Assembly (NCBI GenBank): GCA_902574705.1
Contig: CACGOM010000001.1
Span: 1-64,000, forward strand
From: an uncultured Pelagibacteraceae bacterium
GTDB taxonomy: Bacteria > Pseudomonadota > Alphaproteobacteria > Pelagibacterales > Pelagibacteraceae
Reading direction: 5' to 3'
DNA length: 64,000 bases
The translations under genes were made by a program, and so were the position numbers. Each line of letters begins with the position of its first letter. Positions within the stretch are counted from its first letter, which is position 1. The notes beneath the pieces were generated by a model. The model made no database searches, had not been told where the DNA came from, and worked only from the letters and a program-made list of their open reading frames with translations. Positions 1-64,000 of the stretch are shown piece after piece.

Positions 1-1
1 T

Positions 2-163
2 AAAGGTATTCCTGTTGGATCAGTTGCCATAGGTAAAGATGGAGCAATAAATTCGGCTTTATATGCAGCCTCAATCTTAGCAATTAGTGATATGAAAATT
101 AGATTAAAATTAAAACAATTAAGATCTAAACAAACTAAATCTGTTAAAAAAAAACCTAAATAA
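2..163 (+). CDS. purE: 5-(carboxyamino)imidazole ribonucleotide mutase, C-terminal fragment (truncated by window edge)
   Basis: Reading frame from position 2 gives KGIPVGSVAIGKDGAINSALYAASILAISD...stop; PurE C-terminal motif, directly upstream of purK. Confidence 0.85.
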   Translation, partial: KGIPVGSVAIGKDGAINSALYAASILAISDMKIRLKLKQLRSKQTKSVKKKPK

Positions 164-169
164 TAAAAT

Positions 170-1216
170 ATGTCAGAACTAACTATTGGAATTTTAGGTG
201 GTGGTCAGCTTGGTAGTTTATTGTGTTTGGGTGCAAAAAAATTAAATATAAAAACAGTTATCTATTGTGATGATAAAGATGCACCTGCACAAATTTATGC
301 AAATGAATTTATATTTGGTGATTATAATGATAAAATAAAAATACAAAATTTTATTAATAAAGTAGATATCGTTACTTATGAATTCGAAAATATTCCTTTT
401 GAAACATTAGATTTAATTAATCAATTCAAAGAAGTTAAACCAAAACCAGCAATAAATAAGATTGTACAGCACAGACTATATGAAAAAGATTTTATAAATA
501 AGTGTAATATTAGCACTACTAGATATGTGTCAATTAAAGAAAAATCTGATCTTAACGCAAACATTAAATTAATTCCTGGACTTCTGAAAACTTGCAGACT
601 TGGTTATGATGGGAAAGGACAATACAGATTAAATAATATTTCAGATTTAGAAAGCTTGAAAATTGATTTTTCTCAGGAATATATTCTTGAGAAAATAATT
701 AATCTTAAAAAAGAATTTTCAATTATATTAACTAGATTTGGTCATTCTATTCACTCTATTTATGAACCAATTGAAAATGAACATGAAAATCAGATATTAA
801 AATATTCAAAAATACCTGCGGATATTGATGAAAACATATTGGCAAAAGCTAAAGATTGGGCATCTATAATTGCTGATGATTTAGATTACGTAGGAACTAT
901 ATGTATTGAGTATTTTATAGATAAAAATGATAATTTATATGTTAATGAAATCGCACCAAGAGTTCACAATTCAGGTCATTTAACAATAAATACATACAAT
1001 ATAAGTCAATTTGAAAATCACATAAGAGCAATATGTGGCTTGGAAAAAAAAGAATTAAAAAAAACATCTAACGCAAAAATGATAAATATTATCGGAGAAG
1101 AAATTGTCTCATATCGCTCAAAAAAATATTCTGATAATGAATTCTTCTTCGATTATGGAAAAAAAGAAATTAAAGCAAATAGAAAAATGGGTCATTTAAC
1201 TGTTATTCAAAAGTAA
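170..1216 (+). CDS. purK: 5-(carboxyamino)imidazole ribonucleotide synthase
   Basis: ATP-grasp protein, GILGGGQLGSLL N-terminus, ...EIAPRVHNSGHLTI motif; follows purE. Confidence 0.93.
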   Translation: MSELTIGILGGGQLGSLLCLGAKKLNIKTVIYCDDKDAPAQIYANEFIFGDYNDKIKIQNFINKVDIVTYEFENIPFETLDLINQFKEVKPKPAINKIVQHRLYEKDFINKCNISTTRYVSIKEKSDLNANIKLIPGLLKTCRLGYDGKGQYRLNNISDLESLKIDFSQEYILEKIINLKKEFSIILTRFGHSIHSIYEPIENEHENQILKYSKIPADIDENILAKAKDWASIIADDLDYVGTICIEYFIDKNDNLYVNEIAPRVHNSGHLTINTYNISQFENHIRAICGLEKKELKKTSNAKMINIIGEEIVSYRSKKYSDNEFFFDYGKKEIKANRKMGHLTVIQK

Positions 1217-1220
1217 ACGT

Positions 1221-2276
1221 GTGACAAAATTTTTTATTTTTTTATTTATTTTATTAAATTACTCAAATAATTTGTTTGCTATGGACTCAAAGCCATATCA
1301 CCATTTGTCTGATGGAACATTTAGGAATCCAGAAGGTTCACCTGTCAGGGATTCTTCTTTTAATTGGAGTTTTAAAATATTTAATGAAGAAAAGAAAAAA
1401 CTTGATATTACAGTCCCTGATGATCATGTTATTAAAAAGACAGAAGTATTAAGCAATTTAAATAAATATAAAAAAGACAATTATATTGCTTGGATAGGAC
1501 ATGCTACCTTTCTAATAAAATTAGGAAATACAACAATTATAACTGACCCAGTATTTGAAAAAAATATGGGTCCATTAATATTTGGGCCAAAAAGATTTGT
1601 GGATCCTGCTTTAGAATTAAATGAATTACCCGAAGTAGATTTATTTTTACTTACACACAATCACTATGATCATTTAAGTACAAGGACAATTCAAAGATTT
1701 CCTTATAAAAAAACTAAAGTGCTTGCGCCATTAAAATTAGGAAAATATTTCACACGTAATGGTTATCGGGATGTAGATGAAATGGATTGGTACGATGAGA
1801 TCAAAATAAATGATCTAAAAGTCACTCTTGTGCCAGCTGTGCATTGGTCAAAGAGAAGTTTATGGGATACAAATAAAACACTTTGGGGTAGCTTCATTAT
1901 TGAATATCAGGGTATGAAAATATTTTTTGCTTGTGATACTGGATATGGAAACATTTATAAAGATCTGGGAAAAAAATATGGACCAATAGATTTAACACTA
2001 ATAAATATTGGAGCATACAACTTTTATCCAATGGCTCCCGTTAAAGATAAATCAATATATCATACAAATCCCGAAGAGGCTCTACAAATAGGTAAAGATT
2101 TGAATAGTAAAAAAATGTTAGGAATGCATTGGGGAACTGTTGTTTTATCTTTAGAGCCAATTATGGAACCAGCAAAAAGATTTAAGGACTCAGCCAATCA
2201 ATTTGGATACCATCCTGATGATGCTATTATATTTAAAATTGGACAAGTAGAACCGATAGAAAAAATATTAAAATAA
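1221..2276 (+). CDS. MBL-fold metallohydrolase (NAPE-PLD/RomA-like) with signal peptide
   Basis: Signal-like N-terminus; THNHYDHLS metal-binding motif; WIGHATFLI; CDTGYG. Confidence 0.8.
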   Translation: MTKFFIFLFILLNYSNNLFAMDSKPYHHLSDGTFRNPEGSPVRDSSFNWSFKIFNEEKKKLDITVPDDHVIKKTEVLSNLNKYKKDNYIAWIGHATFLIKLGNTTIITDPVFEKNMGPLIFGPKRFVDPALELNELPEVDLFLLTHNHYDHLSTRTIQRFPYKKTKVLAPLKLGKYFTRNGYRDVDEMDWYDEIKINDLKVTLVPAVHWSKRSLWDTNKTLWGSFIIEYQGMKIFFACDTGYGNIYKDLGKKYGPIDLTLINIGAYNFYPMAPVKDKSIYHTNPEEALQIGKDLNSKKMLGMHWGTVVLSLEPIMEPAKRFKDSANQFGYHPDDAIIFKIGQVEPIEKILK

Positions 2277-2277
2277 A

Positions 2278-2901
2278 TTAATGTATTTTTTGAATTAAAG
2301 ATATAGAGTTATTTGTAGGTTTATTAACATCTTTTGAAATTTCATAGAATTCTAAATTAGGCTTATTTGCATCTTTTAAAAAATTTGAACCATCTATTTG
2401 TAAGTTCAAATAATTATTAATATCCTTTTCATTTAAAATTACAGGCTGTCTATGATGAATTTTGTTTATATTTTCTGATGCTTGTTCAGTAATTAAACAA
2501 AATTCATTGTCCGCAAAAATTCCTGCAATAAACATCATTTTTTTATCATCTCTTAAAAAATAAAAAGGTGTTTTTTCCTTACCATCTCTTTTCCATTCAT
2601 AAAATCCATCAGCAACAGCAATACATCTGTGAATTTTAATATGTTTTTTAAAAGAAATTTTTTCATCTATTGTTTCCAGTCTTGCATTAATCAGTGGTTT
2701 AAAATCTTTTTGTTTTGACCATGATGGTACTATACCCCATTTAAGCAACTCTAGCGTGTTTCCATTGGTGTATTTTTTAATAACAGGAAGATTTTGTGTT
2801 GGGTGAGCATTATAATTTTCCATATCCTCTACCTTAATTGCCGTCTTAACAATTCCTTTTGTTTTAGCGACAGGATTGGTGACTACAAATCTTCCACACA
2901 T
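2278..2901 (-). CDS. SOS response-associated peptidase (SRAP/YedK/HMCES family)
   Basis: MCGRF N-terminus (catalytic Cys2), ...NARLETI..., GFYEWKRDG. Confidence 0.9.
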   Translation of the reverse strand: MCGRFVVTNPVAKTKGIVKTAIKVEDMENYNAHPTQNLPVIKKYTNGNTLELLKWGIVPSWSKQKDFKPLINARLETIDEKISFKKHIKIHRCIAVADGFYEWKRDGKEKTPFYFLRDDKKMMFIAGIFADNEFCLITEQASENINKIHHRQPVILNEKDINNYLNLQIDGSNFLKDANKPNLEFYEISKDVNKPTNNSISLIQKIH

Positions 2902-2912
2902 AAAAAAATTCT

Positions 2913-3407
2913 TTGTTTAATTTATTTTTAGATTATATGTTTTTCAGATTTATGAAATCAATAGAAAATAACTTTGATAATCCAAGAGTAAACACACTTT
3001 TACATTATCATTTTTATCAGCTCAGATCTAATTCACCTGAAGGAAGCACGCATGTTTTAGATATTGAAGGCTTAAAAGTTTCTAGTATCAAATTTTGGAG
3101 TGTTTGGGATGAAGATAAGCTAATTGGATGTGGTGCTTTAAAATTTTTAGAAAAAGATCATGGAGAATTTAAATCTATAAGAATAGCGGATGAATTTAGA
3201 AACATGGGATATGGTATTAAACTACTAAATATTTTAATTATTGAAGCCAAAAAAAACGGTATTAAAAAAATAAGTTTAGAGACTGGTGCGGGTAATTTTT
3301 TTAAACCTGCTAGAAAACTTTTTGAAAAAGCAGGATTTAAAATTTGTGGACCGTTTGCACATTATAAAATAGATCCTAACTCGTGCTACTTTTCCAAAAA
3401 AATATAA
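2913..3407 (+). CDS. GNAT family N-acetyltransferase
   Basis: IADEFRNMGYGIKLLNILI acetyl-CoA binding motif. Confidence 0.8.
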   Translation: MFNLFLDYMFFRFMKSIENNFDNPRVNTLLHYHFYQLRSNSPEGSTHVLDIEGLKVSSIKFWSVWDEDKLIGCGALKFLEKDHGEFKSIRIADEFRNMGYGIKLLNILIIEAKKNGIKKISLETGAGNFFKPARKLFEKAGFKICGPFAHYKIDPNSCYFSKKI

Positions 3408-3411
3408 TTAA

Positions 3412-3846
3412 ATGAAAAAAAATATTGAAAAGCCATATGTACTTTATGTTGCTGAATTAATTTACCTCGAAATATTAAAAATTAAAAAAAAAAATAATTT
3501 AAATAATATAGATGCATTCGAAAGATTTATTGGATCTGAAATATTTAAAAAAATAAGTTCAGGAAAATTTCATGATGATTGGCTTCATGATCTTAGAAAA
3601 AATAATTTTGTTGATCAAGCTAGTGGTAAAAAAATACCATTAGAAACCTTAAGGTTACTTGAAATTCAAAAAGATTCTATGATCAAGCAATTAATACAGT
3701 ATCCAGATCTATACTATGCAAAAAGCCAATTTCCATTAGAAATTTCACAAAGGGCATTTGATCATCTGTGGAGGATATGTGAAAGTTATGAATTATGGTG
3801 TAAAGAAACAGGACAAAAAAATTTGATACAATTAAATTTAATTTGA
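3412..3846 (+). CDS. hypothetical protein
   Basis: 144-aa ORF, tight spacing with the upstream gene. Confidence 0.6.
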   Translation: MKKNIEKPYVLYVAELIYLEILKIKKKNNLNNIDAFERFIGSEIFKKISSGKFHDDWLHDLRKNNFVDQASGKKIPLETLRLLEIQKDSMIKQLIQYPDLYYAKSQFPLEISQRAFDHLWRICESYELWCKETGQKNLIQLNLI

Positions 3847-4176
3847 ATTTATTAAATTTCTTGTTTTTTTTATATTATTTTCCAACAATATTACTAGCTG
3901 CTTGTTTTTAATATTAGTTTCTAACATTGATGATAATTGATTATTAATCTTTTTATCTATATTTTTAATATGTTGTTCTTCTACTTTTTTTGCTATGAAC
4001 TGGTGAGTTTGCATTCCAGTTTCTTCTTCTACTGCCTTATTGGTTACAAACGCTCCGAAAGCATGACCAGCATTTCCTGTAGACACTAAAGTCATTGTGG
4101 GGCCAATCATAGCTGTGCTTTGAAAACAACCAGTTAGAAAATTCAATAAAATCAAACCTAAAAATATTTTTTTCAT
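3838..4176 (-). CDS. hypothetical lipoprotein
   Basis: Lipobox-like LLNFLTGC; 112 aa. Confidence 0.6.
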   Translation of the reverse strand: MKKIFLGLILLNFLTGCFQSTAMIGPTMTLVSTGNAGHAFGAFVTNKAVEEETGMQTHQFIAKKVEEQHIKNIDKKINNQLSSMLETNIKNKQLVILLENNIKKTRNLINSN

Positions 4177-4285
4177 TCCCTTTTAAAACAATGCATATTT
4201 TTAGATTCAACTCAATAGAGAAGTTTTTAATTTGCCTACTTTGGACAATAACTTTATTATTGTAAAATAATAATTATTATACGTT

Positions 4286-4969
4286 ATGATTTTTGAACAA
4301 CTATTTGATAAAACCTCTTCTACTTATACATATTTAATTTCATCTGGCAAAGGTAGAGAGGCGTTAATAATTGATCCAGTATTGGATCACGTTGATAGTT
4401 ATATAAAAATATTAGATAAACTTAATTTAAAACTTGTTAAAGTAATTGATACCCATATTCATGCAGATCATATTACCGGAATGTCAGAGCTAAAAAATAA
4501 AACAAATTGTGAAACAGTTATGGGCGATAAAACACCAGCAGAAATAGTTTCTATTAAAATTAAAGACCAGGAAAATATTAGTATCGAAAATATTAAACTG
4601 AAAGCTATATATACACCAGGTCATACCTATGAAAGTTTCAGTTATTGTATGGAAGATAGAGTATTTACTGGCGATACGTTATTAATTGGTGGAACTGGTA
4701 GGACCGATTTTCAAAATGGGAATCCCTATGACTCTTATAATTCGTTGTTCAACATTTTATTAAAATTACCTGGTAAAACAAAAGTTTATCCTGCTCATGA
4801 TTATAATGGTAAGTTTTTTAGCACTATAGAAAATGAAAAAAAAAATAATCCTAGACTACAGGTTAATTCAGCTGATGAATATGCTGAGATTATGAATAAT
4901 TTAAATTTACCAGATCCAAAATTAATGGATATAGCAATACCTAGAAATTTAAAGCTGGGTGCTAAATAA
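4286..4969 (+). CDS. MBL-fold hydrolase, persulfide dioxygenase (ETHE1)-like
   Basis: DTHIHADHITG, GHTYESFSY, FTGDTLLIGGTGRTDF, YPAHDYNG motifs. Confidence 0.85.
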   Translation: MIFEQLFDKTSSTYTYLISSGKGREALIIDPVLDHVDSYIKILDKLNLKLVKVIDTHIHADHITGMSELKNKTNCETVMGDKTPAEIVSIKIKDQENISIENIKLKAIYTPGHTYESFSYCMEDRVFTGDTLLIGGTGRTDFQNGNPYDSYNSLFNILLKLPGKTKVYPAHDYNGKFFSTIENEKKNNPRLQVNSADEYAEIMNNLNLPDPKLMDIAIPRNLKLGAK

Positions 4970-4970
4970 A

Positions 4971-5549
4971 TTATATTGATTTAAAACCAAATTCTAAACA
5001 TGCATCAGTTATAGAATGATAAAGAGACTCTCCAAAACTTCTTAGTCCTAAAATTCTTATTATTTTTGGATTATTAGATACAAAATCTATAGTTATGGTA
5101 ATACCATTATAAACAGTATTTGCGCAATCACCCTCGTTAAGTTTATTGATGTCAAGTGGTGAACCTTTTTTTAAAACTTCGTAAATCATATCTCCTTCAA
5201 TTTCAATTATACATCTAGAATGTGATAAATTGGTAATTGCAAAATCTTGATCGTCAAAATTTTCTAATTCAGGGATTAAATTTTTTGTAGAAAATACAAA
5301 CCAGTTTTCTGGTCCCATCCAAATTATTCTAGTAGATGAACTGCTTGAGCTATGTAAATTTTTTGGTAGACTGACACCATCTATTTTCAAATTAGAAATA
5401 TCTTGCTTAGATTTTTTATGTTTTACGATTTGAAATAAATTTATATTTTTAATCTCTTTTATTTTAATTAAATTAGTTTCATTTTTGTCTTGGAAGTCTC
5501 CAAATAATCCTAATTTATGAACTTTATTTAAAGATGAAATACTACTCAT
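4971..5549 (-). CDS. soxG: sarcosine oxidase gamma subunit-type (SoxG / MgdD-like)
   Basis: Last gene of a four-subunit B-D-A-G order; WMGPENWFV, LSHSRCIIEIEG typical of the gamma subunit. Confidence 0.8.
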   Translation of the reverse strand: MSSISSLNKVHKLGLFGDFQDKNETNLIKIKEIKNINLFQIVKHKKSKQDISNLKIDGVSLPKNLHSSSSSSTRIIWMGPENWFVFSTKNLIPELENFDDQDFAITNLSHSRCIIEIEGDMIYEVLKKGSPLDINKLNEGDCANTVYNGITITIDFVSNNPKIIRILGLRSFGESLYHSITDACLEFGFKSI

Positions 5550-8542
5550 GATCTTACTCTTTTTCCCTCATGGTCAACGTAATGGGAAGAAATTACTTCC
5601 ACTTCGATAGATTTATTTTTTAATGGAGATACAGCAAAAAGTTTTTTTCCAATCATATTTTTTCCGTTTTTCAAAATTGCTAGCGAAAAAGGATTGTTAT
5701 TTTCAACACTCCAACACGAAGATGAAACATGCCCTAATTTTGGATTTGGTAACTTAGCATTTTTATCTTCAACTAGATGTGATCCCTCTGGAATACTTGT
5801 TTTTCTATCAGTTGGTATTAATCCTACAATCTTCTGTCTATCTGATTGCGTAAAAGCTGATTTTGTCAGAGATCTTTTTCCAATAAAGTCTTTTTTCTTT
5901 GAAACCATTCCATCAAGTGATACGTCATAAGGTATAGTTCTTCCATCTAACTCGGGTCCTGCAACATGCCCCATTTCTATTCTTAACGTCGACAATGCTT
6001 CTGTTCCATATGGTTGTATTCCAAATTCCTTTCCTATCTCCATCATTTTTTCCCACATAAACATTCCATGGTCTGACTGGACATTTATTTCATAAGCAAG
6101 TTCTCCTGAAAAAGAAATTCTAAAAATTTTTGCTGGTACACCAAATAAGTCTGCCTCTTTATAACCCATGAATGGTAATGTTTCATTTGATACATCTATA
6201 TTTGGAAAAAGTTTTGCTAATACTTCTCTTGATTTTGGCCCAGCTAAAGCTGCTCCTGCCCATTGTTCAGTTGTCGAAACAACATTAACGTTGAGATCAG
6301 GCCAAACTATCTGAAGATAATATTCCAAATGCGATAATACATTTGCTGCCTGAGCGGTTGTCGTAGTCATATGATAATGATTTTCAGATATTCTTGTTGT
6401 TGTGCCATCGTCCATCACCATACCGTCTTCTCTGAGCATTACACCATATCTTGCTTTTCCAACAGGAAGTTTCATCCAAGCATTTGTATAAACTCTATTT
6501 AAAAATTCAGCCGCGTCTGGGCCTTTAACATCAATTTTTCCTAAAGTAGTAACATCACATATACCTACTTTTTCTCTCACATTCTTTGCTTCACGTTTTG
6601 CAGCCTCTAACATTGTTTCATTTCCAATTTTATAATATCTTGGTCTCTTCCATGCCCCTGCATCAACAAATATTGCATTATTTTTTTCATGCCACTCATG
6701 CATTGGTGTTAATCTTGTTGGCATAAAATGTTTTCCCACCTCTCTTCCAACAATTGTACCGATAGTAACTGGTGTAAACGGAGGTCTAAAAGTAGTGTGG
6801 CCAACTTCTGGAACTATTTTATTTTCAATATTTGAGACTAGCTGTAAACCATTTAGGTTACTTGTTCTTCCTTGGTCAGTTGCCATTCCAAGAGTAGTAT
6901 ATCTTTTTACATGCTCTATTGATCTATAACCTTCTCTTAAAGCAATTTCTATATCTGTTACTGATACGTCATTTTGAAAATCAACAAATCTTTTCGCTTT
7001 AATATTTTTTGGTAATGGAGAGCACCAAAATTTGTCATGCGCTTTATGATTTTTTTCGTTCACATTAGGAACTTGAATATCTATTTCTTTATTGTTTATT
7101 TTTTTGGAAGCTGCAGTTCCTGCTTTAAAACCTGCATTTAAAGTGCTACCAAGGGTAAAATCCCCATTAGCTGCACCAACAGTTACTTCATTTTGTTTTG
7201 ATTTATCCGGAATAAAAGCATCTATTTCTTTTTTAAACTTTAATTTGTTTCCTGATTGCGATGCTAAGTGAACAGATGGTGTCCAAAAACCAGAGACGCA
7301 AATACAATCACACTCTACAATATTTGTATTTTTATATTCTGATTTATTTTCATTTAATTCTCCAATTAAAGCAGAATTTACTTTTTTATAGCCATTCGCC
7401 TTTATAACCGCATGATTGAACTTAATCTTTATTCCTTTATTTTTTGCTTCATTTACTAGTTCTGAATTTTGTTCTTCTCTGCTGTCAATGACTAAAGGAT
7501 CAACTCCGTTATTTTTAAATTCGATTGCAGTTTCGTATGCACTGTCATTATTCGTAAATATCAAAGGTTTTGTTCCAACAAGAACTCCATAAACTTTCAT
7601 ATATTCTTTTGCACCTGACGCTAACATTACTCCAGGGGTGTCGTTGTTTCCAAAAACAATTGGTCGTTCTATTGAACCCGTTGAAAGGATAACCTCTTTG
7701 CATCTTATGTACCAAAGCCTTTGTCTAGGGGTAAATTTGGATTTTTTTTCTAAGTGATCACCTACTCTCTCAAACATAACTAGCATGTTATGATCGTAAT
7801 AACCAAATACTTGTGATCTATTTTTTATTGTAACATTCGGCATTTCTTTCAATTCTGAAATAATTTTATCTGCCCAATCTTTTCCAGATAAATTATCAAT
7901 GCTAACGTCATCAGTTAATAAAGAACCTCCAAATCTATGTTTATCCTCTGCCAAAATAACTTTTGCCCCACTTTTTGCTGCGGCGTATGCACTTGAAAGA
8001 CCAGCGGGACCTGAGCCTGTAACTAGCAAATCACAATATTCAAATTTATGTTCATACCTTTCTTTGTCTTTCTCGATAGATGCAACTCCAAGACCCGCCG
8101 CTTTTCTTATAAATGGTTCATAAATTCTATACCAAAAGCTTTTTGGCCACATAAATGTTTTGTAATAAAATCCAGCTGGAAAAAATTTATTTAATAAATT
8201 ATTTATTGCACCTATGTCAAATTTCACTGAAGGCCAGCAGTTTTGACTAGTTGCTGATATTCCCTCTACTAATTCTATTTCAGTTGCATTGACGTTTGGC
8301 TCTGAGTGTCCATTAAGAAGAACTTGCAGTTTCGCATTAGGCTCATCAACGCCAGCTGCAAAAAAACCTCTTGGGCGATGATATTTAAAACTTCTTCCGA
8401 TTAAATGAATACCGTTTGCTAAAAGAGCAGAAGCAAGTGTGTCTCCTTCAAAGCCTGTATAGTTTTTTCCATTAAATTTAAAATTAATTAATTTCTTTCT
8501 ATTAATGTAACCTTTATCTTTTATTCTATATGCTTGTGACAT
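5546..8542 (-). CDS. soxA: sarcosine oxidase alpha subunit-type (SoxA / MgdC-like)
   Basis: 998 aa; N-terminal 2Fe-2S-like/NAD(FAD) domain plus C-terminal GcvT-like folate domain (GKIDVKGPDAAEFLNRVYTN...). Confidence 0.88.
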   Translation of the reverse strand: MSQAYRIKDKGYINRKKLINFKFNGKNYTGFEGDTLASALLANGIHLIGRSFKYHRPRGFFAAGVDEPNAKLQVLLNGHSEPNVNATEIELVEGISATSQNCWPSVKFDIGAINNLLNKFFPAGFYYKTFMWPKSFWYRIYEPFIRKAAGLGVASIEKDKERYEHKFEYCDLLVTGSGPAGLSSAYAAAKSGAKVILAEDKHRFGGSLLTDDVSIDNLSGKDWADKIISELKEMPNVTIKNRSQVFGYYDHNMLVMFERVGDHLEKKSKFTPRQRLWYIRCKEVILSTGSIERPIVFGNNDTPGVMLASGAKEYMKVYGVLVGTKPLIFTNNDSAYETAIEFKNNGVDPLVIDSREEQNSELVNEAKNKGIKIKFNHAVIKANGYKKVNSALIGELNENKSEYKNTNIVECDCICVSGFWTPSVHLASQSGNKLKFKKEIDAFIPDKSKQNEVTVGAANGDFTLGSTLNAGFKAGTAASKKINNKEIDIQVPNVNEKNHKAHDKFWCSPLPKNIKAKRFVDFQNDVSVTDIEIALREGYRSIEHVKRYTTLGMATDQGRTSNLNGLQLVSNIENKIVPEVGHTTFRPPFTPVTIGTIVGREVGKHFMPTRLTPMHEWHEKNNAIFVDAGAWKRPRYYKIGNETMLEAAKREAKNVREKVGICDVTTLGKIDVKGPDAAEFLNRVYTNAWMKLPVGKARYGVMLREDGMVMDDGTTTRISENHYHMTTTTAQAANVLSHLEYYLQIVWPDLNVNVVSTTEQWAGAALAGPKSREVLAKLFPNIDVSNETLPFMGYKEADLFGVPAKIFRISFSGELAYEINVQSDHGMFMWEKMMEIGKEFGIQPYGTEALSTLRIEMGHVAGPELDGRTIPYDVSLDGMVSKKKDFIGKRSLTKSAFTQSDRQKIVGLIPTDRKTSIPEGSHLVEDKNAKLPNPKLGHVSSSCWSVENNNPFSLAILKNGKNMIGKKLFAVSPLKNKSIEVEVISSHYVDHEGKRVRS

Positions 8543-8808
8543 TAAATTTGTTCATCCATTTTTGCAGTTTTAAAAATTTCATGAGTTGCTGTATCTCGTT
8601 GTACTTTAAACCATTGTCTACAACCAGAAACGTGGTGCCAAAGCTCTATATGTTTTCCCCTTAAACTTTTTCTGTTATAAACAAAGTCATCCCATTCATT
8701 ATTTGAAATTTCTTTATTTAATTCAGGTCTTTTTACTGAAGCATCTCCACCATATGCAAATTCATTTTGTGATCTCATTCCACAGAAAGGACACTTAATA
8801 TAAAGCAT
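8542..8808 (-). CDS. soxD: sarcosine oxidase delta subunit-type (SoxD / MgdB-like)
   Basis: 88 aa; zinc-binding CPFCG.RSQNEFAYGGDA and WHHVSGCRQWF. Confidence 0.9.
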   Translation of the reverse strand: MLYIKCPFCGMRSQNEFAYGGDASVKRPELNKEISNNEWDDFVYNRKSLRGKHIELWHHVSGCRQWFKVQRDTATHEIFKTAKMDEQI

Positions 8809-8811
8809 AAA

Positions 8812-10068
8812 TTAACCAATCCAAGTTTTTGTACCAATGCCCTTTTCATCTAAAAGATAACCTGTTGAAAATCTATTTAGAGAAAGTTCTGAATTTAGTT
8901 CATGAGGCTTGTCCTGAGCAATTGTATGAGCAAAAGTCCAACCGGACACAGGTGTCGATTTAAATCCTCCATAACACCAACCACAATTTAAATATAATCC
9001 ATCAATATGAGTCTTGTCGATAATGGGCGAGCCATCCATTGACATATCCATTATACCACCCCAAGTTCTAAGCATTTTAAGTCTGCTTAAAAATGGAAAT
9101 AACGCTAGTCCACCTGTTAAGACATGTTGGATAGTTGGAAGATTTCCTCTTTGAGCATAACTATTGTAACCGTCTAAATCTCCACCCATCACCATTTCTC
9201 CTTTGTCAGACTGACTTATATAAAAATGTCCAGCTCCAAATGTTACTACTCCATCAAGCAAAGGTTTAACTGGTTCAGACACGCAAGCTTGAAGACAATG
9301 AGTTTCAATTGGAAGTGTCATATTTAATTTTTCTGCAAGAATATTTGTGCTTCCTGCAACACATAATCCAACTTTTTTTGCTTTAATTTCACCCTTAGAA
9401 GTTCTCACCCCTGTTATTTTTCCATTTGAAACATTAAAACCTTCAACTTCACAATGTTGAATAATATCTACACCCATAGAATCTGCTTGTCTTGCATATC
9501 CCCACGCAACCGCATCATGTCTTGCTGTGCCAGCGCTTGGTTGCATTAAACCTCCAAAAATTGGAAATCTTACATCGTCAGAAAAATCTGCCATTGGAAT
9601 ATGTTTTTTTACTTCTTCTCTTCCCAGTAAAACTGCATCAATCCCATTGAGTCTCATTGAATTACCTCTCCTTGCATAAGCATTCATTTGAGCGTCAGAG
9701 TGTGCAAGATTGATTATTCCTCTTGGTGAAAACATTACGTTAAAGTTTAATTCTTGGCTTAAGTTTCTCCACAAATCCATACCAAATTCATTGAAGCGTC
9801 CATTGGCATCGAACATAAAATTAGAACGAATTATTGTTGTATTTCGTCCGACGTTTCCTCCGCCAATCCATCCCTTTTCGATTATTGCAACGTTTGTTAT
9901 TTTGTGTTCTTTGGCTAGATAGTAAGCTGTCGCTAAACCATGCCCCCCTCCACCAATTATAATAACATCATATTCTTTCTTTGGAGTCGGATCTTTCCAA
10001 GCCACTTCCCAGTTCATGTGGTCTGAAAAGGCATTTTTTATTAAGCTAAAAACAGAATATTTCTGCAT
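8812..10068 (-). CDS. soxB: sarcosine oxidase beta subunit-type (SoxB / MgdA-like)
   Basis: MQKYSVFSLIKNAF...YDVIIIGGGGHGLATAYYLA; DAO-fold FAD protein. Confidence 0.88.
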   Translation of the reverse strand: MQKYSVFSLIKNAFSDHMNWEVAWKDPTPKKEYDVIIIGGGGHGLATAYYLAKEHKITNVAIIEKGWIGGGNVGRNTTIIRSNFMFDANGRFNEFGMDLWRNLSQELNFNVMFSPRGIINLAHSDAQMNAYARRGNSMRLNGIDAVLLGREEVKKHIPMADFSDDVRFPIFGGLMQPSAGTARHDAVAWGYARQADSMGVDIIQHCEVEGFNVSNGKITGVRTSKGEIKAKKVGLCVAGSTNILAEKLNMTLPIETHCLQACVSEPVKPLLDGVVTFGAGHFYISQSDKGEMVMGGDLDGYNSYAQRGNLPTIQHVLTGGLALFPFLSRLKMLRTWGGIMDMSMDGSPIIDKTHIDGLYLNCGWCYGGFKSTPVSGWTFAHTIAQDKPHELNSELSLNRFSTGYLLDEKGIGTKTWIG

Positions 10069-10184
10069 GTAATAACTTTATCCAATTAAAAGTAATTATT
10101 TCTTATTTTTTATATATATATTTTTTAGAAGTTTAAATATATATAAAAGACTATACTAATTCGTTTCATAGATGAAGAGACAAA

Positions 10185-11864
10185 ATGCCTAAATCTGATA
10201 TTGAAATAGCTAGAGCAGCAAATATGAAACCAATCAAGGATATCCTTGAGGTTTTAAATGTTCCTGATGATCCTAATGCTTTTAGTCCGATGGGCAGACA
10301 CATAGCCAAAATAAATTTAGAGTATCTTGATAAACAAAAAGATAAAAAAGATGGTAAATTAATTCTTGTTACTGCAATAACGCCTACTCCAGCTGGAGAA
10401 GGAAAAACAACAACTTCCGTAGGATTAAATGACGGATTAAATAAAATTGGAAAAAAATCTATAGTTTGTTTAAGAGAACCAAGCTTAGGACCTTCTTTTG
10501 GTATGAAGGGTGGAGCCGCAGGTGGCGGATATGCACAAGTAGTTCCTATGGAGCAAATTAATTTACATTTCACTGGAGACTTTCACGCCATCACATCTGC
10601 ACATAATTTATTATCTGCATTGATTGATAATCACATTTACTGGGGTAATAAGCTCAATATTGATGTGAGAAGAGTGGTGTGGAAAAGAGTAATGGATATG
10701 AATGACAGATCTCTAAGATCAATTGTAGTTGATTTAGGAGGTGTTGCAAACGGATATCCAAGGCAAGATGGATTTGATATTACAGTTGCATCTGAAATCA
10801 TGGCGATATTTTGTTTAGCTAATGATTTAAAAGATTTAGAAAATAGAATTGGAAACATAACAATAGCTTATACGAGAGACAAAAAACCAATTTATGCTAA
10901 AGATTTAAATGCACAAGGACCAATGACTGTGCTTTTAAAAGATGCAATTAGACCAAATGTAACTCAAACATTAGAGAATAATCCAGCAATAATTCATGGA
11001 GGTCCTTTTGCGAATATTGCTCATGGATGTAATTCGGTAATTGCAACAAAAGCAGGTTTAAAATTAGCAGACTTTGTTGTAACTGAAGCTGGTTTTGGCG
11101 CTGACCTTGGGGCAGAAAAATTTTTAGATATTAAATGTAGAAAGTCTGGAATTAAACCTGACTGTGTTGTCATTGTAGCAACAATTAGAGCGCTTAAAAT
11201 GCATGGAGGATTGTCTAAAGAGGAGCTGAAAAATGAAAATGTAGATGCTCTCAATAAAGGATTAGTTAATTTAGAAAGACATATCAATAATACAAGAAAA
11301 TTTGGTATTCCAGTTACTATTGCGGTAAATCATTTTATTACTGATACAGATAAGGAAATGAATACATTATTAGATTTTTGTAAGACACAAGGAGTCAAAG
11401 CATCAAAATGTACTCATTGGTCTAATGGAAGTGAGGGAACAAAAGAACTTGCACAAAATGTTGTGGAAATTTGTAAAGATAATAAAAATACATTTAAATA
11501 CCTGTACGAAGATAAATTAAGTTTGTTTAAAAAGATTGAAAAAATTGCTCAAGAAATTTATCATGCAAGCGAAGTAGTTGCTGATACAAAAGTAAGACAG
11601 CAGCTAAAAGATTTTGAAGAAAAAGGTTATGGAAAGCTGCCTGTGTGTATTGCAAAAACTCAATATAGTTTTTCAACAGATCCTAATTTAAAAGGTGCTC
11701 CAACTGGTCATGTGTTGCCAGTAAGAGAAGTTCGTCTTTCGTCAGGTGCAGAATTCATTGTTGTTGTTTGTGGAGAAATAATGACGATGCCAGGACTACC
11801 ACGTGTACCTGCTGCTGACTCTATAAAGCTCAATGACAAAGGTGAAATAGAAGGTCTATTTTAA
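10185..11864 (+). CDS. fhs: formate-tetrahydrofolate ligase
   Basis: [49 protein letters not shown]. Confidence 0.97.
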
Positions 11865-12643
11865 AAAGAATTCAACCAATTTTTTAATTCCATCATTCTC
11901 TGTTGATTATCAGAAATTGATATTTCTTTTTCTATAAAAGAAATATGTTCATCAACCTGATCATGATTAGCAAAGACTTTCCTTGTTTCAATTAATCTAT
12001 CTTTTCTAAACTTTATAAGTTGTATCATTTTTTGATAAGTGATTTCTGGATGATACTGCAAACCCCAAACATTATTATTATTTATTTTAAAATACATACT
12101 TTGAACTTTGTTTATTTTATTTGATGCTAAGCATACTCCATTTTCTGGAAGTGTTGCCACTTCATCAAAGTTAAATGCCGGAGTATTAAAATTATTTTTT
12201 TTTCCACTGTACAATGGATGTTTTAAACCTTGTTCGTTTATTATTAATTGATTTGCAATTCCTATATGAGCTCCATTAGATGATTTTTTTACGACTCCTC
12301 CAGCTGCCGTAACAGCAACTTGCATGCCCCAACAAATAGCTAGAATATTTTTTACTTTTTTTTGACATTCTTTCATAAATTGAATTTGTTTTCTTATTTC
12401 AGGAGTGTCATTGTAGATGTTTAAACTACTGCCACCCCATATTAGGCCATCGTATTTATTAAGTTCCTTTGCTTTTTTATCAATATCTTCATCTGATGAT
12501 GGGTTAACTACATCCATATCTAGTTCATTTGTAAAATTGTCTAAGCTATCTTGAAGACTTTGAGTATGAGTTTGTATACCAGAAGTAGAAAAATTTTGAT
12601 TTTCTTCTCTCAGGTTGCCTTCAACAATTAGAATTTTTTTCAT
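11861..12643 (-). CDS. class I glutamine amidotransferase-like protein
   Basis: AICWGMQ nucleophile and YHPE catalytic motifs. Confidence 0.82.
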
Positions 12644-12702
12644 AGTCTAAAAAAAAATTATATTTTAATTTTTTTATTTTACTTATAAGATAATAGATAA
12701 AT

Positions 12703-14043
12703 ATGACAAAAGTTGCAATCATAGGCACAGGACCATGTGGTCTTTCAATGTTGAGAGCTTTTGAACAAGCTGAAAAAAAAAGTGAAAAAATTCCTGAAGT
12801 AGTTGCTTTTGAAAAACAATGTGATTGGGGTGGATTATGGAATTATAGTTGGAGAACAGGCTCAGACGAATATGGTGATCCGGTTCCTAATAGTATGTAC
12901 AGATATCTATGGTCAAATGGACCGAAAGAATGCTTAGAATTTGCTGATTATTCTTTTGATGAACACTTTGGAAAGCCTATTCCTTCATTTCCTCCAAGAG
13001 AAGTACTTTATGATTATATATTAGGTAGAGTTAAAAAAGGTAATTCTAAAAGTAAAGTAAGATTTAATACCACTGTAACCAGTGTGAAATATGATGGAAG
13101 CAAATTTGAAGTTGTTTCAAATGACAAAAAAAATAACAAATTAATGAAAGAAAACTTTGACTATGTTGTTGTTTCATCAGGACATTTTTCTGTACCATAT
13201 ATTCCTGAATACCCGGGTATGAGTTCTTTTCCTGGAAGAATAATGCATTCACATGATTTTAGAGATGCTGAAGAGTTTAGAGGAAAAAATGTAATTGTGT
13301 TAGGCAGCAGTTATTCAGCTGAAGATGTTGCTTTGCAGTGTCATAAATACGGTGCTAAAACTGTAACCATTGGTTACAGACATAATCCAATGGGATTTAA
13401 ATGGCCTAAAGGTGTATCTGAAGTTTTTCATCTTGATCGATTGGAGGGGAAAAAAGCAATATTTAAAGACGGTCACGAACAAGAGGCAGATGCAATTATA
13501 TTATGCTCAGGATATCTTCATCACTTCCCTTTCTTATCTGAAGATCTAAAGCTTAAAACTAGAAACAGATTATATCCACCAAAATTATATAAAGGTGTAG
13601 TTTGGCAAGACAATCACAAATTATTATATTTAGGAATGCAAGATCAATTTCATACATTTAATATGTTTGACTGTCAGGCATGGTATGCAAGAGACGTTGT
13701 TATGGGAAAAATAAAAATGCCCGATAATAATGAAATTGAAAAAGATATTAACAAATGGGTAGCTATGGAGGAAAAATTAGAAAATCCAGATCAGATGATT
13801 GATTTTCAAACTGAATATACAAAAGAGCTTCATGAGTTATCAGATTATCCAAAAATTGATTTTGAATTAATTAGAAAACACTTCAAAGAATGGGAGCATC
13901 ATAAAGTAGAAGACATTATGACATACAGGAATAAATCCTTTTCTTCGCCTGTTACTGGGTCAGTCGCCCCAATCCATCACACTCCTTGGGCAACAGCGAT
14001 GGATGACTCTTTAAAAGTATTTTTGGATCAGCCTAAAAAATAA
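12703..14043 (+). CDS. tmm: flavin-containing monooxygenase, trimethylamine monooxygenase type
   Basis: GTGPCGLSML FAD motif, GSSYSAED NADP motif, FMO signature region FPGRIMHSHDFR; genomic context with tdm and tmoXVW. Confidence 0.85.
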   Translation: MTKVAIIGTGPCGLSMLRAFEQAEKKSEKIPEVVAFEKQCDWGGLWNYSWRTGSDEYGDPVPNSMYRYLWSNGPKECLEFADYSFDEHFGKPIPSFPPREVLYDYILGRVKKGNSKSKVRFNTTVTSVKYDGSKFEVVSNDKKNNKLMKENFDYVVVSSGHFSVPYIPEYPGMSSFPGRIMHSHDFRDAEEFRGKNVIVLGSSYSAEDVALQCHKYGAKTVTIGYRHNPMGFKWPKGVSEVFHLDRLEGKKAIFKDGHEQEADAIILCSGYLHHFPFLSEDLKLKTRNRLYPPKLYKGVVWQDNHKLLYLGMQDQFHTFNMFDCQAWYARDVVMGKIKMPDNNEIEKDINKWVAMEEKLENPDQMIDFQTEYTKELHELSDYPKIDFELIRKHFKEWEHHKVEDIMTYRNKSFSSPVTGSVAPIHHTPWATAMDDSLKVFLDQPKK

Positions 14044-14052
14044 ATATTAATT

Positions 14053-15024
14053 CTATTTATTTTGCCATCTAATATTCAATTTTTTATTTTTTAAAATTGA
14101 TCTTAATAAATCAACCATTAAAGGTATTTTTTTCTTATTAATTTTCTTTAAAATATATCTACCAATTTCTCTAGCAAGTTCTGCTCCTTCAACAGTATCA
14201 TTTGGCATAAATTTTTTTTTCGCATTTTTAAATGTAAAACCTTTACCTAAAAACTCACCCATTTTACTATTTCTTCCACCTACAGCACTTACATACAAAT
14301 CTCCAACACCAGCTAAACCATAAACAGTTTCTTCTTTTCCTTTAAAATGTTTTGTTAAATACATCATCTCGTTAATAGATTTTGTAAATATTGAAGATGA
14401 AGTATTTGAACCTTCTCCCGAACCAATTAACATAGAATAAATATTTTTAATCGCAGAACATACCTCTACACCTTTAACATCTCTCGAATATTCTATGTTG
14501 TAGTATTTAGTTGAGATTAAATTTCCTATTGATTTTGCTTTTTTAATATCTTTGTTTGCGATAATAGTACTAGATTTTATTTTTCTAGCTAACTCTTTTG
14601 CTAAACAAGGTCCTTTCAATACTGATATATCAAATTTTCTTGTTTCTTTATTAAGCTGTTCAGACATTGTAATGATTTTATTTGAAATCTTGTCGTATTT
14701 TAAACCTTTGGTTAATACTAATATTTTTGAGCTAAATTTTAATTTTTTTAAACAATCCCTAACAAGATCAATTCCAATAGAACTAACCGCTACAACTACT
14801 AGATCCCATCTTTTATTCAATAATTCACTTGAAAAATTTTTAACAATTAAATTATTGTGTAATTTTAATTTCAAAGATGGATGATATTTATTATTTGAAT
14901 TTATTTTTTTAATTAATTTAAAATTATATGGTTCTGACAATGTAACTTTATGTCTGTTATCCATACAAGGAACTGAAAATGCTGCTCCCATAGCTCCCGC
15001 TCCAATTATAAGTATATTTTTCAT
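14053..15024 (-). CDS. gpsA: glycerol-3-phosphate dehydrogenase [NAD(P)+]
   Basis: IIGAGAMGAAFSVP, LKGPCLAKELA, AIKNIYSM, GLAGVGDLYVSA. Confidence 0.87.
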   Translation of the reverse strand: MKNILIIGAGAMGAAFSVPCMDNRHKVTLSEPYNFKLIKKINSNNKYHPSLKLKLHNNLIVKNFSSELLNKRWDLVVVAVSSIGIDLVRDCLKKLKFSSKILVLTKGLKYDKISNKIITMSEQLNKETRKFDISVLKGPCLAKELARKIKSSTIIANKDIKKAKSIGNLISTKYYNIEYSRDVKGVEVCSAIKNIYSMLIGSGEGSNTSSSIFTKSINEMMYLTKHFKGKEETVYGLAGVGDLYVSAVGGRNSKMGEFLGKGFTFKNAKKKFMPNDTVEGAELAREIGRYILKKINKKKIPLMVDLLRSILKNKKLNIRWQNK

Positions 15025-15032
15025 GTTTTAAA

Positions 15033-16511
15033 TTATGCTAAAGTTTTTCTAATTGCTTGTCTCCAACCTTGCAATAACTTATTTCTCAAAGATTTGTTAA
15101 GTTTTGGTGAAAAAACTCTGTCTTTTTTCCATTTAACTTTAATTTCATTTAAAGATTTGAATTCTCTAATTTGATATCCTGCTAATAGTGCCACACCTAA
15201 TGCGGTAGTTTCTGAAACTTTTGGTCTCACTACTTTTAAATTAATCGTATCTGATAAAAACTGTGCAAACCAATTGTTTGCTACCATTCCACCATCTACT
15301 TTGATTATTTTTGGTTTTAGCCCATCTTTTTTCATTGATTCAAATAAATCAAAACTTTGATACGCGACAGACTCTACAACTGCCCTGACTAAACTTTTCC
15401 AATCGCTATTCCTAGTTAGGCCTGTAATCAATCCTCTTGCTTCTGGCCTCCAATACGGCGCTCCTATTCCACTAAATGCAGGAACAATATAAACACCCTC
15501 ATTATTTTTTTTTGATTTAGCAATTTGTTCAGTTTCATATGCATTATTTATTAACTTTATTTTATCTCTCAACCATTGAACTCCGGCTCCAGCTATAAAT
15601 ATCGAACCTTCTAATGCATAAGTGTTTTTTCCATTCAGAGTATAGCAAATTGTGGTTAATAATTTATTTTTAGAATAAATTTTTTTAGATCCTGTGTTCA
15701 TAATCACAAATGCTCCAGTTCCATAAGTGCTTTTTGTTGAACCACTTTCAAAACAAGCTTGCCCAACAGCTGCTGATTGTTGATCTCCAAGAACAGCAGA
15801 AATAGGTATCTCTTTACCTAGAATTTTTTTATTTGTTGTTCCAAAATTATCTGCAGAATTTTTTACTTTTGGTAAAATTTTGTAAGGTATTTTAAGTTTT
15901 TTTAATATCTCATTGTCCCATTTATTTGTATTAATGTTGAAAAGCATTGTCCTTGAGGCATTAGTAGTTTCTGTTAAATGCTTATGTTCATTAGTAAGTT
16001 TCCAAATTAAAAATGTATCAATTGTACCAAACAATAAATTATTTGATTTTAATAATGATTTAGTTTTTTTTACATTATCTAATATCCATTTTATTTTTGT
16101 AGCTGAAAAATATGGATCAATAAATAAACCAGTTTTCTTTCTGATTTTGCTTTCAAAATTATTTTTTTTTAAAATTTTACAATAATTTTGTGTTCTTCTA
16201 TCTTGCCAAACAATTGCATTATAAACTGGCTTTCCATTTTTTTTATTCCATAGAACTGTGGTCTCTCTCTGATTGGTTATGCCAATACTTAAGATTTTAC
16301 CGTTTATCTTTTTTGCTTTTTGAATTACTTTTTTTAATGATGAAAGTGTAGTTTTCCAAATCTCATTCGGATCATGTTCTACCCAGCCATTTTTAGGAAA
16401 ATATTGTTTCAATTCTTGCTGGTGTATAAATTTTATATTGCCGTTAGTATCGAACAATATTACTCTTGATGATGTTGTTCCCTGATCAATGGCAACAATA
16501 AATTTTTTCAC
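15033..16511 (-). CDS. glpK: glycerol kinase
   Basis: AIDQGTTSSRVILFD, GWVEHDPNEIW, FSGIGAPYWRPEARG. Confidence 0.96.
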   Translation of the reverse strand: MKKFIVAIDQGTTSSRVILFDTNGNIKFIHQQELKQYFPKNGWVEHDPNEIWKTTLSSLKKVIQKAKKINGKILSIGITNQRETTVLWNKKNGKPVYNAIVWQDRRTQNYCKILKKNNFESKIRKKTGLFIDPYFSATKIKWILDNVKKTKSLLKSNNLLFGTIDTFLIWKLTNEHKHLTETTNASRTMLFNINTNKWDNEILKKLKIPYKILPKVKNSADNFGTTNKKILGKEIPISAVLGDQQSAAVGQACFESGSTKSTYGTGAFVIMNTGSKKIYSKNKLLTTICYTLNGKNTYALEGSIFIAGAGVQWLRDKIKLINNAYETEQIAKSKKNNEGVYIVPAFSGIGAPYWRPEARGLITGLTRNSDWKSLVRAVVESVAYQSFDLFESMKKDGLKPKIIKVDGGMVANNWFAQFLSDTINLKVVRPKVSETTALGVALLAGYQIREFKSLNEIKVKWKKDRVFSPKLNKSLRNKLLQGWRQAIRKTLA

Positions 16512-16516
16512 AAAGT

Positions 16517-18670
16517 TTAATCAATGCCTAGGTGTTTTTTTCTTTGTCCTACCCATGTTCTAATCAAGTTATCAAATATCAAACCTATAAAAGCTACACA
16601 AATACCTAGGGTTAATCCTATTCCAGCTCCGTTTTTATCTGATAGTGCTTTTAGAATATATTGTCCTAAATCCTCTGTTCCTATAAATGCTCCAATTATC
16701 ACCATAAACAAAGCAAAAACTATAGTTTGATTAAGACCAAGCATCATATGGGGAAAAGCTAAAGGAAATTCAATTTTTGTTAATCTTTGAAATTTATTTA
16801 CGCCAGACATTGTTGCTGCATCATGCAAGGCTGTTGGAACGCTTCTAAGTCCTTCGATTGTATATCTTGTTGCAGGAATTGTAGCGTAAACAATTACTGC
16901 TATTAAAACTGAGGTATCAGTAATACCAAAAAGCATCATCACAGGAATTAAATAAACAAAAGAAGGAAAGGTTTGAAAGATATCACATACACCTAACATA
17001 AAGTTCGCTGAATGTTTATTTTGAAAAGATAGGGTTCCAACTGTGAATCCAATTATACAAGAAACGATTACACCAAAGGTTGCCATGTACGTTGTAACTA
17101 AAGCCCTATCCCACCATGGACTCAAAGCTATAAACAATGTTAGACCACAAACTACCAAGGCTGATCGAATTCCACCAATTAAATAACCAGCACCAACAAC
17201 TAAAACCAATGTTGCTACCGCAGGCATTCTTAAATACAAGGCTCTCATTGGCTGTAATACTTCTACAATTAACCAAGTATTAAATGCCTTGATATAAACA
17301 AAAAAAGTATCAAAAATCCAATCTACACCTTTGTTCCAAAAATCAGCAGTTGATATCCCTTTGTTATGGGGAACTTCAAACAAATAATTAAATCCTTGTT
17401 TAAAAAAAAATGATCCTAAATAGGCTAAAACAATTCCAATTAGTACAGTAACACCAAAAAATATCGCATTTTTGTTACGTTCAAAAAATGTAAGATTACC
17501 AAAATAATCAACTTGTTTGTTTGCCCAAGCTAAAGACATCTTGTCTAATAGAATAGCAATTAAACTAATACATAGACCTGCCTCTAATGCTAAGCCAATA
17601 TTAAGCTGATTGAGTGCTAATAATAAATTAAATCCTAAACCTTTTGCACCTATAAAGGCTGAAATAACTGCCATTGAAAAACAAACCATAATCACTTGGT
17701 TCACTCCAATTAAAATATCTCTTCTAGCAGTCGGAATTAATACTTTAAACATTAGTTGCCAATTGTTACATCCGCTCATTCTGCCAGCTTCAATCACTTC
17801 AGGTGGCACCGCTCTTAAACCTAGTAAAGTCAATAATATCATTGGTGGAACAGCAACGATCATTGTTATAATTACTGCCGCATGATCTCCTACTCCAAAA
17901 AGAACGAGTGCGGGAACTAATACAGCGTATTGCGGCATTGTCTGCATAACTAATAAAATAGGGTATAGAGCTTTCTCAACACGCTTACTTTTATATGCCG
18001 CAATACCAAAACCTAAACCAAAAACAAATGACAAAGGTGCAGCTACTAATATAAAAGAAAGAGTTTGCATTGAGGGTTTCCATTGACCAAATATGGAAAT
18101 ATAAACCATAACTAAACCCGCAAATATAGCGAGACCTTTGCCACTTAGCTTATATGCTAATATTGCTGAACCCGCAGCAACGACAGTCCACGGTAAACCT
18201 GGCATTTTTGCCCAAGAATTAGAACCTACCCAATCCCAACTCGTAAAAGCTACAATGGTTTTAAGACCTCCTAATAAAATTTCTCTGATCAATTCAATCA
18301 AAAATGTCATGATTGAAGTAATCTCTCTTGTTACCTGTAGAACTAAAGGCCTGGTTTTGTAAGTTTGAGTATCGCTGTTCCAAAATTCCATGGGCAACCA
18401 TTCATTCATTAAGAAAAACAATGAATCATTTATCCAAATAGGTAGCCACCCAAGTAATGGTGGCAGTCTCCAAAAGACATCAAAAGCATAATATCTTACT
18501 TCTTTACCAAGAAAGACATAGAAACTTTGATTTGGATCTTTAACAAACTCTGCTTGACCTCTTATAAATTTATATGTTTCAGGAACTTCAATTGCAAAAC
18601 ATAAAGCAAAAAATATAACTAATAAAAATAACCATTGAAATGCTTTTGGATATTTTTTTATAAATTGCAT
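16517..18670 (-). CDS. tmoW: ProW/TmoW-type ABC transporter permease, two tandem permease domains in one polypeptide
   Basis: Two BPD_transp_1-like segments (EAGRMSGCNNWQLMFKVLIPTARRDILIG and DAATMSGVNKFQRLTKIEFPLAFPHMMLG). Confidence 0.85.
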   Translation of the reverse strand: MQFIKKYPKAFQWLFLLVIFFALCFAIEVPETYKFIRGQAEFVKDPNQSFYVFLGKEVRYYAFDVFWRLPPLLGWLPIWINDSLFFLMNEWLPMEFWNSDTQTYKTRPLVLQVTREITSIMTFLIELIREILLGGLKTIVAFTSWDWVGSNSWAKMPGLPWTVVAAGSAILAYKLSGKGLAIFAGLVMVYISIFGQWKPSMQTLSFILVAAPLSFVFGLGFGIAAYKSKRVEKALYPILLVMQTMPQYAVLVPALVLFGVGDHAAVIITMIVAVPPMILLTLLGLRAVPPEVIEAGRMSGCNNWQLMFKVLIPTARRDILIGVNQVIMVCFSMAVISAFIGAKGLGFNLLLALNQLNIGLALEAGLCISLIAILLDKMSLAWANKQVDYFGNLTFFERNKNAIFFGVTVLIGIVLAYLGSFFFKQGFNYLFEVPHNKGISTADFWNKGVDWIFDTFFVYIKAFNTWLIVEVLQPMRALYLRMPAVATLVLVVGAGYLIGGIRSALVVCGLTLFIALSPWWDRALVTTYMATFGVIVSCIIGFTVGTLSFQNKHSANFMLGVCDIFQTFPSFVYLIPVMMLFGITDTSVLIAVIVYATIPATRYTIEGLRSVPTALHDAATMSGVNKFQRLTKIEFPLAFPHMMLGLNQTIVFALFMVIIGAFIGTEDLGQYILKALSDKNGAGIGLTLGICVAFIGLIFDNLIRTWVGQRKKHLGID

Positions 18671-18673
18671 AAT

Positions 18674-19705
18674 TTAATTATTATTTTTTCTTCCCCCAAA
18701 GACTGTATTAATTATTTTAGTTGGATTAATTGAGCCTACAACTTTATTATTACTATCTATTACAGATACTGATTTTTCTTGAGTTAGAATTTTTTCTGCT
18801 ACATTTTCAATAGTTTCATCTTTTGAAACTTTAAAATCACTTAAATTATTTGTAACTGAAGTGTCCATCACATCTTCAATTAATAAAACTTTTTCTCTAG
18901 GTACTTCTTCAGTAAATTTTCTTACATATTCGGTTGCTGGATTTAAAACAATATTTGCAGGTGTATCTAACTGTTCAATTGTACCATCCTTCATAATTGC
19001 AATACGATCTGCAAGTTTTAAAGCCTCATCAAAATCATGTGTTATAAACATTATTGTTTTTTGAAGTTTATCTTGAAGTCTTAAAAACTCATCTTGCATC
19101 TCTTTTCTAATCAATGGGTCTAAAGCAGAAAAAGGTTCGTCTAGGAACCATATGTCAGGCTCAACCGCTAATGATCTCGCAATTCCAACCCTTTGCTGCT
19201 GTCCGCCAGATAACTCTCTAGGAAAATAGTTTTCTCTTCCTTCGAGACCTACTAATTTAACCATATCCATTGCTTTATTAATACTTTCATCGATTTCTAA
19301 TCCTTTAATTTGAAGTGGAAAAGCAATATTTTCCACAACTGTTTTATGAGGTAATAAAGCAAAGCTTTGAAAAACCATTCCCATTTTATTTCTTCTAAGT
19401 TCAATAAGTTCTTTATTATTTAATTTTAACAAATCTTGACCTTCTATAAAAATTTTTCCACCAGTTGCGTCTGTTAATCTAGAAATACATCTTAACAATG
19501 TTGATTTGCCTGAACCAGATAGACCCATAACAACCAACATTTCTCCTTTTGAAACTTCAAAAGATGCGTTGTTTACTCCTACTATACATCCATTCTCTTG
19601 AAATATTTTGGGGTCAACATTCCCATTAGATTCTTTGAGCATCTTTTCGGCATTTGCTCCAAAAATTTTAAAAACGTTTTCACATTTTATTACCGTGTTA
19701 GACAT
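18674..19705 (-). CDS. tmoV: ProV/TmoV-type ABC transporter ATPase
   Basis: GLSGSGKST Walker A, LSGGQQQRVGIARSLA, C-terminal CBS-like segment. Confidence 0.9.
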   Translation of the reverse strand: MSNTVIKCENVFKIFGANAEKMLKESNGNVDPKIFQENGCIVGVNNASFEVSKGEMLVVMGLSGSGKSTLLRCISRLTDATGGKIFIEGQDLLKLNNKELIELRRNKMGMVFQSFALLPHKTVVENIAFPLQIKGLEIDESINKAMDMVKLVGLEGRENYFPRELSGGQQQRVGIARSLAVEPDIWFLDEPFSALDPLIRKEMQDEFLRLQDKLQKTIMFITHDFDEALKLADRIAIMKDGTIEQLDTPANIVLNPATEYVRKFTEEVPREKVLLIEDVMDTSVTNNLSDFKVSKDETIENVAEKILTQEKSVSVIDSNNKVVGSINPTKIINTVFGGRKNNN

Positions 19706-19770
19706 AAATATTTGGTTAAGTTATATGAAAATAGGATAAAATTAAATGCATATAATTGTTGTTTTTCTCC

Positions 19771-20349
19771 TTAAAAATTTTTAATAAAATAGACTCTTGT
19801 ATCAATTCCTGTACTTAAAAAACTCAATGCTTCACCACTCACAGCAACTGACTCATCAACACCCACATTGTTTCCACTTACTGTAAAACCTGCAAAACAC
19901 TTTTTTTTATCTTTATCCCATTTAACAAATGTATCATCAATTTTATTGCCATTTATAGTATAAATTTCGTGTGCTCTGAAATTTAAAAAATTTGCACCCA
20001 TGATTGCCCTTTGAGGAATAAGTTTTGTTGCTTTACAAACTTGCTCGTAAACTTCATCTGTTAACTTATAATGATTTGTTCCGTCAAAAGTTACCAATAT
20101 TCCTGAAGGGAGTTTTGATATTAATTCACTCAATTTTTTTTCTTGTGCTATTCTTTCCTCCTCAATTTTCATTTTTTTGACTAATTCATCACCTTGTCCA
20201 AAAATAACATCTAATACAAAAAAAGATGAAATTATAAAAATAATTAAAATTGTTAATCCTGCAATTTGTCTGATAAATTCTGGTAGCTCTCTAATTTTAT
20301 ATAAAAAGTTTTCTTTTATCATTATTCTTGCAACTTTCCGTTTATCCAA
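19771..20349 (-). CDS. hypothetical single-TM protein
   Basis: 192 aa, one N-terminal hydrophobic helix; lies between tmoV and the MORN gene. Confidence 0.6.
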   Translation of the reverse strand: MDKRKVARIMIKENFLYKIRELPEFIRQIAGLTILIIFIISSFFVLDVIFGQGDELVKKMKIEEERIAQEKKLSELISKLPSGILVTFDGTNHYKLTDEVYEQVCKATKLIPQRAIMGANFLNFRAHEIYTINGNKIDDTFVKWDKDKKKCFAGFTVSGNNVGVDESVAVSGEALSFLSTGIDTRVYFIKNF

Positions 20350-20699
20350 TTTCCTGATTTTTGTGTCCCATCAGACCAAGTAAATGTTCCTTTACCATTC
20401 ATGAAACCTCTGGCCCATTCTCCTTCATAGGTTGAGCCATCTGGAAAAGTTAATTTTCCTACGCCGCTCCACTCACTATTTTTAAACTCACCTTTGTAAA
20501 TGTATCCATTAGGCCAGGTTTCAATTCCTTGACCATTTTTTTTAGTCCCTACCCACTCTCCTTCATAGGTTGTTTTGTCTGTGTAAACCCATTTGCCATA
20601 GCCATTTTCACAATTACCTTCTTTACATCCAGTGCTTCTTGCAAAGGCAAGGGTAGTTATCAGCATACTCAAGATCAAACTTATAAGAATTTTTTTCAT
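20322..20699 (-). CDS. secreted MORN-repeat protein
   Basis: Signal peptide then repeated YEGEW.G...G.G...W.(N/D)G units. Confidence 0.8.
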   Translation of the reverse strand: MKKILISLILSMLITTLAFARSTGCKEGNCENGYGKWVYTDKTTYEGEWVGTKKNGQGIETWPNGYIYKGEFKNSEWSGVGKLTFPDGSTYEGEWARGFMNGKGTFTWSDGTQKSGNWINGKLQE

Positions 20700-20762
20700 T
20701 GATACACTTTACACAAAAATAATTATTATATCTAAAAAATATTTAGTCATTAGTTATAAGCT

Positions 20763-20793
20763 AAAAAAAATCCCCCCCAACAATGTTGGGGGA
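20763..20793 (-). terminator. intrinsic terminator downstream of tmoX
   Basis: CCCCCAAC(aat)GTTGGGGG hairpin followed on the minus strand by an 8-T tract. Confidence 0.88.
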
Positions 20794-20820
20794 GATTTAT
20801 AAATTTACTTGTTATTTAGC

Positions 20821-21798
20821 TTATTTAGTAAATGCTTTCCAAACTGACTCGTTATCAGCTAACCATTTTTTAGCCGCATCTTCGTGTGTCATTTTATCAA
20901 CATCAACTAAAGCTGCCATTGCTCCAATTTGACTAGTAGAGAATGACATCTTTTTGAAAGCCGCAGCTGCTGCGGGATGAGTATTTGGAAAATCTTCATG
21001 AACTGCTTTTTTCAAATAACCATCTGGGGAACCACATTTACCATCTCCACCGTCTGCTGGTCTACATCCAGCTGTGTACGGAGGAAAGTCAATAAATGTA
21101 AAACCAGCACCATCTGTAAAGTTTGGTGTCCAGTTAAATATAATTGTTCCTCTTCCTTCTTTTTCTGCTGCTGCTAATTCAGCCCAAAGCGCATCTGCAC
21201 TTCCAGCAAATTTGACCCACCATAGATCGCCTAAGCCTAATGCATCAACTCTTTGAGGAATTAAATCGCCGTGCCAAGTCTGTGGACCTTCCAACATTCT
21301 ACCTTTTCCATCTGGAGAGTCAGGTGTTGTAAAGTTTTTAGCACAGTCTGGATTTTTTAAAGCTGTCCAGTCTGGTAGACCTGGGCATAATCCTTTTTCA
21401 ACAACCCAGTTTGGATAACCCATATCCTCAAGAGTTCTCGCTTCATGATCTCCCCAGTCAAGCAATCCACCTTTGTCTCTAGCTGTGTCAAAAGATTTTC
21501 CAAATGCAGACTCCCAAACTTCATGAGATATAGTTACATCTCCAATTCTTATTGATTCATAAACAGCTTGTGAATCAGCATTCACATAACTTACGTTATT
21601 TCCCATACTTTCAAAAATTCCACCAATTACGTAAGCCATTACTATTTGACTTGACCAATTGTGAGTTGGGATAACTATAGGTGCACTGCTGTCACCTGAT
21701 TTTTTCGCAGTTTTGTCTCCTCCTTGCATGAAGAAAACTAATCCTATTACTACGATAACAACCACGCCAATAATTAATGGCATATTACCTTTTTTCAT
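20821..21798 (-). CDS. tmoX: glycine betaine/TMAO-type ABC transporter substrate-binding protein
   Basis: OpuAC/ProX-type fold signatures (IVIPTHNWSSQIVMAYVIGGIFESMG..., HEVWESAFG); divergent from tdm. Confidence 0.85.
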   Translation of the reverse strand: MKKGNMPLIIGVVVIVVIGLVFFMQGGDKTAKKSGDSSAPIVIPTHNWSSQIVMAYVIGGIFESMGNNVSYVNADSQAVYESIRIGDVTISHEVWESAFGKSFDTARDKGGLLDWGDHEARTLEDMGYPNWVVEKGLCPGLPDWTALKNPDCAKNFTTPDSPDGKGRMLEGPQTWHGDLIPQRVDALGLGDLWWVKFAGSADALWAELAAAEKEGRGTIIFNWTPNFTDGAGFTFIDFPPYTAGCRPADGGDGKCGSPDGYLKKAVHEDFPNTHPAAAAAFKKMSFSTSQIGAMAALVDVDKMTHEDAAKKWLADNESVWKAFTK

Positions 21799-21921
21799 AT
21801 TTCCCCTTTCCTTAATATTAAGTAAATTTATTAAATGTTTTATTGACTAAAAGATCAATCAATATTTTTATATATAAAAATTATAAATAATTTTATATTA
21901 TTATTTAAATATAAGCGTTAA

Positions 21922-24258
21922 ATGAAAACTAGTTTTGAAATTAAAGAACCTGGTCTTAATGTTTTACCACCTGGAGTTGAACGTCATGTTATAAATGCCG
22001 GAGGTTTAACTGGGTTACAAATTTTTCCTGACGACGAAATAGAAATAATCAATGATGAAGGAAATCAAATTTGTGAAATTATTGTATTTGATAAAGACGG
22101 AAAGTCAGAACCAGGAATTTTAAACCTTAAAGAAAATTCAAAAAATTCAGAAATAAAAAAAATATTAAGTAGTCAAGACGAAAGTTCTTTAGCTGCAAAC
22201 TATCAATTAAAAAAAAGAAATTTAGACATTGCAAAATCAAAATCATCTATAATATTTAGTAAAGACTCTAAATCTGGAGACAAAATAAATTTTAAATCAA
22301 AAGATAAGTGTTATGTAATTTTTGCTGCTCCAGGACAACATATGCTAGTTCATGAACAAAATCCTATCACCGATTTAACTATATTTATTAAAAGATCAAA
22401 AATTAAAAATGATAAAGAATTGTCTATAATACCCGATCCTGTCTATGATCCGAAACATGAGCAAAATATAGATAAAGCGACGGCAATTTCTTATGAGGTA
22501 AAAGAGGGAGATTATATACAAGTCATTACACCAACTGGAAGACAATGTTCTGATTTTGTTGCATTCGATACTGTAAAATTAGATAAAAAAATAGAAAAAG
22601 GTTTAGATTGGCAGACAACAAGAACATTTATGGGACACACTTTCCCTGGACCAGGTCTATTTTCAAAATTCTATGATACCGACCACCAGCCTTTAGTAGA
22701 AGTTATAAGAGATACTGTTGGTAGGCATGATACTTTCAATTTGGCTTGCACTTCAAAATATTATGAGGACGCAGGTTATTTTGGACATCCGAACTGTTCA
22801 GATAATTTGAGTAATGCTATGGAACAATATGGAGTTCAAAGAAAAAAAGGATGGCATGCAATAAATTTATTTTTTAATACCTCTGCGGGTGGATTGAACT
22901 CTGTGTTATCAGATGAATCTTTTGCGAGACCTGGAGATTATGTTTTATTTAGAGCTTTAAAAGATATAACTGTTGGTACTTCTGCTTGTCCTAGTGATAT
23001 AGATGCATGTAATTCATGGAATCCAACTGATATTTTTGTTAGAACTTATGACGGAAAAAAAGAATTTAAAAAATCTTTTGCATTTAGAATGAAAACAGAC
23101 TCAGAAAAAAAACTTACAAAAAATTCAGGCTTCTATGAAAGAACATCTAAATTAACTAGAAATTTTGTAGATGCACGAGGATTTTGGTTGCCAAATGACT
23201 ATACCAAAAGTGGTTTAATTAACGAGTATAATGCTTGTAGAGAAAAAGCAGTTTTAATAGATCTATCAGCTTTAAGAAAATTTGAAATTTTAGGTCCTGA
23301 TGCTGAAGAATTAATGAACTATACTTTGACACGAAACATAAAAAAACTTTCTATAGGGCAAGTTGTTTATTCTGCAATGTCTTATGAAAATGGAATGATG
23401 TTTGATGATGGAACTTTATTAAAACTAAGTGATACTGGATATCGATGGATCTGTGGAGATGAGTACGGAGGAGAATGGCTCAAAGAAATAGCAAAGAAAA
23501 AAAATTACAAAGTAATAATTAAAAATTCGACAGATCAAATAAGCAATGTCTCGATACAGGGGCCAAATAGTAGAAAAATTTTAAATAAATTAATTTTTAC
23601 GCCTCCAACACAACCAACCATAAATGAACTGCAGTGGTTTAGATTTACTATATGCAGAATGGATGATTTAAATGGAATTCCTCTTGTTATATCAAGAACA
23701 GGATATACTGGAGAATTAGGTTATGAAGTATGGTGTCATCCTAAAGATGCACCAAAAGTTTGGGATAAATTAATGGATGCAGGAAAAGATGATGGATTAA
23801 TACCTGCTGGATTTGCTGCGTTAGACAAACTTAGAATAGAAGCTGGCTTAATACTATTTGGAAATGAATTTGATGGACAACAAGATCCTTTTGAAGCAGG
23901 AATAGGCTTTGCGGTCCCATTGAAAACTAAAGAAGATGATTTTGTAGGTAAAAAAGCATTAGTTGAAAGAAAAGCTAATCCACAAAAAAAACTAGTTGGA
24001 CTAGAACTAATTTCAAAAGAACCGGCGGCACACGGTGATTGTGTTCATATTGGTAGATCACAAGTTGGAATAGTTACAAGCGCATGTTTTTCAACTGTTT
24101 TAAATAAAAATATAGCCTTATGTAGAATCGACTCGCAGTATTCTGAAATTGGAACTGATGTCGAGGTAGGAAAAATTGATGGACATCAAAAGAGAATTTC
24201 AGCAAAAGTTGTAAGGTTTCCATTTTATGATCCAGATAAAACGAGAGTAAGATCATAA
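21922..24258 (+). CDS. tdm: trimethylamine N-oxide demethylase (DUF1989 + GcvT-like folate domain)
   Basis: 778 aa, N-terminal DUF1989-type region and C-terminal aminomethyltransferase-like domain (DLSALRKFEILGPDAEELMNYTLTRN, SRTGYTGELGYEVW). Confidence 0.88.
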   Translation: MKTSFEIKEPGLNVLPPGVERHVINAGGLTGLQIFPDDEIEIINDEGNQICEIIVFDKDGKSEPGILNLKENSKNSEIKKILSSQDESSLAANYQLKKRNLDIAKSKSSIIFSKDSKSGDKINFKSKDKCYVIFAAPGQHMLVHEQNPITDLTIFIKRSKIKNDKELSIIPDPVYDPKHEQNIDKATAISYEVKEGDYIQVITPTGRQCSDFVAFDTVKLDKKIEKGLDWQTTRTFMGHTFPGPGLFSKFYDTDHQPLVEVIRDTVGRHDTFNLACTSKYYEDAGYFGHPNCSDNLSNAMEQYGVQRKKGWHAINLFFNTSAGGLNSVLSDESFARPGDYVLFRALKDITVGTSACPSDIDACNSWNPTDIFVRTYDGKKEFKKSFAFRMKTDSEKKLTKNSGFYERTSKLTRNFVDARGFWLPNDYTKSGLINEYNACREKAVLIDLSALRKFEILGPDAEELMNYTLTRNIKKLSIGQVVYSAMSYENGMMFDDGTLLKLSDTGYRWICGDEYGGEWLKEIAKKKNYKVIIKNSTDQISNVSIQGPNSRKILNKLIFTPPTQPTINELQWFRFTICRMDDLNGIPLVISRTGYTGELGYEVWCHPKDAPKVWDKLMDAGKDDGLIPAGFAALDKLRIEAGLILFGNEFDGQQDPFEAGIGFAVPLKTKEDDFVGKKALVERKANPQKKLVGLELISKEPAAHGDCVHIGRSQVGIVTSACFSTVLNKNIALCRIDSQYSEIGTDVEVGKIDGHQKRISAKVVRFPFYDPDKTRVRS

Positions 24259-24261
24259 AAA

Positions 24262-24612
24262 ATGGTTAATATTAAAAAGGATTTATTAGAATTTTGGGAG
24301 GATCAAATGAGATTATCTCATACTTCTAGTAATTATTTTTTTAGAAAGTCGCCTTCCCATTATCATATGATGCTTATCGTTATGCATGCATATAAATATG
24401 AAGCAAAATTATCTGTTGAGGAGCTAAAGACAAAATTATTTAAAACTTCCAGGCCAAAATCAGCTTTAATGATAAAAGAGGCATGTGATAAAAATTTCTT
24501 TCTGTTAGAGAAAAAAGGCAAAGATAATAGAAAAAAATATGTAATACCTACCCCGAGCTTTGTTAATGAATTCAACGATTATTTAAAGACCTTAAATAAT
24601 TTGAGCTTTTAA
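24262..24612 (+). CDS. hypothetical, possibly winged-helix regulator
   Basis: 116 aa; SRPKSALMIKEACDKNFFLLEKKGKDNRKKYVIPTP resembles a wHTH recognition helix plus wing; 4 nt after tdm. Confidence 0.5.
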   Translation: MVNIKKDLLEFWEDQMRLSHTSSNYFFRKSPSHYHMMLIVMHAYKYEAKLSVEELKTKLFKTSRPKSALMIKEACDKNFFLLEKKGKDNRKKYVIPTPSFVNEFNDYLKTLNNLSF

Positions 24613-24708
24613 AACTATTAACAATCTTTAGTTGAATGCCAACACTTATATAAATTATATATATAAAATAATATATTCTTTCCCTACATAAATAATAATG
24701 TTTCGAAT

Positions 24709-26034
24709 ATGTCATTGCCGACAAAAGCAAAAGTAGTAATTATTGGTGGAGGAATTCACGGTTTAAGCACTGCTTGGAAACTTTCAGAGAAATATAAAAA
24801 TCCAAACGACATAGTTGTTTTAGAAAAAAAAGATACCGCAGCAGGCGCAAGTGGAATTGCGTGTGGTGTTGTAAGAAATAATTATTTCCAACCTGCGATG
24901 AGGCAATTAATGGCTCATTCAGTTGAGGTTTGGGAAAGTGATAAAGAAAATTTTAGATATAATCCAGTAGGATACATGCAGATCTCACCAGAAGTTATGC
25001 ATGGTGATGTAGCGAGCATTTATAAGCAACAACAAGACATTGGTTATGACTCAGTTTTTATAGAGGGTGAAAAAGATTGTATGAAGTATATGCAAGGTAT
25101 CTTTGATGACTGGCAAGCAAAAAATATTACATCGGTACTTCATGAAAAAAAAGGTGGATATGCATTTAATAAAGACTCGATTAAAGCATTAGAAAAAAAA
25201 GCAAACAATGGTGGAGTAAATGTTCATAAAGGAGTTAAAGTAACAGGTTTTAAAAGAGGAAGTAACAGTAATGCAGTTACAGGTGTTGTAACTGATCAAG
25301 GTACAATTGATTGTGATCAAGTAGTTATCGGAGCAGGTCCATGGGCAAGAGATTTTTGGAACATGTTAGAATTACCAAAGACTGTAGACATCAAAGGTAA
25401 AGATGGAAAATTACATACAACAGACATGTGGACTTATTGGTTCTTACAAGAAGGTGTCTTGGGAGTTCCTGCTGATTATTTAAAAACTAATGATGGTAAA
25501 CAGCCTCCAGTAATTCACGTCGACACTGATGCTCCACTTTATTCAGATGTTGATGGAAAACTGATTACAGATAAACTATGGGGTATTTATTATAAACCAG
25601 ATATTGAAGGATTAGGTGTACAAGGAGGAACTTCTCCTTACATCGTAAAAAAACATTTTGATCAAGTAAATGTTGATCCATACGGAATAGAGTCACCAGA
25701 ATTTCAAACCACAGATCAGTTTTCTGTAATGTGGTCTTCAGCTTTAGCTCACTGCCAAAAAAGATTTGAAGGTAAATCTAATTTATATAGAAAAGGTCCA
25801 TCCGGAGGCTTGGGTTGTTTAACGCCAGACTCTTTTCCAATTTTTGATAGATTCTGTGAAAACGTTTATATGATAGCAGATGCTAATCATGGTTATAAAA
25901 TGATTGGTGTTGGGCATTTAGTTGCGCAAGAGATTTTAGGTACTGAAAGTGAATTGTTAAAGCCGTTTCGATTCAATCGATACGCGAAAGGTGAATTACA
26001 CCCTACTTCGAACAGTCCATTCCCGTGGAGTTAG
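24709..26034 (+). CDS. FAD-dependent oxidoreductase, DAO family (amine oxidase/dehydrogenase-like)
   Basis: VVIIGGGIHGLSTAWKL, GASGIACGVVRNNY; precedes a GS-like gene and the mgsABC/glxBCD trio. Confidence 0.85.
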   Translation: MSLPTKAKVVIIGGGIHGLSTAWKLSEKYKNPNDIVVLEKKDTAAGASGIACGVVRNNYFQPAMRQLMAHSVEVWESDKENFRYNPVGYMQISPEVMHGDVASIYKQQQDIGYDSVFIEGEKDCMKYMQGIFDDWQAKNITSVLHEKKGGYAFNKDSIKALEKKANNGGVNVHKGVKVTGFKRGSNSNAVTGVVTDQGTIDCDQVVIGAGPWARDFWNMLELPKTVDIKGKDGKLHTTDMWTYWFLQEGVLGVPADYLKTNDGKQPPVIHVDTDAPLYSDVDGKLITDKLWGIYYKPDIEGLGVQGGTSPYIVKKHFDQVNVDPYGIESPEFQTTDQFSVMWSSALAHCQKRFEGKSNLYRKGPSGGLGCLTPDSFPIFDRFCENVYMIADANHGYKMIGVGHLVAQEILGTESELLKPFRFNRYAKGELHPTSNSPFPWS

Positions 26035-26101
26035 GTTTATCTCGTAGACAGATAAATTTTTTTCAGCTAACTTTTTGTATCTAAAAAAGTTAAGGGGGAA
26101 A
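26035..26101 (+). promoter_or_regulatory. leader with two tandem hairpins upstream of GS-like gene
   Basis: TTTATCT(cgtagac)AGATAAA + T7, then TAACTTTTT(gtatcta)AAAAAGTTA immediately before AGGGGG Shine-Dalgarno. Confidence 0.5.
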
Positions 26102-27571
26102 ATGACCGATCTAGAAAAACATGTTAACCGTCCAGGTAGAGACAAACTTGTAAAAAAAGTAAGAGAAAAAATTAATGAATTAGGAATAACTTATATTTAC
26201 TATCAATTTATTTCTGTAACAGGAAGAGTTGTTGGAAAAGGAATTCCAGCAGATCATTGGGAAAGAACTGCAGAAAAAGGATTTCAATTAGTATACGGAG
26301 CAACAGCTAACTTATTTTTAGATCGTCATAATAATTATATTGGATACGGACCTGAAGCTATGGAGCTAGTTGGTATACCAGATCCTGAAACTTTTTGTCA
26401 ATTGCCATGGGATAAAAGAGTTGGGAGAGTTTTTGTAACTTGTTTTAGAAACCGAGAAGAGAGAAATAATCCTGGTGGTCATTTAACATCTGATTGTAGA
26501 GGAAATTTAAGAATTTTCATGGATGAATTTCAAAAAAAACATGGCTTAGAACTTAGAGTTGGAACCGAGCCAGAAATGATGTGGTTAACAAGAAATGAAG
26601 ATGGAACTCCTACTGGAAAAGGTTTTTCTAAACCATTCTGTTATCATATTGATCAATTTGAGTCATTAAGACCTGTGTTTATGAAAGTTATTGAGTATGC
26701 AAAAGCGATGGGTCTAGACATGATTCAAGGTGACCATGAAGATGCTCCGGGACAACTAGAATTGAACTGGACTTATGACAATGTTTTGAGAAATGCAGAT
26801 AGACTCTCAACATACAGACAGATATGTGCACAGGTTGCTAGAGAACATAACTTAATAGCTTGTTTTATGACAAAACCTTTTATGGGTGTTTCAGCAAGTG
26901 GTTGTCATACTAATATGTCGTTATGGAAAGGTGGAAAGATTTCTGTAAATAAACTAGGTAATAAAAAATTACCAGGGGTAGAAGAAGTATTTAGTTATGT
27001 AGAAGGTGGGACAAATACATTTATGCCGGACACAAAAGATATGCAGCTACCAGGAAAAATTGGTTTGCAATCAATTGCGGGTATCATGAAACATTTACCT
27101 GCGTTAACAGCATTGGGATCTTCAACAGTAAACTCTTATAGAAGATTATGGGATCAAGGGTTCTGGGCACCAGTTTATGCTGACTGGGGATATCAAAACA
27201 GAACTTGTGGTTTGAGAGTATCTGCGCCAGGCCGTTTTGAATATAGATCTGTTGACTCAATGCACAATCCTTATTTATTGGGTGCTGCGTTACTTAAAGC
27301 TTGTGATGAGGGAATTACTAAAAAAATGGTTCCTGCAAAACCTGAGTCTCGAAATATTTATGAAGCTCAGAAAGCCGGAAAAGATGTTAAGAAACTACCA
27401 CTAAGTTTAGGAGAGGCTTTAGAAAGACTGTCGGAGGATGAGGTAATAAAATCAGCTATGCCAGACGAAATGTATAAAGTGTTTCATTGGTATAAAAATG
27501 ATGAATGGGAAAGATTCCTTGGTGCAACAACACAATGGGATCTTGATACTTATCTTGACTGTTTACCTTAA
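26102..27571 (+). CDS. glutamine synthetase family ligase (GlnT/type III-like; start reassigned to ATG 26102)
   Basis: GS catalytic-domain motifs EPEMMWLT, QGDHEDAPGQLELNW, GCHTNMSLW, STVNSYRR; ATG preceded by AGGGGG. Confidence 0.85.
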   Translation: MTDLEKHVNRPGRDKLVKKVREKINELGITYIYYQFISVTGRVVGKGIPADHWERTAEKGFQLVYGATANLFLDRHNNYIGYGPEAMELVGIPDPETFCQLPWDKRVGRVFVTCFRNREERNNPGGHLTSDCRGNLRIFMDEFQKKHGLELRVGTEPEMMWLTRNEDGTPTGKGFSKPFCYHIDQFESLRPVFMKVIEYAKAMGLDMIQGDHEDAPGQLELNWTYDNVLRNADRLSTYRQICAQVAREHNLIACFMTKPFMGVSASGCHTNMSLWKGGKISVNKLGNKKLPGVEEVFSYVEGGTNTFMPDTKDMQLPGKIGLQSIAGIMKHLPALTALGSSTVNSYRRLWDQGFWAPVYADWGYQNRTCGLRVSAPGRFEYRSVDSMHNPYLLGAALLKACDEGITKKMVPAKPESRNIYEAQKAGKDVKKLPLSLGEALERLSEDEVIKSAMPDEMYKVFHWYKNDEWERFLGATTQWDLDTYLDCLP

Positions 27572-27591
27572 AAACATTAAAGGGGAAATAT

Positions 27592-28533
27592 ATGTGCGGA
27601 ATAGCTGGATTAATTCATAGAGGAAAGTCTTCAAACGTTGGAAGTGAATTGCAACAAATGCTTCAAGCATTGAAGCATAGAGGGCCGGACTCAACTGGTT
27701 ATGCTTTATATGCAGAAAATGATGGCAAGAATTTCATTATGAGATTTAAAGTAGGAGAAAATGTTGGTGAAGGTAGTACTTCAGTAAACGAAGACGCTAG
27801 TGTTTACGATGAAAGAAAAAAACTAGTAGATCAAATGTTAAAAGAATTAGGAGCAAATATAGTAAAAGATGAAAAGTTAACTCCATATTCTTATAGATAT
27901 GAAATGCAATTTGATAAGGACTTGATGGAGTTTTCAAAAAAAATTGAAAGTATTAATGGAGTGGAAATTTTATCAATAGGAAAATCTTTAGAATTAATTA
28001 AAGATTTAGGCGATGCCGCTGCAGTTTCAGAAAGATATGGATTAGGTGATGTTAAAGGTACACATGCTATTGGACATGCAAGAATGGCAACTGAATCAGG
28101 TGTAGATATTAAGTCAGCCCACCCTTTTTGGGGATACCCATTTAGCGATGTTTCTGTGGTTCATAACGGTCAATTAACTAATTACTGGAATAATAGAAGA
28201 GTTCTAGAAAATAAAGGCATGAGATTTATGTCTGAATGTGATTCAGAGTTAATCGCAGTGTATCTTGCTGAAAAAATGAGAAATGGTGCAACTTTAGAAG
28301 AAGGAATGAAAGACTCGTTAACTGGTTTAGATGGAGTGTTCACGTACTTTGTTGCAACTAAAGATTCATTGGGTATGGCTAAAGATACTATGGCTGCAAA
28401 ACCCTTAGTTCTTTATGAGTCAGATGATTTAGTAGCAATGGGATCAGAGGAAATTGCAATACGATCAATTCTTCCACAAGAAATAGATACTTATGATCCA
28501 TTCGATGGAGAGGTAAAGGTATGGCGAATTTAA
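27592..28533 (+). CDS. mgsA: N-methylglutamate synthase subunit A / GlxB-like glutamine amidotransferase (class II, Ntn)
   Basis: MCGIAGLIHRG N-terminus (Cys2 nucleophile), LKHRGPDSTGYA. Confidence 0.8.
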   Translation: MCGIAGLIHRGKSSNVGSELQQMLQALKHRGPDSTGYALYAENDGKNFIMRFKVGENVGEGSTSVNEDASVYDERKKLVDQMLKELGANIVKDEKLTPYSYRYEMQFDKDLMEFSKKIESINGVEILSIGKSLELIKDLGDAAAVSERYGLGDVKGTHAIGHARMATESGVDIKSAHPFWGYPFSDVSVVHNGQLTNYWNNRRVLENKGMRFMSECDSELIAVYLAEKMRNGATLEEGMKDSLTGLDGVFTYFVATKDSLGMAKDTMAAKPLVLYESDDLVAMGSEEIAIRSILPQEIDTYDPFDGEVKVWRI

Positions 28534-29375
28534 AAACTTCAGAAAAAAAAACAAAAGCACAATCAATGGGACTTCATACTGAAGTCTTAACTGGAAAAAC
28601 TCAACAAAAATTCTTTAATCCTGATGAGGCTGAAAATTTCTACTATTGGGGAACATATGATGTAGATTTTAATAAAAGAACTGATCTTGATGTCAAAGAT
28701 TTAGATTGTAAAGAAGCAAATAGAAAAATCGATGATTTAATGAGTCAAGGTTATGGGACTATAGTAATTAAAAATCCACAAGGAAAACACAGCTTGGGCG
28801 TAGGGATACTTAATAAACTAAATTTAATCTTTGAGGGTAGCTTGGGATATTTTGGTGTTGGCTCAATTGATGGTCCTACTGTTAGAATAAACGGCAGAGT
28901 AGGATGGTCTTGTGCAGAAAACATGATGGCAGGAAAAGTAGTTATTGAAAAAAATGCAGGATCTTGCTTTGGGGCGGCTATAAGAGGGGGCGATCTTATT
29001 TGTAAAGGAAGTGTTGGTGCAAGAACAGGAATCGACCAAAAAGGTGGAACAATAATTATTGGTGGAGATGCAGGTGCATTTACAGGTTTCATGATGCAAA
29101 GAGGAAGAATAGTAATTTTGGGTGATGTAGGAATAAACCTTGGAGACTCTATGTATGATGGGACTATTTATGTAGGTGGAAAAATAGGTTCATTTGGAAG
29201 TGATGCCGTAGAGTCGCCTATGACAAAAAGTGATATGGATTGGTTAAAAAGAAAACTTAAAGTAGCAGAAATTGGTGAAAATTTTGATATTTCTAAAATG
29301 ACAAAAGTAGTAGCTGGTAAAAAATTATGGAATTACGACGCATTAGAACCAACTGAGAAAAAAGGAGCTATATAA
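28521..29375 (+). CDS. mgsB: N-methylglutamate synthase subunit B / GlxC-like (GltB C-terminal GXGXG domain)
   Basis: GXGXG beta-helix repeats (GRVGWSCAENMMAGKVVIEKNAGSCFGAAIRGGDLICKGSVGARTG...). Confidence 0.8.
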   Translation: MANLKTSEKKTKAQSMGLHTEVLTGKTQQKFFNPDEAENFYYWGTYDVDFNKRTDLDVKDLDCKEANRKIDDLMSQGYGTIVIKNPQGKHSLGVGILNKLNLIFEGSLGYFGVGSIDGPTVRINGRVGWSCAENMMAGKVVIEKNAGSCFGAAIRGGDLICKGSVGARTGIDQKGGTIIIGGDAGAFTGFMMQRGRIVILGDVGINLGDSMYDGTIYVGGKIGSFGSDAVESPMTKSDMDWLKRKLKVAEIGENFDISKMTKVVAGKKLWNYDALEPTEKKGAI

Positions 29376-29376
29376 A

Positions 29377-30774
29377 ATGGCAAAAAAAAAGAAAAATGGA
29401 AAATCAAACGGTCACTCTAACGGAAATGGTAAGAGTGAGTTTTCAAAAAGAAATAAAAGTTTATTAGGTTATAATTCAATTTTTACACCTGAAGTAATTG
29501 ATGACATCCATATAAAAGCTCAGCTTGGAAGATACAGAATGAGAGGAATGGCTTTAATGAAAAAAATTCCTACATTTGATGATCTTGTGTTTTTGCCTGG
29601 AACTTTAACAAGATTTGTAATTGAAGGTTATAGAGAAAAGTGTGAAACAAAAACTGTTATCGGTCCAAGATGTGAAAATCCAATTGAATTGGATATACCA
29701 GTTTATATTACTGGAATGAGTTTTGGTGCATTGTCTTATGAAGCAAAAACTGCTCTAGCAAGAGGTGCTACGATGGCTGGAAGCGCCACATGCTCTGGTG
29801 AAGGTGGAATGATACCTGATGAGAGAAGATATTCAGAAAAATGGTACTATCAATGTATTCAATCAAGATATGGTTTTAATCCACATCACGCTCAACTTGC
29901 AGATGGTATAGAAGTATTTATAGGACAAGGTCAAAAAGTTGGTATGGGAGGACACTTAATGGGTCAAAAGGTTACCGACCAAGTTGCTGAGATGAGATCA
30001 CTTCCAGCTGGTATTGACCAAAGGTCACCAGCAAGACACCCTGATTGGTTAGGACCAGATGATCTTGCATTAAAGGTTCAGGAATTAAGAGAATTAACTA
30101 AAAATAAAGTACCAATCCAATTAAAACTTGGGGCCGCAAAAGTATATGACGATGTGCGTATGGCGGCTAAGTGTGATCCTGACTCGATTTACCTTGATGG
30201 AATGGAAGGATCAACTGGTGCTGGACCGCATATAGCTGCAGCTAATACAGGTATACCTGGAATTGCTGCTATAAGAGAAGCTAGAAGAGCAATAGATGAT
30301 GTTGGAAAAACTGGAAAAGTTACGTTGATCTATGCCGGCGGAGTTAGAGACGGTGCAGATATGGCAAAAGCACTTGCTTTAGGTGCAGATGCGATAGCAA
30401 TTGGAACAGGAGCAATGGTAGCTTTAAATTGTAATAAAGAAATACCTGAGTCAGATTTTGAAAAAGAAATGGGTGTTCCGGCTGGACATTGTTACCATTG
30501 TCATACTGGCAGATGCCCAGTAGGTGTTGCAACGCAAGATCCAAAATTAAGAAAAAGATTAAATCCAGATGAAGCAGCGTTAAGAGTATACAACTATTTA
30601 CATGCAATGACTTTAGAAGCGCAACTTCTTGCAAGAGCTTGTGGTAAAACAAATATACACTCTTTAGAACCTGAGGATATGGCAGCTTTAACAATGGAAG
30701 CTTCTGCGCTTGCAAAAGTTCCATTATCAGGAACTAATCATACTGTTGGAGTTGATGACTTCCACAAAATATAG
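29377..30774 (+). CDS. mgsC: N-methylglutamate synthase subunit C / GlxD-like (GltB FMN domain)
   Basis: GEGGMIPDERRYSEKWYYQCIQSRYGF, QLKLGAAKVYDDVR, CYHCHTGRCPVGVATQDP Fe-S motif. Confidence 0.85.
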   Translation: MAKKKKNGKSNGHSNGNGKSEFSKRNKSLLGYNSIFTPEVIDDIHIKAQLGRYRMRGMALMKKIPTFDDLVFLPGTLTRFVIEGYREKCETKTVIGPRCENPIELDIPVYITGMSFGALSYEAKTALARGATMAGSATCSGEGGMIPDERRYSEKWYYQCIQSRYGFNPHHAQLADGIEVFIGQGQKVGMGGHLMGQKVTDQVAEMRSLPAGIDQRSPARHPDWLGPDDLALKVQELRELTKNKVPIQLKLGAAKVYDDVRMAAKCDPDSIYLDGMEGSTGAGPHIAAANTGIPGIAAIREARRAIDDVGKTGKVTLIYAGGVRDGADMAKALALGADAIAIGTGAMVALNCNKEIPESDFEKEMGVPAGHCYHCHTGRCPVGVATQDPKLRKRLNPDEAALRVYNYLHAMTLEAQLLARACGKTNIHSLEPEDMAALTMEASALAKVPLSGTNHTVGVDDFHKI

Positions 30775-30782
30775 GAAATTAA

Positions 30783-31193
30783 ATGGCAAAGAAAAAAAAT
30801 AAACCAAAGAAAAAAGAAAAAGAAGTAAAAGGTCAATTAGGAAAGAAAAAAGAGACTGCTAGAGAAAAAATGATTGGTCAAACTATTGGTTATCGTTACG
30901 ATGTTAACCTGCTGCCTGATTACGCTAGATTAACTCCTTTCTTGAAAAAATATATAGAAGCAATGGGTTGGGATGATCTCAACTGGTTAGAAGACGTACA
31001 TATGGGATATGAAGAGGACAGGCCAGCAGTATTTGATAGAAATGCAAATGGTTGGGTAACAATACCTAAAAAAATTAAATTACCTAATAATCAGCAAGAC
31101 AGAGACATGATTGCTAGAGAATTGTTGGTAAAATTTCAAATGTCTCCAAATCATCCTTTGGTAGATCTAAAAAAAGCATATAGAAAATTTTAA
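30783..31193 (+). CDS. conserved hypothetical, Lys-rich N-terminus, associated with mgs/glx genes
   Basis: 136 aa, 8 nt after mgsC, in operon. Confidence 0.65.
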   Translation: MAKKKNKPKKKEKEVKGQLGKKKETAREKMIGQTIGYRYDVNLLPDYARLTPFLKKYIEAMGWDDLNWLEDVHMGYEEDRPAVFDRNANGWVTIPKKIKLPNNQQDRDMIARELLVKFQMSPNHPLVDLKKAYRKF

Positions 31194-31222
31194 AATCAAA
31201 AAATTATTTGGTTCTAGTATTG

Positions 31223-31239
31223 GTTGATTAATAATCAAC
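31223..31239. promoter_or_regulatory. perfect dyad in the amt upstream region
   Basis: GTTGATTA-a-TAATCAAC, 8-bp arms with 1-nt centre. Confidence 0.45.
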
Positions 31240-31371
31240 TTTATCAACTAAAACGTACCTTTTTACTATTGTTATTAGTTTTTCAATAAAATAAATTTAA
31301 CAAAAAGTTTAGGTATGCGGAAATATTATTAAAGCATTCTTAAATTTGTAAATTAAAGGGAGGAAAGCACG

Positions 31372-32772
31372 ATGACTGATCAACTTAGTGCATTGACGAC
31401 CATATTTACTGAATTCTACTATTGGGTAACTGTAGTACTTATGTTCCTAATTCACGTAGGTTTCTGTATGTATGAGGTTGGAGCCTCTAGATATAAACAT
31501 CACCAACATACATTGATGAAGAATACAATGTTAATACCATTGGTTACAATAACATGGTTCTTTTTTGGTTGGTGGATATATTGGGCGTTTCCAACAGGAC
31601 CGGGTTTAGCACCTTCTATTATGAACGAAAGTGCAGCATTAATTACGGACGAGTCCGCATTTAGTGCAACTTGGTATACTGCTACAAGTGATTTAATGGC
31701 AATAAACCTTAACGACCACATAAGTGGTGTGTTCTGGGCAGCATTTCTATTATTTTCATGGACAGCAGCTTCAATCGTTTCAGGTGCTGTAATTGAAAGA
31801 ATTACAACATTTGCATTTGGTATCTTGGCAATAGCTATTGGTTCGGTATTCTGGACAATAGATGCTGCATGGGGATGGCATTTCGACGGTTGGATGTTAA
31901 AAATATTAGGTTATCACGATGCTTATGCATCGGGAGTAATTCACGCAATAGCAGGAGGATTTGCTCTTGGAATTCTAGTTGTTCTAGGACCAAGAATAGG
32001 AAAATTCTCATCTAGCGGAGAACCTAGAAATATAGGACCAAGAAATCCTTGGTTAGTAACAGTAGGATTATTTTTAATTTATACTGGTTTCTGGGGTTTT
32101 TATGCAGCGTGTAATATTCCAATCTATGATTTAGGACCTGAATATGGAATGGAAGGAGTAACATTCTGGACTGCAACAAACATTTATGTAACACCAACTA
32201 CTTTAAGTGGTATTACATTTAACTTCTTGATGTCGCTATCGGGAGGATTGTTGGCTGGGTATGTTATATCTAAAGGTGATCCTTTCTGGACATATTCAAG
32301 TGGACTAGCAGGAGTAATAACAGCTTCAGCAGGTAACGACTTATATCACCCAATTCAAGCAATGATAATCGCAATGATTGGTGTTTGGGTTGCTTACAAA
32401 CTGCATTATTGGGTTGAGCGTAAGTTCAAAATCGATGATGCTGTTGGAGCAGTTGCTGTTCACGGTTATGCTGGTTTCGTAGGATTAGTTATTTGTGGGT
32501 TTGTTCTAAATGGTTATCCATCATCTGGTTACAGTGTTGGAGCTATGTGGGATGGATCAACTTATGCTGCAATAAATCCATTAGGAATGTTTATTGGAGC
32601 AATAATTATGTTCTTCGTTCTAGGGTTTTTCCCTGGCTACATAATTGCTAGAGTTCTTCACGCTATTGGTAAATTAAGAATACCAAGAGAAGTGGAATTA
32701 GCAGGTCTAGATTATCAAATATTAGAGGATGCGAGCAGTGATGAAAAAGCCGTCGCATCATCTTCAAGGTAA
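31372..32772 (+). CDS. amt: ammonium transporter
   Basis: Polytopic membrane protein; Amt-like HAIAGGFALGILVVLGPRIGKF, DDAVGAVAVHGYAGFVGLV; strong AGGGAGG Shine-Dalgarno. Confidence 0.88.
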   Translation: MTDQLSALTTIFTEFYYWVTVVLMFLIHVGFCMYEVGASRYKHHQHTLMKNTMLIPLVTITWFFFGWWIYWAFPTGPGLAPSIMNESAALITDESAFSATWYTATSDLMAINLNDHISGVFWAAFLLFSWTAASIVSGAVIERITTFAFGILAIAIGSVFWTIDAAWGWHFDGWMLKILGYHDAYASGVIHAIAGGFALGILVVLGPRIGKFSSSGEPRNIGPRNPWLVTVGLFLIYTGFWGFYAACNIPIYDLGPEYGMEGVTFWTATNIYVTPTTLSGITFNFLMSLSGGLLAGYVISKGDPFWTYSSGLAGVITASAGNDLYHPIQAMIIAMIGVWVAYKLHYWVERKFKIDDAVGAVAVHGYAGFVGLVICGFVLNGYPSSGYSVGAMWDGSTYAAINPLGMFIGAIIMFFVLGFFPGYIIARVLHAIGKLRIPREVELAGLDYQILEDASSDEKAVASSSR

Positions 32773-32784
32773 AGGAGGTTAACT

Positions 32785-33006
32785 ATGGCTACAGTAAGTA
32801 ACTGGATAGATCATCTGAGTGCCTCTGAAGTTGCAGGGGCAGTTTACCCAGGAGTCGGTTCTGAGGGTATTCTTGTAATTGTTGGTATTATAATTTGGAT
32901 AGGCTGGCATGTTGTTTCAAGCATGCAAGAGTCTAACAAAATGAATGATATCGCAAGAAGAAGACCTGGAAAAGATGACTGGAAAAGCAACACACCTGAC
33001 TGGTAA
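32785..33006 (+). CDS. small single-TM protein downstream of amt
   Basis: 73 aa, one TM helix; strong AAGGAGGT Shine-Dalgarno. Confidence 0.7.
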   Translation: MATVSNWIDHLSASEVAGAVYPGVGSEGILVIVGIIIWIGWHVVSSMQESNKMNDIARRRPGKDDWKSNTPDW

Positions 33007-33018
33007 ATAATAGGTCTT

Positions 33019-33042
33019 GAGGGCGCATTAAACTGCGCCCTC
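33019..33042 (+). terminator. GC-rich hairpin, partial terminator candidate
   Basis: GAGGGCGCA(ttaaac)TGCGCCCTC, 9-bp perfect stem; T tract weak. Confidence 0.6.
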
Positions 33043-33050
33043 TTCAAAAG

Positions 33051-33209
33051 ATGGAAGAAAACAATCAAAAAGAACGAGAAAATAAAACACCTAGTAAAAT
33101 GGCTAGGCTAGCTTGGCCTAAAGCCAAGTATGGTGTTATAATTGCAATAATAATAATTGTGGTGGTAAATTTAATATACTACAAAGACGTAATAAAAAGT
33201 TTTTTTTAA
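33051..33209 (+). CDS. small single-TM protein (52 aa; below the supplied ORF-track cutoff)
   Basis: Translation MEENNQKERENKTPSKMARLAWPKAKYGVIIAIIIIVVVNLIYYKDVIKSFF; ends 3 nt before the next start. Confidence 0.55.
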   Translation: MEENNQKERENKTPSKMARLAWPKAKYGVIIAIIIIVVVNLIYYKDVIKSFF

Positions 33210-33211
33210 AA

Positions 33212-34537
33212 ATGTCAAAAAATCTTTCAAGAATTGCAAAACAAAAAAAAATAAAATACTTTCTCATTAGTTTTGTAGATTTATTTGGAGTTTTAAGATC
33301 TAAACTTGTTCCAGCAAGAGCGATTGGTGAAATGCAAAAAAATGGAGCTGGTTTTGCTGGTTTTGCTACTTGGCTAGATATGACTCCAGCAGACACTGAT
33401 ATGTTTGCAATCCCTGATCCTGATAGTTTAATCATTTTACCATGGAATAGAGAAGTTGGTTGGTTAGCTTCTGATTTATGGATGGATGGAAAACCTGTAG
33501 ATGCATCTCCGAGGATAATGCTAAAAAAACAAATAGAAAAATTATCTAAAAGAAATTTAAAAATGAAATCAGGTGTGGAATGTGAATATTTTTTATTGTC
33601 TGAAGATGGAAAATCAATATCAGATCCAAAAGATATACAATCAAAACCTTGCTATGATCAATCTGCATTAATGAGAAGATATGAATTAATTAAAGAAATT
33701 TGCGATTGTATGATTGAACTTGGATGGAACCCATATCAAAATGATCATGAGGACGCCAATGGTCAATTTGAGATGAATTGGGATTATTCAGATAGTTTAA
33801 TCACGGCTGATAGACATACATTCTTTAAATTTATGGTTAAATCTTTAGCTGAAAAACATGGATTAAGAGCAACTTTTATGCCTAAACCATTCACAAACTT
33901 AACAGGAAACGGTTGTCATGCTCACATTTCTTTATGGGATGGAAAATCAAATAAATTTTTAGAAAAAGGAGATAGGTTAGGTTTAAGTAAATTGGCATAT
34001 AATTTTTTAGGTGGAATAATAAAAAATGCAACATCTTTAGCTGCATTCTTTAATCCAACAATCAACAGTTATAGGAGGATAAATGCACCTCCAACAAAAT
34101 CAGGTGCAAGTTGGTCACCAAGCAGTATTTCTTATACTGGAAACAACAGAACTCATATGATTAGAGTCCCAGATCCAGGAAGGTTTGAACTTAGATTGAT
34201 GGATGGATCATCAAATCCATATTTGCTTCAAGCAGGAGTTATGGCCGCAGGACTAGATGGTATAAATAATAAAACTGATCCAGGAGAACCATTATTTTGT
34301 AATATGTATACAGATCATAAAAATTATCCAAATTTAGAAAGGCTTCCAAATGAACTTGAGGAATCTTTAGAAAATTTAGAGAATAACAAAATATTAAGAG
34401 AAGCTTTTGGAGAAAAAGTAATTTTAAGCTACGTAAAACTTAAAAAGCAAGAGATAGAGTCTTTTGATAATGAAGAAAGATTCGACAAAAGGTCACCCAT
34501 AACATCTTGGGAAAGAAATAATAGTTTAGACTGCTAA
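33212..34537 (+). CDS. gmaS: glutamine synthetase-like gamma-glutamylmethylamide synthetase candidate
   Basis: KKIKYFLISFVDLFGVLRSKLVPA, NDHEDANGQFEMNWDYSD, FMPKPFTNLTGNGCHAHISLWDG typical of GMAS/GlnT. Confidence 0.75.
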   Translation: MSKNLSRIAKQKKIKYFLISFVDLFGVLRSKLVPARAIGEMQKNGAGFAGFATWLDMTPADTDMFAIPDPDSLIILPWNREVGWLASDLWMDGKPVDASPRIMLKKQIEKLSKRNLKMKSGVECEYFLLSEDGKSISDPKDIQSKPCYDQSALMRRYELIKEICDCMIELGWNPYQNDHEDANGQFEMNWDYSDSLITADRHTFFKFMVKSLAEKHGLRATFMPKPFTNLTGNGCHAHISLWDGKSNKFLEKGDRLGLSKLAYNFLGGIIKNATSLAAFFNPTINSYRRINAPPTKSGASWSPSSISYTGNNRTHMIRVPDPGRFELRLMDGSSNPYLLQAGVMAAGLDGINNKTDPGEPLFCNMYTDHKNYPNLERLPNELEESLENLENNKILREAFGEKVILSYVKLKKQEIESFDNEERFDKRSPITSWERNNSLDC

Positions 34538-34543
34538 TAACTA

Positions 34544-35683
34544 ATGAGTGATACTGAAGTATTCGGTTGGAAATTTTCTAAATTTATTAATAATAAAAAT
34601 TACGATTTTAATAGGGATAAAATTCTTGATGTATGTGGAGAAGATAATGTTATTGATGCCCATAATCTGATTTCTGGTTGGCAAAATTACAATCCAACAC
34701 CGTTAGTAAAATTAAATAAACTGTCAAAAAAATTCAATTTAAATAATATTTTTTACAAGGATGAATCAAAAAGATTCCATCTAAAATCGTTTAAAGCTTT
34801 AGGGGGTGCTTATGCTGTACAGAAAATTACAAAAGGAAATAAATCTATCACTATTGCAACTGCTACAGCAGGTAACCATGGTAGATCGGTATCTTGGGGA
34901 GCACAGAGACTTGGTTTAAGTTGTAAAATATTTATTAGTGAGTTTGTAAGCGAAGCACGAGCTGATGTAATGAGAAATCTTGGTGCTGACGTTATAAGAG
35001 TAAAAGGTAATTATGAAGCATCCTTAAAAGAATGTATTAAACAATCAAAAATTAATGGTTGGGAAATAATACAAGATGTTGCGTGGGAAGGATATGAAGA
35101 AGTTCCGAAACTAACGATGGCAGGATATTCTGTTATGATAAAAGAAATTTCAAATCAAACAGACCAATATATAACTCATGTTTTTTTACAAGCAGGTGTG
35201 GGTGGAATGGCCTCAGGTGCAATTGCGGGTATTGCTAAATATTTTAAAAGGATACCAAAAATTATTATAGTTGAGCCTGAAACAGCTGATTGCGTTTTAC
35301 AAAGTATAGAAGCAGGCGAAATGCAAAAAATAGATATCAAAAAAGAAAGTATTATGGGTGGAATGTCATGTGGAGAAGTTTCTCTGGTACCTTGGAGAAT
35401 ATTAAAACATGCAGTAAATAATTGTATAAGTATAACAGATGAAAATATAGCTCAAACAATTGCTATGCTTAAAAAAAAAATTTTTAGTGATGAACCAGTT
35501 ATTGGAGGAGAGTGTGCAACGCCTGGTATAATTAGTTTAATAGCAGCCACTGAGAATAAACATATTAAAGATAAATTAGAGATAAATGAAAAATCAAATA
35601 TTCTTTTAATGGGTTGTGAAGGAGATGCAGATGAAAATCTTTACAAAAAATTATTAAATGAAGGTCTTAAACAATTAGTTTAA
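34544..35683 (+). CDS. diaminopropionate ammonia-lyase-like PLP enzyme
   Basis: FHLKSFKALGGAYAV (PLP Lys), ATAGNHGRSVSWGAQ, QAGVGGMASGAIAGI. Confidence 0.8.
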   Translation: MSDTEVFGWKFSKFINNKNYDFNRDKILDVCGEDNVIDAHNLISGWQNYNPTPLVKLNKLSKKFNLNNIFYKDESKRFHLKSFKALGGAYAVQKITKGNKSITIATATAGNHGRSVSWGAQRLGLSCKIFISEFVSEARADVMRNLGADVIRVKGNYEASLKECIKQSKINGWEIIQDVAWEGYEEVPKLTMAGYSVMIKEISNQTDQYITHVFLQAGVGGMASGAIAGIAKYFKRIPKIIIVEPETADCVLQSIEAGEMQKIDIKKESIMGGMSCGEVSLVPWRILKHAVNNCISITDENIAQTIAMLKKKIFSDEPVIGGECATPGIISLIAATENKHIKDKLEINEKSNILLMGCEGDADENLYKKLLNEGLKQLV

Positions 35684-35687
35684 ATTT

Positions 35688-36134
35688 ATGAAAAAACTAA
35701 AAGAAGAGGATATATATAAAATATTCAAGCCAGAATTAACTCCAAAAAGAATGTTAGAAATGGGTGTTTTTGGTGGATCATATTTTGGAAATGATATTAA
35801 AGAATATCCAAAAAAATGGTTTACGAATGTCAAATTAAGTAAAAATTTTGATGTAAGTTTAAATAGATTTAAAATAAGAGCGGGCCTTTCAAGAGAACAT
35901 TGGATAGAAAAAGGATGGATATTTAAAGAAGATCCGCTAGGTTGGTTTCAATGGTACTGTAGATTTTCAATGGGGAGACGTTTGCCTAAAGTTGACATAA
36001 CTCAAATAAAAAGATGGAAAAACTTTAAAAGACATGTCACCGCAATTGAAAAAAATTGTGAAAAGGGAAATTTGGATTGCAGAAAAAGGCAGAGACAGGC
36101 AATTCTGCAATGGGCTTATAATCCTTATAGATAA
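35688..36134 (+). CDS. hypothetical protein
   Basis: 148 aa, basic, Trp-rich; directly after the PLP enzyme. Confidence 0.65.
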   Translation: MKKLKEEDIYKIFKPELTPKRMLEMGVFGGSYFGNDIKEYPKKWFTNVKLSKNFDVSLNRFKIRAGLSREHWIEKGWIFKEDPLGWFQWYCRFSMGRRLPKVDITQIKRWKNFKRHVTAIEKNCEKGNLDCRKRQRQAILQWAYNPYR

Positions 36135-36136
36135 AA

Positions 36137-36568
36137 TTATTTAATTTTAGTTTTAAAATCTATTCCATATTCTGATCTTGGTCCATTTCTTAAACCAAAA
36201 GGTCCAGGAAAAAATATTGTCATTGGTCTAGTGCCTGATTTTAAATCTACTCTATGAAATGTATTTGCAGATCGAAATCCTATATATCCGGGTGGCCTCC
36301 AATGTTTTCCATCTTTAAGAGTTTCATAGTAACCACCTCTCAATATGATTGTCATAAAAGGACATAAATGGTTATGCACACCATCACCGTGATCATCATC
36401 TAACATTTCGTGAATTAGAATATTAAAGGGAAACCATTTGGGCCTATTTCTAAATAATACATAATACCTATTCATCCACGGTTTGGCCTCGTGAAATTTT
36501 GGGTGAGAAGGACCTCTGTCTAAAACTATTTTTTTTCTTCCTAATTTATCCAACAATTTTAAAAACAC
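36137..36568 (-). CDS. cupin-like hypothetical protein
   Basis: DDHGDGVHNHLCPFMTIILRGGYYE...FRSANTFHRVDL metal-cupin pattern. Confidence 0.7.
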   Translation of the reverse strand: MFLKLLDKLGRKKIVLDRGPSHPKFHEAKPWMNRYYVLFRNRPKWFPFNILIHEMLDDDHGDGVHNHLCPFMTIILRGGYYETLKDGKHWRPPGYIGFRSANTFHRVDLKSGTRPMTIFFPGPFGLRNGPRSEYGIDFKTKIK

Positions 36569-36572
36569 TTTG

Positions 36573-37868
36573 CTACTCTATCTTTATTATTGCATCATCT
36601 TTTAATACATACATTTTTTTATCTAGAATGTATGGTCTAGAAATTTTATTACTATCAATTTTTATTATATCTTTTGTTCTTCCATCAGTTATGTTTACTT
36701 TTAATAATCTTCCATTACTCAAACTCACATAGATAAAGTTTTTTGCAACTATAAAACCTGTTGGACGAATTTTTTTTCTATTAAGGTTTCCTAAAATATA
36801 TGTAGATCTTAATAAATTTCCATTTTGATTATCTAGGATAAATAAATAACCATTTTCTGAAATAGTTATAAGAAGGTTGTCTATTATTGTCGGTTCTAGG
36901 TCTGATTTAATTAACTGTTCCCATTTTACAAAACCATTTTTTGAGTCGATTGCAAATAATTTATTCTGATTATTTGAAACAAATATAGTCCCGTTATCAT
37001 AAACTAATCTTGAACTTTTAATAAGGAATGAACTTTCATAAATATCCTCATTAATTGTTTGTGTTTGCCAAACTAATTTTCCAGTATTTAAATCCAATGC
37101 GTTAATATCCCCAAATGTATCCATGAAAGTTACTAAATCATTATATACTACTAGAGAAATTTTTTTTTGAGACTTAATAAATGATTTTTCTGTATTAAAA
37201 TTCCAAATTTCTTTTCCATCTTTTAGTGAAATACATTTAATTCTGTTGTCTAGGTCTACAATAAATACCTTATCGTCAATGATTTTTATTTCAGAATTAA
37301 AAGAAGTAGTATTAATTTTTTTCCAAAGAATATTTCCGTTCGAGTAATCCATTGCATATAGTTTTGCTAAACTATCTGCAACAATTAAAATATTATTATC
37401 AGTTGCAAAATATATTGTTGGTTTTTGTTTTATTTCTTTTTTGTCATAATAGTTTTTCTTCCATATAAGTTTTGAGTCTTGACTAAATTTCAGTATCGAA
37501 CCTTTCTCGTCAAAGAAAATTAGTGATTTATCTTTGCCGAGTAATAAATCTGGATTGATATATTCAAAATTTTTAATTTTTTTGAATTTAAATTTTGAGG
37601 TTTTTTTAAATTCACTACTAAAATTAACGTAGCCAAAATTATTAGTTAAATTGCTAATAAAAGGGTTTTGTAAATAAGGAGCATTAATTTTAATTTTTAG
37701 GTTTTGATTAAATTCTCCTGCCAATTCTTTTTCTGATTTAAAAACTTCCTCAAGTTTTTCTTTATCATTTTCTATTTTCTGCGTTTTTGTCCAAAAATTT
37801 GATTTAGAATTTAATGAGCAATTGTTAAAAAAAATAAATATTATTAAAAATAAAATATACTTATTCAC
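36573..37868 (-). CDS. bamB: outer membrane assembly lipoprotein BamB-like (PQQ beta-propeller)
   Basis: Lipobox FNNCS; repeated LYAMDYSNGNILWK / IKCISLKDGKEIWN / INALDLNTGKLVWQ. Confidence 0.85.
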   Translation of the reverse strand: MNKYILFLIIFIFFNNCSLNSKSNFWTKTQKIENDKEKLEEVFKSEKELAGEFNQNLKIKINAPYLQNPFISNLTNNFGYVNFSSEFKKTSKFKFKKIKNFEYINPDLLLGKDKSLIFFDEKGSILKFSQDSKLIWKKNYYDKKEIKQKPTIYFATDNNILIVADSLAKLYAMDYSNGNILWKKINTTSFNSEIKIIDDKVFIVDLDNRIKCISLKDGKEIWNFNTEKSFIKSQKKISLVVYNDLVTFMDTFGDINALDLNTGKLVWQTQTINEDIYESSFLIKSSRLVYDNGTIFVSNNQNKLFAIDSKNGFVKWEQLIKSDLEPTIIDNLLITISENGYLFILDNQNGNLLRSTYILGNLNRKKIRPTGFIVAKNFIYVSLSNGRLLKVNITDGRTKDIIKIDSNKISRPYILDKKMYVLKDDAIIKIE

Positions 37869-38505
37869 TAAAATCTCTTTGCAATCTCTTTTGTGCCTCT
37901 AACTTTATTTGAGGATTTGATGTATCCAGTTCAATAATTTTTTGAAAAAATTCTTTTGATTTTACCATTTCGTTTTTTGAAAAATAATATTCAGCTAATA
38001 TATATAATGAGTGCGATCTCCACAAATTCGAACTACCAATTAATGGATTGAAAATTTTTAAAAGTTCTTCTTCGTTTGCTTTGTTGGAATTAAATAAACC
38101 TTTTTTATAAATAATTAAATTTTTTATCTCTTTGTCCAAATCTACATCTTCAATTAGAATATCAAAATATTGATTAATTTCATTTCTGTCAGTTATTAAG
38201 TTATTATCTAATAAAAAATACAATGCTAATGGAGAATAGGTTTTATCTTTGATATTTATAACATTTTTTAATTCTAAAATTGAAGTGTTAGGATTTTCTT
38301 GTTTATAGTTGCTTACTGCTAAATTGTATGACTCAGATACTTCAATTTTTTTATTTTTTTTATAATCAAGATAAAAAAAGAAAACAAAAAGTGAGAATAA
38401 AATAATTATTACAATTGTAATTATTGATTTAATGTTATTTGAAAAAAAACTACTTAAATTGTAGTTTTTCTTTTCAGTATTTGGTATTTGAATATCTTCA
38501 CTCAT
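37861..38505 (-). CDS. YfgM-like TPR membrane protein
   Basis: N-terminal TM then TPR-like region; overlaps bamB, the usual yfgM-bamB pairing. Confidence 0.7.
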   Translation of the reverse strand: MSEDIQIPNTEKKNYNLSSFFSNNIKSIITIVIIILFSLFVFFFYLDYKKNKKIEVSESYNLAVSNYKQENPNTSILELKNVINIKDKTYSPLALYFLLDNNLITDRNEINQYFDILIEDVDLDKEIKNLIIYKKGLFNSNKANEEELLKIFNPLIGSSNLWRSHSLYILAEYYFSKNEMVKSKEFFQKIIELDTSNPQIKLEAQKRLQRDFSE

Positions 38506-41175
38506 TTAAATCATATTTCTTAAAACGTACTGTAAAATTCCACCGTTCTTATAATACTCTAACTCATTGTTGGTGTCTATTCTCGATAAAACTTTAATTT
38601 TTTTAATTTCACTATTATTATATTTAATCTCTAATTCTACTTCCTCAGTAGGTTTAATTCCTTTTTCTAACTCACTAACAGTAAATAACTCAGATCCGTT
38701 TAAATTTAAGTTTTTTCTATTCGCACCGTTTATAAATTGTAAGGGTAAAACTCCCATTCCTATTAAATTTGACCTATGTATTCTCTCAAAGCTTTCAGCG
38801 ATAACGGCTTTAATACCCAACAACTTTGTGCCTTTAGCTGCCCAGTCTCTTGAGGATCCTGTTCCATATTCTTTTCCACCAATTACTACAAGATCTGTTC
38901 CTCTTTTTTTATATTCTACAACTGCATCATATATTGGCATAACTTTGTTTTCAGGATATAGTTTTGTAAAACCACCTTCAGTTTCTGGAGCAATTTCATT
39001 TCTAATTCTAATATTAGCAAATGTACCTCTCATCATAACTTCATGATTTCCTCTTCTAGATCCATATGAATTATAATCTTTTGGAAGAATTTGATGTTTC
39101 ATAAAATATTCACCTGTAGGACTTTCTTTTTGAATTGCTCCAGCTGGAGAAATATGATCAGTTGTTACGCTGTCACCTAGAATTAACAATGGTCTTGCTT
39201 CTTTTATAGCTTTAAATCCTTCTGCATTAGGTGAGAGGTTTTCAAAGAAAGGTGGTTTTTTAACATAAGTAGAATTGTCATCCCAATCATAAATGCTGCT
39301 TTCTTTAGCCCTAATTTTTTGCCACTGCTCAGGTCCTTTCGAAACATTAGAATATCTCGCTCTAAACATCTCAGGATTTAAAGATTTAAATAAAACATCT
39401 TCAATTTCTTTATTGCTAGGCCATATATCTTTTAAATATACATCTTTACCATCTTTGTCTTTTCCAAGAGAGTCTTTATATAAATCTACTTGCATTGAAC
39501 CTGCCAAAGAATATGCAACAACTAATGGCGGAGAAGCAAGATAATTAGCTTTTACTAAAGGAGATATTCTACCTTCAAAATTTCTATTTCCTGATAATAC
39601 CGAAACTGCATAAATATCATTATCCTTTATAGCCTCTGAAATATTTTCAGGCAATGGACCTGAATTTCCAATACATGTAGTGCATCCATAACCAACTAAA
39701 TTAAATCCCAGTTGATCCAAATATTTATTTAATCCGGATTTATTTAAGTAATCAGTTACAACTTGTGAGCCTGGAGCTAAAGATGTTTTAACCCATGGTT
39801 TTGTTTTTAATCCCCTTTCAATTGCTCTTTTGGCAAGAAGTCCGGCACCAATAAGAACATTTGGGTTAGATGTATTTGTGCATGAAGTTATTGCTGCAAT
39901 TACTATAGATCCATCCTTCAATTTAAAATCTGTTCCAGATACACTTGATGTATTTTCTAATTGTCTTTTTGTTATTTCTTTAAAATTTTTTACAAATGAT
40001 TTTTTTGCCTCTGTAAGCAATACTTTATCTTGAGGTCTCTTAGGTCCAGATATAGTTGGAACTACAGTCGACATATCTAATTTTACAACATCAGTAAATT
40101 CAATATTTTCGCTAGCCCATAAACCTTGCTCTTTCGCGTAGTTTTCTACAATTTTAATTGTTTGATTATCTCTTCCTGAAAATCTTAAATATTTTATGGT
40201 TTCATCATCAATTGGAAAAAAACCACAAGTTGCTCCATATTCTGGCGCCATGTTAGCAATTGTTGCTCTATCAGCTAAACTTAAATGTTTTAATCCAGAG
40301 CCGTAAAATTCAACAAATTTACCTACTACTCCTTTGTCTCTTAATATTTTAACAACTGTGAGGACTAAATCTGTAGCTGTAGTACCTTCGGGTAATTTAT
40401 TGATTAACTCAAATCCTATTACTTCAGGTATCAACATAGATATAGGTTGTCCTAACATTCCTGCTTCTGCTTCTATACCTCCTACTCCCCAACCTAAAAC
40501 TGACAATCCATTAACCATAGTTGTATGACTATCTGTGCCAACAAGTGTATCTGGAAAGATATAATCATCGTTTTCTGATTTTGCAGTCCATACTACTTTG
40601 GATAAATATTCTAAATTTACTTGATGACAGATTCCAGTTCCTGGAGGAACGATTCTAAAGTTATCAAAAGCTTGTTGGCCCCACTTTAAAAATGAATATC
40701 TTTCACCATTTCTATCAAATTCAATATCAACATTCTTTTTTAGTGAAGATACGTTTGCGAAGTCATCTACTTGAACTGAATGGTCGATAACTAAATCTAC
40801 AGGTGATAATGGGTTTATTTTTTTTGGATCTTTATTTTTTTCTTTTACCGCTTCTCTCATAGCTGCCAAATCTGCAACAGCAGGTATTCCAGTATAATCT
40901 TGTAATAGAACTCTTGTTGGTCTAAATGCAATTTCTGTGTTTGATTTTTTTGTATTTAACCAATCCATAATTGCGTCAATTTGAGCTTTGGTAACGGAGA
41001 CTTCATCTTCAAATCTTAAAAGGTTTTCTAATAATACTAGTAATGATTTTGGAAGTTTAGATATTCCATTTAGACCATTTTTTTCAGCTTCCTTTAAAGA
41101 GAAATACTTATAACTATTTCCATCTATATTTAAAGATTTGATACAGTTGTAAGAGTTTTTTTTTCCTGGTTTCAT
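38506..41175 (-). CDS. acnA: aconitate hydratase A
   Basis: IAAITSCTNTSNPNVLIGAGLLA, YGCTTCIGNSGPL, EYGTGSSRDWAAKG. Confidence 0.97.
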   Translation of the reverse strand: MKPGKKNSYNCIKSLNIDGNSYKYFSLKEAEKNGLNGISKLPKSLLVLLENLLRFEDEVSVTKAQIDAIMDWLNTKKSNTEIAFRPTRVLLQDYTGIPAVADLAAMREAVKEKNKDPKKINPLSPVDLVIDHSVQVDDFANVSSLKKNVDIEFDRNGERYSFLKWGQQAFDNFRIVPPGTGICHQVNLEYLSKVVWTAKSENDDYIFPDTLVGTDSHTTMVNGLSVLGWGVGGIEAEAGMLGQPISMLIPEVIGFELINKLPEGTTATDLVLTVVKILRDKGVVGKFVEFYGSGLKHLSLADRATIANMAPEYGATCGFFPIDDETIKYLRFSGRDNQTIKIVENYAKEQGLWASENIEFTDVVKLDMSTVVPTISGPKRPQDKVLLTEAKKSFVKNFKEITKRQLENTSSVSGTDFKLKDGSIVIAAITSCTNTSNPNVLIGAGLLAKRAIERGLKTKPWVKTSLAPGSQVVTDYLNKSGLNKYLDQLGFNLVGYGCTTCIGNSGPLPENISEAIKDNDIYAVSVLSGNRNFEGRISPLVKANYLASPPLVVAYSLAGSMQVDLYKDSLGKDKDGKDVYLKDIWPSNKEIEDVLFKSLNPEMFRARYSNVSKGPEQWQKIRAKESSIYDWDDNSTYVKKPPFFENLSPNAEGFKAIKEARPLLILGDSVTTDHISPAGAIQKESPTGEYFMKHQILPKDYNSYGSRRGNHEVMMRGTFANIRIRNEIAPETEGGFTKLYPENKVMPIYDAVVEYKKRGTDLVVIGGKEYGTGSSRDWAAKGTKLLGIKAVIAESFERIHRSNLIGMGVLPLQFINGANRKNLNLNGSELFTVSELEKGIKPTEEVELEIKYNNSEIKKIKVLSRIDTNNELEYYKNGGILQYVLRNMI

Positions 41176-41178
41176 AGT

Positions 41179-41772
41179 TTATATATAAAAAGTAATTATG
41201 CTCAAAAGAAGAAGTGAGGACATAACATAATTGAAGTATTTAATAAATTTCTCATTTGTCGCAAATTTTCTAAGGAATTTACCTACAAATGTCCAAAGAG
41301 TAATACTTGTTATTGAAAAAAGTAACGCAAGTATAATAATTTGAATCGAATAATTGATATAATTTTCCCCTAATTCTAAATATGTCGATACCACGACAAT
41401 TGCAACAATGACACCTTTCGGATTTAAAAATTGAAATATAAAAGTTTCAATAAATTTGACCGGATTTTCATTTTTTTTATTTTCTAGAGATGGGGCTGAA
41501 AATGAAATTTTATAAGCCAGATAAATTAAAAAAAGAGTTCCTAAATATTTTAAAATTTCTTGTATTATTGGATATAATTTAAAAATATTTATTAATCCAA
41601 TTGTTAGACAAAAAACCATGAAAGAAAAACCAAAAGTAACACCTAGTATATGAGGTATAGTTTTTACTATTCCAAAATTAAAACCAGAATAAGAAGCTAC
41701 TACATTATTCGGTCCTGGGGTAAATGCGGTAACAAACCAAAATAAGCAGATTGATAAAATTTCAGGGTGCAT
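41179..41772 (-). CDS. LysE/RhtB family exporter
   Basis: FTPGPNNVVASYSG, FQFLNPKGVIVAI. Confidence 0.85.
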   Translation of the reverse strand: MHPEILSICLFWFVTAFTPGPNNVVASYSGFNFGIVKTIPHILGVTFGFSFMVFCLTIGLINIFKLYPIIQEILKYLGTLFLIYLAYKISFSAPSLENKKNENPVKFIETFIFQFLNPKGVIVAIVVVSTYLELGENYINYSIQIIILALLFSITSITLWTFVGKFLRKFATNEKFIKYFNYVMSSLLLLSIITFYI

Positions 41773-42114
41773 TTAAGCTATCGGTAAACCATTTTCAGCT
41801 TTTTGCGATGGATGTACTAGTGTTACTCTTCCCTCCTGGTCAATTGATCCTAAAATTAAAACTTGAGACTTAACACCAGCTATATTTTTTTCAGAAAAAT
41901 TACAAACTCCAATTACTTGTTTTCCAATCAAGTTTTCTGCATTGTAATAATGAGTTATCTGGGCTGAAGATTGTTTAATTCCTATTTCTTTACCAAAGTC
42001 AACTTCAACCACTAAAGATGGTTTTCTAGCTTTTTCGTTTTTTTTAACACTTAAAACAGTTCCTAATCTAATATCAACTTTGTCAAAAATGTCGTAGGTT
42101 ATTTGTTCTTTCAT
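41773..42114 (-). CDS. csaA: CsaA-like tRNA-binding domain protein
   Basis: FDKVDIRLGTVLSVKKNEKARKPSLVVEVDFG, OB-fold tRNA-binding family. Confidence 0.85.
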   Translation of the reverse strand: MKEQITYDIFDKVDIRLGTVLSVKKNEKARKPSLVVEVDFGKEIGIKQSSAQITHYYNAENLIGKQVIGVCNFSEKNIAGVKSQVLILGSIDQEGRVTLVHPSQKAENGLPIA

Positions 42115-42137
42115 AATAATAATATATAGTTAAGTTT

Positions 42138-43316
42138 ATGAGTTTAGATAGTAATTTATACGAAAAATCAATCAAGATTTTGACTGATCTTATAAGTTTT
42201 AAAACAATATCTGGGAGAGATAATAGTCCTTTGATTGATTATTGTGATGACATATTAAAAAAAAATGGAGTCTCTACTTTTAGAGTCTTTGATGGAAATA
42301 AAGAAAGAGTAAATCTTTTTGGAACTATCAAAGCAAAAAAAACTAATGGAAAAAAATCAATAATTTTATCTGGACATACAGATGTTGTCCCTGTTTCAAA
42401 GGGATGGACAACAGATCCATTTGTGGCAACTATAAAAGGTGATAAACTTTTTGGTAGAGGATCTTGTGATATGAAAGGTTTTATAGCTTGTGTTCTTGCA
42501 TATGTACCTACATTAACTAAGATAAATCTAGATCGAGATATTCATTTTTCATTTACATTTGATGAAGAGACAGCATGTATAGGAGCGCCACTTTTAATTA
42601 AAGAATTAAAAAAAAGAAATATTCTAGATGGAATTTGTATAATAGGTGAACCTACAAATATGAAAATTATAGATGCACACAAAGGAATGAATGAATATAC
42701 AATTCACTTTGAAGGGTTAGCTGGGCACAGTTCACAACCACATAAAGGCGTAAATGCTATAGAGTACGCATCAAAATATATAAATAAACTTTTAGAATTA
42801 AGAAAAGAATTAATAAAAAGAGCTCCTAAAGATTGTATTTTTAGTCCACCTCATTCAACTCTTTCCATTGGTGGAATTTCTGGAGGTATAGCTCATAACG
42901 TAATAGCTGATAAATGCAAAGTAGAGTGGGAAACAAGACCAGTTATCAAGGAGGATGGAATTTTTGTTACAGATCAAATAGAAAAATTTGTTAATGACGA
43001 GCTTTTACCAGAAATGAAAAAGGTTTTTCCTAATTCTAATATTCGAAAAGAGACTATCGGAGAAGTTATTGGATTCAACAGAGTAAATGATTCTGAAGCA
43101 TGTGAATTTGTTTCAAGTATTACAGGAGATAATTCAAGAGAGGTTGTTTCTTTTGGTACTGAAGCAGGTCTTTTCCAAGAAATCGGAATTAGTACAGTTG
43201 TTTGTGGACCTGGTTCAATTGAACAAGCTCATAAAATTGATGAGTTTATTGAGTTAAATGAAATAAAAAAATGCTTAACATTTCTTGAAGGTGTTAAAAA
43301 TAAATCTATCAACTAA
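42138..43316 (+). CDS. argE: M20 peptidase, acetylornithine deacetylase-like
   Basis: LSGHTDVVPV, GRGSCDMKGFIAC, FGTEAGLFQEIG. Confidence 0.8.
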   Translation: MSLDSNLYEKSIKILTDLISFKTISGRDNSPLIDYCDDILKKNGVSTFRVFDGNKERVNLFGTIKAKKTNGKKSIILSGHTDVVPVSKGWTTDPFVATIKGDKLFGRGSCDMKGFIACVLAYVPTLTKINLDRDIHFSFTFDEETACIGAPLLIKELKKRNILDGICIIGEPTNMKIIDAHKGMNEYTIHFEGLAGHSSQPHKGVNAIEYASKYINKLLELRKELIKRAPKDCIFSPPHSTLSIGGISGGIAHNVIADKCKVEWETRPVIKEDGIFVTDQIEKFVNDELLPEMKKVFPNSNIRKETIGEVIGFNRVNDSEACEFVSSITGDNSREVVSFGTEAGLFQEIGISTVVCGPGSIEQAHKIDEFIELNEIKKCLTFLEGVKNKSIN

Positions 43317-43350
43317 AAAAAATCCTGCCACGTTTGAAACGTGACAGGAT
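43314..43350 (-). terminator. intrinsic terminator for the NCS1 permease gene (possibly bidirectional)
   Basis: ATCCTG-c-CACGTT(tga)AACGTG-a-CAGGAT hairpin with an 8-T tract on the minus strand. Confidence 0.88.
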
Positions 43351-43373
43351 ATTTAACCTCTTAGAGAGTTTAT

Positions 43374-44855
43374 TTATTTACTTCTGTTAGATATAGCTAA
43401 GTGAATAATAGCACCTAAAGCAGCACCGATCATCCAAGCGTATCCTCCGCCGCCACCAAGGTTAGCAAAGAAGTCATCTAAACCAAATACTAAAATATTC
43501 GGCCAAACTGTTCCAACAGCAATGTATCCTGATAGCACCCAAGCTAACATTCCCTTACCGTTAAAACCGTTGTTGTAGTGATATTTTCCACTCGTACTGT
43601 CTGAGAAAAGATCGTCTACATCAATTTTTTGCTTCTTAATGATATAGTAGTCAGTAATCATTATACCAAACACTGGAGCTAATATTGCTCCCAAAGTGTT
43701 AACAAATGGGAATAATCCCATCTTAGTAATTGTTGATACCCATAGGCCGCCAATTATAAAACCAAATATTGCTGTAATTAATCCACCAACTCTGAAATTA
43801 ATTTTGCTTGGTATTAAATTAGCTAGGTCATATGCGGGTGGTACAAAGTTTGCAACCATGTTTATACCAACAGTTGCTGCAAAGAATGCAAATGCAGCAA
43901 TAATTGTAAGTAGTAAATTATCTACTTTTGCAACCATATCTGTCGGTGAAGCAACATACTCGCCAAATATAGCGATTGTTCCACCAGTAATCATTAAAGT
44001 GATGAAAGAGAAGAAAACAACGTTACCTACTAGGCCCCATAAATTTCCTTTTTTCATTTCATCTTCATTTTTAACAAATCTAGCAAAGTCACCAAAGTTG
44101 ATCACAACAGCAGCAAAGTATCCTACCATGATTGAAAATACTGCTAAGAATGCACCGAATGATCCTAAGCCTTCAAAACCACCTGATCTTTCTCCGCCAG
44201 AAAATATATTTCCAACCTCTGTTAGTAAGCCTCCACCAGCTTTTGCCCATATAGCAATCATTAAAACAACCATAACAACATAAACAGCTGGACCAGCAAA
44301 GTTTAAAAACTTTCTTACTAAATCTATTCCTTGCCAGAACAAATAAACTTGGAAAACTGACACAAATATAAATGAAATCCACATTACTCCTGACATTCCA
44401 AGAAGCATTGGTTCACCTTCTATTCCAGTTAATCCTGTTATTAGCAATGCAACTGCAGTTGAGGCTGCATAAGTTTGTGCACCGTACCAGAACATTGCAA
44501 CAATACCTCTGGCCATAGCCGGGAAGTTTGCTCCAAATACTCCCATACTTACTCGAGCAAATACGGGGTATGGAATACCATGTTTAACACTTGGTTTTCC
44601 TGAAAGGTTAACGAGCCACATTATAAAAAATCCTGCAAGAACTAACGCAAGCATAACTGCCCAACCATTTAAGCCTGATGCTAAAAATAGTGATGCAGCT
44701 AAAGTATATCCAAATAAACTTTGAACATCGTTAGCCCAAACGTTAAAGATTTCAAACCATCCCCATTTTTTATCGCTACTCGGGGTAGGAGCTAAATCTT
44801 TATTGTATAATTTAGAAGATCTTGACATATCTCCCTCCTTTGTTTTGAAGAACAA
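43374..44855 (-). CDS. NCS1 family (cytosine/purine/hydantoin) permease
   Basis: 12-TM-like protein; ASLFLASGLNGWAVMLAL, KHGIPYPVFARVSMGVFGANFPA. Confidence 0.85.
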   Translation of the reverse strand: MFFKTKEGDMSRSSKLYNKDLAPTPSSDKKWGWFEIFNVWANDVQSLFGYTLAASLFLASGLNGWAVMLALVLAGFFIMWLVNLSGKPSVKHGIPYPVFARVSMGVFGANFPAMARGIVAMFWYGAQTYAASTAVALLITGLTGIEGEPMLLGMSGVMWISFIFVSVFQVYLFWQGIDLVRKFLNFAGPAVYVVMVVLMIAIWAKAGGGLLTEVGNIFSGGERSGGFEGLGSFGAFLAVFSIMVGYFAAVVINFGDFARFVKNEDEMKKGNLWGLVGNVVFFSFITLMITGGTIAIFGEYVASPTDMVAKVDNLLLTIIAAFAFFAATVGINMVANFVPPAYDLANLIPSKINFRVGGLITAIFGFIIGGLWVSTITKMGLFPFVNTLGAILAPVFGIMITDYYIIKKQKIDVDDLFSDSTSGKYHYNNGFNGKGMLAWVLSGYIAVGTVWPNILVFGLDDFFANLGGGGGYAWMIGAALGAIIHLAISNRSK

Positions 44856-44928
44856 TAAGTTTTTGGTTACTTAATAAAATGAAAAAATTTATAAGTATTT
44901 ATAAGCGTTGTTTTAGAACATATATTAA

Positions 44929-44996
44929 ACCCATTATGTTCATAAAAACAAAAAACCCATTATGTTCATGAAAATAAAAAACCCAAAATGAATTTT
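44929..44996. repeat. tandem 26-bp direct repeat, 2 near-perfect copies plus a partial third
   Basis: ACCCATTATGTTCATAAAAACAAAAA | ACCCATTATGTTCATGAAAATAAAAA | ACCCAAAATGAATTTT. Confidence 0.85.
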
Positions 44997-45024
44997 AATC
45001 TCGTTAAATTAATTTTAAAAATTA

Positions 45025-46458
45025 TTAACTCCAACCGCCAACAGATTTAACTTCTAGAAATTCTATTAATCCTTCTTTCCCTGCTTCTCTTCCAATTCCA
45101 GAATGTTTATAACCACCAAATGGTGCATCAACAGCAATTCCTGCACCATTAACATCAACCATTCCTGACCTTAATTTTCTAGCTACTCTTTGAACCTTTT
45201 TCCCATCCTGAGTTTGTATATAATTTGTTAAACCATAATCAGTATCATTTGCTATTTCAATTGCTTCATCCTCAGTTTCAAAAGGTATAACAGATAAAAC
45301 AGGGCCAAATATTTCTGTTCTAGCAATATTCATACTATTATTTACATCTGCAAATACTGTTGGTTTTACATAATAACCATCTTTTAATCCATCAGGTTTT
45401 CCTGTGCCTCCAGAAACTAGTTTGGCACCCTCATCAATCCCTTTTTGAATTAGTCCCTGTATTTTATTAAATTGAGTTTCAGAAATAACTGGTCCTATGT
45501 GCTCACCTTCTTTATTCGGATCATCAACCTTAAAATCATCAGCGTATTTTTTTAATCTTTGAACAGCTTCATCATACATAGATTTTTCTACCAACATTCT
45601 TGTTGGTGCATTACAAGATTGACCTGAATTTCTAAAACATCTTAAAGCACCCCTTTCAATAGCTTCGGGGTCTGCATCTTCAAATATTATGTTTGCGCCT
45701 TTTCCACCTAATTCTAAGCTTACACGTTTAAAGTCTTTTGCAGCGTTTTGAGATATTAATGCACCAGCTCTTGTTGATCCAGTAAATGAAATCATGTTTA
45801 CATCAGGATGGCTAGTCAAAGCATCGCCAGTCGTCGCTCCATCACCATTCACCAAATTAAAAACTCCTTTTGGAAATCCAGCTTCATCAATTAATTCAGC
45901 AATAATTATTGCTGATAGTGGCGCAAGTTCTGAGGGTTTTAAAACCATTGTGCATCCTGCTGCTAATGCAGGAATAACTTTTAAACACACTTGATTAATT
46001 GGCCAATTCCACGGAGTTATTAATGCACAAACACCTTTTGGCTCATATAAAATTCTTTGATTTTTAGCATGTTCTCCTAATCCTCTTTCAAATTCAAAAT
46101 CTTTTAGATATTTTATAAAAGATTTAATATGACTTGCCCCAGTTCCTGTTTGAAGCTTCGTTGAAAAATCTTTTGGCGCCCCCATTTCTAAAGTTATTGC
46201 CTCTGAAATATCATTCCATCTTTTTTTATATAATACATAAAGTTTTTCTAATAATTCAATTCTTTCCTCTTTGGTTGAAAACCCCCAGCTTTTAAATGCT
46301 TCTTTCGCAGCAACAACAGCATCGTGAATATCTTCTTTTCCACCTAAAGAAATTACTGCACATGTTTTTTCTGTTGCAGGATTTATGACATCAATACTTT
46401 GTTTATTTTTTGGCGCTATCCAAACACCGTTGATATAAAAATTTTTCTTTTCTAACAT
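45025..46458 (-). CDS. aldehyde dehydrogenase family protein
   Basis: VSLELGGKGANIIFED, RNSGQSCNAPTRM. Confidence 0.9.
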   Translation of the reverse strand: MLEKKNFYINGVWIAPKNKQSIDVINPATEKTCAVISLGGKEDIHDAVVAAKEAFKSWGFSTKEERIELLEKLYVLYKKRWNDISEAITLEMGAPKDFSTKLQTGTGASHIKSFIKYLKDFEFERGLGEHAKNQRILYEPKGVCALITPWNWPINQVCLKVIPALAAGCTMVLKPSELAPLSAIIIAELIDEAGFPKGVFNLVNGDGATTGDALTSHPDVNMISFTGSTRAGALISQNAAKDFKRVSLELGGKGANIIFEDADPEAIERGALRCFRNSGQSCNAPTRMLVEKSMYDEAVQRLKKYADDFKVDDPNKEGEHIGPVISETQFNKIQGLIQKGIDEGAKLVSGGTGKPDGLKDGYYVKPTVFADVNNSMNIARTEIFGPVLSVIPFETEDEAIEIANDTDYGLTNYIQTQDGKKVQRVARKLRSGMVDVNGAGIAVDAPFGGYKHSGIGREAGKEGLIEFLEVKSVGGWS

Positions 46459-46478
46459 TTTTTAAAATTATCCTTTCT

Positions 46479-47438
46479 TTATCTTTTTGCAAATAAATTT
46501 GTTAATTCATACACAATAGTTGCCGCTGCTAATGATGTAACTTCAGCATGATCATATGCTGGAGCTACCTCAACTACATCTGCTGAAATTAAATTCATAC
46601 CCGAAAGACCCCTTATAACATTTACAATCTCTCTAGTAGTCATTCCTGCAATCTCAGGTGTACCAGTCCCTGGTGCAAAGGCTGGATCTAAAACATCTAT
46701 ATCTATTGATAAATATAAAGCATTATTGCCCACTCTTTTCCTGATTCTATCAACTATTTTATCAATACCTTCGGTTTGAAAATCATCACAATGAATTATT
46801 TTGAAACCAAAACTTTCATCATTTTTAATATCGTCTCTACTATAAAGTGGACCTCTTATTCCTACATGCATCGAGGCATCATCTAAAAATAATCTTTCCT
46901 CTCTTGCTCTTCTGAATGGGGTTCCATGAGTATAAGGCGCACCAAAATAAGTATCCCAAGTATCTAAATGTGCATCGAAATGAACTAACGCTACAGGACC
47001 TTTATTAATTTTATTAATTGCTCTTAAAAGTGGAAATGCAATTGTATGATCTCCACCCATACTAATTATTCCTCCAGTTTTTTGTAAAAGATCGTAAGCG
47101 CCATCCTCAATTTGTTTTATTGCTTCATCAATATTGAATGGATTACATGTGATGTCACCAGCATCTGCAACTTGCTGAACTTTAAATGGTTCAACATCAT
47201 AATTTGGATGGTAGTTTGTTCTTAAGTGTCTTGATGCTTGTCTAATACTTTGAGGACCGAATCTAGCTCCAGGCCTGTAACTTGTCCCAGCATCAAATGG
47301 TATGCCTACAATTGCTACATCACAACTTTCAACATCTCTTAGTTCTGGTAATCTTGCAAAAGTTGATGGGCCCGCAAATCTTGGAACTTTAGTTCCACTA
47401 ACTGGCTGGATTGGATTTTTATTTTTTTCTTTTTTCAT
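46479..47438 (-). CDS. agmatinase/guanidinobutyrase family ureohydrolase
   Basis: GIPFDAGTSYRPGARFGPQSIR, GGDHTIAFP, HFDAHLDTWD, SIDIDVLDPAFAPGTGTPE. Confidence 0.9.
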   Translation of the reverse strand: MKKEKNKNPIQPVSGTKVPRFAGPSTFARLPELRDVESCDVAIVGIPFDAGTSYRPGARFGPQSIRQASRHLRTNYHPNYDVEPFKVQQVADAGDITCNPFNIDEAIKQIEDGAYDLLQKTGGIISMGGDHTIAFPLLRAINKINKGPVALVHFDAHLDTWDTYFGAPYTHGTPFRRAREERLFLDDASMHVGIRGPLYSRDDIKNDESFGFKIIHCDDFQTEGIDKIVDRIRKRVGNNALYLSIDIDVLDPAFAPGTGTPEIAGMTTREIVNVIRGLSGMNLISADVVEVAPAYDHAEVTSLAAATIVYELTNLFAKR

Positions 47439-47490
47439 TTGTAAAAATGTAAGTTAATATAATCTTATACAATTCGTCTATAACTATTTA

Positions 47491-48222
47491 ATGAGAATAC
47501 TATTAATTTTAATTTCAATTGCCTTTATTACAGCTGTTAAAGCTGATGAAATATATAATTTAATTAAAATACCTAATTTGGATATATATAAAATCGAAAC
47601 AAAAAATAAAATTAGATATTTAAATACAAATAATGATTTTAGAATTGGTCTAGAGAAGAACATAACTTGTTCAAGAACTAATTCAACTAATCTTAATAAA
47701 AAGTTTTTGTTAATAGAAAAAAACTTAAATAATTACAGCTCAGGTTTTTTAAAAAAAAATAATATTAAATATTTAGTAATGTGTGAAAATTTATTTATTT
47801 CTAATATCAACACTGGTGGAATACCTGATACCAAGAAGAGAACACTTATAATTGATATTAATTTTAATCCAAAATATTTTGAAAGAATGATACATCATGA
47901 AATTTTTCATATGATACAAAAGAGCAATACTAAATTTTTTGATGAGCAAAAATGGAGTTTATTAAATAAAAAAGACTTTGAATATGCCAAATGTTCTACT
48001 TGTTCAGATCGTTTAAATTTAGATCTTTATAAAAAAACAGAGGGTTTTTTAACCGAATACTCTAAATCTATTCCATCTGAAGACATGGCTGAAGTATTTT
48101 CATTTTTAATGATAGATAAAGCTCTAGTTGAGGATAAATCAATCGATGATATGATTTTAAAAAATAAAATAAATTTTATTAAATCAAGTTTATCAAAGGT
48201 AGATGCATCATTTAAATTTTAA
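47491..48222 (+). CDS. hypothetical secreted protein with HExxH motif
   Basis: Signal peptide; MIHHEIFHMIQK (HEIFH). Confidence 0.65.
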   Translation: MRILLILISIAFITAVKADEIYNLIKIPNLDIYKIETKNKIRYLNTNNDFRIGLEKNITCSRTNSTNLNKKFLLIEKNLNNYSSGFLKKNNIKYLVMCENLFISNINTGGIPDTKKRTLIIDINFNPKYFERMIHHEIFHMIQKSNTKFFDEQKWSLLNKKDFEYAKCSTCSDRLNLDLYKKTEGFLTEYSKSIPSEDMAEVFSFLMIDKALVEDKSIDDMILKNKINFIKSSLSKVDASFKF

Positions 48223-48866
48223 TGATTAAACAAGTTAAGGCCTCACTTTCTGAAAAAGTACTTTTAATTTTTCTTATTTTATTAATTCTAATTACTTTTG
48301 GATCATATTTTTTATTAAAAGATAAATGTTTATTTGTTAAAAATATTGATCCAAACAAAATTAATTTTACAAATACAGAAAATATTGCAATCATGAATGT
48401 TGAATGTGGCAATGTAATTATCGAATTAGATCCAATTACTTCTCCAAACTCTGTGCAACGTTTTAAAACCTTAATAAAAAATGGATCTTATGATGGATCA
48501 ACATTTTATAGAGTTATTAAAAATACTTTAATTCAAGCAGGAGATATAGAATATGGAAATATAAATGATCTTAACTATACAAAAATAGGAACAGGCAAAT
48601 CAGGTCTTGGATTATTAAAATCTGAGCTAAGTGATGCATTTCAATTTAAAAAAGGCAGTGTCGCATTTGCTAGAAAAGATGATTTCGATACAGAAGATAG
48701 CCAGTTTTTTATAACTTTAAAAGATATTCCAATATATCAAGGAGAATATACACCGTTAGGAAAAGTTATTTATGGAATGGATGCTTTAGAAAAGATTAAG
48801 TCAGGCAATAAGTCAGCATATGTTTTAAGACCTGACTATATAAATTATTTTAAATTATTAGACTAA
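48222..48866 (+). CDS. cyclophilin-type peptidyl-prolyl isomerase with N-terminal TM
   Basis: FKTLIKNGSYDGSTFYRVIKN, ...FAR..DFDTEDSQFFITL. Confidence 0.85.
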   Translation: MIKQVKASLSEKVLLIFLILLILITFGSYFLLKDKCLFVKNIDPNKINFTNTENIAIMNVECGNVIIELDPITSPNSVQRFKTLIKNGSYDGSTFYRVIKNTLIQAGDIEYGNINDLNYTKIGTGKSGLGLLKSELSDAFQFKKGSVAFARKDDFDTEDSQFFITLKDIPIYQGEYTPLGKVIYGMDALEKIKSGNKSAYVLRPDYINYFKLLD

Positions 48867-51085
48867 TTTACTAATGGTTTTCCAGTAGCTAATGTATGTT
48901 TAATTCGTTCTTGAGTTTTTTTATTTTCAATTAATCTCATAAAAGCATCTAACTCTAATTTAAAAAATTCATCCTCTGATATTGTTTTATCTAAAGTTGT
49001 GTCTCCACCACTCAAAACATTTGCTAACTCCATTCCAACAACCATACCGTGATCTAAAATAACTTTTTCGTTGTATAATTTTTCTAATACTTTAACCATT
49101 TTTTCCTTCAAAGATTTACCTGAAAGTTTAAATTTACATTCAGCTGGAGGTGTAAAATTTTTATTTTCATCTATCAGTTTTTTTGATGCTGAAAATAAAC
49201 TATTTCTATTCATAATTTTTTTATCTTCAGGCTTTAAATATTTTAGAGGTTCTGCTTCAACTGGTGAGGTTGCTGTCTTAGCATAACCAATTATATCGAA
49301 CACTTTTAATGGTGCATAATCTGGATCTTTCTTTGCCTCATCTGTTTGTGACCATCTCCACAACATTTCTTTACAACCTCCTCCTGCAGGAATTAAACCT
49401 ACGATGGTTTCAACTAAACCAATTACTATATTTGTATGTGATGCAACAAAATTACTTTGAACTAATACCTCAAAACCTCCACCCAAAGTTAAACCTGAAG
49501 GGGCAGAAACAACAGGATATTTTGAATATTTTAATTCTTTACATGTATCTTGAAAATATTTAATAAATTTTTCTACAGATTTTAAATCGTTTTTATCTAC
49601 AAAATTCATTGTATAAGTTAAATTTACACCTGCAGAAAATTGCATACTTTCATTCATAATTATTAAAGGTTTGTCTGTTGCTGCCTTTAAAGCATCCATC
49701 GAATCATAATCAAGAGCATTAGCTTTAGTTGTAAATTCAACAATATTGAAATCTTTAAATCTATGAGTAATTGCAGATTTGTTTTTTTCTAATTTTAAAG
49801 CCTGAGGTCGAATTTTACCAAGTGTTTCAATATTTGTATAAAGCTGTCTTTCACCATAAAAATTTTCATTTTTAGATTTTGATAAATCTTCAAGAAATTT
49901 ATTTCCTTTAAATTCATCTACTCTTTCAAAAAAATTTTTTACACCTATTTCTTTTAACATTTCAAAAGGACCCATTGCCCAATTGAAACCAAGTCTCATT
50001 GCTTCATCAATATCATTAAATTTATCTGTTATTCCTGGAACTAATGATGATGCATATTTGATTATTTTGGATATTACTGACCACGCATAATCTCCATACT
50101 TATCTTTTCGACTTATCAAGTTATTGATATCTGTAATTTCAATTTTAAGATCGATTTTTTTCGATGGTGAATACTCGCCAGTGTCTAGATTTATTGCTTC
50201 TAAAATCTTCTGATTATTTTCTTTATTCATCCGATAAAATCCACCTTTGCCTTTTCTTCCAGTATAACCATTCTCAATTAATTTATTTATTAGTGGAATA
50301 TTTCTTGCAACTGGTTGGAAAGGATCGTTTTCGGGAAGTTCTTTAATAAAACTTTTTAAAACATCTGCCATTAGATCAATTCCAATTAAATCATAGAGAC
50401 CAAAAACTCCAGTTTTTGGAACTCCCATGGGTCTTCCAAATACCGCATCTGCTTCTTCTATAGATAATTTCATTTTAAATGCCTCAGTCATCGCAACTTG
50501 CATAGCGTATACACCAATTCTATTTCCTAAAAATCCTGGTGTATCATTACAAACTATAGCTCCTTTACCAAGCTCTTCCTCACAAAAATTTTTAAGTGCA
50601 TTTATTTTATTAAGATCATTATTTTCATTTTTAACGATTTCCAATAATCCCATATATCTAACTGGGTTAAAAAAGTGGGTAATACAAAAGTCTTTTTTTT
50701 CTTCATCTGTTAATTTTTCGGATAAAACTTTAATAGGAATAGATGATGTATTAGATGAAACTATCGCACCATCTTTTCTATTTTTAAATATTTTTTCATA
50801 AATATTATGTTTAATATCTATCCTTTCTACAACAGCTTCCACTATCCAATCTGCATCTTTAACGACATCAAAGTTGTCATTTATATTTCCAACTTTTATG
50901 TTTTCTATTTTTGATTTATCTATTAAAAGTGGAGGCCTTGATTTATGAATTCTGTCTCTAGCCTTTTCGCTAATCTCAGTTTTAAGATCTAAAAGTGTAA
51001 CTGGTACATTTGCATTACATAAGTGGGCTGCTATACCACTTCCCATTGTGCCTGATCCAATGATGACTACTTTTTTTATATCCAT
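48863..51085 (-). CDS. 3-hydroxyacyl-CoA dehydrogenase / enoyl-CoA hydratase fusion
   Basis: VVIIGSGTMGSGIAAHL N-terminal 3HCDH domain; C-terminal crotonase-like LTLGGGFEVLVQSNFVASHTNIVIGLVETIVGLIPAGGG. Confidence 0.87.
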   Translation of the reverse strand: MDIKKVVIIGSGTMGSGIAAHLCNANVPVTLLDLKTEISEKARDRIHKSRPPLLIDKSKIENIKVGNINDNFDVVKDADWIVEAVVERIDIKHNIYEKIFKNRKDGAIVSSNTSSIPIKVLSEKLTDEEKKDFCITHFFNPVRYMGLLEIVKNENNDLNKINALKNFCEEELGKGAIVCNDTPGFLGNRIGVYAMQVAMTEAFKMKLSIEEADAVFGRPMGVPKTGVFGLYDLIGIDLMADVLKSFIKELPENDPFQPVARNIPLINKLIENGYTGRKGKGGFYRMNKENNQKILEAINLDTGEYSPSKKIDLKIEITDINNLISRKDKYGDYAWSVISKIIKYASSLVPGITDKFNDIDEAMRLGFNWAMGPFEMLKEIGVKNFFERVDEFKGNKFLEDLSKSKNENFYGERQLYTNIETLGKIRPQALKLEKNKSAITHRFKDFNIVEFTTKANALDYDSMDALKAATDKPLIIMNESMQFSAGVNLTYTMNFVDKNDLKSVEKFIKYFQDTCKELKYSKYPVVSAPSGLTLGGGFEVLVQSNFVASHTNIVIGLVETIVGLIPAGGGCKEMLWRWSQTDEAKKDPDYAPLKVFDIIGYAKTATSPVEAEPLKYLKPEDKKIMNRNSLFSASKKLIDENKNFTPPAECKFKLSGKSLKEKMVKVLEKLYNEKVILDHGMVVGMELANVLSGGDTTLDKTISEDEFFKLELDAFMRLIENKKTQERIKHTLATGKPLVN

Positions 51086-51122
51086 GATAAGATTGTATAT
51101 ATCAATAGACTCTTTAGGTAAA

Positions 51123-51977
51123 TTATCTATTTATTCCTCTTAATCTCTCAGATCTTCTTCTAAGAAGTTCAGCGCTTACCAGGATTAAAACAGATAGAAC
51201 AATTAAACAAGTTGCAACTGCTAATATAGTTGGACTTAGCTGTTCTCTTAAACCTGTCCACATTTGAATAGGAATAGTTGTATTATCTAATCCAGCTAAA
51301 AATAGAACAACCACAACCTCGTCAAATGACGTAACGAAAGCAAATAATCCCCCTGAGATAACCCCCGGTAATATTAATGGAAGAGTAATTTTCATAAAAG
51401 TGTTAACTGGATTACTACCTAAACTTGCTGCAGCCCTTGTTACACTATGATCAAATCCTGAAAGAGTTGCTGTTACTGTTATTACAACAAAAGGTGTTCC
51501 TAATATTATATGAGCAATTACAATTCCAAGATGAGTTGCTGCCAATCCAACTTTTGCTATAAAGAAAAAAATTGCAACACCTGAAATAATTAAAGGAACT
51601 ATCATTGGCGATATCAACGTAGCCATAATCAAACCTTTATAAGGCATATGTCTACTGCTCAAACCTAATGCAGCAACTGTTCCTAAAATTACGGACCCAA
51701 GTGTTGCAAAAATTGCAATTATGAAACTATTTTTTGCTGCAAGTCCCCAAGGATTTTTTGTTCCATAAATCATATCCTCATACCATCTTAATGAGAACGC
51801 ATCAGGATCTAATCTTTTCATACCATCTGAAAAAACTAAAAATTCTTCTGCATTAAATGACAGTGGAAAAATTACAAATAAAGGTGCTATTAAAAAGAAA
51901 AATACAAAAGTACAAATTCCTAAGTAGAAATAATGCCAGACTCTATATCGTGTTTCAGTATACTTTGGTAATGCCAT
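51123..51977 (-). CDS. potC: spermidine/putrescine-type ABC permease (PotC-like)
   Basis: RAAASLGSNPVNTFMKITLPLILPGVISG EAA motif. Confidence 0.85.
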   Translation of the reverse strand: MALPKYTETRYRVWHYFYLGICTFVFFFLIAPLFVIFPLSFNAEEFLVFSDGMKRLDPDAFSLRWYEDMIYGTKNPWGLAAKNSFIIAIFATLGSVILGTVAALGLSSRHMPYKGLIMATLISPMIVPLIISGVAIFFFIAKVGLAATHLGIVIAHIILGTPFVVITVTATLSGFDHSVTRAAASLGSNPVNTFMKITLPLILPGVISGGLFAFVTSFDEVVVVLFLAGLDNTTIPIQMWTGLREQLSPTILAVATCLIVLSVLILVSAELLRRRSERLRGINR

Positions 51978-51979
51978 AT

Positions 51980-53242
51980 TTATCCTAATTTAATATTATC
52001 AACTCCAACTAATTTATTATAAATCCAATAAACAACTAGAACTCCAGTTAACAACATTAATCCCATCGCTGATGCAAAGCTCCAATCTAGTGTTGTTTTC
52101 ATGTGATAAGCTATTTGGTTACTAATCAATGTTCCTGAAGCACCACCCACTAAAGCTGGAGTAATGTAATATCCGATTGCTAAAATAAAAACTAATAAAC
52201 ATCCAGCACCGATTCCTGGAATTGTGAGAGGAAAATAAACTTTCCAAAATGCTACGAAAGGAGTTCCACCTAAAGACTTCCCTGCTCTCATTAGGCTAGG
52301 CGATATGGTTTTCATCACACTATAAAGAGGTAGCACCATAAATGGCAGTAATATCTGTGTCATTGCAACATAGGTGCCGACTTTATTATACATCATTTCT
52401 GGCCTGTTATCGTCTGAAACTAAACCAATCATAACAAAAAAGTCATTCACTATTCCTTGTTGTTGGAGGAGTATCATCCAACTTGCGGTTCTAACAAGTA
52501 ACGAGGTCCAAAAAGGTAACAGAACACAAATCATCAATAAGTTACTATATTTCATAGGAAGAGTTGCGAGCAAATGTGCAATTGGATAACCCATTAAAAA
52601 ACAAAAAACGGTTACAAAAAATGCAATTTCTAAAGTTCTCAGCCATAATATTCTATGAATACGCCTATCTTCTTCTACTTGTGCAACGCTGCCATTTTCG
52701 TCAATAAACAAATCCATACCTTTTAAATATTTTGCCATTGTATATGGTGGTGCTGTTCTTTTTATTGCACGCCAATATTCTACATTATTAAATCGTTTAT
52801 GAAGTGAGGTTATCTGCTCTTTAAAACTCCCATTCTCATCAATTTTGTTTCTCTGAATTTGTCTAAATAATTTTTTTAAAATTGTGGTAAATCCATTTTT
52901 TTCTTTGTTTAGTCTTTGTCCAAGTTTTCCATGTTCTTTTTTTTCTACTAAAGTTTTAAAATCAATATAAAAACTTTTAAATACTTCTTCTTCAGGCATT
53001 TCTTGACCATCCCAGCTCTCCATCGATTTAAATGTATTTGGAAGCATATTTGTAATCATTTTATCATCTATACTTCTTGTAAACATTTCGCCTATAGGAA
53101 AAACGTAAGTGATAATTAAGAATAATAATAATGGGCAAACAAGTAGAAAGGCTTTAATTTTATTCTTTCTTTCGGCCTTCTTTAGACTTTCCTCTAAAGG
53201 TATGCCGTCCGTAGTTAAAATTTTATTTGTTTCACTGCTCAT
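51980..53242 (-). CDS. potB: spermidine/putrescine-type ABC permease (PotB-like)
   Basis: RAGKSLGGTPFVAFWKVYFPLTIPGIGAG EAA motif. Confidence 0.85.
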   Translation of the reverse strand: MSSETNKILTTDGIPLEESLKKAERKNKIKAFLLVCPLLLFLIITYVFPIGEMFTRSIDDKMITNMLPNTFKSMESWDGQEMPEEEVFKSFYIDFKTLVEKKEHGKLGQRLNKEKNGFTTILKKLFRQIQRNKIDENGSFKEQITSLHKRFNNVEYWRAIKRTAPPYTMAKYLKGMDLFIDENGSVAQVEEDRRIHRILWLRTLEIAFFVTVFCFLMGYPIAHLLATLPMKYSNLLMICVLLPFWTSLLVRTASWMILLQQQGIVNDFFVMIGLVSDDNRPEMMYNKVGTYVAMTQILLPFMVLPLYSVMKTISPSLMRAGKSLGGTPFVAFWKVYFPLTIPGIGAGCLLVFILAIGYYITPALVGGASGTLISNQIAYHMKTTLDWSFASAMGLMLLTGVLVVYWIYNKLVGVDNIKLG

Positions 53243-53273
53243 AAAAAAAAGGGCGGTTAAATAACCGCCCTTT
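53241..53273 (-). terminator. intrinsic terminator/attenuator between potD and potB
   Basis: AAAGGGCGGTTA(..)TAACCGCCCTTT hairpin with poly-T on the minus strand. Confidence 0.85.
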
Positions 53274-53310
53274 AAATATAGTATATAATTAAAGTCTTTG
53301 AAACTTTAAA

Positions 53311-54426
53311 TTATAGTCCTGCTTTCATTGCTTCCCATTTTTCTCCAAGCTCTGTACCGTTATCTGCCCAGAAGAATGGATCAACTAAGAAGTAATTTTT
53401 TGTATTACCTGGAGCTGTTGGCATTTGTGGCATCATTTCTGTTTTGCCATCTTTATACCAAGGCTCACCTGCTTTGATGATATCTAAAGATGAAATTCTG
53501 TATGGTGCGTAAGCAATATACTTAGCACTTCCAGCTAACATTTCTGTATTTGTCATCATAGCAAGAGCTTTCTTAGCATCAGCTTCGTTTGGTCCACCTT
53601 TAACAAGTGCAAAATATTCGTAGTCAAGACCTTGACCATCCCATACTTGTACAAGCGGCGCACCTTCGCCAACGATTGCATTAAAGAATCTTCCGTTCCA
53701 ACCTGTTGCCATTACAACTTCACCACTCATTAAAAGTTCTGGTGGTTGAGCACCTGCTGACCAGAATACACATCCACCTTTTGGATCTGTACATAATGCT
53801 TTGATTTTATCCATAGCTCTTTGAACACCTTTTTCAGTTTCTAAAGCTTTATAGATTTTCTCTCCACCTTTTCCTGGTTTAATTCCATCTGCTGCTAAAG
53901 CAATTTCTAAGTTTGTAAGAGCACTTTTGTAAATTGCTCTTTTACCTGGAAATTTTTTAGTGTTAAAGAAATCTTTAATAGTCTTTGGAGTGCCTTTAAC
54001 ATTGTTTTTGTTATAAGCGTAGTTCCAAGAATATAAGATGTTTCCTACAGCACATTTACTTGGCATTGGAGCGAAGAAATCTTTACTAGCAGGAGTTCCG
54101 TCTGGAGCTGCTGGAAAGTCTTTGTCGAAATCAAATTCAACGAAAATTCCTTCGTCACATCCATTAATTGTATCAAATGCGAATACATCGATTATGTCCC
54201 ATGTAATTGCACCAGCTTCTTTTTGAGCTTTGATCTCTGACAAACCGCCTGAGTAGTCGACCCAATTAATTTCGATACCCATTTTGGCAGCCGTAGGATC
54301 CCCATAACCTAACTTTTGCGATTCAGTATATGCTCCACCCCATGATGCAACCGTAACTGCAAATGCTGAAGTAGTGATAGATAATGCAAAAGATAAAGCT
54401 AGGAAAAGCTTTGTTAATTTTTTCAT
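53311..54426 (-). CDS. potD: extracellular polyamine-type solute-binding protein (PotD-like)
   Basis: Signal peptide ...TTSAFA; VTVASWGGAYTESQ; SBP of PotD/PotF type. Confidence 0.85.
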   Translation of the reverse strand: MKKLTKLFLALSFALSITTSAFAVTVASWGGAYTESQKLGYGDPTAAKMGIEINWVDYSGGLSEIKAQKEAGAITWDIIDVFAFDTINGCDEGIFVEFDFDKDFPAAPDGTPASKDFFAPMPSKCAVGNILYSWNYAYNKNNVKGTPKTIKDFFNTKKFPGKRAIYKSALTNLEIALAADGIKPGKGGEKIYKALETEKGVQRAMDKIKALCTDPKGGCVFWSAGAQPPELLMSGEVVMATGWNGRFFNAIVGEGAPLVQVWDGQGLDYEYFALVKGGPNEADAKKALAMMTNTEMLAGSAKYIAYAPYRISSLDIIKAGEPWYKDGKTEMMPQMPTAPGNTKNYFLVDPFFWADNGTELGEKWEAMKAGL

Positions 54427-54534
54427 TTATCCTCCGTTTAAACGTTTTTTTAAAAGAAGAATTACAACAATTTACAAATCATAAGTCAACAGTCCAAAAA
54501 TACTAAATGTGGATAATTTTACAGTGATATTTGA

Positions 54535-55623
54535 TTACTTTGGGTCTAAAGCTCTAGCATCTGCGCTATTCCAGCCAATATTAATTTCATTGCCTAGTTT
54601 AATATCTAAATTAGCTGAACTGTTAGGAACTTTTAAAATAAATTCGTTATTACCAAGCAGGTTTAGTCTAACTCTTGTATGATCTCCATGATAAATAACT
54701 TCTTCTATTTTGCCTTTATGACTATTATCCATTTTTCCATCAGGATTAATAAGTGCTCTTTCTGGTCTTAATGAAACTGTAGTCTTTTCTCCTTTAGATT
54801 TTACTGAAATTGGATTTGCAAAAATTTCTCCTCCACTATCAAGTTTGACCTTGCACTTATCTTTATTAATATCAATTATCTCCCCTACAAAAGTATTATT
54901 TTCACCAATAAATTTTGCAACAAAAGAATTAACTGGTGATTCATATAATTGGTCTGGTGATGATAGTTGTTGAACTTTGCCATCATTAAATACAGCTATT
55001 CGATTAGACATTGTTAATGCCTCGCCTTGATCATGCGTAACATAAACAACTGTAACACCAATACTTTCATGTATATGTTTAATTTCATATTGCATACTCT
55101 CCCTTAAATTTTTGTCTAATGCTCCAAGTGGTTCGTCCATCAAGACAACAGCAGGATCAAATACTAATGCTCTTGCAACTGCTACTCTTTGTTGTTGCCC
55201 ACCAGAAAGTTGTCCTGGCATTCTTGACTCATATCCTGCCAATGAAACCATGGACAAAGCTTTATCAACTTTTTTATCTATTTCATCTTTTGGAATCTTT
55301 CTTACTCTTAAAGGAAAAGCTAAATTCTCATATACGGTCATATGAGGAAATAATGCATAATTTTGGAACACCATACCGATGCCTCTTTTATGTGGAGGAA
55401 TATTCGAAATAGGATTTCTGTCTAAATAAATTTCTCCATTTGTAGGTGTTTCAAAACCAGCTAACATCATCAAGCAGGTTGTTTTTCCTGAACCAGATGG
55501 CCCAAGCATTGTAATAAACTCTCCTTCAGCGATGTCTAAGTTTAAATCTTTAACGACGAGAACTTTTCCGTCGTAACTTTTGTCAACTTTAGCGAATTTA
55601 ACAAATTCTTTGTTATTAGGCAT
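54535..55623 (-). CDS. potA: polyamine-type ABC ATPase (PotA-like)
   Basis: GPSGSGKTT, LSGGQQQRVAVARAL, C-terminal TOBE region. Confidence 0.9.
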   Translation of the reverse strand: MPNNKEFVKFAKVDKSYDGKVLVVKDLNLDIAEGEFITMLGPSGSGKTTCLMMLAGFETPTNGEIYLDRNPISNIPPHKRGIGMVFQNYALFPHMTVYENLAFPLRVRKIPKDEIDKKVDKALSMVSLAGYESRMPGQLSGGQQQRVAVARALVFDPAVVLMDEPLGALDKNLRESMQYEIKHIHESIGVTVVYVTHDQGEALTMSNRIAVFNDGKVQQLSSPDQLYESPVNSFVAKFIGENNTFVGEIIDINKDKCKVKLDSGGEIFANPISVKSKGEKTTVSLRPERALINPDGKMDNSHKGKIEEVIYHGDHTRVRLNLLGNNEFILKVPNSSANLDIKLGNEINIGWNSADARALDPK

Positions 55624-55669
55624 TGGGTGAATTTAAAACATTTGTGAAGAAGATTATCAATAGTTAATT

Positions 55670-56863
55670 TTAGCTTTTTATATGCAGTTCTTTTGGTAGA
55701 TTACAAAATAATTCAGATCCAGTCTCAGTTACTCTCACAGACTCTGAGGCCTCTACACCCCACTCACCAAACTGCATTACAGCAATCATGTGAAAGCAAA
55801 TATTCTTTTTTAAAACTGTTTTGTCTCCTTTAGAAATATTTAATGTGTGCTCTCCCCAGTCTGGTGGATAACCAATTCCAATTGAATAACCAGTTCTAGA
55901 TTTTTTCTCAATTCCATATTTATCTAAAACTTTCCAAAAAGCTTGTGCCACATCATCAGCTGTATTTCCCGGTTTAGTTACATCAATACCTGCATGAAGT
56001 GCTTCTATAGTTTTTTTCATTGTATCTATTTTTTTTTGATCGGGCTTCCCAAGAAGGACGGTTCTAGCCATAGGACAGTGATATCTCCTATAAACTCCAG
56101 ATAATTCAATAATAGTTGCTTCTCCTTCAACGAACTTATTATCGCTCCATGTTAAATGAGATGCAGATGTGCCTTTTCCAGTTGGCAAGAGTGGAACTAT
56201 TGCAGAATAGTCTCCACCATATTCATTTGTTCCTTTTATTAATGTGCCTGCAATCTCTGAAACCAAATCATTTTGTCTAATACCAGGTTTAATAAATTCA
56301 AAAGCTCTATTCATTCCAAGTTCTGTAATCTTACTTGCTTTCTTCATTAAATTTATTTCTGCGTCTGATTTAACTACTCTTACCCAGTTAACTAATCTTT
56401 CGCTGTCAATTAGTTTTGCGTTAGGTAAACCATCTAATAATTTTTTATATGAGTATGCTGTAAAATAATGAGCATCCATCTCTAATCCAATATTTAAATT
56501 TTCCCATTTTCTTTTCTTAATCAATTCTACAATTGCATCGTAAGGATGTGTTGGCCATGTATGAATATATTTTTCATCATAAGCAATTATATTCTCATGT
56601 TTGATATAACAGTTAATGTATGCGCCTCCTACATCTTGAGCTCTAACAAATAATAATGGCTCATCAGCATCTACATGTACTATTGCGCACTGAGCATAAT
56701 AAAATGACCAAGCATCATAGCCTGTAATATAATTTATATTTGGAGTGTCTTGTGAAATTAAAAGGTCAATGCCTTTTTCTTGCATAGATTTTTTAATTGT
56801 ATCTAGCCTCTGTTTATATTCTTCTTTTGAAAATAACATTTTAATTAGAGAATAATTTTCCAA
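55670..56863 (-). CDS. M24 peptidase family, ectoine hydrolase (DoeA/EutD)-like
   Basis: INYITGYDAWSFYYAQC, GGDYSAIVPLLPTGKGTSASHLTW, RYHCPMARTV, DSRTGY-like SRTGYSIGIGYPPDWGE. Confidence 0.75.
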   Translation of the reverse strand: MENYSLIKMLFSKEEYKQRLDTIKKSMQEKGIDLLISQDTPNINYITGYDAWSFYYAQCAIVHVDADEPLLFVRAQDVGGAYINCYIKHENIIAYDEKYIHTWPTHPYDAIVELIKKRKWENLNIGLEMDAHYFTAYSYKKLLDGLPNAKLIDSERLVNWVRVVKSDAEINLMKKASKITELGMNRAFEFIKPGIRQNDLVSEIAGTLIKGTNEYGGDYSAIVPLLPTGKGTSASHLTWSDNKFVEGEATIIELSGVYRRYHCPMARTVLLGKPDQKKIDTMKKTIEALHAGIDVTKPGNTADDVAQAFWKVLDKYGIEKKSRTGYSIGIGYPPDWGEHTLNISKGDKTVLKKNICFHMIAVMQFGEWGVEASESVRVTETGSELFCNLPKELHIKS

Positions 56864-57584
56864 ATCCAGAAACAGATTTATTCATTCCTATTTTTTCTAA
56901 AGTTTCCCAAATTAATGCTTGGTTGCTGGATAAAACCATTTTACCGTGTTTTTTCTCTAACCTGTCTATTATTGCCAAAGCTGGAAGAGCTGTACAAGAA
57001 ATAAATAAAGCATCAGCATCATTTAGTTTAATATTAGATAAAACTTCATACAAATATTCTGGATCAACTTTTCCAATATCTATATCTGATTCTATATCAA
57101 AATAGGAATTGGATGTTATTTCAAATCCTTCTTTTTTAAAAAATTCAATCACTTCATCATTTAATTTTTTTGGGTACGGAGTAAATAAATAAATTTTTTT
57201 TATATCTAATTTTTTTAATGCATTTACTGCCGCTGTACTTGGAGTTGTTACACTTGTATTTGGTTTTGCTTTTTTAATTTTTTCTTCAATTGAAGTATAT
57301 CCAGCTGCTATAGTTCCTGAAGTACATCCATACGCAACACAGTCTATTTTTTCATCAGGCAATATATCTTTTGTAACTTCAGTAATTTTCTCAGACATTT
57401 TAATTAGATTTTCAGATGTTAGGGGATTAAAGGTTTCTATTCTATTTACAAAAAAATCAATCTTTTTATCTTTAATAACGCTAATGAAATCTTTTTCGAT
57501 CATATAATCGCTTGAAAGTGCGATAAGACCTATTTTTGGATTTAATTCCTTTAAAAACTTAGGTGGTATTTTTTTTGTTTCCAT
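56841..57584 (-). CDS. Asp/Glu racemase superfamily (EutA / maleate isomerase-like)
   Basis: Two cysteine motifs VAYGCTSGTIAAGY and FISCTALPALAIID. Confidence 0.78.
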   Translation of the reverse strand: METKKIPPKFLKELNPKIGLIALSSDYMIEKDFISVIKDKKIDFFVNRIETFNPLTSENLIKMSEKITEVTKDILPDEKIDCVAYGCTSGTIAAGYTSIEEKIKKAKPNTSVTTPSTAAVNALKKLDIKKIYLFTPYPKKLNDEVIEFFKKEGFEITSNSYFDIESDIDIGKVDPEYLYEVLSNIKLNDADALFISCTALPALAIIDRLEKKHGKMVLSSNQALIWETLEKIGMNKSVSGFGKLFSN

Positions 57585-57629
57585 ATTTTTTTAAATATAT
57601 CCTAAAGTTATATTTTGTGATATAAATAA

Positions 57630-57720
57630 CTCAAGCGATACATAACTCGTCGTTTTAACTTCACAAGCTAAACGAAAGTGGGATCGGTCGTCTTTAAATT
57701 AGTTTTTAAAGGAGGCTTAA
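57630..57720 (+). promoter_or_regulatory. candidate structured 5' leader (possible riboswitch) upstream of the LLM monooxygenase operon
   Basis: TATAAAT -10-like at about 57621; TCGTTT/AAACGA stem (57650-55 / 57670-75) with CTT/AAG inner stem; loop CAC can pair with GTG 57678-80; CTTTAAA/TTTAAAG hairpin overlapping AGGAGG Shine-Dalgarno. Confidence 0.5.
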
Positions 57721-58890
57721 ATGAAATTTGGTTATTTTTGTAATACCACTAATTGGACACATAAACCCTATTATCAATTACTAGATGAAACAAAAGAGAT
57801 CACAGAGTATTGTGATAAAAATAATTGGAACTCTATTTGGTTCACAGAACATCACTTTAATCATGAAGGAATGGAGTCATGTACAAATCCTTTAATGCTA
57901 GGTGCTGACGCTGCTGCAAGAACAAAAAATATTAGAATTGGTCAAGCTGCTAACGTAATAACATTTCATAATCCAATAAGATTAGCTGAAGATATAGCAA
58001 CACTTGATCAGCTTTCTAAGGGAAGAGTTGAGGTTGGAGTAGCAAGAGGAATTTATGGAAGAGAAGCAATAAATTTAAACAAAGAAGCCGATTTAAAAGA
58101 CCAGGCAAAAAATTTTAGACTCTTTGCTGAAACATTGGAAGTCCTGAAAAAGGCTTGGACAGAAAAGTTTTTTGATCATCAAGGAGAATTTTATACATAT
58201 CCTTCTCCAGATTATGTTTGGCAACATGATATGAGTCCTCCAAGTGAAGAATTTATGAATATGGAGAATAATACAATGAAAAAAATAAGTGTTGTTCCAA
58301 AACCATATCAAAATCCACACCCACCAATACATCAAGTTGTTGATGGAATAAGATCTATTGAGTGGGCTGCAGAAAATAATATTAATGTCATTATGTGGAT
58401 ACCAACTGTTAAAGCATTAAAAATAAAATTTGAAGCATACAAAAATAAAAGATCTGAGGTTACTAAAAAAAATATTCCGTTAGGTGAAGGCGTTTCGCTA
58501 GTAAGAGATATGTTTGTGGCTGACACAATGGAAGAGGCAAAAGAAAAAGCTGGAGAACATATGGTAAATTATATGAGATGGGTTTGTCATTGGAGAGGTC
58601 TAGGAAATCATATGGATCCAGGAGAGGAACTTCCAGAAACAAAAGGCAAACTTGATTTATTAAATTATGACTTCCTGCATAAAAGAAATATGCTTTTTGG
58701 AACACCTGAATATGTAATTGATAAAATTCATGAACTTAAGTCTGAATTAAATCTTCAAAATTTGCAAGTTTGGTCAAACTTTCCCGGTGTTAAACATAAA
58801 GACTGTATGAAAAGTATAAAACTTTTTACAGAAAAAGTAATACCTCATTTTAAGGATGATTTAGATACAGAAGTAAAAAAAGTTTCGTGA
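57721..58890 (+). CDS. LLM-class flavin-dependent monooxygenase
   Basis: WFTEHHFNHEG, LSKGRVEVGVARGIYGREA luciferase-like motifs. Confidence 0.9.
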   Translation: MKFGYFCNTTNWTHKPYYQLLDETKEITEYCDKNNWNSIWFTEHHFNHEGMESCTNPLMLGADAAARTKNIRIGQAANVITFHNPIRLAEDIATLDQLSKGRVEVGVARGIYGREAINLNKEADLKDQAKNFRLFAETLEVLKKAWTEKFFDHQGEFYTYPSPDYVWQHDMSPPSEEFMNMENNTMKKISVVPKPYQNPHPPIHQVVDGIRSIEWAAENNINVIMWIPTVKALKIKFEAYKNKRSEVTKKNIPLGEGVSLVRDMFVADTMEEAKEKAGEHMVNYMRWVCHWRGLGNHMDPGEELPETKGKLDLLNYDFLHKRNMLFGTPEYVIDKIHELKSELNLQNLQVWSNFPGVKHKDCMKSIKLFTEKVIPHFKDDLDTEVKKVS

Positions 58891-60581
58891 TCAAATCTCA
58901 AAAATTAACAGGCGGCCAAGCAGCTGTTAAATCATTAAAAAAAGAACATGTTAAACATGTATTTGGATTGATTGGATCGGCAACAATGGAAATGTTTGAC
59001 GCTCTTTACCATGAAAAAAAAATAAAATTTATTGGGGTTAGAGATGAAAGAACTGGAACACATATGGCTGATGGATATGCGCGCGCTTCGAACGAACCAG
59101 GAATTATTATTGCTGGTCAAAACGGACCTGGAGCAACAAATTTAGTAACAGGACTTGCTCAAGCTAAGGCTGCTTTTTCCCCAGTTGTATCTATAGCTGG
59201 TTTATATTCTACTAAAGATAAAATGGAAGATGCTTTTCAAGGACTTGATCAACAATCTTTGTTTGCTCCAGTTACAAAAAAAACCTTCACAGTAAAAAAA
59301 ACTAGCAAGATTTCATCTGCTTTAAGTGAGGCATTTAGATATGCAATGTCTCCAAGAAGAGGTCCTGTAACTGTTAACTTGCCAAGAAATATTTTAGCGA
59401 ATAAATCTCAATTTAAGATTGATCAAAATAAAAAATCATACAAAAGCAATTATAATATAAAAGCAAAACCTAAATTTATAAATAACGTTATAAATTTGCT
59501 TAAAAAAAATAAAAAAATTACTTTAGTTGTTGGTGGAGGAATAAAATATAATTCAAGTTATAAAGTAATAACTCAACTTGCAGAATATTTATATATCCCA
59601 ATAGTAACTGCTGCAGGCCACGGTGATGCCATACCTTTTGATCATAAACTAAATGCTGGTCAAATGGGCCCAAGGGGAAATCCTATTGCATCTAAGATTG
59701 TTAAAGAAGCAGACTTAATATTAGCAATTGGTACAAGATTAGGATTTAATTCAACTTTTTATTCATTCGATAATATAAATAAAAATGCAAAAATTGTTCA
59801 GATTGAACTAGAAAAAAAAATGTTAGGCAGATATTTTCCGATTACATATGGGGCTTGTGCTGATGCAGCAACAGCAACAGATCAAATACTTAGAGTAATC
59901 AAAGCTAAAAAAATTAAGCTAGACACAAAAAAATGGACTGATTTATTTATAAAAAATAGAAGAAATTTTTTAATTCAAAGAGATCAAATTAAATCAAAAA
60001 ATTTTCCTATTCAGCCAAAAGGTTTATTCAAAGAATTAAGAAAAGTAATTCCAAAAAATTCTGCAATAACTTTAGATGCTGGAACTTTATGTCTTCAAGC
60101 TACAGATGCTTTAAAATATGATAATCCCCCTTCTCTATTTACTCCTCTAGATTTTGGTCTTGTAGGATTTTCTTTTGCATGTGGTTTAGGTGTTAAATTA
60201 GCTAAACCAAAAAAAACCGTTATTAGTTTAATGGGCGATGGTGGTTTTGGTATGACAATATCTGAATTAAGCACTGCTGTTGAACATAAAATTAATACAA
60301 TAACTGTAGTTATGAATAATAAAAGTTGGGGGGCTGAAAAGGCTTATCAAAAAGATTTTTTTGGTAGAAGATATCTTGGGGCGGATATAATTAGTCCACC
60401 ATTTGATAAAGTTGCAGAATTATATGGAGCAAAAGGATTTAAAGTAAAAAAATTGTCACAAATCAAATCAGTATTCAAAAAAGCTTTAAAAATTAAAAAA
60501 CCTGTAGTTATTGATATTGATGTAGATCCTAAAGCGCTATACAGTTTTAGAAGGGATAGTTTTAAACATAGATCAAAATAA
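58887..60581 (+). CDS. thiamine pyrophosphate-dependent enzyme (acetolactate synthase-like)
   Basis: RDERTGTHMADGYARAS, GDGGFGMTISELSTAVEHKINTITVVMNNKSWG (GDG..NN TPP motif). Confidence 0.9.
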   Translation: MIKSQKLTGGQAAVKSLKKEHVKHVFGLIGSATMEMFDALYHEKKIKFIGVRDERTGTHMADGYARASNEPGIIIAGQNGPGATNLVTGLAQAKAAFSPVVSIAGLYSTKDKMEDAFQGLDQQSLFAPVTKKTFTVKKTSKISSALSEAFRYAMSPRRGPVTVNLPRNILANKSQFKIDQNKKSYKSNYNIKAKPKFINNVINLLKKNKKITLVVGGGIKYNSSYKVITQLAEYLYIPIVTAAGHGDAIPFDHKLNAGQMGPRGNPIASKIVKEADLILAIGTRLGFNSTFYSFDNINKNAKIVQIELEKKMLGRYFPITYGACADAATATDQILRVIKAKKIKLDTKKWTDLFIKNRRNFLIQRDQIKSKNFPIQPKGLFKELRKVIPKNSAITLDAGTLCLQATDALKYDNPPSLFTPLDFGLVGFSFACGLGVKLAKPKKTVISLMGDGGFGMTISELSTAVEHKINTITVVMNNKSWGAEKAYQKDFFGRRYLGADIISPPFDKVAELYGAKGFKVKKLSQIKSVFKKALKIKKPVVIDIDVDPKALYSFRRDSFKHRSK

Positions 60582-61165
60582 TGAAATTAGAATTAAGAAA
60601 ATTTGTAAAATTTGTAGATAAAACATTTATTGAAGGTGGAAAAGAAGCAAAAAATCCTGTTTTATTAGTTTCTGTTGCTGCTGTAATTAAAAACCCTTGG
60701 GCAGGAAAAGGTTTTGTTGAAAACCTAAAACCAGAAATATTAGAGTTAGCACCAAAACTTGGAGATATACTAGTTCCAGAATTAATTAAAGAAATCGGAT
60801 CTGGAGATAAAATTTTAGCATACGGTAAATCTGCAATGGTTGGATTAAATGGAGAAATAGAACATGCTTCAGCATTTATTCATACACTAAGATTTGGAAA
60901 TAAATTTAGAGATGCTGTTGGTGGAACAGCTTACTTGAGTTTTACAAACACTAGAGGGCCAGCAGGTTCTAAAATCTCAATACCTATGATGCATAAAACT
61001 GATGCAGGTCTTAGACCATTTTACTTAACACATGAGTTTACAATTCATGACGCCCCAAATGAAGATGAGATTGTTGTTGCTATTGGGGGAGCACCAACAG
61101 GAAGAGCTCATGCAAGAACCGGGGACAGATATCAAGATATGAAGGAAATGGGAATTGATAAGTAG
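60581..61165 (+). CDS. amino acid synthesis family protein (DUF1185)
   Basis: KNPWAGKGFVENL, GKSAMVGLNGEIEHASAFIHTLRFGNKFRDAVGG pattern recognised as DUF1185. Confidence 0.75.
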   Translation: MKLELRKFVKFVDKTFIEGGKEAKNPVLLVSVAAVIKNPWAGKGFVENLKPEILELAPKLGDILVPELIKEIGSGDKILAYGKSAMVGLNGEIEHASAFIHTLRFGNKFRDAVGGTAYLSFTNTRGPAGSKISIPMMHKTDAGLRPFYLTHEFTIHDAPNEDEIVVAIGGAPTGRAHARTGDRYQDMKEMGIDK

Positions 61166-61922
61166 CTTTGATTCAAAAAAAACTTTTTACCAACTAAACA
61201 CCAAAAAAGATATACCAATAATATTTATTCATGGTGTTGGATTAAACCACTCAATGTGGGAACCACAAGTCAATGCATTTGATAATACTGTATTAACTTA
61301 TGATATTTTAGGACATGGAAATACACCTTTGATAAAAGAAAATATTACTTTTGATGATTTTAGCATTCAGCTCATTCACCTTGTGGACGAATTAGATATC
61401 AAAAAATTTCATTTAGTAGGTTTTTCTATCGGTTCATTAATAGCTAGAAATTTTGCTTGTAATTATAACAACAGATTGGAGTCTTTAACACTCTTATGTT
61501 CAGTATTTGAAAGATCAAAAGTTCAACAACAAACTGTTAATGATAGATTTGAGTTATCTAAAAAAAGCAGAACCCTTTCAAAACAAGCATTAAATAGATG
61601 GTTTTCTGATAAGTATTTAAACAATAATCCAAACATTTATCAAAAAATTTCGAATATTTTAGACAAAAATGATATTAAAAATTTCCTTAAAGTATATGAA
61701 TTGTTTGTACAACATAAAGATATAGAAGAATTTCATAAAATAAATTCTAAAACTTTGGTAATTACTGGAGAAGGTGATATTGGATCAACGCCTGAAATGT
61801 CTAAAAAATTAAGTAATGTAATTAAAAACTCTATACTTAAAATAGTTCCAGGAAAACATCTTTGTAGTATTGAATGTCCAGATGATGTAAATAATGAAAT
61901 AAGAAAATTAATTAATGGCTGA
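61155..61922 (+). CDS. alpha/beta hydrolase
   Basis: FIHGVGLNHSMWEPQ, LVGFSIGSLIARNFA nucleophile elbow, GKHLCSIECPDDV. Confidence 0.85.
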   Translation: MISSFDSKKTFYQLNTKKDIPIIFIHGVGLNHSMWEPQVNAFDNTVLTYDILGHGNTPLIKENITFDDFSIQLIHLVDELDIKKFHLVGFSIGSLIARNFACNYNNRLESLTLLCSVFERSKVQQQTVNDRFELSKKSRTLSKQALNRWFSDKYLNNNPNIYQKISNILDKNDIKNFLKVYELFVQHKDIEEFHKINSKTLVITGEGDIGSTPEMSKKLSNVIKNSILKIVPGKHLCSIECPDDVNNEIRKLING

Positions 61923-63396
61923 TTTAAAACAATATAAAATGTTCATTAACGGAGAATGGATTGACTCTGAGTCTAAAAAAAAATTTGAAACTTTAAATCC
62001 AGAAAATAATAAACCATGGGCTGTAGTTCCAGAAGCAAGCGCTAAAGATGTTGATAAAGCAGTTAAATCAGCACAAAAAGCTTTTGAAGGAGAATGGTCT
62101 AAAATATTACCTAGAGAAAGAGCTAAATATTTAAGAGCTATCGGTAGCAAACTTAGAGAGAATGCTGAGCTTTTAGGTAAAGTTGAAACAGTTGATACAG
62201 GTAAACTTTACAGAGAAACATATAAACAAGCTCATTATATTGCTGAGTACTATGACTACTACGCAGGACTTGCAGATAAAATTGAAGGCACAGTTCTTCC
62301 AATTGATAAACCAAATATTCAAGCTATTACAACTAGAATACCAATTGGAGTAATTGCTGCAATCGTTCCATGGAATTCTCAAATGTTTTTAACTGCAACT
62401 AAACTTGCTCCAGCTCTTGCAATGGGAAATACTATTGTAATCAAAGCATCAGAACTTGCGCCAGCAACTATGTTTGAGTTTGCAAAATTAATTGAAGAAA
62501 CAGGAATTCCGAAAGGAGTAGTAAATGTTATTACGGGTTTTGGTGATCCATGCGGTAAGGCTTTAACAACTCACAATTTAGTTGAAAAGGTTGCATTCAC
62601 AGGTGGTCCTGAAACAGCAAGGCATATAATAAGAAATTCTGCAGAAAATTTATCAGAGGTTAGTTTGGAACTTGGTGGAAAAAGTCCAGTTGCAGTATTC
62701 AACGATGCTCACCAGGAAAATGCAGTTAACGGAATTACTGCTGGAATTTTTGGTGCGTCTGGACAAAGTTGTATTGCTGGTTCAAGGTTGTATTTACAAA
62801 AAGAAATTTATAATGAATTTTTAGATAAACTTACAGCTAGAGCAGAAAAAATAAAAATAGGAGCTCCAATGGATACAGATACAGAAATGGGACCATTAAG
62901 TAATTTTAAACAATTAGAAATTATTGAAAAAAATATAAAATTAACTGTAGAGCAAGGTGGAAAAATTAAATGTGGTGGCAAAAGACATTCATATTCAAAT
63001 GAAGGATATTATTTTCCACCAACAATTATTGAATGTGATAATCATAATTTGCCGGCAGCTGAAAATGAATTATTTGGTCCAGTTTTATCAGTTATGAAAT
63101 TTGATACAGAAAAAGAAGTTATTGAAAAAATGAATGATAATCAGTTTGGATTATCTTCTGGAGTTTATACTAGTGATCTAGCCAGAGGATTAAGAGTTTC
63201 AAACGCAATTAGAGCAGGAATTACATTTGTTAATACTTATAGATTAATTTCACCATCAGCTCCATTTGGAGGGATTAAAGATAGTGGATATGGAAAAGAA
63301 GCAGGAATCGACTCAATTAAAGACTATACTAGAGTTAAAACTATTTGGTACTATACATCTGACGAACCAACACTTGATCCTTTTTCAATTAGATAG
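61915..63396 (+). CDS. aldehyde dehydrogenase family protein
   Basis: VSLELGGKSPVAVFND, GASGQSCIAGSRLY. Confidence 0.92.
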   Translation: MADLKQYKMFINGEWIDSESKKKFETLNPENNKPWAVVPEASAKDVDKAVKSAQKAFEGEWSKILPRERAKYLRAIGSKLRENAELLGKVETVDTGKLYRETYKQAHYIAEYYDYYAGLADKIEGTVLPIDKPNIQAITTRIPIGVIAAIVPWNSQMFLTATKLAPALAMGNTIVIKASELAPATMFEFAKLIEETGIPKGVVNVITGFGDPCGKALTTHNLVEKVAFTGGPETARHIIRNSAENLSEVSLELGGKSPVAVFNDAHQENAVNGITAGIFGASGQSCIAGSRLYLQKEIYNEFLDKLTARAEKIKIGAPMDTDTEMGPLSNFKQLEIIEKNIKLTVEQGGKIKCGGKRHSYSNEGYYFPPTIIECDNHNLPAAENELFGPVLSVMKFDTEKEVIEKMNDNQFGLSSGVYTSDLARGLRVSNAIRAGITFVNTYRLISPSAPFGGIKDSGYGKEAGIDSIKDYTRVKTIWYYTSDEPTLDPFSIR

Positions 63397-64000
63397 TGCC
63401 ATTTAAACATATTTTAGTTCTGCTTTTTATAATGGCTACACATGGAAGTGCCTTTCCAATAGCAAAACTTGCTCTTAACAATAATGTTCCACCAATTCTT
63501 ATGGCTTCTCTAAGGATGGGCATAGTAATGCTGCTATTAATTCCTTTTTGGAAATTTAAAATTCCAGACAAAAAATATCTTAAGTCACTTATTTTATTTT
63601 CAATTTCTATGGGTGTAATGGTCTATGTTTTTATGAATCTATCTTTAAAACATTCTTCATTTATTTCCCCAATAATAATTGGTGCTCAATTAGCTGTCCC
63701 CTTTGCTGTTTTATTAAGCGCAAAAATGATTGGAGAAAGTATTAGTGCAAAGAAATGGATGTATGTAATTTTGGCTTTTGTAGGAATTATAATTGTATTC
63801 TTTGATCCTGAATTAAAAAATAACTTACTTGGATTATTTTTTGCATCATTGATGGCTTTATTTTTTGCTATAGCTCAAGTCTATTCAAGACAATTGAAGG
63901 AATTAAGTCTTATAATATTAAATGCTTATACTGGCTTTTTTGGCTTCTTTGTTCTTATTGTTGTATCTTTTTTTGTAGAAGGTGAAGTGATTATTAATAT
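63396..64000 (+). CDS. EamA/DMT family transporter (truncated by window end)
   Basis: GTG start overlaps the ALDH stop; VPFKHILVLLFIMATHGSAFPIAKLALNN..., multiple TM helices, open to window end. Confidence 0.8.
   Translation, partial: MPFKHILVLLFIMATHGSAFPIAKLALNNNVPPILMASLRMGIVMLLLIPFWKFKIPDKKYLKSLILFSISMGVMVYVFMNLSLKHSSFISPIIIGAQLAVPFAVLLSAKMIGESISAKKWMYVILAFVGIIIVFFDPELKNNLLGLFFASLMALFFAIAQVYSRQLKELSLIILNAYTGFFGFFVLIVVSFFVEGEVIIN

Follow-up and report, generated by a model that had tools for sequence, protein, structure and literature searches.

In many ocean bacteria of the SAR11 group a folded RNA of about 60 nt precedes a single degradation operon, and the leader at 57630-57720 of the window (the whole 64,000-nt stretch of Pelagibacteraceae DNA analysed here) is, by comparison of sequences, real and conserved. 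The operon opens with the gene for an LLM-class flavin monooxygenase (luciferase-like monooxygenase), and the leader is probably a cis-acting, candidate riboswitch-type RNA that serves as a translational ON switch for it. The initial annotation had proposed a structured leader in a genome of the SAR11 type, as a candidate orphan riboswitch acting on translation, and had let the idea stand or fall with conservation and compensation of its stems upstream of orthologues; both were found there, and the proposal holds up as a candidate. The features are collected in Table 1.

Table 1. Features of the leader, its promoter region and the operon, with window coordinates
Feature	Position	Strand	Basis
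-10-like promoter hexamer TATAAA	57621..57626	+	sequence; weakly conserved T/A-rich block in relatives
Conserved aptamer-like domain	57633..57694	+	covariance model match; 36/36 testable LLM orthologues
P1 5' strand AAGCGAU	57633..57639	+	pairs with 57687-57690 and 57692-57694; compensating cases L021, L067, L187, L189
Internal loop 5' side, ACAUAACUC-R	57640..57649	+	ACAUAACUC invariant in first 19 aligned sequences
P2 hairpin, variable length	57650..57675	+	stem 57650-57655 with 57670-57675; swap test, two-sided changes
Internal loop 3' side, AAGYGGGAUC-R	57676..57686	+	AAG and GGGAUC invariant in first 19 aligned sequences
Switch strand GUCG-U-CUU (P1 3' strand and anti-Shine-Dalgarno strand)	57687..57694	+	two mutually exclusive pairings
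Hairpin sequestering Shine-Dalgarno AGGAGG (57710-57715)	57687..57716	+	folds in nearly all leaders; arm-swap test
LLM-class flavin monooxygenase	57721..58890	+	PF00296, E 2.6e-44
Thiamine-diphosphate enzyme	58887..60581	+	PF02775, PF02776, PF00205; missing in several relatives
PF06684 protein (TgnF/HcdD family)	60581..61165	+	PF06684, E 7e-65; TgnF link PMC7913881
Alpha/beta hydrolase	61155..61922	+	PF00561
Aldehyde dehydrogenase	61915..63396	+	PF00171

The loci on which the comparison was built were found through the protein and not through the RNA motif. A search for the LLM protein in the window's own genome and those of relatives, 101 altogether, gave a true orthologue in 37 (a 38th match is a weak paralogue and was left out of the count); the orthologue of G063 was excluded from the leader count because its contig starts inside the LLM gene. 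Directly upstream of all 36 testable Pelagibacterales orthologues lies the leader element, judged by eye in L001-L030; in G062, G078, G080, G081, G085 and G087 the covariance model placed it where the distance to the gene is as expected. That model, the E-values of which are rough, matches the window at 57630-57694 with 72 bits and is positive in 137 of 398 Pelagibacterales genomes, normally as a single copy per genome; the window's own genome has one copy, even at E <= 10. The LLM protein of L025, which comes from another family, is about 57% identical to that of the window, yet AAGCGAUACAUAACUC is the same base for base. A pattern scan of named genomes added further members among the matches listed, mostly labelled Pelagibacteraceae or Pelagibacterales, with a few under other labels (the MAGs MarineAlpha5_Bin9, AG-916-I19 and MED641).

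Every listed member that could be judged has the LLM gene next, except L090 and the copies at L190 (5163-5222, a second copy in G418) and L185 (1796-1865, in G112), the latter two having no LLM gene behind them. No second target operon was found behind the leader in the members compared. L090 was considered as one and rejected, the next gene being the tail of an aldehyde dehydrogenase gene that follows an internal operon deletion; the element there lies near the 5' end of the locus, and the LLM gene is missing. All three of these copies look like deletion products or relics. Nothing credible was returned by the covariance model from 386 genomes drawn from Alphaproteobacteria, the matches of that search being weak and, as far as inspected, within or antisense to unrelated reading frames. 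Pattern matches outside SAR11 (Paenibacillus, Flavobacteriaceae and others) were rejected because they come without the flanking conserved bases and without an LLM gene behind, and none of the 19 pattern matches in viral contigs was accepted by the covariance model.

Transcription probably begins a few nucleotides ahead of P1, the closing helix, since a -10-like block lies upstream and strong conservation starts only at P1, just past that block. In the relatives compared, the T/A-rich -10-like block is weakly conserved and lies about 20-26 nt upstream of CATAACTC; the hexamer of the window (57621-57626) is slightly closer to it. A leader peptide was considered for the element and rejected, there being no conserved start codon in it: GTG at 57678 is replaced by GCG in 12 of the 107 leaders compared.

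Taken singly, the leader sequence of the window has an ordinary folding energy (z = -0.81; 38 of 200 shuffles fold as well), so that a comparison across leaders was needed, and 107 distinct leaders with an LLM start downstream were compared. Their consensus reads AAGCGAU-ACAUAACUC-R-[P2]-AAGYGGGAUC-R-RUCG-(U/A)-CUU. P1 joins AAGCGAU to GUCG-U-CUU, with 57691 bulged, and together with P2 it encloses a nearly invariant internal loop, the bases of which are far more constant than those of P2, where length and loop vary freely from leader to leader. (The 19 aligned sequences used for loop invariance in Table 1 were those found through the protein.) Among 78 distinct sequences 96.5% of the cells pair, changes on both sides occur at 7 of 11 pairs, and compensating changes fill 15 cells against 1.6 in shuffles, slid versions being far worse, with kinship ignored throughout; having been fitted to the structural model, this alignment is tilted in its favour. 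With 19 sequences aligned by MAFFT, two-sided changes were seen at 3 pairs (4 cells). In a strand-swap test, which needs no fitted alignment, 3' strands were exchanged between leaders and the duplex energy was recomputed; the result was 0/5000 for P2 and p = 0.024 for P1, again with kinship ignored. Strong conservation leaves P1 only moderately significant in this test, and for the same reason the case for the helix rests on individual variants: GAAGAC/GUUUUC in L021, GACGAU/GUCGUC in L067, AGCGAU/GUCGCU in L189, U-G to U-A changes in L016, L017 and L024, and CGU/GCG in L187, where one base pair has gone from both strands. At the base of P2, positions 57649/57679 are G/U in 81 leaders, A/U in 14, A/C in 11 and G/C in 1, and this near avoidance of a Watson-Crick G-C hints at a non-Watson-Crick, wobble-type contact.

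The fold drawn in the initial annotation was thus right in its P2 and its ribosome-site hairpin, while its closing helix, pseudoknot and inner hairpin were not borne out. Each of its motifs lies where it had been placed (TATAAAT 57621-57627, CGAT 57636-57639, TCGTTT 57650-57655, AAACGA 57670-57675, GTGGG 57678-57682, ATCG 57683-57686, CTTTAAA/TTTAAAG 57692-57711 and AGGAGG 57710-57715), and its TCGUUU/AAACGA stem is P2, with two-sided changes at 3 of the 4 counted pairs. The inner CUU/AAG hairpin is missing in most relatives, its CAC loop varying in length and sequence, and the H-type pseudoknot that was to join this loop to GUG is unconserved as the loop changes. A closing helix CGAU/AUCG was rejected because changes in its 5' strand are not followed by GGGAUC, and because an A at 57686, seen in 20 of 107 leaders, usually leaves CGAU unchanged; at most it may form in the OFF state, which is where it appears in the minimum-energy fold of the window's leader.

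The hairpin over the ribosome site pairs GUC and UCUUUAAA (57687-57689 and 57691-57698) with UUUAAAGG and GGC (57705-57712 and 57714-57716), and it folds in nearly all leaders. For 63 unique 3' parts the mean z is -2.6 against mononucleotide shuffles; when arms are exchanged between leaders the mean cost is 1.9 kcal/mol, and the real value was reached in 0 of 2000 shuffles. The two arms vary in a matched way, as GGUC/GGCU in most leaders and AAUC/GGUU in the L016 group; a 9-bp hairpin is present in L040 and in L114, and weak ones in L065, L092 and L138. Of 105 distinct leaders, 104 have the switch strand paired with downstream sequence in the computed free minimum-energy fold, and when P1 is enforced the mean computed accessibility of the ribosome site goes from 0.23 to 0.66, with a rise above 0.2 in 94 leaders. 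The window's own leader shows a smaller computed opening, 0.18 rising to 0.32 when all 7 bp of P1 are formed. In these models P1 and the ribosome-site hairpin are mutually exclusive pairings, which is the arrangement of an expression platform. On average the closed state is the more stable by 4.3 kcal/mol, a difference that a ligand would need to overcome.

The mechanism that we favour would run as follows. Without ligand, the switch strand GUCGUCUU would pair with the Shine-Dalgarno region and translation would be low; a small molecule that is available when the operon's enzymes are called for, probably the pathway's own substrate or one of its first intermediates, would bind the internal loop and stabilise P1; and the stabilised P1 would pull the switch strand from the ribosome site, so that the LLM operon would be translated more. 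As a riboswitch would be, the element is a conserved fold in what is presumably an mRNA 5' leader, and we count in favour of an ON riboswitch that its target is a single catabolic operon. A lone copy in each genome, with just one operon as its target, would also fit autoregulation, in which a protein, be it a regulator or an enzyme of the operon, binds the conserved RNA and controls translation with no metabolite aptamer involved, and protein-binding leaders do exist in SAR11 (the rpsB and rpsL motifs; PMC2704228). We hold this to be unlikely, however, as the target is catabolic, no candidate RNA-binding protein is present among the domains found, and the roughly 17 unpaired, nearly invariant bases on the two sides of the internal loop look more like a ligand pocket than like a simple site for a protein.

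The direction of the switch is unreadable from sequence, and nearly every leader takes the closed state as its minimum-energy fold, as would also be expected of an OFF switch, or of a ribosome-site hairpin that is a constitutive brake or a thermometer without ligand. A constitutive hairpin would nonetheless leave unexplained the invariant loop bases and the fact that P1 and the anti-Shine-Dalgarno pairing share one strand throughout the leaders, and an OFF switch is disfavoured because a P1 stabilised by ligand would open the ribosome site, so that we consider this group of readings improbable. Very hard to credit is the reading that the block serves as DNA, as a transcription factor's operator with incidental pairing. 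The block does adjoin the promoter, and P1 is conserved so strongly that few of its pairs vary, but RNA and not a DNA site is what fits the compensating changes (in P2, in single variants of P1 and in the ribosome-site hairpin), the free variation in length and loop of P2 and the two competing roles of one strand.

As for known RNAs, the aptamer-like core of the preferred ON switch is distinct and lies outside every Rfam 15 family. The window has no match in Rfam 15 at gathering thresholds; its leader at E <= 10, and three divergent members against Rfam 15, gave chance-level matches to unrelated families only, so that the Rfam scan proposed in the initial annotation found no family for the leader. 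An LLM-linked RNA motif is absent from the open-access literature searched, the surveys of 2009, 2019, 2021 and 2024 included, where it goes unmentioned; a description elsewhere could exist. SAM-V was found in 'Ca. Pelagibacter ubique' (PMC2704228), and both SAM-V and SAM-II are, like the LLM leader, compact leader RNAs near a start codon in marine or other alphaproteobacteria. Those two, however, are pseudoknots before methionine genes, whereas the LLM leader has no conserved pseudoknot, other conserved bases and a catabolic operon, and it matched neither Rfam model at E <= 10. It shares with translational ON riboswitches the use of one strand for both the closing helix of the aptamer and the anti-Shine-Dalgarno hairpin, and it differs from them in its core and in that its ligand is putative. 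The SAR11 motifs of Meyer et al. 2009 (rpsB, rpsL, ffh, rhtB, pntA, babIM and SAR11_0636; PMC2704228) are likewise conserved intergenic RNAs of the same order, but they have other genes and other described structures, and none is tied to an LLM gene (PMC2704228).

What the ligand might be can be approached from the operon. Since the thiamine-diphosphate enzyme gene has gone from the operon in L188, L191, L193, L197 and L198, the core, as judged from gene content, is LLM - PF06684 - hydrolase - aldehyde dehydrogenase. An EamA-type transporter gene follows, and then one for a Liv-type binding protein in relatives and apparently here too. The PF06684 family includes TgnF of the trigonelline pathway (PMC7913881), in which the ring is opened by TgnA/TgnB, a system argued to be unlikely to act on homarine (PMC8269262). 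On plasmids of Leisingera, Rhizobium and Acinetobacter venetianus (L221, L222 and L223) there is a recurring five-gene cassette in the order PF06684 - hydrolase - flavin reductase - LLM - aldehyde dehydrogenase; in Acinetobacter it comes with an NCS1 permease. The SAR11 operon and these tgn-like cassettes have LLM, aldehyde dehydrogenase, hydrolase and PF06684 genes together, and identities to the window are 55-58% for PF06684, 40-53% for the aldehyde dehydrogenase, 24-31% for the hydrolase and 24-30% for LLM. A flavin reductase, the TgnB partner, is not among the SAR11 operon genes, and given this difference and the divergence of the LLM protein, the SAR11 substrate may differ. (Plasmid-borne LLM relatives in Peribacillus and Sulfitobacter were set aside as distant and in other contexts.) Our leading guess for the ligand, drawn from the resemblance of the gene set to the tgn cassette, is a nitrogen heteroaromatic compound of the trigonelline kind or a breakdown product of one.

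The LLM orthologues of G647 and G662 have LysR and TetR genes nearby, and the covariance model, applied to the genomes of the class, did not find the leader RNA there; on this ground RNA may have replaced protein control in SAR11. It is a tentative but distinct possibility that the leader represents a new riboswitch class for a seawater nitrogen heteroaromatic (trigonelline, homarine, a relative or a ring-opened product), switching on the SAR11 ring-opening pathway in place of the LysR/TetR proteins that lie beside the same genes in some larger genomes. If true, a further ligand-sensing RNA class would name a compound that SAR11 cells detect and eat, and the question of which compound would become approachable with a 90-nt RNA and a short list of metabolites. 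Were the ligand a pyridinium betaine, this would be, to our knowledge, the first riboswitch for that chemistry, and the leader would be a marker of pyridinium betaine turnover in seawater.

Two neighbouring gene sets deserve mention. Flavin reductase and Rieske oxygenase genes (L211, 9004-10979) lie beside the LLM orthologue of G647, which suggests that this LLM protein is a two-component flavin monooxygenase. In the window, a divergent gene pair on the minus strand (55670-57584) is related to the ectoine utilisation proteins EutA and DoeA/EutD; it scores below the cut-offs of TIGR02990 (EutA, 209 vs 318 bits) and TIGR02993 (DoeA/EutD, 478 vs 613) and therefore probably acts on another compound. 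The same pair adjoins the LLM operon in several relatives as well.
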